In this document: positions 1-64,000 of the stretch, in pieces | How the letters are laid out: each line of letters starts with the position of its first letter | Position numbering within the stretch: position 1 is the stretch's first letter | Source of the DNA: an uncultured Granulosicoccaceae bacterium | Lineage (GTDB): Bacteria > Pseudomonadota > Gammaproteobacteria > Granulosicoccales > Granulosicoccaceae | Reading direction: 5' to 3' | Assembly (NCBI GenBank): GCA_937922945.1 | Contig: CAKZUP010000062.1 | Span: forward strand, 1-64,000 | DNA: 64,000 bases | Notes under the pieces: model-generated | What the model was told of the DNA's origin: nothing | Databases searched by the model: none | What the model saw: the letters and a program-made list of their open reading frames with translations, nothing else | Program-made: the position numbers and the translations under genes

Positions 1-422
1 GATTCAGAGAGCGTGCGTAAGCTTGACAGCAATTCTTCGATGCTTGCGGGGTCCATGTTTGTTTCCAGCATGCGAATAGTCGTGTCGACCTGCTCACGCG
101 TTACCACCGATTTTCGATTATCCGCACTGAGGGTACCGAAATCCTCTTCCTTTATACGCTGCTTAACCATGTGCACAAACGCCTCGAACTCGGCAGCATC
201 CGGCAGATCGACGAACAACTTGATCAATGCCTCGCGATTGACTTCACTCAGGAAATGCATCATTGCGCCATCAACGACTGGCTCAGGCGACAACACCGAC
301 AGCACAACGGATAGTTCTTCGTCGCCAAATGGACTAAAGATGCGGTACTCAATGGCATCGCCTACAAGTTCGAATTCACGAGTGCCGAGCTCGGGGTGTT
401 TCTGAACAATCTTTGTGGTCAT
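1..422 (-). CDS. hypothetical protein, partial (continues beyond window start)
   Basis: Reverse-strand reading from ATG at 422 is open to the window edge: MTTKIVQKHPELGTREFELVGDAIEYRIFSPFGDEELSVVLSV...; the listed + strand ORF 13..405 is antisense to it. Confidence 0.65.
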   Translation of the reverse strand, partial: MTTKIVQKHPELGTREFELVGDAIEYRIFSPFGDEELSVVLSVLSPEPVVDGAMMHFLSEVNREALIKLFVDLPDAAEFEAFVHMVKQRIKEEDFGTLSADNRKSVVTREQVDTTIRMLETNMDPASIEELLSSLRTLSE

Positions 423-471
423 ATTTTTAAAAATACCTTATCTGTACTAAAGCCATTCCAACACCACTCCC

Positions 472-2106
472 CTATGCTTGCTCGCGCAACTCTACCCGGC
501 GGATTTTACCCGAAATGGTTTTCGGCAAACTTTCCCTGTATTCAATTTCTCGCGGATACTTGTAGGGCGCTGTGATCTTTTTAACAAAATCCTGAATCTG
601 AATTGTGAGTTCATCTGATGGCGTAACGCCTTCTTTGAGCACCACAAAGGCTTTAACAATATGACCGCGAATCTCATCCGGTTTACCAATAACAGCCGAC
701 TCAACGATGTCTTCGTGTTCCAGTAACACGCTTTCAACTTCAAATGGACTTATGCGGTAGCCGGCAGAACTAATGATGTCATCAGAGCGCCCAACAAACC
801 AGATATAACCATCGGCATCCCTTGTAGCGGTATCGCCGGTGTAATACCAACCATTTCTAAACGCACTTTTGTTGCGTTGCGTTGGGCTCTCGTAATAACC
901 ACTAAACAAGCCAATGGGTGCTGGATCGGTTAGTTTAACGGCGATATGACCAATTTCATCTTGTGCACAAGAAACGCCATCGTCGTCAATCACATCGACG
1001 TGAAAACCGGGAGCCGGCTTACCCATCGAACCATGGCGCACTTCCAGGCCAGGCCTGTTGGCCACGATGTTAACCGTTTCCGTTTGTCCGTAGCCATCAT
1101 GAATAGTGGTGCCAGTGGCGTGTTCCCAAACACGGATGACTTCCGGATTCAGTGGTTCGCCTGCACTCACGGTATGGCGGATGGTAGAAAGATCGAACGG
1201 CGCGAGATCCATTTGCGCAAACAGTCGGAACACCGTAGGTGGCGCACAAAACGTTGTGACTTGCAGCTTTTTAATCAACTGTAAATGCAGTTCTTTATCG
1301 AAATCTCCGCCGTTGTAAAGCACCATAGTGCTATCGAGTAACCAGGGTGCGAACAACATTCCCCAAGCAGCTTTCGCCCAACCCGTATCAGACAACGTCC
1401 AATGAATATCGGTGTTCTTTTGATCAAGCCAGAATGCACCCGTTGTCAGGTGTGCCAGAGCATAGCCATGATCGCGCGGCACAAGCTTTGGATCGGCTGT
1501 AGTGCCTGATGTGAAATACGCCATTAACAAGTCTTCACTGTTATTGGGTTCACGTGGAAACTCATCGCTGGCAGTGGCCAGAATATCCTCATACTTCAGC
1601 CAGCCATCTTGTGGTGACGTTAAATTATTTACAACGATAAGATGCTGAAGTGTCGGGCACTCGCTACGCACCTCCTCTATTTTGTCGACATGCTCAGGAG
1701 TCACAATAACCGTAGTAGCGCCGGCTTTATTAATCCGATATTTGAGGTCTTTAGCGGTCAGTAAATTAGTACCGGGCATAGACACCACCCCGCATTTTGC
1801 GCAGCCGATAATCACTTCATACCAGGCGGGGATACGTGGCAACACGACCACCGCGAAGTCACCTTGCGCGGTACCGATACCACGCAGCGCGGTAGCTACC
1901 TGATTTGAACGATATTTGAGTTCTGAAAAAGAATGATGGTTTATTCGCTCACCATCTGAACTGACTTCTATGTACGCTGTTTTGTCGTGATTGTCTGCCG
2001 CATAGTCGATGACATCGAAACCAAAGTTAAACGACTCAGGCAATGAAATGGCTGTATTTCCTGGCTTCTGTAATTGAAGCAGCACATCTTTAACAACAGG
2101 ATTCAA
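472..2106 (-). CDS. AMP-dependent acyl-CoA synthetase/ligase (medium-chain acyl-CoA ligase-like)
   Basis: 544 aa; AMP-binding motif YFTSGTTADPKLV, GYGQTE, YYTGDTATRDADGYIWFVGRSDDIISSAGYRI, C-terminal PKTISGKIRR. Confidence 0.92.
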   Translation of the reverse strand: MNPVVKDVLLQLQKPGNTAISLPESFNFGFDVIDYAADNHDKTAYIEVSSDGERINHHSFSELKYRSNQVATALRGIGTAQGDFAVVVLPRIPAWYEVIIGCAKCGVVSMPGTNLLTAKDLKYRINKAGATTVIVTPEHVDKIEEVRSECPTLQHLIVVNNLTSPQDGWLKYEDILATASDEFPREPNNSEDLLMAYFTSGTTADPKLVPRDHGYALAHLTTGAFWLDQKNTDIHWTLSDTGWAKAAWGMLFAPWLLDSTMVLYNGGDFDKELHLQLIKKLQVTTFCAPPTVFRLFAQMDLAPFDLSTIRHTVSAGEPLNPEVIRVWEHATGTTIHDGYGQTETVNIVANRPGLEVRHGSMGKPAPGFHVDVIDDDGVSCAQDEIGHIAVKLTDPAPIGLFSGYYESPTQRNKSAFRNGWYYTGDTATRDADGYIWFVGRSDDIISSAGYRISPFEVESVLLEHEDIVESAVIGKPDEIRGHIVKAFVVLKEGVTPSDELTIQIQDFVKKITAPYKYPREIEYRESLPKTISGKIRRVELREQA

Positions 2107-2158
2107 CGGTTAGTCCTCACGGTTAGAATATTGGATGGTGTCTTATGGCATTGGTATG

Positions 2159-2941
2159 CTAACTCATCCATTGGCCACCATCCACGTTGTAGGTTTGCGA
2201 CACAATATACTTGGCATCATCGGTTGCCAGAAATACCGCCATACCGGTAAGGTCTTCGGCAACGCCCATGCGTCCGAATGGAACACCCTCACCCACTTCT
2301 TTCTTCTTTTGCCCTGGTGCTTTATTTTCATATTGAGCAAATAAAGCATCAACACCATCCCAATGCTCGCCGCCTACCACTCCTGGAGATATAGCGTTGA
2401 CGTTAATGCCATATTTAATGAGATCCATGCCTGCGGATTGTGTTAGCGAGATAATGGCCGCTTTCGTCGCGCAATAAACAGCTACCAGTCCTTCACCACG
2501 ACGCCCTGCCTGACTGGCCATGTTGATTATTTTACCCCCTTGTCCGCGCTCAATCATATGTTTGGCAACGGCCTGTAAGGTAAACAAGGAACCGGCAAAG
2601 TTGACCGCGAAAACCTGGTCGTAGTCTTCACGCTTTATCTCTGCTATGGGAGCTGCTGTGAATAGCGCAGCATTGTTGATAAGTATATCTATCGCCCCGA
2701 GTTTCTCGATGGTTTCAGCTACCGCAGCGTCAATGCTGTCTTGTTTGGTAACATCCAAATGCACCGCAATGGCATTCTCACCAATACTTTTCGCTGTTGC
2801 ACGCGCTGCATCCAGATTAATATCGGCTATGCAAACTCTGGCACCTTCCAACACATAGGCCTTTGCAAACGCCGTTCCTATGCCACGCGCAGAGCCTGTA
2901 ATAAGTGCTGTTTTGCCCGATAGTCTTCCAGCGTTATGCAT
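2159..2941 (-). CDS. SDR-family oxidoreductase (L-iditol/sorbitol 2-dehydrogenase-like)
   Basis: TGSARGIG Rossmann motif, NNAA, YCATK catalytic motif, C-terminal NVDGGQWMS. Confidence 0.88.
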   Translation of the reverse strand: MHNAGRLSGKTALITGSARGIGTAFAKAYVLEGARVCIADINLDAARATAKSIGENAIAVHLDVTKQDSIDAAVAETIEKLGAIDILINNAALFTAAPIAEIKREDYDQVFAVNFAGSLFTLQAVAKHMIERGQGGKIINMASQAGRRGEGLVAVYCATKAAIISLTQSAGMDLIKYGINVNAISPGVVGGEHWDGVDALFAQYENKAPGQKKKEVGEGVPFGRMGVAEDLTGMAVFLATDDAKYIVSQTYNVDGGQWMS

Positions 2942-3268
2942 GTTCTAACCACTCCAATTTCATTGATTTAATTTTAAGTTTCAGGTTCTCAAGGTGCATC
3001 GCCGCGACACACACGTCGAACGTTCTCCAAAGTACAAGCGCAACCTCATCGCCACAGGGTCACGGGGTCACGAGCTGCACACCGCTACCCAGCGTGAAAT
3101 AGCGTCGCTAGCTGAGTCATAGCAGATTACTGTTGCCAACTTTACCAAAATGTATGATCCAAGTAGACCAACGGCAAGGCTGATCGAAGACACTCTACAG
3201 CAACAGGGGGCGATTATACGCATTGATCTTACAGCCCTTTCTATAGTCCGTTAATAAAGGGAATCACT

Positions 3269-4306
3269 ATGAGAGTTGCGATCAGTCTGTTTATATTCTT
3301 GCTCACCGGCTCGGCAAATGCTGCCGGTTTCGACGCCGATTTTGCCGATCTTTACGAAAAGCACTCACGATCAGTTGTAACTGTCTATACGAGAAGCATA
3401 TCTCTACAGGGGAACAAGCCCCACCAAACTCAAGGAGTTGGATCTGGTGTACTTATTGAGGAAGATCAAATTCTCACCGCGGCCCATGTTGTGGATGGCG
3501 CACATACTATTGAAGTCCTGTTTACCGATGGTGTAAGAATCAACGCCGATGTAGTGACGTCATTAGACTCCAGCGATATTGCATTATTAAAACTTCGTCG
3601 CGGCCACCCTGACCCAACTGTAGCCGTATTGGCAGACTCCGACCAAACTCGCATCGGCAGCGAAGTCTTCATTATCGGTTCACCATTTGGCATTTCTCAA
3701 ACCCTGAGTGTTGGTCATCTATCCGGGCGAATGGATCGCGGCGTTCTTCGTGACGGCACACCAATAGAGTTTCTGCAAACCGATACCGCTATCAACACGG
3801 GAAATTCCGGTGGCCCCATGTTCAACACCAAAGGTGAAGTGATCGGTATCGTTAGTTTTATACTGACAAAAAGTGGTGGTTTTGATGGAATTGGATTTGC
3901 AACCTCCAGCAACACGGCAAAAGAAGCACTGCTTACCAGCTCCGGCGTACTGGCCGGCTTCGAAGGTATTATGCTCAACGAGCGGATGGCGAGCGCGCTG
4001 AACTTCCCGGGACCGGGTTTGCTGGTACAAAGGGTTGTTGACGATTCTTCGATTGGTCGTGCCGGCCTGAAAGCTGGCAACATTCCTGCCCAAATTGCCG
4101 GACAATCTATGTTGTTGGGCGGCGACCTGATACTGGAGATAAACGGACTTGTTTGCAGAACACCACACGACTTCCAACTCGTCAAAGCATCCACATTGGC
4201 ACTTGAAGAAGAAGAGTCTTACGCGATCACCGTATACAGAAATGGCGAAGTGATGAATCTAATCACGGGTAATGCAGCGAATCTTGCCTTCACTGCCATA
4301 CGCTAA
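3269..4306 (+). CDS. secreted trypsin-like serine protease with PDZ domain (HtrA/DegP-like)
   Basis: Signal peptide; TAAHVVDG (His), SSDIALLKL (Asp), NTGNSGGPMFN (Ser); C-terminal PDZ-like region. Confidence 0.9.
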   Translation: MRVAISLFIFLLTGSANAAGFDADFADLYEKHSRSVVTVYTRSISLQGNKPHQTQGVGSGVLIEEDQILTAAHVVDGAHTIEVLFTDGVRINADVVTSLDSSDIALLKLRRGHPDPTVAVLADSDQTRIGSEVFIIGSPFGISQTLSVGHLSGRMDRGVLRDGTPIEFLQTDTAINTGNSGGPMFNTKGEVIGIVSFILTKSGGFDGIGFATSSNTAKEALLTSSGVLAGFEGIMLNERMASALNFPGPGLLVQRVVDDSSIGRAGLKAGNIPAQIAGQSMLLGGDLILEINGLVCRTPHDFQLVKASTLALEEEESYAITVYRNGEVMNLITGNAANLAFTAIR

Positions 4307-4350
4307 AACGTGCACTAATCATTCTATTTGATTGACAAAAAAACGCTATG

Positions 4351-4370
4351 GCTAATGATTCGCCATTAGC
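4351..4370. terminator. hairpin, possible terminator downstream of HtrA-like gene
   Basis: GCTAATG-attcgc-CATTAGC inverted repeat 45 nt after the stop codon. Confidence 0.45.
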
Positions 4371-4434
4371 TGGATCAGAATAAAACCTGGCGACACTGAT
4401 CCACCTCCTGCCTCAACCGAGTCATCTTTCTTGA

Positions 4435-4626
4435 CTGATCGGTCAGTTAGTGTTATCGCTGTATGCCTGTGTTGTGATCTTACTCGCCATGATCCTCAGC
4501 AGCCTCTCGATTGAGTTGATAATGGAACCGCTGTTGCGGTCCAATATTGTGCCGATGGGAGTCGATCTGGACTGTTTTCAGATTATAACGGTGATTGCTG
4601 CGAAGATCGGCTTAGACGCACCATGA
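4435..4626 (+). pseudogene. remnant of TRAP transporter large permease (DctM-like) C-terminal region
   Basis: Open frame LIGQLVLSLYACVVILLAMILSSLSIELIMEPLLRSNIVPMGVDLDCFQIITVIAAKIGLDAP* resembles the DctM segment '...PI..P.....G.DP.WFGI......EIGLI.PP'; no start codon or upstream remainder. Confidence 0.5.
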
Positions 4627-4636
4627 GAAGAAACTA

Positions 4637-4822
4637 ATGGCACGCAACTTTATCGATTTATCCGTCGCACTCGAATCCGATATACAGTCTGATCCAGACA
4701 TTATGCTGCCGGAAATTGAGTACTTCTCGCACAAAGATACAGCCGATCAAATGGCCGGTTTTTTCCCGGGCCTATCGGTGGACGACTTACCTAACGGCGA
4801 AGGCTGGGCGCGCGAAAAATAA
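4637..4822 (+). pseudogene. truncated cyclase-family protein (kynurenine-formamidase-like, N-terminal fragment)
   Basis: MARNFIDLSVALESDIQSDPDIMLPEIEYFSHKDTADQMAGFFPGLSVDDLPNGEGWAREK* matches the N-terminus typical of cyclase-family proteins, then stops before any catalytic motif. Confidence 0.65.
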
Positions 4823-4888
4823 ACTACAGCATCAGCAGGCTTTGTGCGTGCGGTCGCGATTAATGAAGACTAACAAAGGACACTAACC

Positions 4889-5818
4889 ATGAACAAAACC
4901 ATCATTAGTTGTGCGATTACCGGTGCAATCCACACGCCGACCATGTCCGATGCGCTACCCATTAACCCTGAACAAATAGCCGAACAAGCCATTGCAGCCG
5001 CACACGCAGGCGCGACAATTCTACATTTGCACGCGCGGAACCCAGACAACGGTGCACCATCGGTTGACCCCGCGCATTTCGAACATTTTTTAACAATGAT
5101 AAAAGCCGAAACCGATGCCATCATCAATATCTCAACCGGCGGTAGCATCATGATGAGTATTGACGAACGCTTAGGACCCGCCGATACATTCTCTCCAGAA
5201 ATGTGCTCAATGAACATGGGTTCAATCAATTTTTCATTTCATCCGTTGGCTGATCGTTATGAAAAATTTAAGTTCGACTGGGAAGAAAAGTATATTCGAT
5301 CGACCGAAGGCGCCATATTCCGCAACACGTTTGCTGATATCAAGCTGGTTGCAGAAACCATGGGCGGCGATAAACACAGGGTTAAGTTTGAACACGAATG
5401 CTACGACGTTGGCCATTTATATAACTTGGCGTTTTGCATCAAACAAGGCATGTTCAAGCAGCCCATATTCCTGCAATTCGTTATGGGAGTATTGGGCGGT
5501 ATCGCTGCAGAACTCGATAACCTAGAGTTTATGAAACAAACCGCTGACAAACTATTCGGCGATGACTATCAATGGTCTGTCATCGGCGCTGGTAGCGCAC
5601 AAATGAAACTGGCCGCTGCATCTGCAGCTATGGGTGGTCATGTACGTGTGGGCCTAGAGGATTCGCTGTACATCGAGCGCGGCAAACTGGCTGATTCCAA
5701 TGCACAACAGGTAGAAAAAGTGAAAGAAATTCTGGAAGCTCAGGGCAACGTAGTCGCCACACCAAATGAAGCCCGCGCTATGCTGGGCCTTAAAGGGGCT
5801 AAGCAGGTTAACTTTTAG
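4889..5818 (+). CDS. 3-keto-5-aminohexanoate cleavage enzyme family protein (BKACE, DUF849)
   Basis: CAITGAIHTPTMSDALPINPEQIAEQAIAAAHAGATILHLHARNPDNG; GGHVRVGLEDSLY near C-terminus. Confidence 0.93.
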   Translation: MNKTIISCAITGAIHTPTMSDALPINPEQIAEQAIAAAHAGATILHLHARNPDNGAPSVDPAHFEHFLTMIKAETDAIINISTGGSIMMSIDERLGPADTFSPEMCSMNMGSINFSFHPLADRYEKFKFDWEEKYIRSTEGAIFRNTFADIKLVAETMGGDKHRVKFEHECYDVGHLYNLAFCIKQGMFKQPIFLQFVMGVLGGIAAELDNLEFMKQTADKLFGDDYQWSVIGAGSAQMKLAAASAAMGGHVRVGLEDSLYIERGKLADSNAQQVEKVKEILEAQGNVVATPNEARAMLGLKGAKQVNF

Positions 5819-5851
5819 CCAACAGCTCTTACCTACATATAATAAACGCAC

Positions 5852-6880
5852 ATGCATAGCTCAAAAACAATTCATGTTATTTCCTGTCATGCGGAAGGAG
5901 AAGTCGGCGATGTTATTGTCGGAGGTGTCACTCCACCACCCGGGGCAACACTATGGGAACAGCGCAACCACATTGCTCAAGACCAAACGCTGCGTAATTT
6001 TGTATTAAACGAACCCCGTGGTGGCGTGTTTCGACACGTTAACCTTCTGGTACCGCCAAAGCACCCGGAGGCCGATGCCGCCTTTATCATTATGGAGCCC
6101 GAAGATACCCCACCAATGTCTGGCTCAAACTCTATTTGTGTATCAACAGTGTTGCTAGACAGTGGAATCATTCCAATGCAAGAGCCAGTAACCGAGATGA
6201 CTTTAGAAGCCCCTGGCGGTCTGGTGCGTGTCCACGCAGATTGTAAAAACGGTAAAGCAGTACGCATCGTGGTTGAAAACGTGCCGAGCTTTGCCGATCG
6301 GCTTGATGCTAAAATTGATATTGAAGGCATGGGTACATTAACCGTTGACACAGCGTATGGCGGAGACAGCTTCGTGATTGTCGATGCAGCTTCACTCGGT
6401 TTGAATATCACTGAAGACGAGGCCCACGATATAGCCCGTCTTGGCATTAAGCTAACAAATGCCGCCAACGAGCAGCTTGGATTTGAACACCCTGAAATTC
6501 CCGACTGGCAACATATATCGTTTTGCCTTTTCGCCGGCGCATTGAATCAAACCGCTGATGGATTCGAAGCGCGCTCGGCGGTTGCCATCCAACCGGGTAA
6601 GGTCGATCGATCGCCAACAGGCACAGCCGTTTCAGCACGCATGGCTGTTCTTTGCGCTCGCCAACAAATGAACGTTGGCCAAAAGCTACGTGCAACGTCG
6701 ATAATAGAGTCTGTGTTTGAAGGACAGATTATTCGCGCAACGCAGGTTGGCGATAAACCGGCAATTGTGCCCAGCATTTCTGGCCGCGGATGGATAACTG
6801 GAACCCATCAACATATGCTAGACCCAACCGACCCCTGGCCTGAAGGTTATCGGTTGAGTGACACCTGGGGTGTACAGTAA
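5852..6880 (+). CDS. proline racemase-family protein (possible trans-3-hydroxyproline dehydratase-like)
   Basis: Family motifs [43 protein letters not shown]. Confidence 0.9.
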
Positions 6881-6894
6881 ATGTGTTTGATGGA

Positions 6895-7350
6895 CTAAGC
6901 CGCAGCGCAACTTTTGCAAAGGCAATTAAGCTCTATCTGCTCACTAACCAGGTGGAAATTCGCCTGTTCTACCTGACGTTTAATAGAACCCAGAGTTGAT
7001 CGACTGATACTGAACTCTTTAACACTCTGGCAATCGGTACAAATAAGAAACTGCGGAACCTCGTGTTGGTGATCGCAGGTGATATGCCCACACGCAACAT
7101 ACCGATTGGCCAAATTGAGTTTGTGTACCAGCTGCTCCTGTTCCAGAAATTCAAGAATGCGATACACAGACATGGCGGCGAAGTTCTCATCGTACGTTTC
7201 GTTGCAATAGTCCACCAGCTCGTAAGCCGATAGCGCACGATCTGACTGCAGCAAACCACTTAACACTTTTTTGCGCTTATCGGTAAGCCGGCTTCCGTTA
7301 ATCTGACATTGCTGTTCAGCATGACTGAGTATGCGCTGCAGTTTAGACAT
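6895..7350 (-). CDS. zur: Fur-family transcriptional regulator, Zur-like
   Basis: Fur-type wHTH (LTDKRKKVLSGLL...MSVYRILEFLE), C-x2-C pairs (CTDC, CKSC), CGHITCDHQHE; palindromes resembling Zur boxes nearby. Confidence 0.8.
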   Translation of the reverse strand: MSKLQRILSHAEQQCQINGSRLTDKRKKVLSGLLQSDRALSAYELVDYCNETYDENFAAMSVYRILEFLEQEQLVHKLNLANRYVACGHITCDHQHEVPQFLICTDCQSVKEFSISRSTLGSIKRQVEQANFHLVSEQIELNCLCKSCAAA

Positions 7351-7378
7351 TATAATTACCTTAAAATTGGCGTTGCTC

Positions 7379-7404
7379 TGTTATGTTACATCACAACATA
7401 ATCA
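7379..7404. promoter_or_regulatory. Zur-box-like palindrome upstream of zur
   Basis: TGTTATGTTACATCACAACATAATCA; arms TTATGTT/AACATAA. Confidence 0.6.
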
Positions 7405-7457
7405 ACACCCAAGCCGAACAGCACATTTGTCGTTATTTGTATCAGCAGCGCCCTCCG

Positions 7458-7871
7458 CTAATGCGCTGCCGTGCAATCACAGTCATCACGATCGCTTTTC
7501 GAGCACAGTCTGAAATTCCAGATGTGCGCACACGCGATAACCGTCGCAGCCACAAGCGTCGCGATCTTCTCACCGGTTTCGCCTACCCAATCGTGCCCAT
7601 ACAGTGCAGCCAAGCCGAGTATTGCTACGCCCAACATACCAAAGGCTAACACACGCCAGGTGCGGTGCTTTCGACACCCCATAAACAAAGTGGCCGTACT
7701 CAGTGGAATCACCACCGCCGATAAAAACAAATGAAAACCCTCGCCTTCAAGAAACATGGCCAAGGCAGTTGGCATAAACACCAGTAACACAGGCGTGGCA
7801 AGGCAATGTATCGCGCACACAGTGGAAAGGCTGATGGACAGCTTGTCGGCTATGGCCAGATTGTTCGACAT
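7458..7871 (-). CDS. MerC domain-containing membrane protein
   Basis: MSNNLAIADKLSISLSTVCAIHCLATPVLLVF (MerC-like CxxHC), four hydrophobic segments; ORF extends to 7901 but ATG at 7871 looks more natural. Confidence 0.75.
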   Translation of the reverse strand: MSNNLAIADKLSISLSTVCAIHCLATPVLLVFMPTALAMFLEGEGFHLFLSAVVIPLSTATLFMGCRKHRTWRVLAFGMLGVAILGLAALYGHDWVGETGEKIATLVAATVIACAHIWNFRLCSKSDRDDCDCTAAH

Positions 7872-7964
7872 AGTTGGTTTTCCTAATAAATTTAATGACA
7901 AAACTGCAGCGTAGTTTTTTAAGCAGACGGTTGAATGAACTCACAAGCAACACGACACAGTTGA

Positions 7965-7989
7965 AATGTTATGTTATATCATAACATTA
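7965..7989. promoter_or_regulatory. Zur-box-like palindrome upstream of merC-like gene
   Basis: AATGTTATGTTATATCATAACATTA, close to perfect palindrome and to the known GTTATAnnATAAC Zur consensus. Confidence 0.75.
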
Positions 7990-8210
7990 TTGAAGTACAC
8001 CGTCATGCTCAAACTTTCTCATCCCAATACTTGTGAATGAGGAGACCCACAATACTTAAGACACATTAATCCAGAACAGCAAGACCGCGCGCGCTGCGAC
8101 CACACGACCCAGCAGTTCACTGGATGTTCTGGTGACCCATAATTTGGATATTCAAAAAATCGAGCCGATCGCCTGTATCATCTGGATTTTCTGTCAAGTT
8201 AGAGCGTGAA

Positions 8211-8537
8211 ATGCAGGAATCACAGGGGTCAAACTATATGAGTATATCCACAGCCAACAACGAACAAATCACCGCTTTCCTAGACAAAAATAGCAGCTGG
8301 TCCAGCATAGAGAATAAATTGCACAAAGAATTCGTTTTCGCTGATTTCGCACAAGCATTTACTTTTATGACAGTAATGGCGAAATACGCAGAAGAGCATA
8401 ACCATCATCCTGAGTGGTTCAACGTGTACAAAACTGTGAGGGTCGATTTAACGACGCATGAAGCGTCCGGGATCACTCAGCGCGATATTGATATGGCCAA
8501 AGAAATGGACTCCGTAGCCTCAGAAATTAGTTCATGA
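8211..8537 (+). CDS. 4a-hydroxytetrahydrobiopterin dehydratase (pterin-4a-carbinolamine dehydratase)
   Basis: FADFAQAFTFMTVMAKYAEEHNHHPEWFNVYKTVRVDLTTHEASGIT: PCD signature; start may be the internal Met at MSISTANNEQ. Confidence 0.92.
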   Translation: MQESQGSNYMSISTANNEQITAFLDKNSSWSSIENKLHKEFVFADFAQAFTFMTVMAKYAEEHNHHPEWFNVYKTVRVDLTTHEASGITQRDIDMAKEMDSVASEISS

Positions 8538-8875
8538 TGTTGTGATACGGCGAAAGCGCCGAGCCAGGACAACTGAGGAAGCTTGGCTATCCACAGGACG
8601 CGCTCATGTGAGATCAATCGCACTTTTTATCAAAAAAAAATATCGTATGAATCTCGTGTTATGCACAATGAGCCATTACTCTCTTTTGAATTCTGATCTG
8701 TTAACCACAAAGGTATTCATACCTATCCTCATTCAGCCTTCGGCCAGCTTAGATCAATACTATGCCTATTGAAGCTGCACATACGGCTTTGTTTTTGCTA
8801 GGATTATGTAGATACTATTAGTTATCACCCAGAAACATTAACAGCCCCACCTTCACGTAAGGGAAACTCGGCGTT

Positions 8876-10666
8876 ATGAAACCGACAGATACGGCCCGAC
8901 CAGACCATTTTCATCAAGTGGTCGATTGTCAGTGGGGCTGCCCAGCTCACACCGACGTTCCACACTATATAAGACAAATCGCACAAGGCGACTACACCGG
9001 CGCTTATCTCGAGAATCGAAAAAGTAATGTTTTTCCCGGGATTCTTGGACGGGTATGCGACCGCCCATGCGAACCAGCCTGCAGGCGAGGCCGGCTTGAC
9101 GAAGAACCGGTTGCCATTTGCAGACTCAAGCGCGTCGCTGCTGACTTAAGCGATGATATCCGTGAATATTTACCACCAAAAGGGCCATCGAACGGTAAGC
9201 GCATCGCGTGCATCGGTGCAGGTGCCGCCTCACTCGCGGTTGCCAACGATCTCCTCCCCTTGGGCTACGACATCGTGATGTACGAGCAGCACGACAAGCC
9301 CGGTGGCTTGATGCGTACCAACATTCCGTCATTTCGTTTACCGGCTGAGGTTCTGGACGATGAGATTGCAATGATCGTTGAACGCGGTGTCGATCTGCGG
9401 CTCAACACAAAAGTTGAGAGTATGCAGGCACTTTTAGCCGAAGGCTATGACGCCGTCTTTGTAGGCACCGGGGCACCCAGAGGCAAAAATCTCGACTTAC
9501 CCGGTCGCTACGACACCGATCGAATCCACATTGGTATCGACTGGCTAGAAGAGGTCGCATTCGAGCACACCGACACCATCGGTGAAAACGTTTTGATTAT
9601 TGGCGTAGGAAATACGGCGATGGATTGTTGCCGAACATCACTGCGCCTTGGTGGTAAAAACGTAAAAGTCATGGCCAGAAAACCACGCAGCTGGTTCAAG
9701 GCCAGCGAATGGGAACTGGAAGACGCCGAAGAAGAAAACGTCGACATTCTTATTAATCACGCGCCGAAAGAGTTCGTTGTGAAAGACGGACAGCTCAAGG
9801 GCATGTTATTCGACAAGCTGCATTACGATATCGATGAAAACGGACGCCTGTCAGATCCAACAATTATTGAAGAGGTGTTTATCGAATGTGACGATGTCAT
9901 TCTAGCCATCGGACAAGACAACGCGTTTCCATGGATAGAAAAAGAAACCGGCCTCGAACTAACGCAATGGGACACCCCTGTTGTGCATGAGACCAACCAT
10001 AGTTCATCTATTGAAGGTCTGTTTTTCGGTGGCGATGCGGCCTACGGGCCAAAGAACATTATTTGGGCTGTTGAGCATGGTCATCGTGCGGCCATCTCTA
10101 TCCATAAGTACTGCGAGGGCGAAGATATTTCAGACCGGCCACCGCGTGGTATGAATTTATTGTCCACAAAGATGGGCATCCATGAGTGGAGCTATTCGAA
10201 CGACTTCGATGATGTTCCACGTCATAAAATGAATCATGTTGATCTGGTGCAACGATTCAAAGACATCAAAATTGAAGTGGAGCTGGGTTTTAGTGCCGAG
10301 CAAACTGCACGCGAAGTCGAACGCTGCCTTAATTGTGATATCCAAACTGTATTTGCGGCCAAACTCTGTATCGAGTGCGATGCGTGCATGGATATCTGCC
10401 CAACCCATTGCCTCACCATTACAGACAACGGTGAAGAGGATGATCTGCGCGGGCGGCTCCGCGCACCGGCAAACAACAAAACCCAAATTCTCTACGTATC
10501 CGATGCCCTGCCGCAAACAGGAAAAGTCATGGTTAAAGATGAAGATCTCTGCGTTCATTGTGGCTTGTGTGCAGAGCGTTGCCCCACCGGCGCTTGGGAT
10601 ATGCGTAAGTCACGCGTTAGCATTCCATATGCTTCTGGAACTAAGCACATAGCTGCTGCCAGCTAA
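8876..10666 (+). CDS. GltD-like FAD/NAD(P) oxidoreductase with N-terminal and C-terminal 4Fe-4S motifs
   Basis: CQWGCPAHTDVP, CDRPCEPACRRG, GAGAASLAVANDL, CIECDACMDICPTHC, CVHCGLCAERCPTGAW. Confidence 0.92.
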   Translation: MKPTDTARPDHFHQVVDCQWGCPAHTDVPHYIRQIAQGDYTGAYLENRKSNVFPGILGRVCDRPCEPACRRGRLDEEPVAICRLKRVAADLSDDIREYLPPKGPSNGKRIACIGAGAASLAVANDLLPLGYDIVMYEQHDKPGGLMRTNIPSFRLPAEVLDDEIAMIVERGVDLRLNTKVESMQALLAEGYDAVFVGTGAPRGKNLDLPGRYDTDRIHIGIDWLEEVAFEHTDTIGENVLIIGVGNTAMDCCRTSLRLGGKNVKVMARKPRSWFKASEWELEDAEEENVDILINHAPKEFVVKDGQLKGMLFDKLHYDIDENGRLSDPTIIEEVFIECDDVILAIGQDNAFPWIEKETGLELTQWDTPVVHETNHSSSIEGLFFGGDAAYGPKNIIWAVEHGHRAAISIHKYCEGEDISDRPPRGMNLLSTKMGIHEWSYSNDFDDVPRHKMNHVDLVQRFKDIKIEVELGFSAEQTAREVERCLNCDIQTVFAAKLCIECDACMDICPTHCLTITDNGEEDDLRGRLRAPANNKTQILYVSDALPQTGKVMVKDEDLCVHCGLCAERCPTGAWDMRKSRVSIPYASGTKHIAAAS

Positions 10667-10683
10667 ATAATAAGTACAAGACA

Positions 10684-12507
10684 ATGACCGCATCTAAACT
10701 GAACGACTTTGTAATCAAGCTGGCGAATGTCAACGGTACCGGTTCTGCCAGTGCCAATGGCATGTTAATGAAATCCATTTTCAGAATGGGCATTCCAGTC
10801 ACCGGAAAAAATTTCTTCCCATCCAACATACAAGGGCTTCCAACCTGGTACGAAATTCGGGTTAGCAAAGACGGCTATCTTTGCCGATCAGGCAAAGTTG
10901 ATTTCATGGTCGCGATGAATGCAGAAACCTACAACGCCGACCTTGCAGAGGTCGACTCAGGCGGATACCTGATGTACGACTCAACCTGGCCCCGAAAAAA
11001 CCTGCAAGAACGCAGCGATGTCACCGTACTCGGTATTCCACTATCAGATATGTGCAATAAGGCATTTGAATCTGCACGCGCAAAAGTGCTGATGAAAAAT
11101 GTCGCGTACGTGGGCGCGCTGGTTGCGTTACTTGATATCGATATGTCAGTTGTAGAGAATCTGCTGAAAGAAACTTTTTCATCAAAGCCTCATTTGGCAG
11201 ACGCAAACATGCAAGCCATCCGAATGGGCTATGACTATGCAACCGAACACTTTGACTGTCCGCTACCGCTAAAGCTTGCGCCAATGGATGCAACATCTGG
11301 CCATGTAATCGTCGATGGCAATACAACGGCCGGCCTCGGAGCTGTGTACGCCGGTGCAACGGTAACCAGTTGGTACCCCATTACGCCATCCACCTCTTTA
11401 ATTGATGCGTTCAGTCTTTTTTGCCAACAACTCAGAAAAGACCCAGAAACCGGTGAGAACAATTACTGCGTTATTCAAGCCGAGGACGAACTGTCGGCCA
11501 TCGGCATGGTGCTCGGCGCTAACTGGAACGGCGCGCGTGCCTTTACCGCTACCAGCGGACCTGGTGTTTCATTAATGAGTGAATTTCTTGGCCTTGCCTA
11601 CTACGCCGAGATTCCAGCCGTTCTTTATGATGTACAACGGGTCAGCCCATCCACCGGCATGCCTACTCGTACACAACAGTGTGACATTGTGTCGGCCGCT
11701 TATGCATCGCATGGCGATACCAAGCAAGTTTTACTATTCCCATCAGATCCTACCGATTGCTTCCACATGTCTCAAGTAGCATTTGACTTGGCTGAAAGAC
11801 TGCAAACACCCGTTATTGTTTTAACCGATCTCGATATCGGCATGAACGATTGGATGATCCCGGAAATTAAATGGGACGACAGCTACCAACCCGATCGCGG
11901 CAAAGTCTATGATGCGAAGCAACTTAAAGACATGGATGCGTTTTATCGCTACCTGGACGTCGACGGTGATGCGATTCCATGGCGTACGCTGCCGGGAGTC
12001 GATTCAAAAGGTGCCTACTTCGTGCGCGGCTCTGGCCACAACAAGTTCGGTGGGTATACTGAAAAATCAGACGAATACAAAGACGTTGTTGATCGACTAA
12101 GGCGTAAATTCGATACGGCAGCTACCCTCGTGCCAGCTCCAATCCTCAATATCGATAGCACAAAACCCAGAGAAAAAGGCTACGCCTTACTCTCCATTGG
12201 TAGCTGCGACGGAGCCATTCGAGAAGCTCGCGACAGATTACAACAAGACGGGCACGGCAATCTTGATTACATGCGAGTTCAGGCATTTCCATTCCATAAA
12301 GATGTTGCAGAGTTCATCAGTCAATACGAACAGGTATTTGTTATAGAACAAAATCGCGATGCGCAACTCAGGCAGCTACTCACGGTTGAATTGGAAATCG
12401 ACCCTCAACGATTGATACCGCTACTCTCTTACGATGGCATGCCGGTTAGCAGTAACTTTATTGTTGAAGGCGTATCGAAACTCATGAAGCAAGGTCATGC
12501 GGCCTAA
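10684..12507 (+). CDS. 2-oxoacid:acceptor oxidoreductase subunit alpha (gamma-alpha fusion)
   Basis: N-terminal gamma domain (NGTGSASANGMLMKSIFRMGIPVTGKN) then alpha domain (GNTTAGLGAVYAGATVTSWYPITPSTSLID; SGPGVSLMSEFLGLAYYAEIP). Confidence 0.92.
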   Translation: MTASKLNDFVIKLANVNGTGSASANGMLMKSIFRMGIPVTGKNFFPSNIQGLPTWYEIRVSKDGYLCRSGKVDFMVAMNAETYNADLAEVDSGGYLMYDSTWPRKNLQERSDVTVLGIPLSDMCNKAFESARAKVLMKNVAYVGALVALLDIDMSVVENLLKETFSSKPHLADANMQAIRMGYDYATEHFDCPLPLKLAPMDATSGHVIVDGNTTAGLGAVYAGATVTSWYPITPSTSLIDAFSLFCQQLRKDPETGENNYCVIQAEDELSAIGMVLGANWNGARAFTATSGPGVSLMSEFLGLAYYAEIPAVLYDVQRVSPSTGMPTRTQQCDIVSAAYASHGDTKQVLLFPSDPTDCFHMSQVAFDLAERLQTPVIVLTDLDIGMNDWMIPEIKWDDSYQPDRGKVYDAKQLKDMDAFYRYLDVDGDAIPWRTLPGVDSKGAYFVRGSGHNKFGGYTEKSDEYKDVVDRLRRKFDTAATLVPAPILNIDSTKPREKGYALLSIGSCDGAIREARDRLQQDGHGNLDYMRVQAFPFHKDVAEFISQYEQVFVIEQNRDAQLRQLLTVELEIDPQRLIPLLSYDGMPVSSNFIVEGVSKLMKQGHAA

Positions 12508-12530
12508 CCGACTAATCAGGATATAACCCA

Positions 12531-13586
12531 ATGAGTTTTCTTAAAAAACCCAATATTGCACACCCTGGGTTACCGAAGAATGAAATCGGTTTAACCATTC
12601 GAGACTATGAAGGTGCGATGTCCACCCTGTGCGCTGGCTGTGGGCACGATTCAATCTCATCTGCCATTATGCAAGCCTATTTCGAACTGTCTGTCGAACC
12701 ACACCGTGTGGCCAAGGTATCCGGCATTGGCTGTTCCAGTAAAACACCCACCTATTTTTTGGGTGGCGCACACGGCTTTAACTCCGTACACGGCCGAATG
12801 CCTTCAATTGCCACAGGCGCAAATGCTGCAAACAGAGAGCTTAACTATATTGGCGTATCGGGCGACGGCGATTCACTCTCTATTGGCTTGGGTCAGTTTG
12901 GACACGCCATTCGCCGAAACATCAACATGATGTATTTAATCGAGAACAATGGTGTATACGGTTTAACTAAAGGCCAGTTCTCAGCCAGTGCAGACAGGGG
13001 CAGCACGGCTAAAAAAGGCGATGCCAACCCGTACTCTCCAATCGATCCGGTGCTACTGGCCATTTCGCTTGGGTGTACGTTTGTCGGTCGCGGCTTCTCC
13101 GGAGATAAAGAACACCTGGTTCCGATGTTGAAAAGCGCAATAAAGCACGAAGGCTTTGCATTGCTGGATATCATTTCGCCTTGCGTGACATTTAACGACC
13201 ATGAAGGCTCAACCAAGAGCTATGCACACACAAGAGCCAACCTGCGTGAAACCGTGTACGCTGACTTTACGGAACATCACGAAGAAATTATTGCTCAAGT
13301 TGATCCCGGGGAATACAAAAAAATAACCATGCACGACGGTAGCCGTGTTGGCTTCAAACGCGTCGATGAATCTTACGACCCCACCAATCGAGTATCAGCC
13401 ATTTCGTACATTGAGGAGCACCGGGCAAAAGGTGAGGTGGTGACAGGTCTGCTTTACATGGAAGAGAGCTCATCAGAGATGCATTCGGTGCTTGGCTCAA
13501 ATAAACAAGCCATGGCAACCCTGCCCTATAATCAGCTTAACCCCGGCTCTGAGACATTAGCTCGTATACAGGCTCGCTGGCGTTAA
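12531..13586 (+). CDS. 2-oxoacid:ferredoxin oxidoreductase subunit beta
   Basis: TLCAGCGHDSI, GIGCSSKTPTYF, GDGDSLSIGLGQFGHAIRRNINMMYLIENNGVYGLTKGQ. Confidence 0.94.
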   Translation: MSFLKKPNIAHPGLPKNEIGLTIRDYEGAMSTLCAGCGHDSISSAIMQAYFELSVEPHRVAKVSGIGCSSKTPTYFLGGAHGFNSVHGRMPSIATGANAANRELNYIGVSGDGDSLSIGLGQFGHAIRRNINMMYLIENNGVYGLTKGQFSASADRGSTAKKGDANPYSPIDPVLLAISLGCTFVGRGFSGDKEHLVPMLKSAIKHEGFALLDIISPCVTFNDHEGSTKSYAHTRANLRETVYADFTEHHEEIIAQVDPGEYKKITMHDGSRVGFKRVDESYDPTNRVSAISYIEEHRAKGEVVTGLLYMEESSSEMHSVLGSNKQAMATLPYNQLNPGSETLARIQARWR

Positions 13587-14602
13587 CTTGCAGCTGGAAT
13601 AATCTCGTTATCAATCAGGTTTAACAAATCACCGAAGTAGCCTGCGCTTCGGGCCAGACGTGTCGGATCTGATGTAATCGCGAATGTCAGCTTAAGCTGC
13701 GGAACAATACAGATTACCTGTCCACCGTAACCCCGTGCCAACGCATAACTGGTATTACCATTGCTTCCGAGAAACCAACCATAGCCATAACCCAATCCGG
13801 AAAACACGGAGCGCGTTACGGTTATGAGAGATTGGTTCACCCAAGCTTCGCTGAGAACCTGTAAATCATCAACCCGTCCGCCATTACGATAGAGTTCGCC
13901 AAAGCGAATCATAGCTTCCAACGTTAAAGCCATTTCGTTACCACCCAGGTAGCGACCCTGAGGGTCGCGAGTCCAGGCCGGAATGGTTACGCCCAGCGGT
14001 TTCCCCAGTCGATCTCTGGTTAGCGATAACAGGCTCTTTCCAGACACTTCAGACAGAACCGCGCCCATAATATGCGACGAACCGGTGGAATAAAGCATGC
14101 GCGTTCCCGGCTCTGCAACCATCGGACGTGTCAGTGCATTAGATACCCAGTCGCGGCTATTAACCCACGCACCGTAATTTCTTCCTGAAGTGCGTTCAAG
14201 TCCGGCCTGCATGGTGAGCAAGTTTTCTACGGTGATGTTTTTAACGTCAGGGTGCGCTTTCGGCGGAATCAAATTAGGTACAAGCTCGCCTAAAGTGGCT
14301 TTAACGGCCGGAATTTCACCGCGATCAATTGCAGCCCCAGCTAGTGCTGCAACAATCGTTTTTGACACAGATTTTATCGGCACAGCTCGGCTGATGCCAG
14401 GCCCACGAAACACCTCAGCCAATACTGGCGAACCATCCTGAAATACCATAATGGCATGGCATTGTTCGAATGCGCGTGCTTTGCTTACGACTCTTTGCCA
14501 CGGGCTTGTTTCGGCATAAAGTGGGGACGCAAGAAGTGCTGTGGCACTGGCAATAAATGCGCGACGATTAATCCCTGACATTACAACTCTGTGTTTTCGC
14601 AT
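13583..14602 (-). CDS. serine hydrolase, beta-lactamase class C-like, exported
   Basis: NRRAFIASATALLASPLYAE signal; SVSK (S-x-x-K), YSTGSSH; convergent stop overlaps the preceding gene stop. Confidence 0.87.
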   Translation of the reverse strand: MRKHRVVMSGINRRAFIASATALLASPLYAETSPWQRVVSKARAFEQCHAIMVFQDGSPVLAEVFRGPGISRAVPIKSVSKTIVAALAGAAIDRGEIPAVKATLGELVPNLIPPKAHPDVKNITVENLLTMQAGLERTSGRNYGAWVNSRDWVSNALTRPMVAEPGTRMLYSTGSSHIMGAVLSEVSGKSLLSLTRDRLGKPLGVTIPAWTRDPQGRYLGGNEMALTLEAMIRFGELYRNGGRVDDLQVLSEAWVNQSLITVTRSVFSGLGYGYGWFLGSNGNTSYALARGYGGQVICIVPQLKLTFAITSDPTRLARSAGYFGDLLNLIDNEIIPAAS

Positions 14603-15219
14603 TAGTCGGGTTTATGGGCCAATACTTTTTGCACACTGTCACGTGCGCGCATGCGTTCGTTATGAGCAGTGCATGCCTTATAGTCTGTAAGATCAAAACC
14701 CTCATTCAACGCACGATCGTATATCCAGAAAAAATAAGAATCACAAACCGTGTAGTGATCGAAGAACCACGTTTTACCGGTTAATTCGGTTTCAACAAGC
14801 GCAAGCTGTTCAAAGTACATGGCTTTGGCTGTCGCTTTGATGTCGTCGTGAGCTTCAGTGTTGGCGCAGAATTTTATCGGTTTGAAGTGGCGGGTTATAT
14901 GTGGGTGTATGCCCGAACCGAACCATCCCATATGAGACACGGCTCGTGCCCTATCCCAACTGTCCGATGGCAACAACCCGGCTTTGGGGAACGTATCTGC
15001 AATCCATGATTGGATAGCAACGTTCTCAGTTAGGCCTTTTCCATCGACAACCATTAAAGGCACTTTTTTCTTTGGGTTTAGCGCGGCATACTCCGGGCTC
15101 GTTTGATCACTATTTTTAAGCAGCGTGAATTTGATATCAACATCAACACCTGCCTCCAGAAGCGATATATAAGTGGCGGTGGAGCAAGCGCCGGGTGAGT
15201 GATACAGTTTAATATCCAT
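14602..15219 (-). CDS. glutathione S-transferase family protein
   Basis: MDIKLYHSPGACSTATYISLLEAGVDVDIKFTLL...LNPKKKVPLMVVDGKGLTENVAIQSWIAD; ORF extends upstream to 15351 without homology-like sequence. Confidence 0.87.
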   Translation of the reverse strand: MDIKLYHSPGACSTATYISLLEAGVDVDIKFTLLKNSDQTSPEYAALNPKKKVPLMVVDGKGLTENVAIQSWIADTFPKAGLLPSDSWDRARAVSHMGWFGSGIHPHITRHFKPIKFCANTEAHDDIKATAKAMYFEQLALVETELTGKTWFFDHYTVCDSYFFWIYDRALNEGFDLTDYKACTAHNERMRARDSVQKVLAHKPD

Positions 15220-15649
15220 TAACGTATTCCAGTTGGTTTTCACATCTTGATGTTCAAACATCTTCTGCATCGGTCGTGAAAAATTGTCGCATATGAGCCG
15301 TTTATTGTCTTCATCGAATCTTAGTACTTTTTTTGCAGTCATCTCCCACACACTCCATGTCTTCCAAGCCAGTATTCAGTTGGCCCACCGATACCGAAAG
15401 CTCCCTGATACACAAGACGATAATGTCGATATGCTATATTCTTGAATTTCCTAGCCACAATAGCGCGCAACAGACGCAAAAGTTCAAAAAATAAGCGCAT
15501 GCTGGAGCCTGTTTCCATCAACACCACCTAAGCGCAACCACAGTATCCACAAACAAGGAGCTTGATGGAACCGGTTGTCTGAAAGTGGCTTTCGCTGCGA
15601 AAAGCTTGCGTGTGTCGCACCCTGACCTTAATTACAAGAGACACCTTCC

Positions 15650-16708
15650 ATGTCACCTCGATATGATGCTGAATCGCTTTTAAACTGCGCAAAGGCACTG
15701 TGCATAAATTCGGGCATGAGTGAACAATGCGCGCACGATGTCGCCACTGTTCTCACTGAAGGAGATCTACTCGGGCACGATACACATGGGTTGATGTTGC
15801 TTAAGCCCTATTTAAGTGCAATCAAAAATGGAAACATGCTCGGAGACGGCGATATCAAAGAGCTTAGCGCCAGACCGGCAGTCGCCGCCTGGGATGGAAA
15901 CTACCTACCAGGCCCACATTTAACCTTGCGCGCCATCGATACTGCAACCTCCATGGCCAAACAGTACGGAACAGGCAATGTTGTCATCCGTCGCAGCTCA
16001 CATATCGGAGCGCTTGCTGCCTATCTGGAGAAACCTGCCCGACAAGGGTTCATGGTGCAAATTGTTTGCAGCGATCCATCGGTTGCCAATGTTGCACCGT
16101 TTGGTGGAACCGAGCCGTTATTTACGCCCAATCCCATGGCGTGGGGTATTCCAACATCCGTCGATCCCATCATGATCGATATTTCGGCGTCCACCACAAC
16201 GGTTGGCATGAGTTCGCGACTACATGAAGCGAAACAAAACGGAGACAGCGATTGGTGGCTCGACGCAGAAGGCAAACCGTGTAACAACCCATCTGTCATT
16301 TTTCAAAATCCGCCCGGCAGCCTGCTTCCATTAGGCGGCTTGGATGCAGGTCACAAAGGTTATGGACTCGCTTTATTTATTGAGGCACTAACATCCGGGC
16401 TGTCAGGCTACGGTCGTGCAGATGGCGCTGATATTTGGGGTGCAAACGTGTCTGTGCAGGTAACCGACATTGAAGCATACGGTGAAAAACAATCCTTTCT
16501 GCGCCAGATGGATTATCTTGTAGAACAGAGCATCAGCAACAAACCGGCAAATTCGGAAAAACCGGTTCGATTACCCGGTCAACGAGGGCTTGCTCTTAAA
16601 CGGGAACAACTTGATAAAGGTGTGTTGCTGCATGAAGTTATTGTGCCTTCGTTGCAAGAGCTTATAGCGCAGAGCGGTGTTGAGGCTCCCATTGAGAAAA
16701 TGTCGTAA
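15650..16708 (+). CDS. Ldh family oxidoreductase (malate/L-lactate/ureidoglycolate dehydrogenase type)
   Basis: GHDTHGL, VVIRRSSHIGALAAYLE, LFTPNPMAWGIPT, GHKGYGLALFIE. Confidence 0.93.
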   Translation: MSPRYDAESLLNCAKALCINSGMSEQCAHDVATVLTEGDLLGHDTHGLMLLKPYLSAIKNGNMLGDGDIKELSARPAVAAWDGNYLPGPHLTLRAIDTATSMAKQYGTGNVVIRRSSHIGALAAYLEKPARQGFMVQIVCSDPSVANVAPFGGTEPLFTPNPMAWGIPTSVDPIMIDISASTTTVGMSSRLHEAKQNGDSDWWLDAEGKPCNNPSVIFQNPPGSLLPLGGLDAGHKGYGLALFIEALTSGLSGYGRADGADIWGANVSVQVTDIEAYGEKQSFLRQMDYLVEQSISNKPANSEKPVRLPGQRGLALKREQLDKGVLLHEVIVPSLQELIAQSGVEAPIEKMS

Positions 16709-16780
16709 TACAACGCAGCGTGTAAAATCCGTTAGCATCACACATTAACAATCCCAACCTGCCCGTAGCCTCCATTACCC

Positions 16781-17449
16781 ATGATTGCACTTAAAAACGT
16801 TCACCTCACCTACAGCGCCGCTGATCGCTCGGTACCGGTATTATCGGGCGCTTCTTTAGAGGTGGCTCGAGGCGAAAGCGTTGCCATCATTGGCCCGTCG
16901 GGTTCCGGCAAAACATCATTACTTCTGGTACTAACCGGTTTGGAAACGCCTGACAGTGGTTCAGTTATCTTCGATGGAGTGGAGTTGCACGCTCAATCCA
17001 ACGATGCTCGCGCCGACCTTCGTCGCGATAAGATCGGTATTGTTTTCCAGAATTTCCACCTTATCCCAAGCCTTACAGCACACGAAAATGTTGCTTTACC
17101 CTTAGATATAGCAGGCGCTGACAACGCGCGTGCTCGTGCCGCCGAATTACTCGATCGTGTTGGTCTCGGGCATCGGAAGGACCACTACCCCAATGCGATG
17201 TCTGGCGGCGAGCGACAGCGCGTTGCACTTGCGCGAGCATTAATTCATCAACCCGCTCTCATGGTTGCCGATGAACCTACCGGCAATCTGGACAATCAAA
17301 CCGGTGATGCGGTGGCAGACTTATTGTTTGAACTGAACAAAGAAAACGACGCCACACTAATACTCGTCACCCACGACCCGGCGCTTGCCGCACGTTGTCG
17401 GCGTCAGGTCCGCCTGCATGAAGGTCAGTTGAAACCGGTGGAAACATGA
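16781..17449 (+). CDS. ABC transporter ATP-binding protein (YbbA/LolD-like)
   Basis: Walker A GPSGSGKTS, signature MSGGERQRVALARAL, Walker B LMVADEPT. Confidence 0.95.
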   Translation: MIALKNVHLTYSAADRSVPVLSGASLEVARGESVAIIGPSGSGKTSLLLVLTGLETPDSGSVIFDGVELHAQSNDARADLRRDKIGIVFQNFHLIPSLTAHENVALPLDIAGADNARARAAELLDRVGLGHRKDHYPNAMSGGERQRVALARALIHQPALMVADEPTGNLDNQTGDAVADLLFELNKENDATLILVTHDPALAARCRRQVRLHEGQLKPVET

Positions 17450-17464
17450 GGCGGGTGAATTAGC

Positions 17465-20044
17465 ATGTTCAGGTTTCTCATCAGAGATCTTATCGGTCAT
17501 CGAGGTTCCCGCTCGTTGCACCTGCTCGCTACCAGTTTATTTCTTGGTGTGCTACTGATTTCGGCGTGCACCGGTTTACTCGCATTGGTTCGCGATGGCA
17601 TTGCCAGCGAAGAGCGGCAATTATTCGGTGGCGACATTGAGCTTGAAGTACGTGAGCCGCTTAGCGAAGACGTACTCGAGTGGTTGGATGCTCGTGGCAC
17701 CGTTTCGCGCCTTATCGAATTTCGGACCATGCTTGGAACCAATGACGATGAATTCACTGTTATCGAATTACAAAGCGTCGATGAACATTATCCCTTGTAT
17801 GGCAACGTAAGCTTTGAACCAGCAATGACTCTGTTAGAAGCAACCGAGAATTTGGGCGCTGCTATCGACCCTGCCCTGGCGTTCGATCTAGGCCTCAACA
17901 TCGGAGACACGGTCACCGTTGGAAACACAACCGTGACTGTGCGAGCGATTGTTCAGGGTCAACCCGATCGATCATTCAGCGCCGATGTGAGCGGTCCGCC
18001 TGTACTCGTCTCAGAACAAACACTTGATGCAACCGGGCTAATAGTACCGACCAGTCGTGTGGAATACGAGTACCGGCTGCGGCTGGAAGGTCCTGAAACC
18101 AATCCAGAGAATGGTGTGTTTGGCGATACCTCAAATTTTCTGAATGACTGGCGTGAAGCATTCCCTACAAACCCTGCTGAAGTGAATACGGTCGAGCAGC
18201 GTAGCGATCGAGTGTCAGAACGACTAAACGAAGTGGCAGCAGTGTTGTTGTTGATCGCGGTAGCAACATTGTTGGTTGGTGGACTGGGTGTCGCCAATGG
18301 CGTAGCGGCCTGGATGCATTCACGACGTGCGGACCTTGCCACTTTATCGGCCATTGGCGCACGAGACCGGTGGCGTGGCACTATCATGACCATCGAAATA
18401 CTGATCGTATCGCTACTGAGCAGTTTGGTTGCAGCCCTTTTGGGTGCAGCAATCGCGTTTATGGTTTCGCGAAGCTTAAGCGGCGGGTTACCTGTGGCAA
18501 CATCACCTGCACTTCTTTTCTGGCCAACGCTTGTGTCTATGGCTTTCGGCACATTGGCAGCAATAGCCTTTGCCGCACCAAACCTTGCGCGTAGTTTATC
18601 CACCATACCCGCCAAACTGCTGCGCGGTGATACGGAATCAGATAGCCGATCGGCGTTATCAACGCGCGCAAAATTAGCCTGCACAGCGCTGGGAGTAGCA
18701 GCAGCACTGGCACTGATTGCACTGGTACCCGATAGAATTATTGGCATCGGTTTTGTTGTATCCATGGTCCTGCTTTATCTCGCTCTGTCAGGGCTTGTCA
18801 TGCTTATCCGGCGCATCGCTAGGCGTATCGTACAGTCCGGTGCGCTGGATAAACGTTTTGCCGCTCGTCGTGCATTGGCGGGTATGGATCAACCCGGTTC
18901 TCCGTTGCGCCCTCTACTACTATCGCTAGGCATTGCCACCACGTTGTTAGTGGCTGCAACGATCGTTATCGTGGCGATGTTACGCCTACTGGATAGCACA
19001 GTGCCCTCACGCGCACCCAGCCTTGCGTTTTACGATATCCAAAAACCAGACATTGAAGCCTTTCAAAAGACCGTTTTGAGCGCACCGGGGGTTACCGATG
19101 TGCAAACGGTACCGCTGGTATTAGGACGATTAAAACAAGTTAACGGCGAACCTTTGTCTGCACGGGAAGATGCCAGCGAGGCACTTGAAGCAAACGATGA
19201 ATATAAGCTGAGTTATCGCGCTGAACGCGTCGATAACGTGCGGGCAAGCTCCGGCGAACTTTGGTCCCGCGACTACCAGGGACCACCGCTGGTCGCCATG
19301 GAAGACCGTGAAGCAGGACAAATCGGTTTAAAGGTTGGCGACATATTAACGTTTTCCATATTGGGGCAATCTCTGGAGGCGGAACTCGTTGCGATTTACG
19401 CGCAAGGAAATTTTGAAACACGGTTCTGGTTTGAAAGCCTGTTCAGCCCGGGCGTATTGGATGAATTCATAACACGCTACGTCGGCATCGCTTTTCAGGA
19501 TGATGCAGCGTGGGATTCCATGGCATCGAAAAACAACACTGACATACCGTTAGACATTGCTGCGGCCAATGCTATATCAATTGAATTCCCGGCAGTAGTC
19601 ACCATTCGAACATCACGCGGCTTGGCCGCTGCCAAACGCATTCTTAATGCTGCTGCGTTAGCTGTGGCGCTGGTTGCATTTACCAGCTTGCTTGCAAGCT
19701 TACTCGTGCTTGCAAGCGTTGTTGCTGCAAATCGTCAACGACAGCTACAGGAAGCCGCGATTCTGCATGCCATTGGCAGTCGTCATCGTAGCTTGATGCA
19801 GGCATTGGGGATTGAGTATTTACTGCTAGGAACTGTGGTTGCCGTGTTTGCCAGTATTGTTGGTGGCGTTCTGGGTACGCTTGCAGCTGCGCTCTGGCTC
19901 GAACTACCGGTTGGGGCAGTAACCTTGCTAAGTGGTGCAGCGGTTGCCGTTGCCATCGCCGGCGTGTGTTTAACAGCCGGCGCGATATGGGTTGCGCGTT
20001 CTTTGTCGGTATCACCTGCTGCATTGTTGCGTGAAGTTGTGTAA
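17465..20044 (+). CDS. FtsX-like permease ABC exporter (YbbP-like)
   Basis: 859 aa with two FtsX-type permease domains, large extracytoplasmic region; 16 nt after the ATPase gene. Confidence 0.93.
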   Translation: MFRFLIRDLIGHRGSRSLHLLATSLFLGVLLISACTGLLALVRDGIASEERQLFGGDIELEVREPLSEDVLEWLDARGTVSRLIEFRTMLGTNDDEFTVIELQSVDEHYPLYGNVSFEPAMTLLEATENLGAAIDPALAFDLGLNIGDTVTVGNTTVTVRAIVQGQPDRSFSADVSGPPVLVSEQTLDATGLIVPTSRVEYEYRLRLEGPETNPENGVFGDTSNFLNDWREAFPTNPAEVNTVEQRSDRVSERLNEVAAVLLLIAVATLLVGGLGVANGVAAWMHSRRADLATLSAIGARDRWRGTIMTIEILIVSLLSSLVAALLGAAIAFMVSRSLSGGLPVATSPALLFWPTLVSMAFGTLAAIAFAAPNLARSLSTIPAKLLRGDTESDSRSALSTRAKLACTALGVAAALALIALVPDRIIGIGFVVSMVLLYLALSGLVMLIRRIARRIVQSGALDKRFAARRALAGMDQPGSPLRPLLLSLGIATTLLVAATIVIVAMLRLLDSTVPSRAPSLAFYDIQKPDIEAFQKTVLSAPGVTDVQTVPLVLGRLKQVNGEPLSAREDASEALEANDEYKLSYRAERVDNVRASSGELWSRDYQGPPLVAMEDREAGQIGLKVGDILTFSILGQSLEAELVAIYAQGNFETRFWFESLFSPGVLDEFITRYVGIAFQDDAAWDSMASKNNTDIPLDIAAANAISIEFPAVVTIRTSRGLAAAKRILNAAALAVALVAFTSLLASLLVLASVVAANRQRQLQEAAILHAIGSRHRSLMQALGIEYLLLGTVVAVFASIVGGVLGTLAAALWLELPVGAVTLLSGAAVAVAIAGVCLTAGAIWVARSLSVSPAALLREVV

Positions 20045-20086
20045 GTGCGAAGTTGTGTAAGTGCGAAGTTGCGTAAGTGCGAAGTT
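20039..20086. repeat. 16-bp tandem repeat, 3 copies
   Basis: (GTGTAAGTGCGAAGTT)x2 + GCGTAAGTGCGAAGTT, beginning at the stop codon of the FtsX-like gene. Confidence 0.9.
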
Positions 20087-20119
20087 GTTTACAAGCACGG
20101 TAAATTCGACGTGAACAGC

Positions 20120-21982
20120 TTATTGAATATCATGCTGTTCAATACCGATAAAGCCACCTGATTGCCTTTGCCAAAACGTTGCGTACAGCCCTTTGAGTTC
20201 CAAAAGCTGTTCATGCGTGCCTTCTTCTACAATTGTGCCTTCTTCAAGAACAACGATACGATCCATACTGGCGATAGTTGACAACCTATGTGCGATGGCG
20301 ATAACCGTTTTGTTATTCATCACGTCATTGAGCGATGATTGAATCTCTGCTTCAACTTCACTGTCGAGCGCGCTGGTTGCTTCGTCTAAAATCAGAATAG
20401 GCGCACTTTTTAGAATGGCACGTGCCAGAGCGACACGCTGGCGTTGTCCGCCTGAGAGTTTGATACCGCGCTCCCCGACATGAGCATCATAGCCAATGCG
20501 GTCGTGTGAATCTTTTAGCTGCGAAATAAATTCATGCGCACAGGCTTTACGTGCAGCCGCTTCTATTTGCTGCTGACTAACATCGGCTCTACCCAACGCA
20601 ATGTTATCTCTCACCGATCGATTTAATAGCGCGGCTTGCTGACTCACCATACCAATGGATGAGCGTAAGCTGTCTTGATCAACATTGCGAATGTTCTGTC
20701 CATCAATACAGATACTGCCTTGTTCAGTCTCGTGAAACCGCAGAATAAGATTCACAAGCGTAGACTTACCCGCGCCAGAGCGACCAATCAAGCCGACTTT
20801 CTCACCAGGCTTTACTGTTAGTGATACGCCAGCAAGACCACCTTTATCCATTCCATAATGATGTTGAACACCTTTAATGGCAATCTCCCCTTCGGTGATG
20901 CTTAGTTTCGGGGCACCTTCAGTAATGGGTATAGCCAGAGGCTGGGCTATGGTTTTCAGTGCTTCTCGCAAACTACCTACCCGTAAAAATATCCACCACA
21001 CCGAATCGAACACCCACTCAGCCATGGTTGTGATGCGCAGGCTAAGAGCAATGGTGGCGCCGACCAGACCAATAGACGCCAAGCCCTGCGACCAAAGCCA
21101 AAGACCGTAGCCAACGAAACCAACCATCATGATACCTTCAAGCAATGTAAGGATGGTTCGAAGCGAGACACCAATTTGGCGAGTGAAGAACAGCGCCTGG
21201 CGAGTATTTTCCAACGCTAGCTGATGATCATTAACCATCGATTCTTGGGTGGAGAACAGTTTCAACGTATCGATATTCGAAAAACTGTCGACCACCACAC
21301 CTGTTAATGCCGACTTTGTACTTTGAAAGGCTTGCTGCGCTTTTACCATCCTTGGAATAAACAACGTCATCACGCCGATATAAAGTATTAACCAGGCAAA
21401 AAGTGGAAACGCCAGTCTGGGATCTGTATTGGACATCAGCACCACGATACCAACCATATAAACCAATCCAAACGCCATCGCGTTTAGCCATTGATAAAAT
21501 ATATCTGCCACGTGGTTGCCAATATCAACCAAGCGAATCGCAGTGCGACCGGTGAAGTCTTCCTGAAACCAACCGACAGATTGCTTGGCCAAATGATCGT
21601 GCGCACGCCAGCGCACCAGGGTCGCAACGTTGCAATTTAGCCCGATATCATTAACAGCATGACGTAGCAACTGAGACACTGGCCTGAGCAACAGTAAAAC
21701 CAGAGCAGCTATGATTAATTCGATTCCATGCGTTTCAAGTATGTCAGCACCTTTTGTCACAGCCAACGTATCGATTAACTCTCCCGCATAACTGATTAAC
21801 CAGACTTCAATGCTGGCTGCCACCACTGTTACACATAGGCTAAGAACTAACGCCTTTTTAACCGGTTTTACGAGTGATTTAAGATACGGCCAAGCAGTGG
21901 CTTCGGGGGCTTTTGCGGTTGACGAGTAAGGCTGAACCAAGTGCAATATTGCGCTCGTGAATCGAACATAGACTTTTAGCAT
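20120..21982 (-). CDS. ABC transporter ATP-binding/permease protein (MsbA/MdlB-like exporter)
   Basis: Six-TM domain then Walker A GRSGAGKST, LSGGQRQRVALARAI, ILILDEATSALD. Confidence 0.94.
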   Translation of the reverse strand: MLKVYVRFTSAILHLVQPYSSTAKAPEATAWPYLKSLVKPVKKALVLSLCVTVVAASIEVWLISYAGELIDTLAVTKGADILETHGIELIIAALVLLLLRPVSQLLRHAVNDIGLNCNVATLVRWRAHDHLAKQSVGWFQEDFTGRTAIRLVDIGNHVADIFYQWLNAMAFGLVYMVGIVVLMSNTDPRLAFPLFAWLILYIGVMTLFIPRMVKAQQAFQSTKSALTGVVVDSFSNIDTLKLFSTQESMVNDHQLALENTRQALFFTRQIGVSLRTILTLLEGIMMVGFVGYGLWLWSQGLASIGLVGATIALSLRITTMAEWVFDSVWWIFLRVGSLREALKTIAQPLAIPITEGAPKLSITEGEIAIKGVQHHYGMDKGGLAGVSLTVKPGEKVGLIGRSGAGKSTLVNLILRFHETEQGSICIDGQNIRNVDQDSLRSSIGMVSQQAALLNRSVRDNIALGRADVSQQQIEAAARKACAHEFISQLKDSHDRIGYDAHVGERGIKLSGGQRQRVALARAILKSAPILILDEATSALDSEVEAEIQSSLNDVMNNKTVIAIAHRLSTIASMDRIVVLEEGTIVEEGTHEQLLELKGLYATFWQRQSGGFIGIEQHDIQ

Positions 21983-22128
21983 TTAACCAATGATCTCCTT
22001 ATGAATATCAAGCCACGTTTGATGCAGGCCTACTCGGAGCGGCACCATTTTACGTAGGCGTTGCGCGTTAACAACGCTCTCACTGCGTTTTTTCAGTAGC
22101 ATCTTGCCTGGTAGCCCATGAGTCAGCA

Positions 22129-22581
22129 TCATGCATCGGGTGGTATCACTCCTTTGGTGAACGTAAAGCACCCATAAAACCGACGTTCACCAGTTGCAAT
22201 GACTGCATAGGCTTCCTTTGCCCGATCATAAAACGCAAACCGCTCAACCGACACCATTGGCCATGCTTTCCCCTCCGCCGCATCAATGGCTTGTTGAACT
22301 TCCGTTTGAACCGGCGGTATTTCATTGGGAGACCCGACAATTTCCATTCGCTGCGCGGCATCGTCTATAAAGGTGTCCAGCGGCATGACAGATAAAATCG
22401 CTTCTGTGGCACGCGCAGCTGATACAGAGTCGATACGCAACAGCTTACCCAGCCGAGTTTGGCGAGCAACAGAATCAGCCGGAAAATTGGTATCACAAAT
22501 AACCAGATGGTCTCCGTGCCCCATGGCACGTAAGGCGAAAAGTACATCAGCATTGAGTAGCGGGTCTATATTCTTAAGCAT
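22129..22581 (-). CDS. RbsD/FucU-family sugar mutarotase (L-fucose mutarotase-like)
   Basis: MLKNIDPLLNADVLFALRAMGHGDHLVICDTNFPA...RFAFYDRAKEAYAVIATGERRFYGCFTFTKGVI; ATG at 22581. Confidence 0.92.
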   Translation of the reverse strand: MLKNIDPLLNADVLFALRAMGHGDHLVICDTNFPADSVARQTRLGKLLRIDSVSAARATEAILSVMPLDTFIDDAAQRMEIVGSPNEIPPVQTEVQQAIDAAEGKAWPMVSVERFAFYDRAKEAYAVIATGERRFYGCFTFTKGVIPPDA

Positions 22582-23051
22582 CTGTATTCCTTGTTCGTTA
22601 TTGAAGGGGGCAATATTAGTCAGGGCAAGGCGACTACATATCAGCAGAAAATGGACACAACTGTCAACGTCCACCGGTACGCACCGGCTTGATGATGTAC
22701 AACGAAGTCCCAACCCGCAGCGAACTAAAGCATGGATACACCCCAGCTAGGGCAAAAAACCGATCACTTTTATAGCACCACGCCTAAACGATAAGGTTTA
22801 ACTCATACCCAACGCCGACCTTCACTATAACCACATCGCTTAACCAGTTTACGCTCAACAAAAGGATTCATTCACTGGTGGACGCGCTATTGCAACCCTG
22901 TGCCACTTAACCCCTAAATGCTATGGAATAATTCGCGATTGCGCGGCTAAATTGTGGGCTTGACATAGCGATTATTTTGTAGAAAATTGCATTCACATAC
23001 GCCAGCACCATGCCGGCAAAGACCGAAACAGCAGCACTGTGAGGAAACACC

Positions 23052-23306
23052 ATGGGGCGCAGACACAAAGACCACGATGACCTAGAAGACGACTACATGG
23101 ATTTTGATGAATTTGACGATATGGATATTGATGCTGACATCACCGGTGAGGCGATGGATAGATTAATTGATCATCAATCATCCACTGCTAATCGAACACG
23201 CAACAGAATAAAAAAGAGAAGAAAAACAACACCATCATCTCTTGCAAAAGACAGTGATGATTGGCAAGACCCGGAAGACGATATTATGTTCGGGTTCGAA
23301 GACTAA
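23052..23306 (+). CDS. small highly acidic hypothetical protein
   Basis: 84 aa, DDLEDDYMDFDEFDDMDIDAD... with basic RIKKRRK centre; GAGGAAAC-type RBS upstream. Confidence 0.6.
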   Translation: MGRRHKDHDDLEDDYMDFDEFDDMDIDADITGEAMDRLIDHQSSTANRTRNRIKKRRKTTPSSLAKDSDDWQDPEDDIMFGFED

Positions 23307-23415
23307 CCGCGCACCCAAACACCATGCGCCCACGGTTAGCACCGGCTATCGTAAGAAACGGTTCAGTTGTGTAACATCAGGCAACGCAGCTAACCATGAT
23401 GACCGCACTTTTTAA

Positions 23416-24786
23416 ATGAAACATCACCACTGTGATATCGCTATTATAGGTGCGGGCATTGTCGGCATTGCAACCGCCTACTATTTGAAGACGATCGCGC
23501 CTGATACAGCCGTCATTCTGATCGATTCGAGCGACCCTATGGCGCTCACTTCGGCACAATCGGGTGAAAATTATCGCAACTGGTGGCCGCACCCCATAAT
23601 GACTGCGTTTACCGATCGAAGCATTGGTTTAATGGAAGAACTCGCACTTGAAACGGATAACCGTATTAACATGAACCGGCGTGGCTATGTTCTGGCCACA
23701 CGCACTGATCAGACTGATACGCTTTTAGAAGAATTAGCGTTTGGGTATTCCCAGTCCAACAGTAGCGACATTCGAATACACAACGGCCCATCCGCTCTCT
23801 CCTATCGACCGCCCGACTCGCCCAATTGGGAAACGGCACCAACGGGTGTCGATGTTATCGAAGATAGCGCATTAATAAGGAAAACCTTCCCATCATACGA
23901 TAAACACATAGAGACGGTGATTCATATACGCCGAGCGGGTGCAATCAGTTCTCAGCAAATGGGTCAGTATATGCTGCAACAATTTAAACACGCAGGAGGA
24001 CTATGGCTAAACGCTGAAGTGAGTGGCATCGAAAAACAGAATGGATTTACACTGACTACCACTGAAGGCAAGCTTGAGATACATGCGCAAAGTATGGTGA
24101 ACGCTGCTGGGCCGTTTATTCAAAAAATCGCGCAAATGCTATCCATTACACTGCCGGTTGAGAACATTCTACAACAAAAGATTGCCTTCAAAGATACCGC
24201 TCGCACGATACCTCGCAACATGCCTTTCTCCATTGACCTCGACGCACAAACAATAGATTGGAATGAAGACGAACGGCAGCTCCTACTCGAAAGTGCTGAC
24301 CACATATGGTTAACGCACACCCTGCCCGGATCCATCCATTGTCGACCGGAAGGTGGAGATAATGGCAGTTGGCTGAAGCTTGGCTGGGCGTTTAATAACA
24401 CGCCAACCAGCGGCAGCCGAACTCCTGCACTGATGGATTCTTTTCCTGAAATCGTATTGCGCGCTGCGGCACGACTGAATCCATCATTAAAGCACTACTA
24501 CACTACCATGCCTGCTTCTATGCATCATTATGGTGGCTTCTATACATTGACAGAAGAAAATTGGCCACTCATTGGGTTAATGGATCCCCATCTAGAGGGT
24601 GCGTACGTCGTAGGCGCAATGTCCGGTTTTGGCACCATGGCGGCCTGTGCAGCGGGCGAACTTTGCGCAGCACTAGTGATGAATCTTCCTACTCCGTATT
24701 ATGCAAAAGCACTCTCACCCCAGCGCTATCAAGACAACGCAATTATGGCCGATATTCAAGCACTCTCAGATCGAGGTATTCTTTGA
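23416..24786 (+). CDS. FAD-dependent oxidoreductase (DAO family)
   Basis: DIAIIGAGIVGIATAYYL FAD-binding motif; GAYVVGAMSGFGTMAACAAGE near C-terminus. Confidence 0.92.
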   Translation: MKHHHCDIAIIGAGIVGIATAYYLKTIAPDTAVILIDSSDPMALTSAQSGENYRNWWPHPIMTAFTDRSIGLMEELALETDNRINMNRRGYVLATRTDQTDTLLEELAFGYSQSNSSDIRIHNGPSALSYRPPDSPNWETAPTGVDVIEDSALIRKTFPSYDKHIETVIHIRRAGAISSQQMGQYMLQQFKHAGGLWLNAEVSGIEKQNGFTLTTTEGKLEIHAQSMVNAAGPFIQKIAQMLSITLPVENILQQKIAFKDTARTIPRNMPFSIDLDAQTIDWNEDERQLLLESADHIWLTHTLPGSIHCRPEGGDNGSWLKLGWAFNNTPTSGSRTPALMDSFPEIVLRAAARLNPSLKHYYTTMPASMHHYGGFYTLTEENWPLIGLMDPHLEGAYVVGAMSGFGTMAACAAGELCAALVMNLPTPYYAKALSPQRYQDNAIMADIQALSDRGIL

Positions 24787-24966
24787 GTCGATACCCCTGC
24801 ACGTTATTATTATCAATTAGATAGACACCATCCTTATCTTGTAATCACAGCGTATCGACGAAAAAACAGGTGCAATTGTTACCAACTTTCAATAACATGA
24901 ACGCACGGGCAACTCACAACAATAAAACCGTTTTTAAACCACGTTCAACGAGGAGAGATAACTAGC

Positions 24967-26016
24967 ATGAGTAAAATTACACACCGGGTTATTCCCACTA
25001 TCGCTGCCGGATGCTTTGCAGCTCTAACCTTCGCGTCAACGTCTGCCGTTGCTGCAAACGGCGATACTCTGAAAGCGGTTCAAGACCGAGGTAGCCTGCT
25101 TTGTTCAGGTCACAACGGAAGTTTCCCACCGTTTGTTCAGGTTACCGATGATAACAAATGGAGCGGCTACGACATTGATTACTGCCGAGCTCTGGCAACC
25201 GCTGTTCTTGGCTCAGATGAAAAACTTAAAGTCGTCCCTATCAGTTGGGCACAACGTTTTCCATCTTTGCAGTCTGGCGATATCGATGTTGTTATTAAGG
25301 CAACCGGCTGGACAATGGGTCGAGATACTGAATTGGGTATTCAGTTTTCAGTGCCCTATTTTGTCGGTGCGACCAATGTCATGATGCCCAAAGAACTAGG
25401 CAGCACATCCCCGGAAACACTTGAAGGTGGCTCCTTGTGTGCAAACGCCGGTACATCGACAGAACGGCTTGCAGCAAACTTTTTCAAAAGCCGCGGTATC
25501 GAAATTGAAATGATCACGTTTGAAAAAAGCGAAGAAACACGCGATGCCTACTTTGCAGGTCGTTGCGATAGCCTCGTTGGTTGGGGACCAAACCTGGCCG
25601 TTACTCGACAAAGCGCCGAAAACCCTGACGATCATGCCATGATGGATGTCGCACTGGCACTCGAGCCAGAATCAGCGGCTATGCGTCAAGGCGACGACAA
25701 TTGGGTTGATATTGTTAACTGGATGTTTGCCGCAACCTGGATAGCAGAGGCTAATGGTATAACCTCGGCCAATGTAGACGAGCATAAAGCCAACCCTGCC
25801 GATAGCACCGTTGAAAAACTGTTGGGCGTTACGCCAGGCATAGGTGAACGGCTGGGTCTGAGTGACGATTGGGCATACAACGTCATTAAGCAGGTTGGAA
25901 ATTCTGCTGAGATTTTTGATCGAAACATCGGTGCTGAATCTGTCTACAAGCTCGACAGAGGCTTAAACGCACTCTGGAGCGATGGTGGTGTAATCGTTCC
26001 TATGATTCTTGACTAA
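24967..26016 (+). CDS. amino acid ABC transporter substrate-binding protein (AapJ-like)
   Basis: Signal peptide; LKAVQDRGSLLCSGHNGSFPPF, GYDIDYCRALATAVLG; followed by Aap-type permeases. Confidence 0.92.
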   Translation: MSKITHRVIPTIAAGCFAALTFASTSAVAANGDTLKAVQDRGSLLCSGHNGSFPPFVQVTDDNKWSGYDIDYCRALATAVLGSDEKLKVVPISWAQRFPSLQSGDIDVVIKATGWTMGRDTELGIQFSVPYFVGATNVMMPKELGSTSPETLEGGSLCANAGTSTERLAANFFKSRGIEIEMITFEKSEETRDAYFAGRCDSLVGWGPNLAVTRQSAENPDDHAMMDVALALEPESAAMRQGDDNWVDIVNWMFAATWIAEANGITSANVDEHKANPADSTVEKLLGVTPGIGERLGLSDDWAYNVIKQVGNSAEIFDRNIGAESVYKLDRGLNALWSDGGVIVPMILD

Positions 26017-26053
26017 TTAATCTTTTCATAGCGCACAAAACGTGCGTAATTAC

Positions 26054-26083
26054 CTGTCCGGCCCGCCACGTGAGGCCGGACAG
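26054..26083. terminator. intercistronic hairpin between SBP and permease genes
   Basis: CTGTCCGGCC-N10-GGCCGGACAG, perfect 10-bp arms. Confidence 0.7.
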
Positions 26084-26149
26084 CGTTTCATAGCAGATAG
26101 TTTCATCTGACTCAATCACGGCAATATAAACGAGCTTCACAATCGATTT

Positions 26150-27307
26150 ATGGGTAGCGTTCTCGGTAGTCGAAAATTTCGGGAGATCTTTTTTCAGGCA
26201 TTAGTCCTGTCTATAGTGGCTGCACTGCTTATCGCGATGGTGATGAACACCCGAGCGTCGCTTGAAGCACAGAGCCTGACAACAGGCTTCGGGTTTCTCG
26301 AGCGCTCAACTGGTTGGGATTTTTCGTTTTCGGTCTTACCGTATTCAATAAGTGACTCCTACAGCAAGACGATTCTTATTGGGTTTCTCAACACCCTGCT
26401 TCTTGGTTTTCTCGGCATCTCATTGGCAACGATTATCGGTATTGCGATAGGGCTGATAAGAACATCCAAAAATACTTTGTTTGCCATGTTAGGTACTGTT
26501 TACGTAGAAATTTTTCGGAACGTGCCGCTGATACTTCAAGCTATTTTCTGGTATTCAATTGTTTCGCATTTGCCAAAACCGCGTCAGGCCTACTCGATCG
26601 GAGACGCTGTATTTCTCAGTGGACGAGGACTCTATTTCCCGGTGTTCAACATCGCAATCTGGTCAGTCGCAATCATGATGTTACTTGTCGTGGCGTGGTT
26701 GTTTTTTCTACCATGGCTACGCGAAAGGCTGAATCACTCACACTCGTATCATTTAATAAAGCGCAGCGGCTGGCTATTGCTGCCTGTGATATTACTGGCT
26801 ATTGCGTACTTCGCCAGGGTACCAGATACGCCGTTGCTCAATATGCCAGCACTCAAAGGCTTGAATTTCAAAGGTGGAATGCGTATGCCACCAGAGCTAT
26901 CGGCATTGGTTATCGCCATTGCTCTTTATGGCGGCGCGTACATCGGAGAGGTGGTTCGAGCAGGCTTGATGTCGGTTCCCAAGGGGCAAATTGAGGCAGG
27001 TTTTGTTAACGGGCTAAAACCCTTTCATATTTTTTCACGTATCCGTTTACCGTTGGCCATTAGAGCAGTATTGCCGTCACTAACCAATCAGTACGTACAA
27101 CTAATGAAAGCCACAACCATTGGCATTGTGATTGGCTTTTCCGATCTGTTTATGATTATTTCAACGTCAATAAACCAGAGCGGACAAACTCTGGAACTTC
27201 TCGCCATACTGATGATTGGTTTTTTAATCATCAACCTGAGTATTGCGTTCGTTATGAACACGATAAACAAAAAAATTGCCATCAAAGGCTATGAGGTGAA
27301 AAGCTAG
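26150..27307 (+). CDS. amino acid ABC transporter permease (AapQ-like)
   Basis: Typical long AapQ architecture; GEVVRAGLMSVPKGQIEAGFVNGL EAA loop-like motif. Confidence 0.92.
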   Translation: MGSVLGSRKFREIFFQALVLSIVAALLIAMVMNTRASLEAQSLTTGFGFLERSTGWDFSFSVLPYSISDSYSKTILIGFLNTLLLGFLGISLATIIGIAIGLIRTSKNTLFAMLGTVYVEIFRNVPLILQAIFWYSIVSHLPKPRQAYSIGDAVFLSGRGLYFPVFNIAIWSVAIMMLLVVAWLFFLPWLRERLNHSHSYHLIKRSGWLLLPVILLAIAYFARVPDTPLLNMPALKGLNFKGGMRMPPELSALVIAIALYGGAYIGEVVRAGLMSVPKGQIEAGFVNGLKPFHIFSRIRLPLAIRAVLPSLTNQYVQLMKATTIGIVIGFSDLFMIISTSINQSGQTLELLAILMIGFLIINLSIAFVMNTINKKIAIKGYEVKS

Positions 27308-27311
27308 TCTC

Positions 27312-28391
27312 ATGGCAAATACCCCTACAACGCTGCCCCCAACGATACCGCTTACGCACACCATAAAACAAAATCTTTTTTCATCACCATTTAATACATT
27401 GGTCACATTGTTGACTGCGGCGTTCTTCATTACCATTACATACAAGTTTGTTGACTGGGCATTCATATCCAGTATTTGGAGCACCGAAGACGAACCACTG
27501 TGCAAAGAAGCGACTGGCGCATGTTGGTCTGTAATTGATGCAAGACACCGCATTATATTCTTTGGCTTGTTTCCCTACGAGGAGCACTGGCGATCAACGC
27601 TTGCCTGTGTTGTGATGATCGCAACTATTATCGCCTCCTGTGTTCCGTGGTTCTGGAGCACCGCCAAACTCAGCACCTTGTGGCTGCTTGGCTTTTGTAC
27701 ATTTTATATATTGATGCACGGTGGCTTGTTTGGTTTAAGCGTTATTACACCCGAGCGTTGGGGGGGGCTGGCACTCACAATATTTATATTTGCAGCAGTA
27801 TCAATAATCGGGATGCCACTTTCAATTGTGTTGGCGCTTGGGCGACGATCAAAATTACCGGTTATAGCCCGCTTGTTTGGTCTGTTTATTGATTTTTTCC
27901 GATCTCTGCCGCTCTTAACGATATTGTTTACTGCCGCAGTCATAACACCTTTTTTACTACCTGGATGGCTACAAGGAGACAAGCTCTACCGGGTTATTGC
28001 AGGCTTTGCCATATTTTTCGCGTGCTATCAGGCTGAAAATATCCGGGCCGGTTTACAGGCTATTCCACCGGGTCAGGACGAGGCGGGCCTTACGCTGGGT
28101 TTAAGCTATATGCAGCGCGTAACACGGATTCAATTACCGCAAGCGTTTCGTAATTCCCTTCCAGCGATCGTTAATCAGTTTGTTATAACCTTCAAAGAAA
28201 CCTCGATAGTGACGATTGTGGGGTTTTTCGAAATACTGGCCTCTGGCTCTGCTGCTTTCGGTACCGGAAAATGGACGGTGTATTACATCGAAGTCTATGT
28301 GTTTATCGCTGCCATTTATTTTATATTCGTATTTTCGTTATCAAGATACGGCGCATACCTTGAGAGAAAACTGAGAGTAGGACATGGTTGA
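27312..28391 (+). CDS. amino acid ABC transporter permease (AapM-like)
   Basis: [49 protein letters not shown]. Confidence 0.92.
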
Positions 28392-29142
28392 TCAATCAAA
28401 TTCAGATATTCCTGCCGTTACTATGACGCAAGTGAATAAGTGGTACGGTGACTTCCATGTGCTAAAAGATATCAATTTGCAAGTAGCCGATGGAGAAAAA
28501 GTCGTGGTTTGCGGCCCCTCGGGCTCTGGCAAATCAACATTGATACGGTGTATTTGTAAATTGGAGGATCATCAACGTGGCACCATCAATGTACTTGGCA
28601 CAGAATTAAACGACAACATTGCGAATATCGATGAAATCAGGCGAGAGGTTGGTATGGTGTTCCAACAGTTCAATCTCTTTCCACACATGACTGTGCTTGA
28701 GAACTGCACGCTAGCGCTCACACTGGTACGCAAGAAATCACGCAAAGAAGCTGATGCTATCGCTATGCAGTTCCTGAAAAAAGTACGTATACCTGAACAG
28801 TCAACAAAATACCCCGGCGAACTGTCCGGCGGGCAACAGCAACGGGTGGCGATAGCTCGATCGCTGTGCATGAACCCCGAAATCCTCCTGTTCGATGAAC
28901 CGACATCAGCGTTGGATCCTGAAATGATTTCGGAAGTACTTGATGTCATGGTTGCGCTCGCAGAAGAAGGCATGACCATGGTTTGCGTAACGCACGAAAT
29001 GGGCTTCGCTCGCCGCGTTGCCGATCGCGTTATCTTTATGGATGAAGGCGAAATTGTCGAACAAAATTCACCACAGGAATTTTTCGACAACCCCGAAAAT
29101 GAGCGTACTAAACTGTTTTTAAGCCAGATACTGCAACACTAA
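28384..29142 (+). CDS. amino acid ABC transporter ATP-binding protein (AapP-like)
   Basis: [42 protein letters not shown]; overlaps permease gene by 8 nt. Confidence 0.95.
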
Positions 29143-29216
29143 CCAAGCGCACGCAACGCAGAAACAGCTCACCAGGCAACACAGACCACTACCGACCCAA
29201 CCATGCTCTCAATGGG

Positions 29217-30752
29217 CTATTGCTCTACCCTGTAGGCCAAGTACCCTCGCCGCTCCACTGTAGGGAACGCATCACCTCTGCGCACGTATTTCGAATTTTG
29301 TTCAAGCAACCGAGGAACGTGATCCCAAGGTTCCACCCTACCGATCGACAACGCAGCGTCCACCAGTTTTCGCTCTGATTGCGACCGGATAACATCATCT
29401 AACAGTGTATCCAGGGGCCATTTACTCTCAGCTATTTGGCAAAGCCTTGCCTCTTGCGGATGACCACGACCTGCTAAATTATCCAGCTCAAGCGGGTCGG
29501 TAGCAAGATCGTACAACGAAGCTGGATAAGCGCGCGACATCACCAACTTATAATTGCCGTCTACAACACACACTCGTGGCGCTTCAGTACCGCCATCGAT
29601 GTGCTCAGCAAAAACAGGGCCTTCCATGCTCTCACCACGCAGCGTTGGTAGCAAGCTTCTGCCGTGATACTCAGTGGATATATCGTCTGGCTTTACCTCA
29701 GCGATATCCAGCAGTGTGGGAAACACATCCAGTAATGACACCGCGGACGCCACCCGATTCGCAGCATAGTCAGGATGTGCAATTATCATGGGTATCTGAA
29801 TTGCCGGATTGTACAGTGTTTTCTTGAACCACATGCCTCGTTCGCCAATCATGTCACCATGATCGGATGAAAAAATCACCACCGTGTTCTGTGCAAATCC
29901 GCTCTCATTCAGCGCTTCCATCAAACGCCCAAACAGATGATCAATAAAGGAAATCATCCCATAGTAACCTCGACGGGCGCGGCGATAGTCAGCATCGCTT
30001 AATTCGCACTTGTCTTGTCCGTAGTGATAATACAAAGATTGACTATGCGGGTCTCGTTGATCGACCAGAATAAAAGGAACATTCGGAGCATCTATACCTT
30101 CATCTCGATAGAGGTCCCAATACTCTCTGGTTGTCACGTACGGGTCGTGGGGTTGCGTTAGAGATACAGTCATCATGAAGGGACGATCGTCTTCACTTCG
30201 GGCTCGTGAGTAAAGCTCACGTATCGCGTGGTGAATCACGTCCTCGTCGTAGTCAATTTGCATGGAACGCGCCACTGGCCCGGCGTCTTTCACTGTATCG
30301 ATAGTTGACACACCGAACGTATACGCCCGCTCTTCATCTTTATTAAAGTCGCGAAAATCTGGTGTGGGCGTCCAGGACATGTCAGCCGGGTATATCTCTG
30401 TGGTTAAACGCTCTTCATAACCATGGTATTGATCGGGCCCGACAAAATGCATTTTGCCGGCAATGCAAGTGTAATAGCCATGCAACCTGAGATAATGCGC
30501 GAACGTAGGAATCGCCGCGGGAAATTCAGCACCATTATCGTACGCACCTATACTGGAAGGTAATCTGCCTGACATCATGCCGAATCGCGATGGCGCGCAC
30601 AGTGGGTATGGGCAATAGGCATTCTCGAACACACTACCTTTTGCCGCCAAGCTATCCAGATGAGGTGTCTGGCAAACCTTACCTCCGTAGCTATTGAGCA
30701 CGAATGAGGTCAACTGATCGACCATGACCAGTAGGATGTTTGGTTTGGGCAT
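29217..30752 (-). CDS. betC: sulfatase, choline-sulfatase-like
   Basis: MPKPNILLVMVDQLTS; CAPSR formylglycine motif; GRLPSSIGAYDNGAEFPAAIPTFAHYLR...GKMHFVGPDQYHGYEERLTTEIYPAD characteristic of BetC-type enzymes. Confidence 0.85.
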   Translation of the reverse strand: MPKPNILLVMVDQLTSFVLNSYGGKVCQTPHLDSLAAKGSVFENAYCPYPLCAPSRFGMMSGRLPSSIGAYDNGAEFPAAIPTFAHYLRLHGYYTCIAGKMHFVGPDQYHGYEERLTTEIYPADMSWTPTPDFRDFNKDEERAYTFGVSTIDTVKDAGPVARSMQIDYDEDVIHHAIRELYSRARSEDDRPFMMTVSLTQPHDPYVTTREYWDLYRDEGIDAPNVPFILVDQRDPHSQSLYYHYGQDKCELSDADYRRARRGYYGMISFIDHLFGRLMEALNESGFAQNTVVIFSSDHGDMIGERGMWFKKTLYNPAIQIPMIIAHPDYAANRVASAVSLLDVFPTLLDIAEVKPDDISTEYHGRSLLPTLRGESMEGPVFAEHIDGGTEAPRVCVVDGNYKLVMSRAYPASLYDLATDPLELDNLAGRGHPQEARLCQIAESKWPLDTLLDDVIRSQSERKLVDAALSIGRVEPWDHVPRLLEQNSKYVRRGDAFPTVERRGYLAYRVEQ

Positions 30753-30809
30753 AGAATCTCCGATGCTTATTGTTTCGCCACAGACCAACTCCGATTAGGC
30801 CCGTTCAGG

Positions 30810-32432
30810 TTAAATTCGCATGCGCGGGACATCATGCGGGTCTAACCGAAGTTCAATCAGGTATGGTCCTTTGCGATGTTTAACCGCTTCAAGTGCTTCC
30901 TCGAGTTGGTCATTTGAACACACTTCCATTCCATCCCCACCCAGAGATTTTGCCACGTCGACGAAAGAAGGCCAATGAAATTCAGATAGCCCCGGATCCA
31001 TCTGGCGATCAACAAACTGTATATGTTCTGCACCGTAGGCTGAATCGTTGGCAACGATAACGATCAGGTCGAGCTCTAGTCGTACAGCGGTATTGAACTC
31101 ATTGATTCCACCCATCATGAATCCACCATCACCACTGAAAAGCACAATCGGTCGCTCGGGAGCAGCAACGGATGCACCTATGGCCTCTTGCAGCCCCAAA
31201 CCGATAGACCCGAAATTGACGGTGCAGACAAAACTCTGCGGGTCTGGAACCGACAGACGGCACCACACCTCTGTCATAAAACGACCACCGTCTGTGACCA
31301 ATAAGCGATCCTTTGGCAATGCGGCTTCCATACGCTCAAGGGCATAAACAAAGTTGACGAACCCATCTTTTGCAGTTGCCGATGCGGCCGGGTGCGCCGT
31401 TAACGTGTCGCTATCGAGTTCAGGTGTAAAGCCGCTAGCAGGTATTTCTGCCTCGTCTAACCAATACAGCATGGTCTCAGCAGTGAGTCCTGCATCAGCA
31501 ACCAGTGCGACATCCGGATGCAGCCCACCACCTATCGCTGTTGGCGCAACATCCACTTGCACGACTCGTTTATCCTTCATCAGCTTGCCACGATCGGTTG
31601 TGAATTCATGTAATGCAGTACCAAAACAAATGATGCAATCGGTGTTCGCAATCACTTCATAGGCAACCGGTGTTGATAGCGTGCCGAAAATATCCATGTT
31701 GTACGGATGACTGTTGAAAAGACCTTTTGCTTTGAGTGTGGTAGCTAACGGCGCCTCTAGCCGATCGGCCAATTTCACCAACTGTTCTTGCGCATTCACA
31801 GCACCACTGCCCGCCAGAATTAACGGACGTTTGGCCGATGCAATCATTCCAATTGCATCGTCGAGGGCATCGCCTTCGGCCACACCACCAGGTGCTGTAA
31901 ATACATCAAGCACTTGCATATCGTATTCGGCTTCCCGCCACATGAAGTCGGCGGGCATGTTCAGTACGATTGGACGGCGTTCAACTTGAGCGCGATAAAA
32001 GGCTTGCGCAACATCTTCACCAGCGGTTGCCGGTGTTCGAAGTTGCTCGAAGCCTGCCCCTGTAACTTTAACCAGACTACGCTGATCGATGCTTTGAAGG
32101 TGCCGAGGATTGTCTATAGGCGTGTCACCAGCAAAGATCACTAACGGTACGTGTCCTCGGGCAGTTTCAGTTAGAGCGGTAACGCAATTGGTTAACGCTG
32201 GCCCATGAGTAACTGTGGCGATTCCAACATTGCCCGAAACATGTGCATACGCTGACGCCATTAATACGCTGCTACCCTCGTGCGCCGCTGGTATAAAGCG
32301 ACCGTCGAATTCGCGTACAAAGCTATCTGCCATAAAAAGATTAGCATCCCCTATAAGCCCGAACATGGTCGTTACACCGTGTTCTTTAATCGCCCGGGCT
32401 ATCGATTGATAAACGTGCCTCTGTTGACTCAT
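30810..32432 (-). CDS. thiamine pyrophosphate-dependent enzyme (acetolactate synthase-like)
   Basis: AAHEGSSVLMASAYAHVSG, GDGGFMMGGINEFNTAVRLELDLIVIVANDSAYG TPP-binding motif. Confidence 0.92.
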   Translation of the reverse strand: MSQQRHVYQSIARAIKEHGVTTMFGLIGDANLFMADSFVREFDGRFIPAAHEGSSVLMASAYAHVSGNVGIATVTHGPALTNCVTALTETARGHVPLVIFAGDTPIDNPRHLQSIDQRSLVKVTGAGFEQLRTPATAGEDVAQAFYRAQVERRPIVLNMPADFMWREAEYDMQVLDVFTAPGGVAEGDALDDAIGMIASAKRPLILAGSGAVNAQEQLVKLADRLEAPLATTLKAKGLFNSHPYNMDIFGTLSTPVAYEVIANTDCIICFGTALHEFTTDRGKLMKDKRVVQVDVAPTAIGGGLHPDVALVADAGLTAETMLYWLDEAEIPASGFTPELDSDTLTAHPAASATAKDGFVNFVYALERMEAALPKDRLLVTDGGRFMTEVWCRLSVPDPQSFVCTVNFGSIGLGLQEAIGASVAAPERPIVLFSGDGGFMMGGINEFNTAVRLELDLIVIVANDSAYGAEHIQFVDRQMDPGLSEFHWPSFVDVAKSLGGDGMEVCSNDQLEEALEAVKHRKGPYLIELRLDPHDVPRMRI

Positions 32433-32623
32433 TTTGATTCACTCATCGATCTAACCCCTGATACGGTTGCGGCCAGCAAAAAAGGCCCTGCTACACAGAC
32501 TAATACTTGGAGACTGTTTAAGGTACGATAATGAGAAAATCAGGATAAATTCCTTCTTTATTGTTGTATTTTTGCTAATTTAAGACTTATCAAACCCAAA
32601 ACGGATACATTTCAGGTGAATTT

Positions 32624-33085
32624 ATGCTCGACAAGTACGAAAAGCTGATTCTGGACGCATTGCAGCAAAATGGACGAGCCAGCACGCAAGAGTTATCAGA
32701 GCTCGTTGGCTTATCCCAATCACCTTGCTGGCGACGCGTTAAACGGCTGGAAGAAGATGGATACATCACCCGGTACTCAGCAATCCTCGACACTAAAAAA
32801 TTAGGATTAAACGCACTTGCACACATACAAGTGTCTCTGGTCGATCACACCAAATCGTCAATTGATAAATTTCAGGCTTTCATCGAAAAAAGTGGGCAAG
32901 TGCTGGAGTGTGCATCCACAACCGGGGAATTCGACTACATACTCAAAGTTGCAACGCGTGACCCAGAAAGCCTGGAAGAATTCATTGCAAAAAAACTGCT
33001 TCGACTTGGTGTTGTCAGAACAACAACAACCACGTTTATTCTGCGGCAAATGAAAGTATCCGGAGCATTGCCAGTAGACATGTAA
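32624..33085 (+). CDS. Lrp/AsnC family transcriptional regulator
   Basis: LDKYEKLILDALQQNGRASTQELSELVGLSQSPCWRRVKRLEEDGYI HTH, RAM domain following. Confidence 0.95.
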   Translation: MLDKYEKLILDALQQNGRASTQELSELVGLSQSPCWRRVKRLEEDGYITRYSAILDTKKLGLNALAHIQVSLVDHTKSSIDKFQAFIEKSGQVLECASTTGEFDYILKVATRDPESLEEFIAKKLLRLGVVRTTTTTFILRQMKVSGALPVDM

Positions 33086-33123
33086 CTGCTGACTCTGCCT
33101 ACCGTGAAGATAAAAAACCAGTC

Positions 33124-33156
33124 TGTCACAACTCTCAATTTAAAATTGGTGTGACA
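33124..33156. repeat. nested inverted repeat in Lrp downstream region
   Basis: TGTCACA-...CAATTTAAAATTG...-TGTGACA. Confidence 0.6.
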
Positions 33157-33306
33157 TCGTCTCATACATATTTCAAACAGCATGGAAACTGTTACAAATT
33201 GATTCCATTATCTGTTAATCCGCTGTTTCTCCTATATGGTATTTATAGATTAACCAGCAAATCACGTTCTATAGCGCGATTTCTGCATGCCCATAAAGCG
33301 GAGCCG

Positions 33307-33915
33307 ATGCCAATGATATATAGAAACAAGATAACTTCTATTCAGCCGAATGATCACTCACTAACCGACCCACAAGCCAAGAACGATCAACCAGACCTTA
33401 ACAGGCGACGCGTTATACAAGGCGCTGTCTTGTCAACAACCGCGATGGTTGTACCCGGAGTGGCGAGTGCAATTTGCAATCCTGCTGCGCATTCCCTGGC
33501 CAAAACCGAAAACACCATGGGAATAGATTCAGCGTTAAGCAGTGAGGATGTTGCGATTGAACTGGTCGAAACAGAAACATCATTGAAAGGCGGCAAAATG
33601 GCCAGAGTCACTATAACCAACAGTAGTCATCGGTCTATAAAATTGAACCATGTTTCCCCCGGCGCTATCTCAACTCAAAAGGGTGTTTATCAGCTAAACG
33701 CGACCTTAAGCAAAAACCCATTAAGCCTGAGATCAGGTGGTGTTTATCAATTTTGGTTAACACCCGATGATGGAACGCAGGCGCTGCATTCGAGCAGACC
33801 CAAGCAGATATTGGGCAAAGCCAATATTTCAACAACGCTTGAAGTATCGGTGAAAACGAAACTCGATTCCGGTCCGTGGAAAGGTACGCAGCGAGTACAG
33901 GCGTTGATCGCATAA
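33307..33915 (+). CDS. twin-arginine-signal exported hypothetical protein
   Basis: NRRRVIQGAVLSTTAMVVPGVASA Tat-like signal; beta-rich C-terminal half; ATG at 33307 preferred over upstream GTG at 33151. Confidence 0.6.
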   Translation: MPMIYRNKITSIQPNDHSLTDPQAKNDQPDLNRRRVIQGAVLSTTAMVVPGVASAICNPAAHSLAKTENTMGIDSALSSEDVAIELVETETSLKGGKMARVTITNSSHRSIKLNHVSPGAISTQKGVYQLNATLSKNPLSLRSGGVYQFWLTPDDGTQALHSSRPKQILGKANISTTLEVSVKTKLDSGPWKGTQRVQALIA

Positions 33916-33939
33916 TTACCACAGATTCGTCTTAATAAG

Positions 33940-33960
33940 GCCGCCATGCTCGATGGCGGT
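33940..33960. terminator. hairpin downstream of Tat-signal gene
   Basis: CCGCCAT-gctcg-ATGGCGG, 25 nt after stop. Confidence 0.5.
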
Positions 33961-34284
33961 CTACATTCATATACGTTCGGATTAGATGCTTACCAATATG
34001 GGTAATGCCACGCTCCGTTAGCATTAGTGAACAACACCGGCCTCGAAATTATCCCACCCAGGGATACGTTATCGTTATTTACGCTCACGACTTGACCGTC
34101 CAGCCTTGACGGAATTTAATGGAGGTGTGAGCACAGTCACAATATGACTTCTAAAGGGCAAATATTAACCGTTCCGAATGAAGTGCAATGAGCGTTATGG
34201 AGAACAATTACTCGCTAAATCGCAGCCTAAACGGTAGGATTATCCAATTGAGCAAACTCTTGCCGCATTTATCCGTTTAGCGCT

Positions 34285-36156
34285 ATGAAGCAATCGACCA
34301 CACTCATTGAAGTAAACATTTTTGATCAAATGTTGCCTCTCACCTCTGGCTATCTTCAGTCATACGCGAGTCAAAATGATGAAATCGTAGAGTCATTCGA
34401 TTTCTACAAATTCAGCACCACGGTCCACGCCAGCGATGAAAGCATTCTTGATGACGTTCTCGCGAAGAACAGCCGAGTATATGCGCTAAGCTGTTATCTT
34501 TGGAATATCCGCATAATGATGCGGGTTGCGAAAAAAATTGTGGAAACACACCCCGACTCTTATGTGCTTCTGGGTGGCCCTCAAGTGATGCATCACGGAC
34601 ACCAATATTTAAACGCGAACAACGAGAACCTGATCATTTGCAATGGAGAAGGTGAAATCACTTTTTCAAACTTTCTGCTCGAAGTAAATAAAGCGTCACC
34701 TGACTTCACCAATGTGAAAGGCCTGACGTTTTATCGCGATGGCAAAATGATCACCACCGACGCCCAACCTCGTCTTAAATCATTGAACGAAATACCCTCT
34801 CCCCACACAACCGGTGTTTTCGACGGTAAGTACCGAATGGCTGTTATGGAAACCAATCGCGGTTGTCCGTTTCGCTGTTCCTATTGTTACTGGGGCGCTG
34901 CCACGAACGATAAAGTCCACAAGTTTGAAAATGATCGTCTTCGTCAGGAGATATCCTGGCTAGGAGAAAATCAGATTCCCATACTTTATATGGCCGATGC
35001 AAACTGGGGAATGTTGAAAAGAGATATCGATCTATCCAGCCACATCGCCGAGAGTAAAAAAAAGTACGGTATGCCTTTTTATATTTACTTCTCCGCTGCC
35101 AAGAATTCTCCTGGTCGTGTATCTGAAATAGCAGACGTGTTTGACAAGGCAGGCATGATGAATATCCAGCCGGTTTCGTTACAAACCATGAGTCAAACCG
35201 CTCTGGAGAAAGTCGATAGAAGTAATATCAAATCGGAAGCCTACCAAACACTGCAAAACGACTTAAACGATAAAGGCATTAGCTCTTTTATTGAATTAAT
35301 CTGGCCTCTGCCCGGAGAAACACTCTCTACCTTCAAGCAAGGTGTAGAAGATTTATGCGGCATGAACGCCGCAGCCTTAATGGCCTACCCCAATATCCTG
35401 TTGCACAATACTCCCATGTACAACCAGCGAGAAGAGCTTGGAATTGAAACCAGGGTAGTAAAAGATAACGCCTCTGAAGCGGAATTAATCGTTACCACCG
35501 AGCAGGTCTCGTACCAGGATTTTCAGGACGGCTTATCCTACTTTTACGGGACACTTGCTCTATACAATTCCCAGGCGCTGGCTCGTTGCTCTCGGTGGTT
35601 ACACGAAAACAAAATAATGAGCTACGGGCAACTGTTCCAAAGTTTTGTGGAGTTTTGCGAAAAATCTCAACCAAATGAATTCACTTCATTTGTTAAATCA
35701 TCCATCGCGAATGACAAATACTACGAGATCACCAATTATCCAACCATCTATCATATAACCCTGCACTCGCATAGGGATGAGTTCGACGATCTGTTATTCG
35801 ACTTCTGCAGCCAACAATCATGGTGGGAAGATGAAGATGCAGGTTTCCTGTTCGAACTGGATTTGCTGACGAAGCTGTATCTTTATTCCAATACGCCAGT
35901 GAAAACTCATCAATCCAGACTGCGTTACATTCAAATCGTGGGTACGACTGACAAAACCATTACTGCACAAATTCCAGAAAAATTCATCAAACACTTGAGT
36001 GATGATGAAATCCATGATGGTGGGCTGATTCATCTAAATCATTCACGGGATCAATTTCCGTTTAATGAAGAACAGTCACTTGAGGAAAACGCACAGTATT
36101 GTGCCGGGCGTATACAGATGATTGGGTTGAATGTCGCCGAGTGGAAATCACTTTAA
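34285..36156 (+). CDS. B12-binding-domain radical SAM protein
   Basis: N-terminal cobalamin-binding-like region (YALSCYLWN...YVLLGGPQV...NGEGEITF); ETNRGCPFRCSYCYWG CxxxCxxC radical SAM motif. Confidence 0.9.
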   Translation: MKQSTTLIEVNIFDQMLPLTSGYLQSYASQNDEIVESFDFYKFSTTVHASDESILDDVLAKNSRVYALSCYLWNIRIMMRVAKKIVETHPDSYVLLGGPQVMHHGHQYLNANNENLIICNGEGEITFSNFLLEVNKASPDFTNVKGLTFYRDGKMITTDAQPRLKSLNEIPSPHTTGVFDGKYRMAVMETNRGCPFRCSYCYWGAATNDKVHKFENDRLRQEISWLGENQIPILYMADANWGMLKRDIDLSSHIAESKKKYGMPFYIYFSAAKNSPGRVSEIADVFDKAGMMNIQPVSLQTMSQTALEKVDRSNIKSEAYQTLQNDLNDKGISSFIELIWPLPGETLSTFKQGVEDLCGMNAAALMAYPNILLHNTPMYNQREELGIETRVVKDNASEAELIVTTEQVSYQDFQDGLSYFYGTLALYNSQALARCSRWLHENKIMSYGQLFQSFVEFCEKSQPNEFTSFVKSSIANDKYYEITNYPTIYHITLHSHRDEFDDLLFDFCSQQSWWEDEDAGFLFELDLLTKLYLYSNTPVKTHQSRLRYIQIVGTTDKTITAQIPEKFIKHLSDDEIHDGGLIHLNHSRDQFPFNEEQSLEENAQYCAGRIQMIGLNVAEWKSL

Positions 36157-36541
36157 AACGGGGAGCTCAGACTGCTGCTAACATAGCTTTTCAGAGCTTT
36201 CTCATCAGCGCCACTCACATCTCCCCGCTAAACATCGCCAACTGATATTTGATGCGGAACAACAGTTCCGGTCCAGTCCTTTGCAGTTAACTTTGCCCCA
36301 CAATAGCATCCATTAACGTTCTATGCGTTAGGTGCCTGAATTTGCGCAGCCGGCTATTTATCTCTTAATACGAGCTGGTAGGTTACATCGTTGCTCGGAA
36401 CTGTTCAGTTATAAAAAGATCTGCCAATACCACTTAAGTATCGAAGCACTTATCTTAGGAAATAGAATGGTATCTAATCCTTAATTGACTGGCTTAGTAA
36501 CCTACATAAACCGTTAGCAGGAACACAAAAATCAGAACATC

Positions 36542-38968
36542 ATGATTAACGTTTCCAAAAAAATAAGTAGAAATCTTGTTACGGTAAGCCTCATCTCTAC
36601 ACTATTGGTTATTTGGCTGAGCGGCCAATATCTGAAAAATGCACACACGCAATTTTCCGGCGCAAAACAACTCAAACTGTCCGTTACTTCAGAATCCACA
36701 TTATTCGATATATCGAACAGCCTTGATAAGGAAAGAGCTGCAATACAGAAAATACTAACAACCACCGACCAATATTCTGCGAAGCGGGGCGATCTGGTCA
36801 AATTATCGAACAGGACAAAATCACTTTTCGATAAAGTTCGCCAGGAAATAACTAAATTACGCGAACCGAATTTCGGTGCCAATCGAGAACACTACAGTGA
36901 TGAATCCATTGACTCAGTGTTTGCAGAGCTTGATGATAGGCTGAAGCGCATATCCGTGACCCGATTCGTAGTGATGGGACAAACATTCCGTCCGATTGAA
37001 GAACGAGATGAAAACGTGCGCATGCAACTGTTCGACACTTACGTTAACCTGAACGCAGCCTTCAACAGACTTCGCAAACTAACACGCACTTACCCCGAAC
37101 AGAACCATATTGACATTATTGTTGCCCATGAAATAAAGGATGTTATCTGGACAATTAACAGTACTATAAATCAAACAAGTACGCTAATTGAAAGCTACCT
37201 ACTGAAGTATCAGAACGCGGGGCTCGATTCAATCCATTTCGAAAACCTGTCACTTAGAATTTTTCAACTGCATGAAAGCACGGTTTTCGCTCTTGCCTAT
37301 TTGAATGACATTGGTAATTCAAATTCTTTCACAGGCCTTTCGAAACAAGCTGCAACAAAATTAATCGAACAATACGAAACCACGTTCAGGCCCCAAGTTC
37401 AGCAGCTAGCAATGCATGCCCCTGAAAATGAGAACCTGCAAGATACACTCACTCAATGGCAGTCAATTTCAAAACAAACAAAACAAAGTGTCATTGGTCT
37501 GCAACAGGCGATACTAAGCGATACATTGGCAAATGCTGATTCGATCAAAAATGAAACCACGATAAATCTTTTCTATATCTCCATTCTGGTTTCCATTTGT
37601 ATGTTAATGGCGTACGCCTCTTTTAATATTGCCAAAAAAATTCAACACCAGGCTGATCATGATGATCTAACTGGCTTACCCAATAGACGCTACTTTAACG
37701 AAGTACTTGAATCGCTTATTAAAAGCACAGATACGTACAAAAATGAAAAACTGATTTTAATGACCCTGGATCTCAATGGTTTCAAATCTATCAATGACAC
37801 TAAAGGTCATCTGGCCGGGGATAACTTACTCATTCAAGTAGCAGATCGATTAGCTCCCGTGTTTCGTCACGATAAAGTGATTGCCCGCATGGGTGGAGAC
37901 GAATTTTCTGTGGCTTACAAAACAAACACGTCAACCGATCCATACACATTTGCAAGTCAAATAAGCAGCCTGTTCGATAAACACTTCACTATAGACGGTG
38001 GACCAGTAAGCGTTGGTAGCAGCATTGGTTACAGCACGTACCCAGATGATGCATCAACAGTCACCGATCTGCAGATTACTTCTGATTTCGCCATGTTCAG
38101 TGCGAAACAAGTCGGCAAAGAGTCTATCCAGGCATACGATCGCGAAATGGCAGAGAAATTCGAATATCGCTTAATCATGGAAAAAGAGCTAAAGCTAGCC
38201 ATTGAGAACAACAGCCTCGAACTCTACTATCAACCACAGATTGATCTGGCAAGCAATAAAGCAAATGCCGTTGAAGCATTAATAAGATGGAACCACCCAG
38301 CGCGGGGTATGATTTCGCCAGATGATTTTATCGGCATTGCAGAAGAAAGCGGCCTGATGCCTGCTATTGGAAATTGGGTTATCAACGAAGCATGCAAACA
38401 ATTAGCGGAATGGAACCGCACAGTTAGCGTACCTATACGGGTTGCGGTTAACGTTTCAGTGCATGAAATTACTCAATCGAGCTACGTACAAAACGTATTC
38501 GATGTAATACAACGGCACGGCATTAGCGCGAGCAGCCTGGAATTGGAAATCACAGAAAGTGTGGTAATGGGAGACGTAGATTCGATTATCAGAAGATTGA
38601 ACGAGTTGAAAGAGCATGGCATTAGAATCGCCATGGATGATTTTGGCACCGGGTATTCTTCTTTAAGTCAGCTACAAACGCTTCCATTGGATACATTGAA
38701 GATCGACCGCTCGTTTATCGACAAGCTTGATGACGATTCAAGCGATATGAAATCCGTAACAGCGACTATCGCTTCGATCGCAAAAATATTTAATCTGGAA
38801 ACAGTGGCCGAGGGCATCGAAACGGAACGCCAAATCATCGAAGTGAATAAATTAGGAATTGATGTTGCCCAAGGGTATTACTATTCCAAACCCTTAGCAA
38901 AAGCCGAAGTAATTGATCGTATAATTGCGATAAACGGTGGTTCTAACGGCTATAAGCAAGTCGCTTAA
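36542..38968 (+). CDS. diguanylate cyclase/phosphodiesterase (GGDEF-EAL) with periplasmic sensor domain
   Basis: Two TM segments flanking about 330 aa helical region; RMGGDEFSVAY; EALIRWNHP, DDFGTGYSSL. Confidence 0.95.
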   Translation: MINVSKKISRNLVTVSLISTLLVIWLSGQYLKNAHTQFSGAKQLKLSVTSESTLFDISNSLDKERAAIQKILTTTDQYSAKRGDLVKLSNRTKSLFDKVRQEITKLREPNFGANREHYSDESIDSVFAELDDRLKRISVTRFVVMGQTFRPIEERDENVRMQLFDTYVNLNAAFNRLRKLTRTYPEQNHIDIIVAHEIKDVIWTINSTINQTSTLIESYLLKYQNAGLDSIHFENLSLRIFQLHESTVFALAYLNDIGNSNSFTGLSKQAATKLIEQYETTFRPQVQQLAMHAPENENLQDTLTQWQSISKQTKQSVIGLQQAILSDTLANADSIKNETTINLFYISILVSICMLMAYASFNIAKKIQHQADHDDLTGLPNRRYFNEVLESLIKSTDTYKNEKLILMTLDLNGFKSINDTKGHLAGDNLLIQVADRLAPVFRHDKVIARMGGDEFSVAYKTNTSTDPYTFASQISSLFDKHFTIDGGPVSVGSSIGYSTYPDDASTVTDLQITSDFAMFSAKQVGKESIQAYDREMAEKFEYRLIMEKELKLAIENNSLELYYQPQIDLASNKANAVEALIRWNHPARGMISPDDFIGIAEESGLMPAIGNWVINEACKQLAEWNRTVSVPIRVAVNVSVHEITQSSYVQNVFDVIQRHGISASSLELEITESVVMGDVDSIIRRLNELKEHGIRIAMDDFGTGYSSLSQLQTLPLDTLKIDRSFIDKLDDDSSDMKSVTATIASIAKIFNLETVAEGIETERQIIEVNKLGIDVAQGYYYSKPLAKAEVIDRIIAINGGSNGYKQVA

Positions 38969-39141
38969 AACTCAACGTGTGGCGTTTATCCGTGGCCTTT
39001 AAAGCAACGCACAAATTGCACTTTAACGGAAATTTCTAAGGCGGTTGGATAATCTGAAAACAAAAGTCGGTTGATATGTAACTCAAAACAAGGCAACCCG
39101 CACCACAACAGGCAGTACGGGTCACCCCGATCGGCAATATC

Positions 39142-41454
39142 CTACTCGGACATAACTTCGACTTTTACTTGCGAAAAGTCCAGGCCGTTATCGGGTGTTT
39201 CTGGCTTCTTGGATGAACCAAATGTTTTGCTGTTCACATGAAAAGCGAGCATGCCAAAATTGTTTGTGTCGCTGCTTTCGTCTGTGTGCGAAAATTCGCT
39301 AAGCACGCGACCTTCCTGACTTAAAGAACCCGAAATCATTACCCCAACGGACGTATGTTGAACACTCATTGTTCCAGTGTAAGTGGTATTGGGTTCGAAC
39401 TGGTAAGCATCACCACCGCCTGCTAACTTCGTATAGCCTTTGGTGGTACCCAGCAGCCGACCTTGTGTGTCTTCCTTATGCTTTCGTATATAGATATTAG
39501 CGGCGCTGCTGTCATTCAGATTGATATCGAAATCGATCATGTAACCGGGTAAGCCGTCATACAGCGTATTGGGTTTCTTGGAGGATGCAGATTGATCGTC
39601 CTCAAGCTCTGTCCGACCCAGCTTGTCGTATAGGCCAACTCGAAACGCTGAGTCCCTATCTGCCCCCACAGTTTCAGGCGTAGTGAATGTGAACGTTGCC
39701 TGTAACTTCTGCCCTTCGATCAAGGCTTGAGCAGGGAATGTCGAGCGTATACCTCTGCCCGAACCACCTGACACGAGCCCAAGATACCCGCTAGCCACCT
39801 CAATAGCGCTGCTGTTGGTGGTCGTCCACCAGTTAGTGTCACTCTTATCAGCACCGTTATCTCGGCCACCATCGGCAAATTTATCATCAAAAATAACCCC
39901 GTCTCTTGCAGGTTGACTTAATGCGGGCGCTGCTGCCATTGTTTGAGCTGCAGCTGATTCGCTTTCAACAGCAACGCCCTCTGGCGCTGCTGAATGGGAG
40001 TAATCAAGCTGAAAGAACGTTACCTTGTCAAAATCCATTTCAGGGTCAGGGCTCGAATTGTTCTGCGAGTATGCACCCGCTTTAAAAAACATAAAATCAT
40101 CTTCCACGCTGAATCCACTGTTACGCATATCCAGCGGCTCAGCACTCACCTGCGTTCCATCATCGCGAATAATCTTCACATGTAGCATGGGTACGATCAG
40201 TTCACCTTCCTGCAGCCCTTTCACTTCGATTTCATAGCTGAATATTTCATCCAGCGCTATTCCGTCATCCGGATTGGCAGCTCGGTCAGATCGACTACCG
40301 ATAATCTCGATCCATTGTTCTTTACCGGTAACAGGCTCGTGCGCATAGTAAATTGAACCGTACTTGTTGCGCGGAAGTTTGCGGTAGTACAAGCGAATGG
40401 GCTCATCATCTTTAGCATGGATCTGGCCTATTATCACGCGCCCTATCTGATAGTCTTTGCCAAGGCGCGTTACCTGATTTACCGCCAGCGTGGCAGATAG
40501 TTTTCCGTCAACACCACCGGCTTTCGCTTGTGCAGAGAGTGGCGCTGAAGAGAATACCCAGTTGTTCTTATTCGGGAATCCACCTTCAATGCGGGTTTCA
40601 ATGCTTTCATCACCACGTCTCAACATCCCTCTAAGTTCGGTACGTGTGTAATTGGTATTCTTTGACGTTTTTGCACCAGCTGGTGTAGATCGGAATACCA
40701 TTCCACCGGTTGCTGGATCAGTATAAAAATAACGTGAATCGGTCCAGCCAGCTGAAAGCTCGTTCTCGTACACACTATCTGCTTTATCATCGCCATTGTC
40801 ATCTGCAGGCGTAGTAACGTACCAACCGGATAAATCAAAGTTTTCTCCTGGCGTCCGATCTACACGAAGCCCCATAACACCCTGCCCTTTTCGCTCTGTT
40901 AGCACCGGCGTAGCTGGTCGTTCCACCGATTCACCGCAACCGTAAGCAGCCACCTCAACAACGCTGTTCCAATCGTTAGATTCGTTCCCGTTCCCATTAA
41001 TACGAATAAACTGTGCTTGCACTGCATCAATTGGATACGATTCAAAATCAAGCGCTGTTCCACCGGATTGCCGGTCGGTTATTACCGATTGGTAGTCTGC
41101 ACCGTTGCTTGATGCTTCCACCGCAAAATATGCCCGACGACTATCACCCTTATACCAGGCGATGCTAATCGACTTGACCGTCTGCACAGCACCCAGGTTA
41201 AGCAAAAGACTTTTAGGTGAGCCTTGTGACTCATTAGACCAACGCGATTCAGCATCCAAATTTCCGTCAATGGCATTCTCGGGACCATGTGTTTCCTCGT
41301 ACAGTCCGTCATCAGTGGCAGAGACTATAACCAGACCATCATTTGCATCACACGCAGAATTAGCAGTCACCGGTGAATTTGCGTGGGCACTCAACGAACA
41401 AAGTACCATTGCGGGCACAAAGCAGCGCAAGTGAATATTCATCGTGTTCTCCAT
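39142..41454 (-). CDS. secreted multidomain polysaccharide lyase: F5/8 type C (CBM32-like) + PL7 alginate lyase + uncharacterised C-terminal domain
   Basis: Signal peptide; discoidin-like N-domain; PL7 motifs YTRTELRGM, GQIHAKDDEP, FFKAGAYSQNN; about 230 aa additional beta-rich domain after an Ala/Pro linker. Confidence 0.87.
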   Translation of the reverse strand: MENTMNIHLRCFVPAMVLCSLSAHANSPVTANSACDANDGLVIVSATDDGLYEETHGPENAIDGNLDAESRWSNESQGSPKSLLLNLGAVQTVKSISIAWYKGDSRRAYFAVEASSNGADYQSVITDRQSGGTALDFESYPIDAVQAQFIRINGNGNESNDWNSVVEVAAYGCGESVERPATPVLTERKGQGVMGLRVDRTPGENFDLSGWYVTTPADDNGDDKADSVYENELSAGWTDSRYFYTDPATGGMVFRSTPAGAKTSKNTNYTRTELRGMLRRGDESIETRIEGGFPNKNNWVFSSAPLSAQAKAGGVDGKLSATLAVNQVTRLGKDYQIGRVIIGQIHAKDDEPIRLYYRKLPRNKYGSIYYAHEPVTGKEQWIEIIGSRSDRAANPDDGIALDEIFSYEIEVKGLQEGELIVPMLHVKIIRDDGTQVSAEPLDMRNSGFSVEDDFMFFKAGAYSQNNSSPDPEMDFDKVTFFQLDYSHSAAPEGVAVESESAAAQTMAAAPALSQPARDGVIFDDKFADGGRDNGADKSDTNWWTTTNSSAIEVASGYLGLVSGGSGRGIRSTFPAQALIEGQKLQATFTFTTPETVGADRDSAFRVGLYDKLGRTELEDDQSASSKKPNTLYDGLPGYMIDFDINLNDSSAANIYIRKHKEDTQGRLLGTTKGYTKLAGGGDAYQFEPNTTYTGTMSVQHTSVGVMISGSLSQEGRVLSEFSHTDESSDTNNFGMLAFHVNSKTFGSSKKPETPDNGLDFSQVKVEVMSE

Positions 41455-41523
41455 GTTTAATCTGCAGTTTGAAGCACATCATTAATTTATCGGTCTGAAA
41501 AATTTATCAAACTGAAAAATCCA

Positions 41524-42840
41524 TCAACCTGAAAACGTGGCAGGCATTAGCTGCCTTGGTAGCCATAGTGCCAATTCAGGGAAAAGAATGACCAATATCA
41601 GTATGATTAACATCGGGATTAATATAATCACTACATCCCTTAACACCTGAACTACATTTAACTCACCTATGGCCGAGGAGATCAACAAACATAATCCATA
41701 GGGTGGCGTTACAAGTCCAAACGCAAGTGAAATAATGCCGATGATGGCAAACACAACCGGGTGTATATCTGCACCGGCGGCCACAGGCATAAGTACGGTG
41801 CCTAATATAATAATCGTTGGAATAGCATCTATAAAAAGACCGAAAAGTAAAAACAACAGCGCGATTATGAGTCCGGTTTCAAACGGGCCTGCATTAAACA
41901 GTGTTAGCCACTCTACGATGAGTCGAGGTACTTTATAGTAGGCCAGCAACCAACCGAATGCGGTGGCCGTACCGATAGCAAAAAGTGATATTGATGCGAA
42001 GCGACCCGTATCATAAAAAATATGTCCGAGCTGTCGAAAGCTGACCGTTCTATAAACCACCAGACCCAACAACATGGCATAGGCTGCTGCAATGATGGCA
42101 CTTTCCGTTGGGGTAACAATTCCGCCAACGATGCCACCCACAACGAATACCGGTGTTAGCAAAGCCAATATGGCACCACTGAACGCCTTCCAGAATTGTT
42201 TAAACGTCGGCCGCCCGGTTGTCGGATACCCATACACTTTCGCGTAACCATACACCGTACCCAATAGTGCAAGCCCTATCATCAAGCCGGGTATGGCGCC
42301 GGCGAGAAAAAGTGCGCCAACGGATATTTGCATAACACCGCCCCACACAACCATCAAAATACTCGGTGGAATAATCACGCCCATTACCGATGAGCAAGCG
42401 GTTATCGCCACCGCAAATCGGGCATCGAAACCTTCACGCTTCATAGCCGGTATGAGTATTTTTCCACAACCTGCAGCATCGGCCGTTGACGAACCGGAAA
42501 TGCCCGCAAACAGCATCGAGACCACCACATTCACATGACCAAGCCCACCTGGAAGCCATCCGGTCATGACTTTTGCCAGTTCAATCATACGGTCGGTGAT
42601 TTTGCCTGAGTTCATCAAATTTGCGGCAAGCAGAAAAAACGGGACGGCGAGTAAAATAAACGAGCTGTATGACTGGAACATGCGGTCAAGCAGGATGAAC
42701 GGCGTTAAGCGTAAATCGAGAACAACAACCGGAATGGTTGCCAAACCAAGCGCGAAGGCCACCGGTACTCGCAGTATAACCAGCAACAGGAACCCACCGA
42801 CCAACAGGCCGCAAGCCATACCCGTAGGGATAATCATCAT
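41524..42840 (-). CDS. TRAP transporter large permease (DctM)
   Basis: LLAVPFFLLAANLMNSGKITDRMIELAKVMTGWLPGGLGHVNVVVSMLFAGISGSSTADAAG; LIISSAIGE. Confidence 0.95.
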   Translation of the reverse strand: MMIIPTGMACGLLVGGFLLLVILRVPVAFALGLATIPVVVLDLRLTPFILLDRMFQSYSSFILLAVPFFLLAANLMNSGKITDRMIELAKVMTGWLPGGLGHVNVVVSMLFAGISGSSTADAAGCGKILIPAMKREGFDARFAVAITACSSVMGVIIPPSILMVVWGGVMQISVGALFLAGAIPGLMIGLALLGTVYGYAKVYGYPTTGRPTFKQFWKAFSGAILALLTPVFVVGGIVGGIVTPTESAIIAAAYAMLLGLVVYRTVSFRQLGHIFYDTGRFASISLFAIGTATAFGWLLAYYKVPRLIVEWLTLFNAGPFETGLIIALLFLLFGLFIDAIPTIIILGTVLMPVAAGADIHPVVFAIIGIISLAFGLVTPPYGLCLLISSAIGELNVVQVLRDVVIILIPMLIILILVILFPELALWLPRQLMPATFSG

Positions 42841-43367
42841 TATGCGCTCCTCGCGTCACGATATTCCCGGATTGCCTCAGACAATCTGTACCCCGAAAAA
42901 ACAGCCCACACCAAGCCAGCCAATGGCACAGATACATGCGTGAGCGCCATATTTGCACCCATCATTACCGAGTTCTGAATCGACCCAAACTTTGTATATT
43001 CAATTCCGTACCATGCAAACATCAGCCCGAAAAAAATCAGCAAAACCAGCACAAAGCCTTTTTGCAGCAAACTTAACAACGGCGACTTCGCCTCAGGCAA
43101 CACCGCCACATGAAAGTGTGTGCCATCCCAAACAGCGATCATCGAACCAATCATAACGACCCAGACAAAAATGAACGTGGCCAGCTCTTCTGTCCACAAA
43201 TAAACTGGGATGATGCCCGTATAACGCGCAATAACCTGGGCGGCCACAGGCAACGCTAACACGATGGTTAACACGCCAACTAAAACACGTAACGCCATAC
43301 AAAAGCGCTCAAGCATTAAACCAATCAAGTTCATAATCTCCAAGTGGTTCGAACTGAAATGGCACAC
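42840..43367 (-). CDS. TRAP transporter small permease (DctQ)
   Basis: VARYTGIIPVYLWTEELATFIFVWVVMIGSMIAVWDGTHFHV. Confidence 0.94.
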   Translation of the reverse strand: MCHFSSNHLEIMNLIGLMLERFCMALRVLVGVLTIVLALPVAAQVIARYTGIIPVYLWTEELATFIFVWVVMIGSMIAVWDGTHFHVAVLPEAKSPLLSLLQKGFVLVLLIFFGLMFAWYGIEYTKFGSIQNSVMMGANMALTHVSVPLAGLVWAVFSGYRLSEAIREYRDARSA

Positions 43368-43407
43368 CGCCTAATACGGTGCGCCACAATCGCATAACGC
43401 GAATCGC

Positions 43408-44409
43408 TTACATAGAACGTATGGATTCCAACAGTTCCGCCGCACCCAGATCGGCAGCAAATTCATCCTGTACAGGAACAACCAGCTCAAGCAGTTTTTC
43501 ACGACCCTCAAACTCAGTTATTGTGATTTGCCCGGCGTCGGCCATTTCCTGTAGCTTTTCACCGTCTTCGCGGCTTTCAATTTCACGCCCGATAGCACCC
43601 GCTTTTGCACCAGCCTCAAGCACGAGAGCCTGAAGATCTTCTGGTAGCTTACGAAATGTCTTACCACTCATGGTTAAAGGTCGTACCGTAATCGCATGTT
43701 TAGTCAGAGTGATATTTGGAGCAACTTCATAGAATTTCAGGTTTTGAATCGATGCAGCTTCATTTTCAAAGCCTGCAATAACACCCGTTTGAATGGCGTT
43801 ATACACCTCGTTATAAGCGATAGCCGAAGGTGCAGCGCTTATTGCAGAGAATATCTTTGCCTGGATGGGCGCACCCATTACACGCATTTTGTGACCTCCA
43901 AGCTCATCCATATTGGCAATGGGCTTTGCTGAAGCCAAGTTACGCGTACCACCACCAGCATAGCCAATGACTTTGATATCGGCTTTCTCATACAGCTCTT
44001 CTTCCAGCGGCTTCAGTACATCGGATGACAGCACAGCATTCCAGTGATCAAGATCGCGGAACAAGAACGGCATATCCATTAGAGGAATAGCCGGGGCAAA
44101 TACCGCCATGTTAGACGGTGCCATAATCGCGTAATCAATAGCGACGCCTTGCTGTAGAAAAGTAACAAAATCACTCTCATCACCTAACTCACCATTCAGA
44201 TGCATTTCGAATTCGATGTCACCCTCGTACCCTTCTCCGATGAGTCGCTCGAACTCTCTCAGTGTTTTGGTATAGGCATGGTTTTCATCAAATAAGCTTG
44301 CACCACGAAGCGTTATATCAGCAGCATTAGCGGTGAATGCGGTTGTAGACAAAACGGTTGCAACGGCCGCAGCCTTTGCTATCGCACATGTCGATTTAAA
44401 TATACTCAT
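43408..44409 (-). CDS. TRAP transporter substrate-binding protein (DctP)
   Basis: Signal peptide; LRGASLFDENHAYTKTLREFERLI; MGAPIQAKIFSAISAAPSAIAYNEVYNAIQTGVIAGFENEAASI. Confidence 0.94.
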   Translation of the reverse strand: MSIFKSTCAIAKAAAVATVLSTTAFTANAADITLRGASLFDENHAYTKTLREFERLIGEGYEGDIEFEMHLNGELGDESDFVTFLQQGVAIDYAIMAPSNMAVFAPAIPLMDMPFLFRDLDHWNAVLSSDVLKPLEEELYEKADIKVIGYAGGGTRNLASAKPIANMDELGGHKMRVMGAPIQAKIFSAISAAPSAIAYNEVYNAIQTGVIAGFENEAASIQNLKFYEVAPNITLTKHAITVRPLTMSGKTFRKLPEDLQALVLEAGAKAGAIGREIESREDGEKLQEMADAGQITITEFEGREKLLELVVPVQDEFAADLGAAELLESIRSM

Positions 44410-44632
44410 TTAGAATCTCCAACGTTCAGTTATGCGGCCAGGCCGCGATTTAGCGCTATCGTTCCCGGCTCGCCGGGCCAATCATTACATTACGAATACT
44501 GCGCAAGCATTCAGTACTGTATTTACCACCACACAGAAAAAACTGTGCGTTACTAAAACTGTCTTACCAACTACCGATTTTTTAGTTCCAACAGTGCCGT
44601 CTACCCGTTGCACTATGCATCGCTATAACGGT

Positions 44633-46162
44633 CTAATCAATCTTTATTATGGGTAAGTCGCCGTAAAGTTGCGCTTCGTTTTTAGTTGCTGCAATACAGC
44701 CTTCGCTCATCGCAAGCGAGAGAACCTCAGCGATACATTCACGCCAGTAGTCATTCTGGCTTAACACTTTTGGAATCAGATTGGGTATGGCATGGAACGC
44801 TTCAGATAACAATGATGCATCACTGCCTATCCCTTTTATGCTGCTTGTGATTTCTCCGGCACGAGGATCTTGCAGTTCGTAACGAGTGCCATCATCGTGT
44901 TGTTGAAGACAAAACCGCATCCACATGGCGGTGGCAAACGCAAATGGTCGCACGCTCATGGCTCGATCATCGTTACCACCAAAGCTAAATTCAGCGCGCG
45001 ATACGTCAAGTGCTGGCTGAAATATGCGCTGCGGTAATTTCTGAGTGGCATCACTAGCAATCTGGAAGGTTTGATGAGCAATGGCAGGATTCGAAAAACG
45101 CACAGTTAATGCCTCTGCGTACTCGTTATAGTTTATTCGCGGTAACGGATGAAGCAATGATGCAGCAGTATGAAGGTGCCTTTGTACAAGCCTTGCAAGG
45201 TGTTTATCGCGCATCACATCCCTAACAAACAAATTGCCCGTTAAAAATCCGCTATAGGCCAACATGGAATGGCTACCGTTAAGCATCGTCAGCTTCATAC
45301 GCTCGTAAGCTGTTACATCATCAACAAAGATTGCACCTCCGGCCTCCCACTTCGGTCTACCGCTTGGAAAGCTGTCTTCAATAATCCACTGTGAAAAAGC
45401 CTCGGTTTCAATCGCTGCCTTATCATTGCAGCCGGTTAACCGCGTGGCCTGCGCATAAGTTTCACTCGTGGGGGCAGGTGTAATGCGATCGACCATCGAA
45501 CAGGGGAACGCAACATTTTTCTCTATCCACTCTGCCAGTTCATTGCCATACGCGCTTTGCGCAAAACCAACTACACCATCGCGCAGCAGCGAACCGTTTT
45601 CTGGCAGATTGTCGCAAGACAATACAGTGAATGGCGCGACTTCAGACAAGCGTCGTTGATCGAGCGATGCCACCAGCAACCCCAACACACCAACCGGGCT
45701 ATCTGGGTTAGCCAGATCGGCCAACACAACCGTGTTACTCATATCAGGCAAGCGAGTTTCGCGGTCAATACCATAGCCAGCTTCGGTTACCGTAAGTGTA
45801 ACGACGCGCACCGCCGGCTCACACAATATCGCAAGCGTTGCGGCGGGCTCGGCCGCAATAACCTTTTGTATCGAGGCAATAATTCTAGCGCTGGTATTCT
45901 CCGCCCCCCTTTCCAGCAGCGTGAACAAACCGTTTTGTGTGTTCAATTCAGTTGCAACGGTTTTTGAGCGTAAGCTGACACCGATAATTCGCCAATCACC
46001 ACCGTGATGCGCCAATGCATCATCTGTCATAACCGCTTGATGTGCCCGATGAAAAGCGCCAAGGCCAATATGCACAATTCCAACCTGATGTTCTTCAGGC
46101 ACATAACCGGGCAGTTGAACGGATTTGTTCACACGATTTAGCGCATCCAGCCGAGTGCTCAT
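44633..46162 (-). CDS. uxuB: mannitol dehydrogenase family protein, fructuronate reductase-like
   Basis: VGIVHIGLGAFHRAHQAVMTDDAL, VTLTVTEAGY, MVDRITPAPTSE, KLTMLNGSHSMLAYSG; overlaps mannonate dehydratase gene. Confidence 0.88.
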   Translation of the reverse strand: MSTRLDALNRVNKSVQLPGYVPEEHQVGIVHIGLGAFHRAHQAVMTDDALAHHGGDWRIIGVSLRSKTVATELNTQNGLFTLLERGAENTSARIIASIQKVIAAEPAATLAILCEPAVRVVTLTVTEAGYGIDRETRLPDMSNTVVLADLANPDSPVGVLGLLVASLDQRRLSEVAPFTVLSCDNLPENGSLLRDGVVGFAQSAYGNELAEWIEKNVAFPCSMVDRITPAPTSETYAQATRLTGCNDKAAIETEAFSQWIIEDSFPSGRPKWEAGGAIFVDDVTAYERMKLTMLNGSHSMLAYSGFLTGNLFVRDVMRDKHLARLVQRHLHTAASLLHPLPRINYNEYAEALTVRFSNPAIAHQTFQIASDATQKLPQRIFQPALDVSRAEFSFGGNDDRAMSVRPFAFATAMWMRFCLQQHDDGTRYELQDPRAGEITSSIKGIGSDASLLSEAFHAIPNLIPKVLSQNDYWRECIAEVLSLAMSEGCIAATKNEAQLYGDLPIIKID

Positions 46163-47379
46163 TAGCTAACAGCACCGTTTAACGGGTGACTTAAGGCCGC
46201 TTCTATTCCTCTTAACTCTGCAAGCCCTTTCAGTCGGCCAATCGCGGGATAGCCGGGTTGCGTGCGACGCCCGTGATCATCAAGGATATTCTGACCATGA
46301 TCAGGCCTGAATGGAATGATGCAATCTGATCGTCCCGTGCTTGTTCTTCTACACTCTTCTTTCAACACGGCCGCAATCAGTGCAACCATATCAGTGCCAC
46401 CTTCAAGGTGCTCAGATTCATGGAAACTACCAAACAGCGCATCGCTTTCTCGTTGCACGTTGCGCAAATGAAGAAAGTGCACGCGATCACCCAATCGTCC
46501 CATCATGCCGCGTAAGTCGTTATCGGCGCGAGCCCCGAGAGAGCCTGAGCACAGCGTAACGCCATTCGCGCTGATATCTACTGCGTCCATAAATTGTTGA
46601 TAATCAGCTTCCGTGGAAACCACTCTTGGCAGACCCAACAATGGATAAGGCGGATCGTCTGGATGGCAGCACATCCGCATACCCAACGCTTGCGCATGTG
46701 GTGCTATTTCGGAGAGGAAGTCGATAAGATTTGCGCGTAGCTTTTCGGCTGAAATAGTGTTGTAGGCAGATAAGTGCTCACGAACATCGTCTACCGACAT
46801 TGTCTGTGCAGCACCCGGCAACCCACACACGACATTGTTCAAAAGGCTTGCCTGCATCGCATCAGACATATCAGCCAAACGTTTATGGGCTGCTTCAGCA
46901 ATATGGGGTGGAAAATCGTCAACGGCACCATTGCGCTTAAGCAAATGAATATCGAACACCGCGAAGTCGACAAAATCGAATCGCATACACGTTGCACCGT
47001 TAGGCAATCGATAGGTTAAGTCTGTACGTGTCCAATCGAGTACAGGCATGAAGTTGTAGCAAACGACCTCAATACCCGCAGCGTGCAAGTTAGTCAGGCT
47101 TTGTCGGTAGCTCTCTACGTGTTGTTTCCAGTCACCCGTTTGCCGTTTGATATCTTCCGATACCGGGAGGCTTTCAACCACATCCCAATTCAGCCCGGAA
47201 GTGCTCCCATCGGACCTAACAGAAACTTCGAGCTGCCGCCTTTTAATTTGTTCCGCAGACCAGACTTCCCCTGGCGGAATATGATGCAACGCCGTGACGA
47301 CACCTTGCACTCCTGCTTGCAACAGTTCGTCAATGGAGACCGCGTCGTTCGGACCGAACCAACGCCACGTTTGCCGCAT
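46162..47379 (-). CDS. uxuA: mannonate dehydratase
   Basis: MRQTWRWFGPNDAVSIDELLQAGVQGVVTALHHIPPGEVWS; MRMCCHPDDPPYPLLGLPRVVST. Confidence 0.96.
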   Translation of the reverse strand: MRQTWRWFGPNDAVSIDELLQAGVQGVVTALHHIPPGEVWSAEQIKRRQLEVSVRSDGSTSGLNWDVVESLPVSEDIKRQTGDWKQHVESYRQSLTNLHAAGIEVVCYNFMPVLDWTRTDLTYRLPNGATCMRFDFVDFAVFDIHLLKRNGAVDDFPPHIAEAAHKRLADMSDAMQASLLNNVVCGLPGAAQTMSVDDVREHLSAYNTISAEKLRANLIDFLSEIAPHAQALGMRMCCHPDDPPYPLLGLPRVVSTEADYQQFMDAVDISANGVTLCSGSLGARADNDLRGMMGRLGDRVHFLHLRNVQRESDALFGSFHESEHLEGGTDMVALIAAVLKEECRRTSTGRSDCIIPFRPDHGQNILDDHGRRTQPGYPAIGRLKGLAELRGIEAALSHPLNGAVS

Positions 47380-47423
47380 TCCTATTCCCTGTTACACTGG
47401 TTAACACAGAAACTATCATACTA

Positions 47424-47445
47424 CCATACTAGTTGACAAGTATGG
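47424..47445. promoter_or_regulatory. GntR/FadR-like operator candidate in divergent uxuA/AGE intergenic region
   Basis: CCATACTAGTTGACAAGTATGG inverted repeat (CCATACT...AGTATGG). Confidence 0.5.
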
Positions 47446-47545
47446 CAGACTTGCTACCAGCGGCCTGTTGAAAAGGGGTCTCTATTACTCGCGAGAATCG
47501 CAACAAACCCGCTGACTTTGAAGCGGTAAAGGCACTCGATAAAAA

Positions 47546-48763
47546 TTGAACACCACACTATCAGCGCATACACTCACCAACAATCAACCTGCCGAGACAG
47601 CGTCGATTCAGGACTGGGTTGATTGGTTCGTTGGCGATTTTCTGCCAAGCTGGATCGAGCGCGCCCAAGATCCGGAAGGATTTGGCTTCTACGATCTGCT
47701 CGACCACGATGCACAACCATTGCAACGCAACAGACGCACTGTATTAGCACAGTCCAGATTACTTTTTACCTTCTCGCATCTGGCATTGATAACCGATAAC
47801 GCGCTGTTTAAGGATGCCGCACGTATAGCCCGCGATGCTGTGCCAGCGTTTCAAAAAACATCAGGGTGCTATAGCCGAGCGCGTGCCGCCAACAAGCAAG
47901 CCACTGGTCAGCCTGAAGATAATCTAGCCATGAGTTATGACCAAAGCTTTGTGTTGTTGGGCTTTTCCACCTGGGGAAAGTTAAACCCGCATGACAACAT
48001 TAACCCGGTTATTGAAGCATGCTGGTCAGCATTAGAAAACCATTTAACCGACAGTGAAACCGGATTGTTACTGGAACACGATAACCTCATCGACGCAACA
48101 CACCCCAACGCGCCTCCACGAGCACAAAACCCGCATATGCATCTGTATGAGGCCGCGCTTCAGGCATACGAAATGAGCGAACACGCTGTTTGGCTTGACC
48201 GTGCAGCGCTTATGCGAACCAAGGGCCTTGAGTATTTTTACGATCAGTCTAGCGGCACAATCATAGAATTCATTGCACCCAACCTGACCAAGCTTCCTGG
48301 TCACGAGGGCCAACGTCGTGAAATAGGCCATCAATGTGAATGGGCATGGCTGCTCTATCGTGAAGCCGAATTGGGCGGTGATACCAATGTACGAAATATC
48401 GCCGATAAGCTATTAACGTATGCTGACAATCATGGTTTTGCAACTGCCGGTGTAATGCGAGGTGCAGCGTTTGACGCCGTTGCATCAGATATAAGCTTTT
48501 ATGAAAATCGTTTTTTACTCTGGCCGCAAACAGAAGCAATCAAAACCTACGCGATCAGACAACACTTGGGTGAACACAGTACCCATGCTGAGCAGCTGAT
48601 GTTATTGGTTTTTCGACAGTACTTTGCCAACCATGCCGCTTTTGTCAATCAACTCGATAGCAACGGTAAGCCAATTTGGTCTGAGGCATTAAGCAGGCTG
48701 CTCTATCACTTGGTACTGGCACTAACCGAGGGCGCCAGAGCCGGGTTATGGAAAGTTCGCTAA
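47546..48763 (+). CDS. AGE-family epimerase/isomerase (mannose isomerase/YihS-like)
   Basis: FYDLLDHDAQPLQRNRRTVLAQSRLLFTFSHLAL; NPHMHLYEAALQAYE; EIGHQCEWAWLLY; TTG start inferred. Confidence 0.9.
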   Translation: MNTTLSAHTLTNNQPAETASIQDWVDWFVGDFLPSWIERAQDPEGFGFYDLLDHDAQPLQRNRRTVLAQSRLLFTFSHLALITDNALFKDAARIARDAVPAFQKTSGCYSRARAANKQATGQPEDNLAMSYDQSFVLLGFSTWGKLNPHDNINPVIEACWSALENHLTDSETGLLLEHDNLIDATHPNAPPRAQNPHMHLYEAALQAYEMSEHAVWLDRAALMRTKGLEYFYDQSSGTIIEFIAPNLTKLPGHEGQRREIGHQCEWAWLLYREAELGGDTNVRNIADKLLTYADNHGFATAGVMRGAAFDAVASDISFYENRFLLWPQTEAIKTYAIRQHLGEHSTHAEQLMLLVFRQYFANHAAFVNQLDSNGKPIWSEALSRLLYHLVLALTEGARAGLWKVR

Positions 48764-48995
48764 GTGATGCTTAAAAAACCAGTGCGTTAAAAAGGTGCAC
48801 AATTGAGTTGCACTAGTGCGTTAACCCGAACCTTACCATCGCCAACCTGCATCGGTTTAACAGGCAGAATACCCATAAGCTGCTCGACAGCTGACCTACC
48901 GCGGCCCCGAGCCAGCTTCATTATTCTTGCACATTTGAATGACATACTTAATGCCAATCAAATCTGTTGTCCCATGAGATTAACGCGAGTTAACT

Positions 48996-49655
48996 ATGCT
49001 TAAAATTTCAACCGTTACATTGTCTTATGCTGCAGGCTCAGTTTTTTTCCTACTTGCACATTCGGCTACAGCCGAAACATTCTCCGCCGACGTCTGGGCT
49101 GATAACTGGTTTTCACTGAACGTGAATGGCGCACAAGTTGCCGAAGACAGTGTGTCGATTACCACTGAGCGATCGTTCAACGCAGAAAGCTTTACGTTTA
49201 CAGCGGAACGCCCTTTCGTACTCGGCCTGACTGCAAAAGACTTTAAAGAAAACGACACAGGCCTGGAATACATTGGAAGTCGCAGGCAACAGATGGGCGA
49301 TGGCGGCGTAATTCTTCAAATCAAGGATGAGAGCGGTAACACCGTCGCTGTGACCTCCGATGACTGGAATTGCATGGTTGTACATAAAGCCCCCATAGAT
49401 AAATCTTGCGAGCAGGAAGATAACCCAGTTGCTGGTGAGGGTGCCTGTGGGTTTGAAACTACCGATGTCCCTATGGACTGGGATAGAGCCAGCTTCGACG
49501 CATCTGACTGGGCGGCAGCAACAGAACACAGCGAAAGTGCCGTCAGCCCGAAAGGCGGCTACGACCGCATCTCCTGGGACTCCAATGCCCGACTGATATG
49601 GGGAGCTGATTTAGAAACTGACAACACGGTCTTATGTCGATTCACCGTTGAATAG
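48996..49655 (+). CDS. secreted hypothetical protein
   Basis: Signal peptide (SVFFLLAHSATAETFSADVWADNWFSLNVNG...), Cys-containing C-terminal half; overlaps start region of the next gene. Confidence 0.8.
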   Translation: MLKISTVTLSYAAGSVFFLLAHSATAETFSADVWADNWFSLNVNGAQVAEDSVSITTERSFNAESFTFTAERPFVLGLTAKDFKENDTGLEYIGSRRQQMGDGGVILQIKDESGNTVAVTSDDWNCMVVHKAPIDKSCEQEDNPVAGEGACGFETTDVPMDWDRASFDASDWAAATEHSESAVSPKGGYDRISWDSNARLIWGADLETDNTVLCRFTVE

Positions 49656-50673
49656 TGAGCATTTTATCAGCATGGGAATCAACATCACATTAAGCACTCA
49701 CAAATTGCGCAGGTGGATGCTTTACACATCTGCTATAAGCGCTACGCTGCTAACAATGCCGGTTGCTGCCCACGATGAACAGTCACATTGCGCCGCAATC
49801 ACCGCATCAATAACCGATGCAGGCTTTAGCAATGACGTCACTGTTGCCTGCTCTGCAGGTCAGGCAGTGATTGCATCAGATACCTACCCCGATCATGAAG
49901 TAATGACAGGTATTGTTGGAACGAATGAACAGCTACCCGTCCCAGCTGATTATGCCGCGCCGATTCCGTTGCAACCCGCACTGAGTTCATCACCCGTTAC
50001 CCGAGATGCCGCGCTTGGCGTGGCCGTTAATGGTGTACCGATATACGATTACACCGCCGGCGGTGAAATGTCAGAAGAAGACCTCTACCATCACCAGACA
50101 CAACACGACACGCTGATTACCCAACAGCTGGATATCTGCGGCGGTCACGCTGGACGCGGTGATGATTATCATTACCACGTTAAACCCACTTGCATGATTG
50201 AACAAATGGACAACGCCGGCGACGATGCGATTATTGGCTGGGCCTTCGATGGCTTTCCAATTTATGGTGATAAGAATCCGGATGGAACAGGCATTGCCGA
50301 CGGTACATTGGATGTATGCAATGGGCAGAAAGATGAGACGTTCGGCTATCGTTATCACACATCGCAAGCAGCGCCTTACATCGTGCAATGCCTTATGGGC
50401 GAGGTTGCCAGCGTGCGAAGCTTACCGCGAGTTAAACCATTGTCTCCCGCACCCGGTGAACCAACACGCGAAGCTGGAAGGCCACCTGCGGGTGGAGTTC
50501 AGGACCTCACGTTTACTGAAGATGCCTCAGGAACCCGTCGGATGGACTATACCTATAAAAGTGAAGCTTATTACATGCAGTACGCACCAACCGAGCAAAG
50601 CGGGTGTTATGCGTTCCAGACACGCACCGTTACAGACGCAGGTGTTACTAAACAAGGTGAGTATTGTCGATAG
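49648..50673 (+). CDS. YHYH domain-containing secreted protein
   Basis: VAVNGVPIYDY, CGGHAGRGDDYHYHVKPTC, GWAFDGFPIYG, CNGQKDETFGYRYHTS; ORF start may be the downstream in-frame ATG (MGIN...). Confidence 0.9.
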   Translation: MNSEHFISMGINITLSTHKLRRWMLYTSAISATLLTMPVAAHDEQSHCAAITASITDAGFSNDVTVACSAGQAVIASDTYPDHEVMTGIVGTNEQLPVPADYAAPIPLQPALSSSPVTRDAALGVAVNGVPIYDYTAGGEMSEEDLYHHQTQHDTLITQQLDICGGHAGRGDDYHYHVKPTCMIEQMDNAGDDAIIGWAFDGFPIYGDKNPDGTGIADGTLDVCNGQKDETFGYRYHTSQAAPYIVQCLMGEVASVRSLPRVKPLSPAPGEPTREAGRPPAGGVQDLTFTEDASGTRRMDYTYKSEAYYMQYAPTEQSGCYAFQTRTVTDAGVTKQGEYCR

Positions 50674-50764
50674 AACACTGCATTAACCTAGCAAGGTTTT
50701 AATAAATCCCGTTCACATCCCCATGCAATTCGTATGAACAAACACAGCAACTGAAAAACTACTT

Positions 50765-51703
50765 ATGAATACACTTAATACTCCGATACAGCGCTTAAAC
50801 GCCAGTATCATTTTTATACTGATACTGTTCGTCAGTGGCTGCAGCTCTAATGACGACGGTGATGCAGCGTCATCATTAGATGAAACGGACACCTCTCGTG
50901 AAACGGACACCTCTCGTGAAACGGACACCTCAGGAGAAACAGACACCTCTGGTGAAGCATCAAACACGGACGAATTCACTCTGCCGGCTCTGTCCTGCGA
51001 AGAAATAGCCAGTAAATTTGTTACTAAAGGGTCGGCAAACGCAGATTTAGCCGAGCCATTTGTTAGCGCATCCTGTGTTGATAGCAATGTCGTAATCAAC
51101 TCAAATCAAATACCGGATTTTCCTTACATTGTTACGTCTCCGGGAAACCCGCAAGCAAACGATCTGGAAATCACGATTACTGCGACCCCCACTGTTGCGG
51201 AGGCCGTTAGCGATGTTCCGGCACTTGGCGCGCTGGGCATCGCCATCAATGGCATTCCTATTTTCGGCGCTACAGAAGGTACAGGTGGAGATGTATTATC
51301 ACTTGGCGGTGGCTTCACCGAATGCGGCGGACATAATGGCCCCACTGGCTATCACTATCACACGTTCGATGTGGATGGCAGTGACTACTGCCTTTTCTCT
51401 GAAGCGGAAGCTACACCGGAACCACAACTGTTCGGATACGCGTTAGACGGATACCCGATTTATTCAGGTAACTTCCAGTACACGTCATCTTGGTACCTTA
51501 GCGATCCTTCGCTGTTTGCAACTGATACGTTTTCTGCGCATACCTTTGTAGAGGGCTCCGGCGATCTCGACCAGTGCAATGGCAGAACGGATGCGAACGG
51601 TAACTACGCCTATTACACAACCGACGACTTTCCCTACACGCTTGGATGTTACAGAGGTGTTGTTGAAGCTGGTACTGGCGGTACCGGACGTCCCCCACGA
51701 TGA
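50765..51703 (+). CDS. YHYH domain-containing lipoprotein
   Basis: Lipobox-like FVSGCSS; IAINGIPIFG, CGGHNGPTGYHYHTFD, GYALDGYPIYSG. Confidence 0.9.
   Translation: MNTLNTPIQRLNASIIFILILFVSGCSSNDDGDAASSLDETDTSRETDTSRETDTSGETDTSGEASNTDEFTLPALSCEEIASKFVTKGSANADLAEPFVSASCVDSNVVINSNQIPDFPYIVTSPGNPQANDLEITITATPTVAEAVSDVPALGALGIAINGIPIFGATEGTGGDVLSLGGGFTECGGHNGPTGYHYHTFDVDGSDYCLFSEAEATPEPQLFGYALDGYPIYSGNFQYTSSWYLSDPSLFATDTFSAHTFVEGSGDLDQCNGRTDANGNYAYYTTDDFPYTLGCYRGVVEAGTGGTGRPPR
50882..50953 (+). repeat. 18-bp tandem repeat, 4 copies, in-frame
   Basis: GAAACGGACACCTCTCGT x4 (last two diverged), encoding ETDTSR/G repeats after the lipobox. Confidence 0.95.
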
Positions 51704-52296
51704 AGTCAATAGCGATGAGGCGACGACAGCTGCTCACCGCCAGCGCCGTGTTACCTGCGTCACTTTTAATCGCATCGAATGCAGCTGCTTCTGAACCAAC
51801 CGATGCCGACATTGGTTTCTGTCAGGACATGAGCATCCATCACTTGCAGGCGCTGGTCATGTGCCAACGGGTACTCGGCAGAGATACTGGCGATGCTGTG
51901 CAGGCAGCAGCGGCAGAAGTTCTGCAGAATCAGGCAATGGAAGTGGGTCAAATGCGTGCCTGGTTAACCGATTGGGGCGCATCAACCGTACCACCGGTTT
52001 CCGTCATGGCCTGGATGGGAGCGAATCAGGGACAGGGCATGCCATTAGCGTATATGCCAGGCTATGCAAGCGATGAGCAACTACTTGAACTCTCGACGAC
52101 TGTCGGCCTGTCCCGTGGTCGTAAATGGCTTGAACTAATGCGCGCTCATCATGTGGGTGGCGTTATGATGGCAAGTCAGGCACAAACGCTTTGTTCATCC
52201 GAAAAAGTGATTCGATTGGCCACTCGTCAGGTGAGTACGCAAAATTTTGAAATAGAGCAGTACGATTTATTATTGGCAGGCCAATACGCTCAGTAG
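51700..52296 (+). CDS. DUF305-like exported protein
   Basis: Signal with MRRRQLLTASAVLPASLLIASNAAA; GFCQDMSIHHLQALVMCQRVL ... ELMRAHHVGGVMMASQA. Confidence 0.85.
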   Translation: MKSIAMRRRQLLTASAVLPASLLIASNAAASEPTDADIGFCQDMSIHHLQALVMCQRVLGRDTGDAVQAAAAEVLQNQAMEVGQMRAWLTDWGASTVPPVSVMAWMGANQGQGMPLAYMPGYASDEQLLELSTTVGLSRGRKWLELMRAHHVGGVMMASQAQTLCSSEKVIRLATRQVSTQNFEIEQYDLLLAGQYAQ

Positions 52297-52383
52297 GAAA
52301 ACCTACTACGTTGGTTCAACACTATTGTTGTCACTTGATAACAACCAACAGTGCCAGCGCGATGAACAACCTCCGAAACTGAA

Positions 52384-52408
52384 AAACGCCAGCATTATGC
52401 AGGCGTTT
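52384..52408. terminator. hairpin, bidirectional terminator candidate
   Basis: AAACGCC-a-GCAT-t-ATGC-a-GGCGTTT between convergent reading directions. Confidence 0.6.
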
Positions 52409-52453
52409 ATCTTATCCAACTTTTTAAGTCATATCCTCTTTATACCGTTGCAC

Positions 52454-52624
52454 TCATTCAGGGCTAATTTGTAACTTACGTCTCCAGCGAATTCCAATAG
52501 CCGCAGTTAGGGCCAACAAAGCAAGCATCGGATCCAGTGGGCCTTTGTGGTCCACGGAGTTAATAGAACAACCCGAACCGGCCAGACCTGTGTGGATAAT
52601 GACTTCAGGTGCCGCTGCTGCGAG
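52454..52624 (-). pseudogene. orphan C-terminal sorting-domain-like tail (JDVT/MYXO-CTERM-like) on minus strand
   Basis: Reverse-strand LAAAAPEVIIHTGLAGSGCSINSVDHKGPLDPMLALLALTAAIGIRWRRKLQISPE*; preceded by in-frame stop and no start. Confidence 0.45.
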
Positions 52625-52773
52625 TCAGTACTACTCCTTACCGAGTCAGAAATACCAACGTTGCCTGAATCAATGTCGATGTGGTCATAGATGCCATCGT
52701 ATTACATTACAGCGGCTAGTAACCTGTGCTCTCGTGCACACCAGGGCAACGACAATGCGCCCTAACATAGGGC

Positions 52774-52801
52774 TGTCAACCAAATTAGCGCTGCCGCGTT
52801 G
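52774..52801 (+). promoter_or_regulatory. ECF-type promoter motif copy 1
   Basis: TGTCAACC-N14-GCGTTG, 31 nt upstream of ATG 52833. Confidence 0.6.
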
Positions 52802-52832
52802 TTCTGTTCAAGTCCATAAAAATCTTGACATC

Positions 52833-53426
52833 ATGTTTGAACTAATCACCACGTTTAAGCTAATTACTACAACCGAATGGCTCAGATTAGGCTTACTGTA
52901 CAGCCACTTAGGTCTGTGTATTTTCGCAATCAGCTCCATACTGAAAACAGACATTGCCCTGTTTTTTGGCCACGTGACGCATGACGAATTGGCTGCGACA
53001 GCCAAATCCGTTTCAGTGCTTCTACTTTTACTCTGGGCAACTGGCTTAACCATAATTTATATCGATACTGGCTTCCTGCCCAGCATTCTAATGACCAACT
53101 CAAAGCTTCTGCTAAAGCTTATGTGCGTGTGTATGCTGACGTTAAACGGAATCCTGTTACACCATATTTCGTTTCCGGTATTGACCAATAATTCTGGACG
53201 CATAACAGCAGGCGAATCGGTACTACTGGTTGTTACGGGCGCACTAAGCACCAGTCATTGGCTGTTGGCAGCGTTTGTTGGTATGTCAAGACCGCTTGGA
53301 AGATTGCCTTTTGCAACGCTTTTTAGCGCCTATGGCCTATTCGTACTGACAGTGGTTGTCTCATCGTTATTTTTTATCCCCACGCTCTCCAGAGTAAAGC
53401 CTGTGGCTTCATCCAATCCTGCCTAA
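52833..53426 (+). CDS. multi-pass inner-membrane protein, uncharacterised
   Basis: MFELITTFKLITTTEWLRLGLLYSHLGLCIFAISSIL... about 5 hydrophobic segments; ATG 52833 chosen because the promoter motif lies within the longer ORF. Confidence 0.8.
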   Translation: MFELITTFKLITTTEWLRLGLLYSHLGLCIFAISSILKTDIALFFGHVTHDELAATAKSVSVLLLLLWATGLTIIYIDTGFLPSILMTNSKLLLKLMCVCMLTLNGILLHHISFPVLTNNSGRITAGESVLLVVTGALSTSHWLLAAFVGMSRPLGRLPFATLFSAYGLFVLTVVVSSLFFIPTLSRVKPVASSNPA

Positions 53427-53479
53427 ACAACGGCACGGAACCCTTATTTTTATTTATTTACATTAGAGCGAATACAACA

Positions 53480-55405
53480 ATGACTCGTTACACTAAACCA
53501 TCCATCGCCCTGTTGCTGGTGAGCGCGATAACTGCTTGCGGCAATAACGGCGATAACGACAATGCAGCACAAGACAACGTCGACTTAAGATTTAACGACA
53601 ATACAGGACAAACAGGTTTCGAACCTGATTCATCACAAAGCGTCATTACCAATGCGGTAAACCGAGGGGACGACAACGACAACGACAACGACAACGGGAA
53701 CGGGAACGGGAGCGGGAACGGGAACGGGAACGGGAACAATCTGCGTAACAATAACCGTTCTCCGCAAGGTATACCCAATAATGGAAATGATCGACGGAAC
53801 AACGCCCGTGGCCAACGCAATCAAAACAACGGTTTTGGCCCTATTATGGTAGACAACACTGAAGTACGCAGCTTTGATGGCAGTGGCAATAACCAAGCCT
53901 TTAATGATTGGGGTTCGTCGTTTTCCCATTTGCAGCGGATTGGTGAAGCGAACTATAGCGACGGAACATCGAGCATGATCTACACCGACAAAGCCGGCGC
54001 GCGAGAAATCAGTAACACTATCGTTAATCAAGAAGCCGGAGAAAATATTCCCAACCCATTTGGAACCACTGATTTTAGTTGGCAGTGGGGGCAGTTCATT
54101 GATCACGACATTGACTTAACCGATGGCAGTGCTGATGAACCTCAAGATATTCCTGTGCCCATTGGCGATCGCTATTTCGATCCGGCAGGTACCGGCACGG
54201 CAGTTATCGCATTCAACCGCGCGTTGTTCGACCCCGAAACTGGCACAGATGTCACTAACGTGCGCGAACAAGAAAACGAAATAAGCAGCTGGATTGACGG
54301 CTCTATGGTGTATGGCTCCACAGATGAAAGAGCTGCAGCGCTACGCGTCGGACCCAACAGCCCATTTTTAAAAACCAGCAACGGAAATCTACTGCCGTTT
54401 AATACGGAAAGCCTTGTTAACGCAAACGGGCCTGTCCCCGATCCAACCACACTTTTTTTAGCCGGTGATATCAGAGCGAACGAACAAGTGGGCTTGGCAG
54501 CTATGCACACCTTGTTTGTGCGTGAGCACAATCGTCTTGCCAATCAGCTATTAGCTAACAATCCGAACGCGGATGCTGAGAGCATTTTTCAAGCTGCAAG
54601 ACGATTAGTGGTAGCGGAAATTCAAATTATCACTTACAACGAACACCTGCCCTCTTTAATTGGTGCTGGTGCAATTCCACCCTATACCGGCTACGATGCC
54701 TCAGTTAATCCAACCATTTATAACGAGTTTTCCGCTGCGGCATACCGGTTAGGTCATAGTATGGTCAGCGAACAACTGCTGCGCATTGGCGCCGATGGTT
54801 CATCGATATCCGAAGGGCCACTAGCCTTAGACCAAGCATTTTTCCGAGCCCCACAGCTACTGCGTAGCGAAAACGATATCGATCCAATATTGCGCGGATT
54901 GGCGATGCAAGTACATCAGTCCATTGATGTGAAAGTGATTCACCCGTTGAGGAATCTGTTGTTCGGGGCACCGGGCTCGGGTGGACTGGATCTTACCGCG
55001 TTAAATATTCAACGCGGTCGAGACCACGGTTTGCCAACCTACACCAGAATGAGGGAAATTATGGGCCTAAGTCCGATTACTGATTTTTCTCAAATCAGTG
55101 ACGACGTTACCTTAAATCAATCACTGCAAGACGCTTATGGTGATGTGTCGAAAATTGATTTATGGATTGGTGGCTTGGCCGAAGCGCCTTTGACCAATCA
55201 GGGCTCTCAAATGGGCGAGTTATTTCAAGCCATTCTGGTCAAGCAGTTTACAGAACTAAGAGATGGTGACAGGTTCTGGTATGAGATTTACCTGAACGAT
55301 GAAGAACTAGGTTTGGTGGAGAACGTAACACTGGCAACGGTAATTCGAAACAATACCAATATCGGAAATGAACTGCAAAGCAATGTGTTCTATGCCAATC
55401 CGTAA
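53480..55405 (+). CDS. animal-type heme peroxidase (peroxidase-cyclooxygenase superfamily), exported lipoprotein-like
   Basis: LLLVSAITACGNN lipobox; TTDFSWQWGQFIDHDIDLTDG (distal His), AAYRLGHSMVSEQLLRI (proximal His), DLTALNIQRGRDHGLPTYTRMRE. Confidence 0.93.
   Translation: MTRYTKPSIALLLVSAITACGNNGDNDNAAQDNVDLRFNDNTGQTGFEPDSSQSVITNAVNRGDDNDNDNDNGNGNGSGNGNGNGNNLRNNNRSPQGIPNNGNDRRNNARGQRNQNNGFGPIMVDNTEVRSFDGSGNNQAFNDWGSSFSHLQRIGEANYSDGTSSMIYTDKAGAREISNTIVNQEAGENIPNPFGTTDFSWQWGQFIDHDIDLTDGSADEPQDIPVPIGDRYFDPAGTGTAVIAFNRALFDPETGTDVTNVREQENEISSWIDGSMVYGSTDERAAALRVGPNSPFLKTSNGNLLPFNTESLVNANGPVPDPTTLFLAGDIRANEQVGLAAMHTLFVREHNRLANQLLANNPNADAESIFQAARRLVVAEIQIITYNEHLPSLIGAGAIPPYTGYDASVNPTIYNEFSAAAYRLGHSMVSEQLLRIGADGSSISEGPLALDQAFFRAPQLLRSENDIDPILRGLAMQVHQSIDVKVIHPLRNLLFGAPGSGGLDLTALNIQRGRDHGLPTYTRMREIMGLSPITDFSQISDDVTLNQSLQDAYGDVSKIDLWIGGLAEAPLTNQGSQMGELFQAILVKQFTELRDGDRFWYEIYLNDEELGLVENVTLATVIRNNTNIGNELQSNVFYANP
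53667..53736 (+). repeat. low-complexity Asp/Asn-Gly/Asn hexanucleotide repeats inside heme peroxidase gene
   Basis: gacgacaacgacaacgacaacgacaac then (gggaac)n with one gggagc, encoding DDNDNDNDNGNGNGSGNGNGNGN. Confidence 0.92.
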
Positions 55406-55501
55406 AGACGCATTTAGAAATAACCCAGCAACCGCGGTTGTCGAGCCAGATAACTCGCTTCTAATTCTGATAAGACGCAATTAACACAGCAAACTTAAGT
55501 G

Positions 55502-55535
55502 ACAGTGACTGCTGCTGTAGTGCAGCAGTCACTGT
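55502..55535. terminator. perfect 14-bp inverted repeat downstream of heme peroxidase
   Basis: ACAGTGACTGCTGC-TGTAGT-GCAGCAGTCACTGT. Confidence 0.65.
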
Positions 55536-55634
55536 TGGCGCACTCGCCGCGTTACTGTGTTCAACCGCACAAATCTGAACGCAGTGAACATAACTGACTG
55601 TGACCTTGCTCCATTGAATCAAATTTCAGATTCT

Positions 55635-55662
55635 TGTCAACCGATTAAATGATCATGCGTTG
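55635..55662 (+). promoter_or_regulatory. ECF-type promoter motif copy 2
   Basis: TGTCAACC-N14-GCGTTG, 39 nt upstream of ATG 55702. Confidence 0.65.
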
Positions 55663-55701
55663 AAACAGGTAAGCACATTTTTAAAGTACAGGTTATACCG
55701 C

Positions 55702-57093
55702 ATGTCCAACAGTTCAAAAATGGTACATTTAAAAACACCGTTTTGGTGTCTAAATCTTCAATGCAACCACCAACCACGCGAAACGGATTCAGGATGGTCT
55801 TTGCAATCAAAGGCCGCTTTACTACCAGCAGACGCACGAAAATCGTTTTTGACCTTTGCCTTGCTCAGCGTATTAACCGCTTGTGGAGAGGGCTCATCTT
55901 CAGATTCGGCGACGGTTTCGGTGGAAGCTCCAGCAGGGGGCGAGCTGCTAACGGGGACAAACATAACTGAAGATCTCGTCAACTCAGACAACAGCACAGA
56001 CAATCAAATGAACGTGGTAGCGGTTGGTCAAGTCCGTACAGTCGAGATCGATAATGTCATATTAACTTCACTGCCCGACGCCATTGCGGCCCCCCCTGCC
56101 GATCGAGTTGAGCTGGGCCGGCTTCTGTTCTGGGACCCTATTCTCTCCGGTGACGGCGACATTGCATGCGCTAGCTGCCACTTACCAGAGTTCGGGTACG
56201 CTGATGGGCGAGCCCGTTCTATCGGTGTTGGTGGTGTAGGCGCTGGTCCAGATCGCGTCGTCGGTCATACCGGTGTTGTGCCGCGCAATGCACCCACTGT
56301 TTTGAATACTGCGTGGAATGGCATTACCGAACTCGGCGCTTTTGACCCCGAGCTTGCACCCATGTTTTGGGACATCAGAACTCGAAGCCTAGCGGAACAA
56401 GCGCTTGAACCGATTCGTTCGCAACAGGAAATGCGAGGTGATAACTTCACCATTGAGCAAATGGAGGCGGAAGTACTAAATCGGTTGAATGCTAATGCCG
56501 ATTACCAAAGACGATTTCTTTCAGCGTATGGCAGTCAGGATATCTCACTGTCCATGCTAGGCTCCGCTCTTGCGGATTTTCAGACAACCTTAATCGCTAA
56601 TAACGCCCCTTTTGATCGATGGGTACGAGGCGACGCCAACGCAATGACTGCTGCTCAAATACAGGGCATGGAAGAATTTGTTGATACCGGCTGTGCAGAA
56701 TGCCACTCTGGTCCATTATTTTCGGATTTCGAAACACACGTGCTTGGCGCACCGGAAGCTGCCGGCTTGGAAACTCCAGATACTGGCGATGGAAATTTCG
56801 GTTTCCGCACACCAAGTTTGCGACAACTCGCATTTACTGCGCCCTACTTTCACGGTGGACAACAGGATTCTCTGGAGGACGTAATCGATTTCTATGACAA
56901 CCCCGGTCGCTCGGAAAACCCGAATGTCCTCACCAATGCACTGGATGATGATTTCAGGAACTTACCGAACATCAATGGCCAGCGCGCTAACCGTATTGAG
57001 CAGTTTCTCAACGCACTTAGTGACAGCCAGTTCGACCGAACTCGGCCTGAAACCGTCCCTAGCGGACTGCCTGTAGGAGGTTTGATCGATTAA
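55702..57093 (+). CDS. di-heme cytochrome c peroxidase/MauG-family lipoprotein
   Basis: SVLTACGEGSS lipobox; CASCH and CAECH heme motifs; RNAPTVLNTAWNG, FRTPSLRQLAFTAPYFHGG; ORF extends to a TTG at 55660 but that overlaps the promoter motif. Confidence 0.92.
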   Translation: MSNSSKMVHLKTPFWCLNLQCNHQPRETDSGWSLQSKAALLPADARKSFLTFALLSVLTACGEGSSSDSATVSVEAPAGGELLTGTNITEDLVNSDNSTDNQMNVVAVGQVRTVEIDNVILTSLPDAIAAPPADRVELGRLLFWDPILSGDGDIACASCHLPEFGYADGRARSIGVGGVGAGPDRVVGHTGVVPRNAPTVLNTAWNGITELGAFDPELAPMFWDIRTRSLAEQALEPIRSQQEMRGDNFTIEQMEAEVLNRLNANADYQRRFLSAYGSQDISLSMLGSALADFQTTLIANNAPFDRWVRGDANAMTAAQIQGMEEFVDTGCAECHSGPLFSDFETHVLGAPEAAGLETPDTGDGNFGFRTPSLRQLAFTAPYFHGGQQDSLEDVIDFYDNPGRSENPNVLTNALDDDFRNLPNINGQRANRIEQFLNALSDSQFDRTRPETVPSGLPVGGLID

Positions 57094-57104
57094 CTTGTGT
57101 ATAT

Positions 57105-57132
57105 TGTCAACCGATTTCATCACTGTGCGTTG
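57105..57132 (+). promoter_or_regulatory. ECF-type promoter motif copy 3
   Basis: TGTCAACC-N14-GCGTTG, 138 nt upstream of sigma factor ATG. Confidence 0.65.
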
Positions 57133-57270
57133 TACAACGATAACGACACTTTTAACCCACATTTAAAATCAGGGAAACATATATTATGAGAATGCAAACA
57201 GTAAAGCGGCTTACCAGGACAAGTCGATAGCGAACCGCCCCATTTCAGTTCGCAATCGCCTAAAATCACT

Positions 57271-57882
57271 ATGTACACTCCAGGTTTCGCTCAAAGTTTG
57301 AATTTAAACGACATACAATCCGCAGATTCTCATTCAGATCGATCTGTGCAGCAAAGGATGGATGGTTTTTTAGCCTCGGTTGAAAAGCGTGCGTATGTTA
57401 TCGCACTGGCAGCTTGCCGTGATCCCCAAACTGCGCTGGACATAGTCCAGGACAGCATGTTCAGTATGGTTAAGAGCTATGCAACCAAGCCGCCGGAGCA
57501 ATGGCCGCCTTTATTTTATAAGGTTCTGAACAATCGAATTACTGATCAACACCGCAAGCGCGGCTTTGGTCGGTTGGCACAATGGTTCGGCAATGATAGT
57601 GCCGAAGGTGAGCCAGTAACCGAAGCGGTCGATCAGTTACCCTCTGATGAGTGTAGCCCAGACAATGTCGCCGGCTCCACCGAACTAAGCAGTGCAATGG
57701 AATCTGCATTAGCTGCACTACCATTAAAGCAAAGGCAGACTCTGGTACTGCGACTATGGCAAGGTTTGAGTGTAAAGGAAACTGCAATAGCCATGGACAT
57801 CTCTGAAGGTTCTGTTAAAACCCATTTGTCTCGAGCTGTTCATGTTATGCGTGAACATTTACAGGAGTTCAAGCCACAATGA
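57271..57882 (+). CDS. ECF-type RNA polymerase sigma factor
   Basis: VIALAACRDPQTALDIVQDSMFSMVKSYATKPPEQWPPLFYKVLNNRITDQHRKRG (region 2), LPLKQRQTLVLRLWQGLSVKETAIAMDISEGSVKTHLSRAVHVM (region 4). Confidence 0.95.
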   Translation: MYTPGFAQSLNLNDIQSADSHSDRSVQQRMDGFLASVEKRAYVIALAACRDPQTALDIVQDSMFSMVKSYATKPPEQWPPLFYKVLNNRITDQHRKRGFGRLAQWFGNDSAEGEPVTEAVDQLPSDECSPDNVAGSTELSSAMESALAALPLKQRQTLVLRLWQGLSVKETAIAMDISEGSVKTHLSRAVHVMREHLQEFKPQ

Positions 57883-58370
57883 GCACGAAACCAACTAGCG
57901 AGAGCAAAAGTAACAGTAAACCAACGATTGGAGAAGAGCTGAATAGCGATGGCTCACTGTTGAAAAGTGATCAGTGGATGATAGATTCATTGCGCACTCA
58001 TCTTGATTCCCAAGCCGACCACTTAGACTTTAACACTACCAGTAAGTTAAGCGCCGCACGACGCCAAGCTTTAGCACAAGAGCCTGTAGGCGAATCTAAT
58101 ATTAGCTTTGCTCGATCTCGACTCGCTTCATGGTTCAATTGGACAACTGTTGTTGGTAGCACCGCCGTTATAGCTGCGGCTATTTTTTTAGGGCTACAAT
58201 TTAATCTAATGAATCCGTCGCAAGTTGGTGGCCCAGCTGAATGGACAACGGAAAATCAGGTGTCTCAGCAGATGCTTATAGAAGATCTCAACCTTCTAAG
58301 TGCCAGTGACGATATTGAATTTTATCAATCGGTTGAGTTTCTGGAATGGATGGAAAGTAATTCCGGGTGA
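57879..58370 (+). CDS. DUF3619-like single-TM protein, candidate anti-sigma factor
   Basis: Start overlaps sigma stop (ATGA); LRTHLDSQADHLDFNTTSKLSAARRQAL then TM WTTVVGSTAVIAAAIFLGLQF. Confidence 0.75.
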   Translation: MSTKPTSESKSNSKPTIGEELNSDGSLLKSDQWMIDSLRTHLDSQADHLDFNTTSKLSAARRQALAQEPVGESNISFARSRLASWFNWTTVVGSTAVIAAAIFLGLQFNLMNPSQVGGPAEWTTENQVSQQMLIEDLNLLSASDDIEFYQSVEFLEWMESNSG

Positions 58371-58567
58371 ATATGAAAAGTCCAATATTGATTTTCATTC
58401 TACTGGTGGTTTTCAAGCTGGCAGTAGCTGCAGATGAGCCGCTTGATATGGACTTACTTGAGTGGCTGGGTGAAACAGCAGAAGCGGAAGAACTGGGTGT
58501 GGATATCGAAAACCTCTTACAATCACAAGAAGACTCGGAACAAAAAACCGAGGAGAATTCTCAATGA
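58367..58567 (+). CDS. small exported acidic protein
   Basis: 66 aa; overlaps both neighbours by 4 nt; signal peptide MKSPILIFILLVVFKLAVAADEP. Confidence 0.7.
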   Translation: MNMKSPILIFILLVVFKLAVAADEPLDMDLLEWLGETAEAEELGVDIENLLQSQEDSEQKTEENSQ

Positions 58568-59112
58568 ACCAACTAATCATAGCCATTGCTGCTCTCATGT
58601 TAATGGTTTCAGGAAGTGCATTTGCAGCTCCACTCTGGAATGAATTATCGGATGCCCAGCAACAAAAACTGCAACCACTAAGCAACAGCTGGGACGACAT
58701 GAGTGAGACGAGAAGAGAGAACATTCTAACCGGCCTTAATCGATGGGAGTCTTTGGACAACAATGCGAAACAACGAACAAAACAGCAATTTGAACGGTAT
58801 CAGTCTTTAAGCAATGAAGATCGCGAAGAGCTAAGACAACAATTTAATCGGTTCCAAAATATGGATGAGGACAGAAAAACAAAATTGCGTGATTTGTATA
58901 AAGAATTCAAAAATAAGTCGGAAGACGAGCGTGCTAGCTTGAAAAAGCAATACGATGAAAACCGAAATTCAAACAATCGGAATAGAAATAACAGCTCTGA
59001 CACTAACGATAATAGCGGCAGATCACCATCACAACAGCCTTCCAAAGGTGATAATGACAACAATAGCAAGCAAAACGAACAGTCGGGAGATGGAGGTAAA
59101 TCCAAAAAATAG
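58564..59112 (+). CDS. DUF3106 domain-containing exported protein
   Basis: Signal peptide; PLWNELSDAQQQKLQPLSNSWDDMSETRRENILTGLNRW..., charged low-complexity tail. Confidence 0.87.
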   Translation: MNQLIIAIAALMLMVSGSAFAAPLWNELSDAQQQKLQPLSNSWDDMSETRRENILTGLNRWESLDNNAKQRTKQQFERYQSLSNEDREELRQQFNRFQNMDEDRKTKLRDLYKEFKNKSEDERASLKKQYDENRNSNNRNRNNSSDTNDNSGRSPSQQPSKGDNDNNSKQNEQSGDGGKSKK

Positions 59113-59350
59113 CCTCATTACTGAAGAATTGACGTCCATTCTTAAAATCCAGCTTCTGGCATGTATCGTTAGCGTATTTCCATATTTTTTGCACAGTGCT
59201 ACCGTCAATATCGTATAAAATCGACAACAACCTAATCGGTGAATTGCAATTTGCCGGTTAAGACTGGTTCGCATTTCTAGTGTCGACACTACTTATTACG
59301 ATTTAAAGCAAGCATTCAATAACCTTAAACGAGCATTTAGAGAGAGATTC

Positions 59351-59896
59351 GTGATCAAAAACAACCTAATTAGAGTGGCATACGCAACAATTTTCTTCTC
59401 ATTATTTATCGCACGTTTCGCACATGCCGAAAACGTTGAAATTTATCTGCAAGACATGCTCGACAATACGCAAAGTGGCTATTGTATCGACATTGCGCGG
59501 GCTCAAGGCAGTAAAGCAAACCCCGATGATGGCCTTCAAGGCCACACTTGCTACAGCCCCCAGGGTGAGCTTATGGTAGATCAGATTTTTGATACAGAGA
59601 AGTTTGCCGACGGTATTCTTTACATGCCAGAATTTGATGTTTGTGCAGAAGTTTCTGCCCTTGCTGCGGGTTCCGCAATTGGCCTGTCGGCGTGTAACGG
59701 TTCTGACGAACAGTCTTTTCAGTTTTCTGGCGAAGGAACAATTGTCCCCAGCTCAGCAACCGACATGTGCCTAACCGTAGCCGACGCCACACGTACCGGC
59801 AGAAGTGATGCCAATCAGATAAAAGTACTAACACTGGAAGCTTGTTCAGATGACTTGAAGAGCCACCAAGCCTGGGCCGTTCGCAGCGGCTTGTAA
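59351..59896 (+). CDS. secreted ricin-B-lectin-like protein
   Basis: Signal peptide; SGYCIDIARAQGSKANPDDGLQGHTCYS ... MCLTVADATRTGRSDANQIKVLTLEACSDDLKSHQAWAV beta-trefoil-like repeats. Confidence 0.7.
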   Translation: MIKNNLIRVAYATIFFSLFIARFAHAENVEIYLQDMLDNTQSGYCIDIARAQGSKANPDDGLQGHTCYSPQGELMVDQIFDTEKFADGILYMPEFDVCAEVSALAAGSAIGLSACNGSDEQSFQFSGEGTIVPSSATDMCLTVADATRTGRSDANQIKVLTLEACSDDLKSHQAWAVRSGL

Positions 59897-60116
59897 GCTC
59901 TTTATCAATAGAACACACACCACTAAGCAGTAGTTTCAGCAGCGGAGCTTTATTAAGCCAACCGATAAGATTCAAGGACGAATCTCTGCCAACAATTTGA
60001 ATACAGGTCGTAAAAAGCTAGAATTGGCAACATAGATTGCAATATCAACTGTATGCAATCTCTTTTCAATCAAATTTGTCAAGACGCCTATCTGGCGCAA
60101 CTTTATAAACTATCAG

Positions 60117-60160
60117 GCGGCTATCAATAGCCGCTACCGAACACAAACGTGTTGCGGTAG
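60117..60160. terminator. two adjacent/overlapping hairpins between convergent genes
   Basis: GCGGCTAT-ca-ATAGCCGC followed by GCTACCG-aacacaaacgtgttg-CGGTAGC sharing bases. Confidence 0.55.
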
Positions 60161-60186
60161 CCATGCCAGTATCTGACTATTCAGCC

Positions 60187-60696
60187 TTAAACAAAGCTTG
60201 CAACACTACCTTTCACTGTAGCTGTAAATGGAATTACCCGCGTGCCATCTGAAAGACGCTGTACACGTGATTGTACGCGTTGATAATTTTCTACTGCATG
60301 TGCAATGGATTTTGGGTGTCGTTTCGGGAAGCGGAGACTTATTTCCTGATTCGCCGGTATATTGACCGTTTGATCGAAAAATGCATTGTTGCAATCGACA
60401 ATACTGCCATCAAACATCAACGCACTATCTGATAAATGTTCAAGCACTATTGAACTGTTCGTGTGGTTTCGCAAAATCAGTGTTTTCATTGGGTCTGCAA
60501 TATCGCAGACTAAACTACCGCTAAGAGCGGGATTGGAACTATTCTCTGCAAAAGCCGCAGATACAACTGGCGCAGCGCTCGCAACAAGCGCAGCAGCAGC
60601 CCCTTGCAGCAGTTTTCGTCTTTGCGCATTAGCCATGCGTTGTGTATTCAGCGTTGAATCATTCATCGGGTTTCCTAAGTTAGACTGTGTGTACAT
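60187..60696 (-). CDS. twin-arginine-signal exported hypothetical protein
   Basis: QRRKLLQGAAAALVASAAPVVSAAFA Tat-like signal then beta-rich domain; ATG may be internal (MNDSTLNTQRM). Confidence 0.72.
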   Translation of the reverse strand: MYTQSNLGNPMNDSTLNTQRMANAQRRKLLQGAAAALVASAAPVVSAAFAENSSNPALSGSLVCDIADPMKTLILRNHTNSSIVLEHLSDSALMFDGSIVDCNNAFFDQTVNIPANQEISLRFPKRHPKSIAHAVENYQRVQSRVQRLSDGTRVIPFTATVKGSVASFV

Positions 60697-61054
60697 ACCT
60701 TAGAAGCTTATGACCTATTACAGAACGGTATTCTGCGTTCGTTTACAATGTTTTGTAGAATTGAGCAAATCGAACGTACAGGTTTACAATAGTTTATTGA
60801 AGCTCCGGCCTTAAACACTTGTTAATCAAAATTCAAGACCGGAAAGTATTATTCTATTGGGCAGGCCAAATGCAGGATCAATACAGTGATCTAAGCCACT
60901 GGAGAGTGCAGTACACTAACAATGCTACATCACCAAGTAAACTTCAATGCTCTAGGAAGATCATAGGTCGCGATACATCGGTCTTCACCGACATACTTTT
61001 AACAACAAACTTCATATAGTGCACATAAAGCACTACACAGATATATAGGCACAA

Positions 61055-61467
61055 TTATATCGAGGGTTTCACAAGACCGTGCAGTAGTGCTTTCGAAATA
61101 ACATGCTGTAGATTACTGGCATCCAGCTTCTCAGTAACATTGGAAAAGAAAAAACCACGGTCCGTTCCGAAATACCAAAATTTCCTGATATCTCCCATGC
61201 CGTCTTACCTTCACTGCCACAGAACAAACATTCCGGTTCACGCTTAGTTAAACTGACTATACTTTTCTGATTTATATTGTCGACATTGATTCTAAGAACG
61301 CTCTCCAACAACTGATTCCCATAAAAATGATTGAACGGCAAATACTCGATCATCTTGACATAATCATCATGAGAAGCATTGGCCATTCTTAACACAGCTA
61401 CTATGCAGCTGATGCAATATACGATTATAGAATTGCATAACCCATCATATACGGGTAATAGATTCAT
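61055..61467 (-). pseudogene. LuxR-type HTH regulator, frameshifted and N-terminally truncated
   Basis: LTKREPECLFCGSEGKTAWEISGNFGISERTVVF in one frame, continuing as FSNVTEKLDASNLQHVISKALLHGLVKPSI* in another frame after an A/T-rich run near 61143-61157. Confidence 0.72.
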
Positions 61468-61487
61468 TATGTTAGAACCCTTGATCG

Positions 61488-62999
61488 TTAGTGCTCTGGC
61501 TCGTCGCCGATTTCGGCCATTTTACTGTTTAAGGCTGCCGTCATTTCAGTTACCACCTGTTGATAGGCTGAATCTGAAAACACGTTAAACAATTCCAGTG
61601 GATCTTCCTCACAATCGAATAACTCCCACTCCTTATCCTCTCCACCTTGATTTGTACCTGGTAATCCATAACCTTCGTTGTACCAATAAATCAGTTTATA
61701 ACGTTGGTTACGTATCCCATAGTGTGAATAGGCATTATGATCAGGGTCACGATGCATCCAGTATCGGTGGTACGCAACTTCAGACCAATTTTCGGGTAAA
61801 AGCCCGTTTAACAACGGGCGGAAACTCCTACCTTGCATATAGCTTGGGATACAAAGCCCGGCCATATCGAGAAAAGTAGCTGCGAAGTCGACATTGCATA
61901 TAACATTCTTACAGACCGAGCCTGAGTTAATTTCTTTTGGGTAGCGAATGAGAAAAGGCATCTGAAAAGATTCTTCATACATAAACCGCTTATCAAACCA
62001 ACCATGCTCGCCCAGAAAGAAACCCTGATCGGAGGTATACACAACAATCGTATTGTCTGTTAGGCCATTTTCATCAAGATAGTCCAATACCCGCCCTACG
62101 CTCTCATCAATTGACGCAATAGTTCGAAGGTAACGTTTTATGTACCGTTGATATTTGAAGTGGTTTAGCTCTTCACTCGTTTTAAAAGTGAATACCTCAC
62201 CTGATTCTTTATCGATTAATCGCAACGTTGTTACATCGACAGGGTTAGGAATCTTACGTCTCATGCTGTTGAGCGTGGCACGCTCTCCAACCTCTGAACC
62301 GCCCTCCGGTTGAACTAAACCGAGATCTGCGTATGTCATGTCGTCCTTGATGCGCATTTTCGCCTCTGCCGCCGCTTTCGCTCGATTTTTATAATCATCA
62401 TTGAACGTCTCGGGAACCTGTATGTCATTCTGATACAGAGACCGATTCTTCGGATGAGGCTCCCATTCTCTATGCGGTGCTTTGTGATGGCACATCAGGA
62501 AAAACGGCTTAGTGTTGTCTCGGCTATCTAACCACTCCAAGCTTTTATCCGTAATAACATCCGTTGCGTAGCCGGGCACTTCAATTTCCCTTCCCATCTC
62601 AATCATGATCGGGTCGAAGTAGTCACCTTGGCCGGGAAGCACAGACCAGAAATCAAATCCAGTGGGTTCATGTTTTTTACCCTCTCCCAAATGCCATTTT
62701 CCAACAATCGCAGTTTGGTAACCGCCAGTGCGCAAGTGTTTTGCTACATTAGGTAGACGATTATCAATGTGTGTTTCCAGAGTTGAAACGCCGTTGACGT
62801 GGTTGTAGGTACCTGTGAGAATTGCAGCACGGCTCGGCGTACAAATTGAATTGGTCACGTAGCAGTGCTCAAAACGCATGCCTTCGTCACCAAGCCGATC
62901 GAGATTTGGAGTATGGTTAATGCCGCCACCATAACAGCTAATAGCTTTAGATGCGTGATCATCAGCCATAATGAACACGATGTTGGGTTGCTTACTCAT
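61488..62999 (-). CDS. sulfatase (S1 type, formylglycine-dependent)
   Basis: NIVFIMADDHASKAISCYGG; CTPSR motif; GKWHLGEG; YTSDQGFFLGEHGWFDKRFMYEES. Confidence 0.93.
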   Translation of the reverse strand: MSKQPNIVFIMADDHASKAISCYGGGINHTPNLDRLGDEGMRFEHCYVTNSICTPSRAAILTGTYNHVNGVSTLETHIDNRLPNVAKHLRTGGYQTAIVGKWHLGEGKKHEPTGFDFWSVLPGQGDYFDPIMIEMGREIEVPGYATDVITDKSLEWLDSRDNTKPFFLMCHHKAPHREWEPHPKNRSLYQNDIQVPETFNDDYKNRAKAAAEAKMRIKDDMTYADLGLVQPEGGSEVGERATLNSMRRKIPNPVDVTTLRLIDKESGEVFTFKTSEELNHFKYQRYIKRYLRTIASIDESVGRVLDYLDENGLTDNTIVVYTSDQGFFLGEHGWFDKRFMYEESFQMPFLIRYPKEINSGSVCKNVICNVDFAATFLDMAGLCIPSYMQGRSFRPLLNGLLPENWSEVAYHRYWMHRDPDHNAYSHYGIRNQRYKLIYWYNEGYGLPGTNQGGEDKEWELFDCEEDPLELFNVFSDSAYQQVVTEMTAALNSKMAEIGDEPEH

Positions 63000-63070
63000 T
63001 GACTGTTCCTGTGGTCTGTATTGTTTGTACTTTATCTTATAAATACAGCTCCCATACAGACCCAGAACGA

Positions 63071-63604
63071 CTAACTGATCTGAAATTCTTCCAGATGATT
63101 ACTAATATGCATTACATGTGCGATTGAATATTGGGTTTTGTCCAGTTCGCCGTAAGCAAAATGCGGTTGTAATTGTCCGGCATGAGACTCAAACCTTGCA
63201 AGAGCCGCGATGAGCCTTTGTCTAGCTTGAAGCGGATCAGAACCAGCTCCATCAATAATCTCTCCGGGTATGGCTTCATCCAACCCGTGAGTCATTCGGC
63301 CATTTGCCTGAAAAACTGAAAACGCTAGCTGACCCGCAGTGTTGCGAAACAGCGGAGATTTTAATATCGGAAAACCATCTAATGAAAACTCGACACTCTG
63401 CGCTAAGTGATTAAACGTTCGAGCAACTTCCCATTCGCCTGATTTCTCGATACGCGTCACGTCCAGTTCGTTCAACCTCTCTAACATCAGATCCATCGCA
63501 AGCTCAGACAGATCTCGCTCTTTCATTAACCAATGGTACCCTCCACCTACAGCAGCAATCGCGCTGCCACCTATCAAATACTTTATTGCTGATCTGCGAT
63601 TCAT
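63071..63604 (-). CDS. DUF1569-like (DinB-fold) exported/anchored protein
   Basis: NRRSAIKYLIGGSAIAAVGGGY signal; WEVARTFNHLAQSVEFSLDGFP...; AHVMHISNHLEEF. Confidence 0.75.
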   Translation of the reverse strand: MNRRSAIKYLIGGSAIAAVGGGYHWLMKERDLSELAMDLMLERLNELDVTRIEKSGEWEVARTFNHLAQSVEFSLDGFPILKSPLFRNTAGQLAFSVFQANGRMTHGLDEAIPGEIIDGAGSDPLQARQRLIAALARFESHAGQLQPHFAYGELDKTQYSIAHVMHISNHLEEFQIS

Positions 63605-63681
63605 GGTGATGCTCCGAATATTAAAGCGCTAATAGGAGTAATAAAAAATGGGCAATCGAATTTAAATCCAGAAATACGCAA

Positions 63682-63783
63682 CTAGATATCGGCCATGTTA
63701 ACAACACATTGACGTTCAGCAGACTGGTACGCCGCTTCGACCAACGCCAGAGTTTTAAGATTATCTGCCCCAGATGTTGCAGG
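63682..63783 (-). pseudogene. C-terminal remnant of Gfo/Idh/MocA-family oxidoreductase
   Basis: Reverse strand: ATSGADNLKTLALVEAAYQSAERQCVVNMADI* ; similarity ends abruptly next to the HipA-like stop. Confidence 0.6.
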
Positions 63784-64000
63784 TTACTGCATAAAATCAG
63801 CTCTGTGAGTCAGCCCTATTTGGCTCGCCATCTTTTCGTTAACACCACACTCGTTGGCATACTCCATCCATCGCCCAACAACCGAGCAAACCAACGCGAT
63901 GATCTTTTTCGCTTTAACAGGCTTTAACCCTGCAACACGTCCCAAGGCCATTAAGTCGTCCAGTTCAAAATGGTCACGCTTGCCATTTACACTCATTTGA
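63784..64000 (-). CDS. HipA-like type II toxin C-terminal part (continues beyond window end)
   Basis: MSVNGKRDHFELDDLMALGRVAGLKPVKAKKIIALVCSVVGRWMEYANECGVNEKMASQIGLTHRADFMQ* resembles the HipA C-terminal tail. Confidence 0.6.
   Translation of the reverse strand, partial: QMSVNGKRDHFELDDLMALGRVAGLKPVKAKKIIALVCSVVGRWMEYANECGVNEKMASQIGLTHRADFMQ

Follow-up and report, generated by a model that had tools for sequence, protein, structure and literature searches.

Among the described ECF sigma systems, the closest counterpart of the locus studied here is SigAb of Acinetobacter baumannii. The sigAb-aabA-aabB operon was published with a TM segment at residues 42-64, a signal peptide at residues 1-21 and overlapping frames (PMC12153292). 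Its core elements, autoregulation and anti-sigma activity have been shown by others in Acinetobacter: the -35 element GTCAAC and the -10 element CGTT were established from 5' RACE, mutagenesis, reporters and ChIP-seq, a spacing of 16 nt is nearly as good as 17, SigAb has three direct targets, autoregulation and copper responsiveness, and both AabA and AabB have anti-sigma activity (PMC12153292). Two other systems share features with the locus. AabA-SigAb has been modelled as CnrY-like (PMC12153292), and CnrYXH of Cupriavidus metallidurans resembles our locus in combining a sigma factor, a short membrane anti-sigma factor (a probable one in our locus) and an exported helical protein. In RpoE2-ChrR of Shewanella oneidensis, an autoregulated ECF sigma factor controls an exported peroxidase (PgpD) in the oxidative stress response (PMC4336711).

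Here, we analysed a window of 64,000 nucleotides from an uncultured Granulosicoccaceae bacterium, in which three identical motifs lie next to genes for an ECF sigma factor and two heme peroxidases (Table 1). We are highly confident in the explanation as a whole, namely that the motifs are the -35 and -10 elements of this SigAb-family sigma factor and drive two peroxidase units as well as its own operon. On the sequence evidence, promoter function and the identity of the sigma factor are very likely.

Table 1. Features of the predicted SigAb-type regulon (positions in the window)
Feature	Position	Strand	Details
SigAb-type ECF promoter 1	52774..52801	+	-35 GTCAAC 52775-52780, -10 CGTT 52797-52800
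Membrane protein, 197 aa	52833..53426	+	First gene of operon with animal-type peroxidase
Animal-type heme peroxidase (PF03098)	53480..55405	+	E=1e-144; lipoprotein-like signal, low-complexity linker
SigAb-type ECF promoter 2	55635..55662	+	-35 55636-55641, -10 55658-55661
MauG-like di-heme c peroxidase	55702..57093	+	PF03150 E=1e-45; lipoprotein-like signal
SigAb-type ECF promoter 3, autoregulatory	57105..57132	+	-35 57106-57111, -10 57128-57131
ECF sigma factor, SigAb family	57271..57882	+	NF006550 above cut-off
Probable membrane anti-sigma factor (DUF3619)	57879..58370	+	PF12279; one TM segment
Small exported ORF, 64 aa	58373..58567	+	Position conserved in Granulosicoccaceae
DUF3106 exported helical protein, AabB counterpart	58564..59112	+	PF11304 E=4e-21

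The original prediction had described three copies of TGTCAACC-N14-GCGTTG with exact 8+6 nt identity and 14-nt spacing, and the window scan recovered them at the promoter positions of Table 1, all on the + strand and without a mismatch; every other window differs at 3 positions or more. Copies 2 and 3 additionally have TGTCAACCGATT-N9-TGCGTTG in common (extra bases GATT and TG), again as had been noted. The claim that such a triple is very unlikely by chance also held. In a count of all 8+6 words at spacer lengths of 8-20, only the motif triple was dispersed among the patterns with at least three copies in the window; the 56 others each spanned no more than 200 bases. A dispersed triple of 8+6 words appeared in 0 of 20 Markov-simulated windows. 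The genome-wide search that had been suggested (5.04 Mb, 225 contigs) found exact matches confined to the cluster: there are three only, on one strand and at most 5 kb from one ECF sigma gene. Near matches (2 sites with 1 mismatch, 59 with 2) were about as frequent as those of a reversed-pattern control. The 10-base core GTCAAC-N16-CGTT was not in excess over the reversed control across the genome, and therefore only the extended motif is diagnostic. The core revealed no further targets in this genome, as its other sites lie inside reading frames or, in one case, without a nearby ORF start, and predicted housekeeping promoters and terminators in the region did not rise above shuffles.

The copies had also been placed upstream of the membrane protein/animal-type peroxidase pair, the MauG-like peroxidase and the sigma gene. 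All three positions stood, and one listed gene start had to be moved: the MauG ORF as listed begins at TTG 55660, which overlaps the -10 element of promoter 2, so translation must begin downstream, most likely at ATG 55702. This ATG lies 67 nt from motif 2, and the corresponding distance is 59-68 nt in several peroxidase orthologues. Promoter 1 lies 59 nt before the ATG of the membrane protein, and promoter 3 lies where relatives have it with respect to the sigma operon.

The 197-aa membrane protein belongs to no Pfam or NCBIfam family; it has conserved His110 and His142, and its best match in a fold search, the di-heme cytochrome b subunit of quinol:fumarate reductase, was not significant (E=0.32). 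The animal-type peroxidase carries the motifs GQFIDHD, REHN and QRGRDHG and has lactoperoxidase and peroxinectin as PDB relatives, and the MauG-like protein has two CxxCH motifs (CASCH and CAECH) and di-heme peroxidases as PDB relatives. From their lipoprotein-like N-termini, both heme peroxidases are predicted to be extracytoplasmic. The sigma factor fits the ECF (group 4) type, defined as sigma regions 2 and 4 only in about 200 aa, with Sigma70_r4_2 and TIGR02937 above cut-off and a weak Sigma70_r2 (20.5 vs cut-off 24). An alignment of the DUF3619 protein showed a conserved cytoplasmic LDFN-SKL-AAR motif and a conserved outer tail. The AlphaFold model of the DUF3106 protein is confident and all helix (mean pLDDT 85), and Foldseek against the PDB gave no matches for it. 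We found no literature linking DUF3619 or DUF3106 to sigma factors.

The kinship with SigAb emerged from a protein search, which gave a 34%-identical sigma gene in A. baumannii records, after which two genes in overlapping frames encode a one-TM protein (106 aa) and a member of DUF3106. Since this layout matches the published description of sigAb-aabA-aabB, we took the locus as sigAb, which was thus identified by its features (TM, signal peptide, overlapping frames) and not by locus tag. Both sigma factors match NF006550 (237 bits for the Acinetobacter protein and 180 for ours, cut-off 173), and in a tree with long outgroup branches SigAb, the window sigma factor and its relatives form one clade with support of 100/98. 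As in the SigAb family, the window sigma factor is accompanied by a TM putative anti-sigma factor and an exported DUF3106 protein, encoded in the order sigma, one-TM, DUF3106. The core GTCAAC-N16/17-CGTT lies ahead of the sigma operon in both, with N16 in the window and, in agreement with the published account (PMC12153292), N17 and a TTTT run in the spacer before sigAb. Because the sigma factor falls in the SigAb clade, the operon is alike and the core matches the mapped GTCAAC/CGTT elements, the window motifs are, judged from these comparisons, SigAb-type promoters. Both systems also have a promoter before their own sigma gene and a very small direct regulon of three sites.

The assignment to the neighbouring sigma factor has one competitor, in which the promoters are read by another of the approximately 12 other ECFs of the host, instead of or besides it. 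ECF cross-talk is common, and the genome contains 16 sigma-70-like matches. However, the other host ECFs fall outside the SigAb clade, the motif matches the mapped SigAb core, sits before the neighbour's own gene and tracks its family across classes and phyla, which makes this reading distinctly unlikely.

The comparison with the known systems also reveals differences. The known targets of SigAb are its own gene, relA and a small RNA, sabS, whereas in the window the sigma operon is joined by predicted targets encoding a membrane protein and two heme peroxidases. Unlike in the sigAb operon, the TM protein of the window can be assigned to DUF3619, and one more small exported ORF lies between the TM and DUF3106 genes; the copper response is shown for Acinetobacter SigAb alone. 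SigAb was called Acinetobacter-specific, based on comparison with RpoE orthologues (PMC12153292); this does not hold at the family level, as the family reaches other classes and phyla. RpoE2-ChrR differs more, with a TGATCC / CGTA promoter, ChrR as the anti-sigma factor and a glutathione peroxidase instead of heme peroxidases (PMC4336711), and is a functional analogue only. Membership of the RpoE-ChrR (ECF11) group was rejected because the promoter differs and the downstream gene encodes DUF3619. As for CnrYXH, searches with DUF3106 gave no sequence or fold match to CnrX or another PDB chain.

The neighbouring SigAb-family sigma factor as reader of the motifs was further examined by footprinting, for which orthologous sigma genes were gathered from GTDB genomes and relatives. 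The gene order sigma, DUF3619, small ORF, DUF3106 is kept in Granulosicoccaceae, and distant relatives retain sigma and DUF3106. Many relatives carry a gene for an exported EF-hand or coiled-coil protein between promoter and sigma, which is absent in the window. A blind count of all 6-mer/4-mer pairs in 38 upstream regions and five shuffled sets, made to guard against selection bias, put GTCAAC-N16-CGTT first, in 26 of the 38 regions (at most 4 in the shuffles); the expected conservation upstream of orthologues was thus recovered. The 12 regions without the exact core belong mainly to a betaproteobacterial branch, which seems to use another promoter sequence, and to truncated contigs. At constant spacing, but with differing spacer sequences, the core occurs in Granulosicoccaceae, Alteromonadaceae, Porticoccaceae/SAR92, Acidiferrobacteraceae, Desulfuromonadales and Nitrospinaceae. 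In an alignment of 42 sites, unselected positions were also informative, including RAWT after the -35 element and T before the -10 region. A pyrimidine-A (YA) step about 10 nt after CGTT fits a transcription start, and from it starts are predicted near A52810, A55671 and A57142.

The same alignment bears on whether the motif could be the operator of a dimeric transcription factor, that is, a CAAC...GTTG inverted repeat with arms about two helical turns apart. AAC is indeed the reverse complement of GTT, and GTTG closes each of the three window copies, but over the 42 sites the arms are asymmetric, the left being AACC (C in 40/42) and the right CGTT where symmetry needs GGTT. The last G is present in 21/42 only, RAWT is one-sided and the YA step downstream is initiator-like. 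In addition, mutagenesis of the SigAb promoter showed that the same two elements act as -35 and -10 (PMC12153292). The operator was rejected on the asymmetry of its half-sites, and we regard it as highly improbable. A chance or shared-repeat origin, in which the three copies would belong to a short dispersed repeat lacking a regulatory role, could draw on the extra bases common to two copies, but its probability is negligible, as flanking similarity occurs only at promoter positions, none of the simulated windows held such a triple, and the conservation across phyla of the spacing and not of the spacer sequence already contradicts it.

The draft genomes of relatives were searched from the side of the motif and from that of the genes. 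In the motif-only search, YGTCAACCRAW-N12-CGTTK gave 38 matches in 95 relatives, compared with 5 for the reversed pattern. Matches unlinked to the sigma gene precede animal-type peroxidases (G015:C82, G032:C170, G047:C194; in G032 a peroxidase and MauG pair), a MauG-like gene (G045:C75) and membrane-protein orthologues (G005:C125, G024:C4), and on a contig of G039 without a sigma gene the motif precedes an amidohydrolase gene followed by a MauG-like gene. A few matches lie inside reading frames and look like chance. From the gene side, the motif was found before membrane-protein orthologues (G005, G012, G018, G024, G029), peroxidases (G005, G020, G022) and MauG genes (G010, G024, G030), and in G029:C71 the motif is followed by the membrane-protein and peroxidase genes in the same order as in the window. 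Target orthologues in genomes without the sigma gene mostly lack the motif. In sigma-bearing genomes, 3 of 8 or 9 membrane-protein orthologues and some peroxidase orthologues lack it as well, and at the motif-bearing peroxidase loci of G032 and G047 the sigma gene was not found in assemblies with a completeness of 84% and 80%. The motif and the sigma gene tend to occur together in the relatives (Fisher p=1.4e-6, optimistic owing to phylogenetic non-independence) and in a class-wide sample (Fisher p=8e-6), in which 7 of 19 matches outside the own genome lie upstream of a sigma gene of the family, at a distance of at most ~1.1 kb. The central proposal of the original prediction, that the adjacent, autoregulated sigma factor reads the motifs as -35/-10 elements, is thereby supported by footprinting, unlinked targets, co-occurrence and the SigAb promoter.

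From these parts, a mechanism can be proposed. In the resting state, the DUF3619 protein would hold the sigma factor at the membrane, and the exported DUF3106 protein would help outside. This assignment of DUF3619 as the anti-sigma factor, aided by DUF3106, is likely by analogy with AabA/AabB and from position, topology and conservation. Release would follow a signal at the envelope, for which oxidant or metal stress is the most plausible candidate, and the freed sigma factor would then turn on its own operon (sigma, the DUF3619 membrane anti-sigma, the small exported protein and DUF3106), the MauG-like di-heme peroxidase, and the operon of the membrane protein and animal-type peroxidase. With all three promoters firing, the cell would gain heme-peroxidase capacity outside the cytoplasm. 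We infer the inducing signal and the physiological role of the peroxidases rather than read them directly from the sequence; for the signal, the target genes and the copper-responsive SigAb make extracytoplasmic oxidant or metal stress our best guess. A more specific picture would make the regulon one envelope electron-transfer unit, in which the membrane protein binds heme b (His110, His142) and passes quinol electrons to the peroxidases outside the membrane, with the sigma factor sensing envelope oxidant or copper stress via DUF3619/DUF3106; we offer it as a speculative and rather unlikely extension.

In conclusion, sequence comparison established here the promoter elements and how they are conserved, along with the gene families and the SigAb kinship, and together these point to a new SigAb-family regulon in Granulosicoccaceae, which would comprise a membrane protein, two predicted extracytoplasmic heme peroxidases and an autoregulated sigma operon. 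For the sigma/DUF3619/DUF3106 module, this provides a promoter sequence, a class of function and a directly testable list of targets. With a SigAb family that has a common core in other Gammaproteobacteria, Desulfuromonadales and Nitrospinaceae, results from Acinetobacter can guide study elsewhere, and bacterial animal-type heme peroxidases would be tied to a dedicated stress regulator.

In the window, the stretch separating promoter 3 from the sigma gene holds a 14-codon ORF, and a short ORF beginning with ATGAGAATG, as the window's does, was found at the equivalent position in the relative G022 (L103). In other relatives, this position is occupied by an EF-hand or coiled-coil gene, and in several of them an exported EF-hand protein is the first gene of the sigma operon. 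These operons are reminiscent of the Caulobacter cabp-sigV pair (PMC13171946).

The regulon is flanked by further genes on both sides. In the relative G005 (contig C125, locus L150), YHYH2-DUF305 adjoins a motif-bearing orthologue of the membrane protein, and the CopM-like match of the window's DUF305 protein was below cut-off. Downstream, an orthologue of the ricin-B-type lectin protein was found at the equivalent position in G010 (L102:9781-10374). In-frame tandem repeats were observed in the YHYH2 gene (18-bp unit, 50881-50956) and in the N-terminal linker of the peroxidase (6/18-bp units, 53666-53737). The peroxidase gene is decaying in G010, where a 61-aa remnant with a stop lies immediately 5' of the MauG promoter (L102:10505-10690), and in G015 it is broken into two frames (L143:2682-4717), by decay or else by assembly error.

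Genes around the regulon and in sigma operons of relatives
Feature	Coordinates	Position
Two YHYH proteins and DUF305 protein	48996-52296	directly upstream of regulon
14-codon ORF MRMQTVKRLTRTSR	57186-57230	between promoter 3 and sigma gene
Exported ricin-B-type lectin domain protein	59351-59896	downstream of sigma operon
EF-hand genes of relatives	L102:7303-7752, L034:6406-6846, L095:9706-10182, L096:9171-9797	sigma operon

Three records filed in the plasmid collection (NZ_CP077849.1, NZ_CP064203.1 and NZ_CP104448.1; 3.7-4.1 Mb each) look like Acinetobacter baumannii chromosomes. Because the promoter core is absent from the upstream regions of the betaproteobacterial sigma-family members (L047-L052), this branch may have a different promoter specificity.
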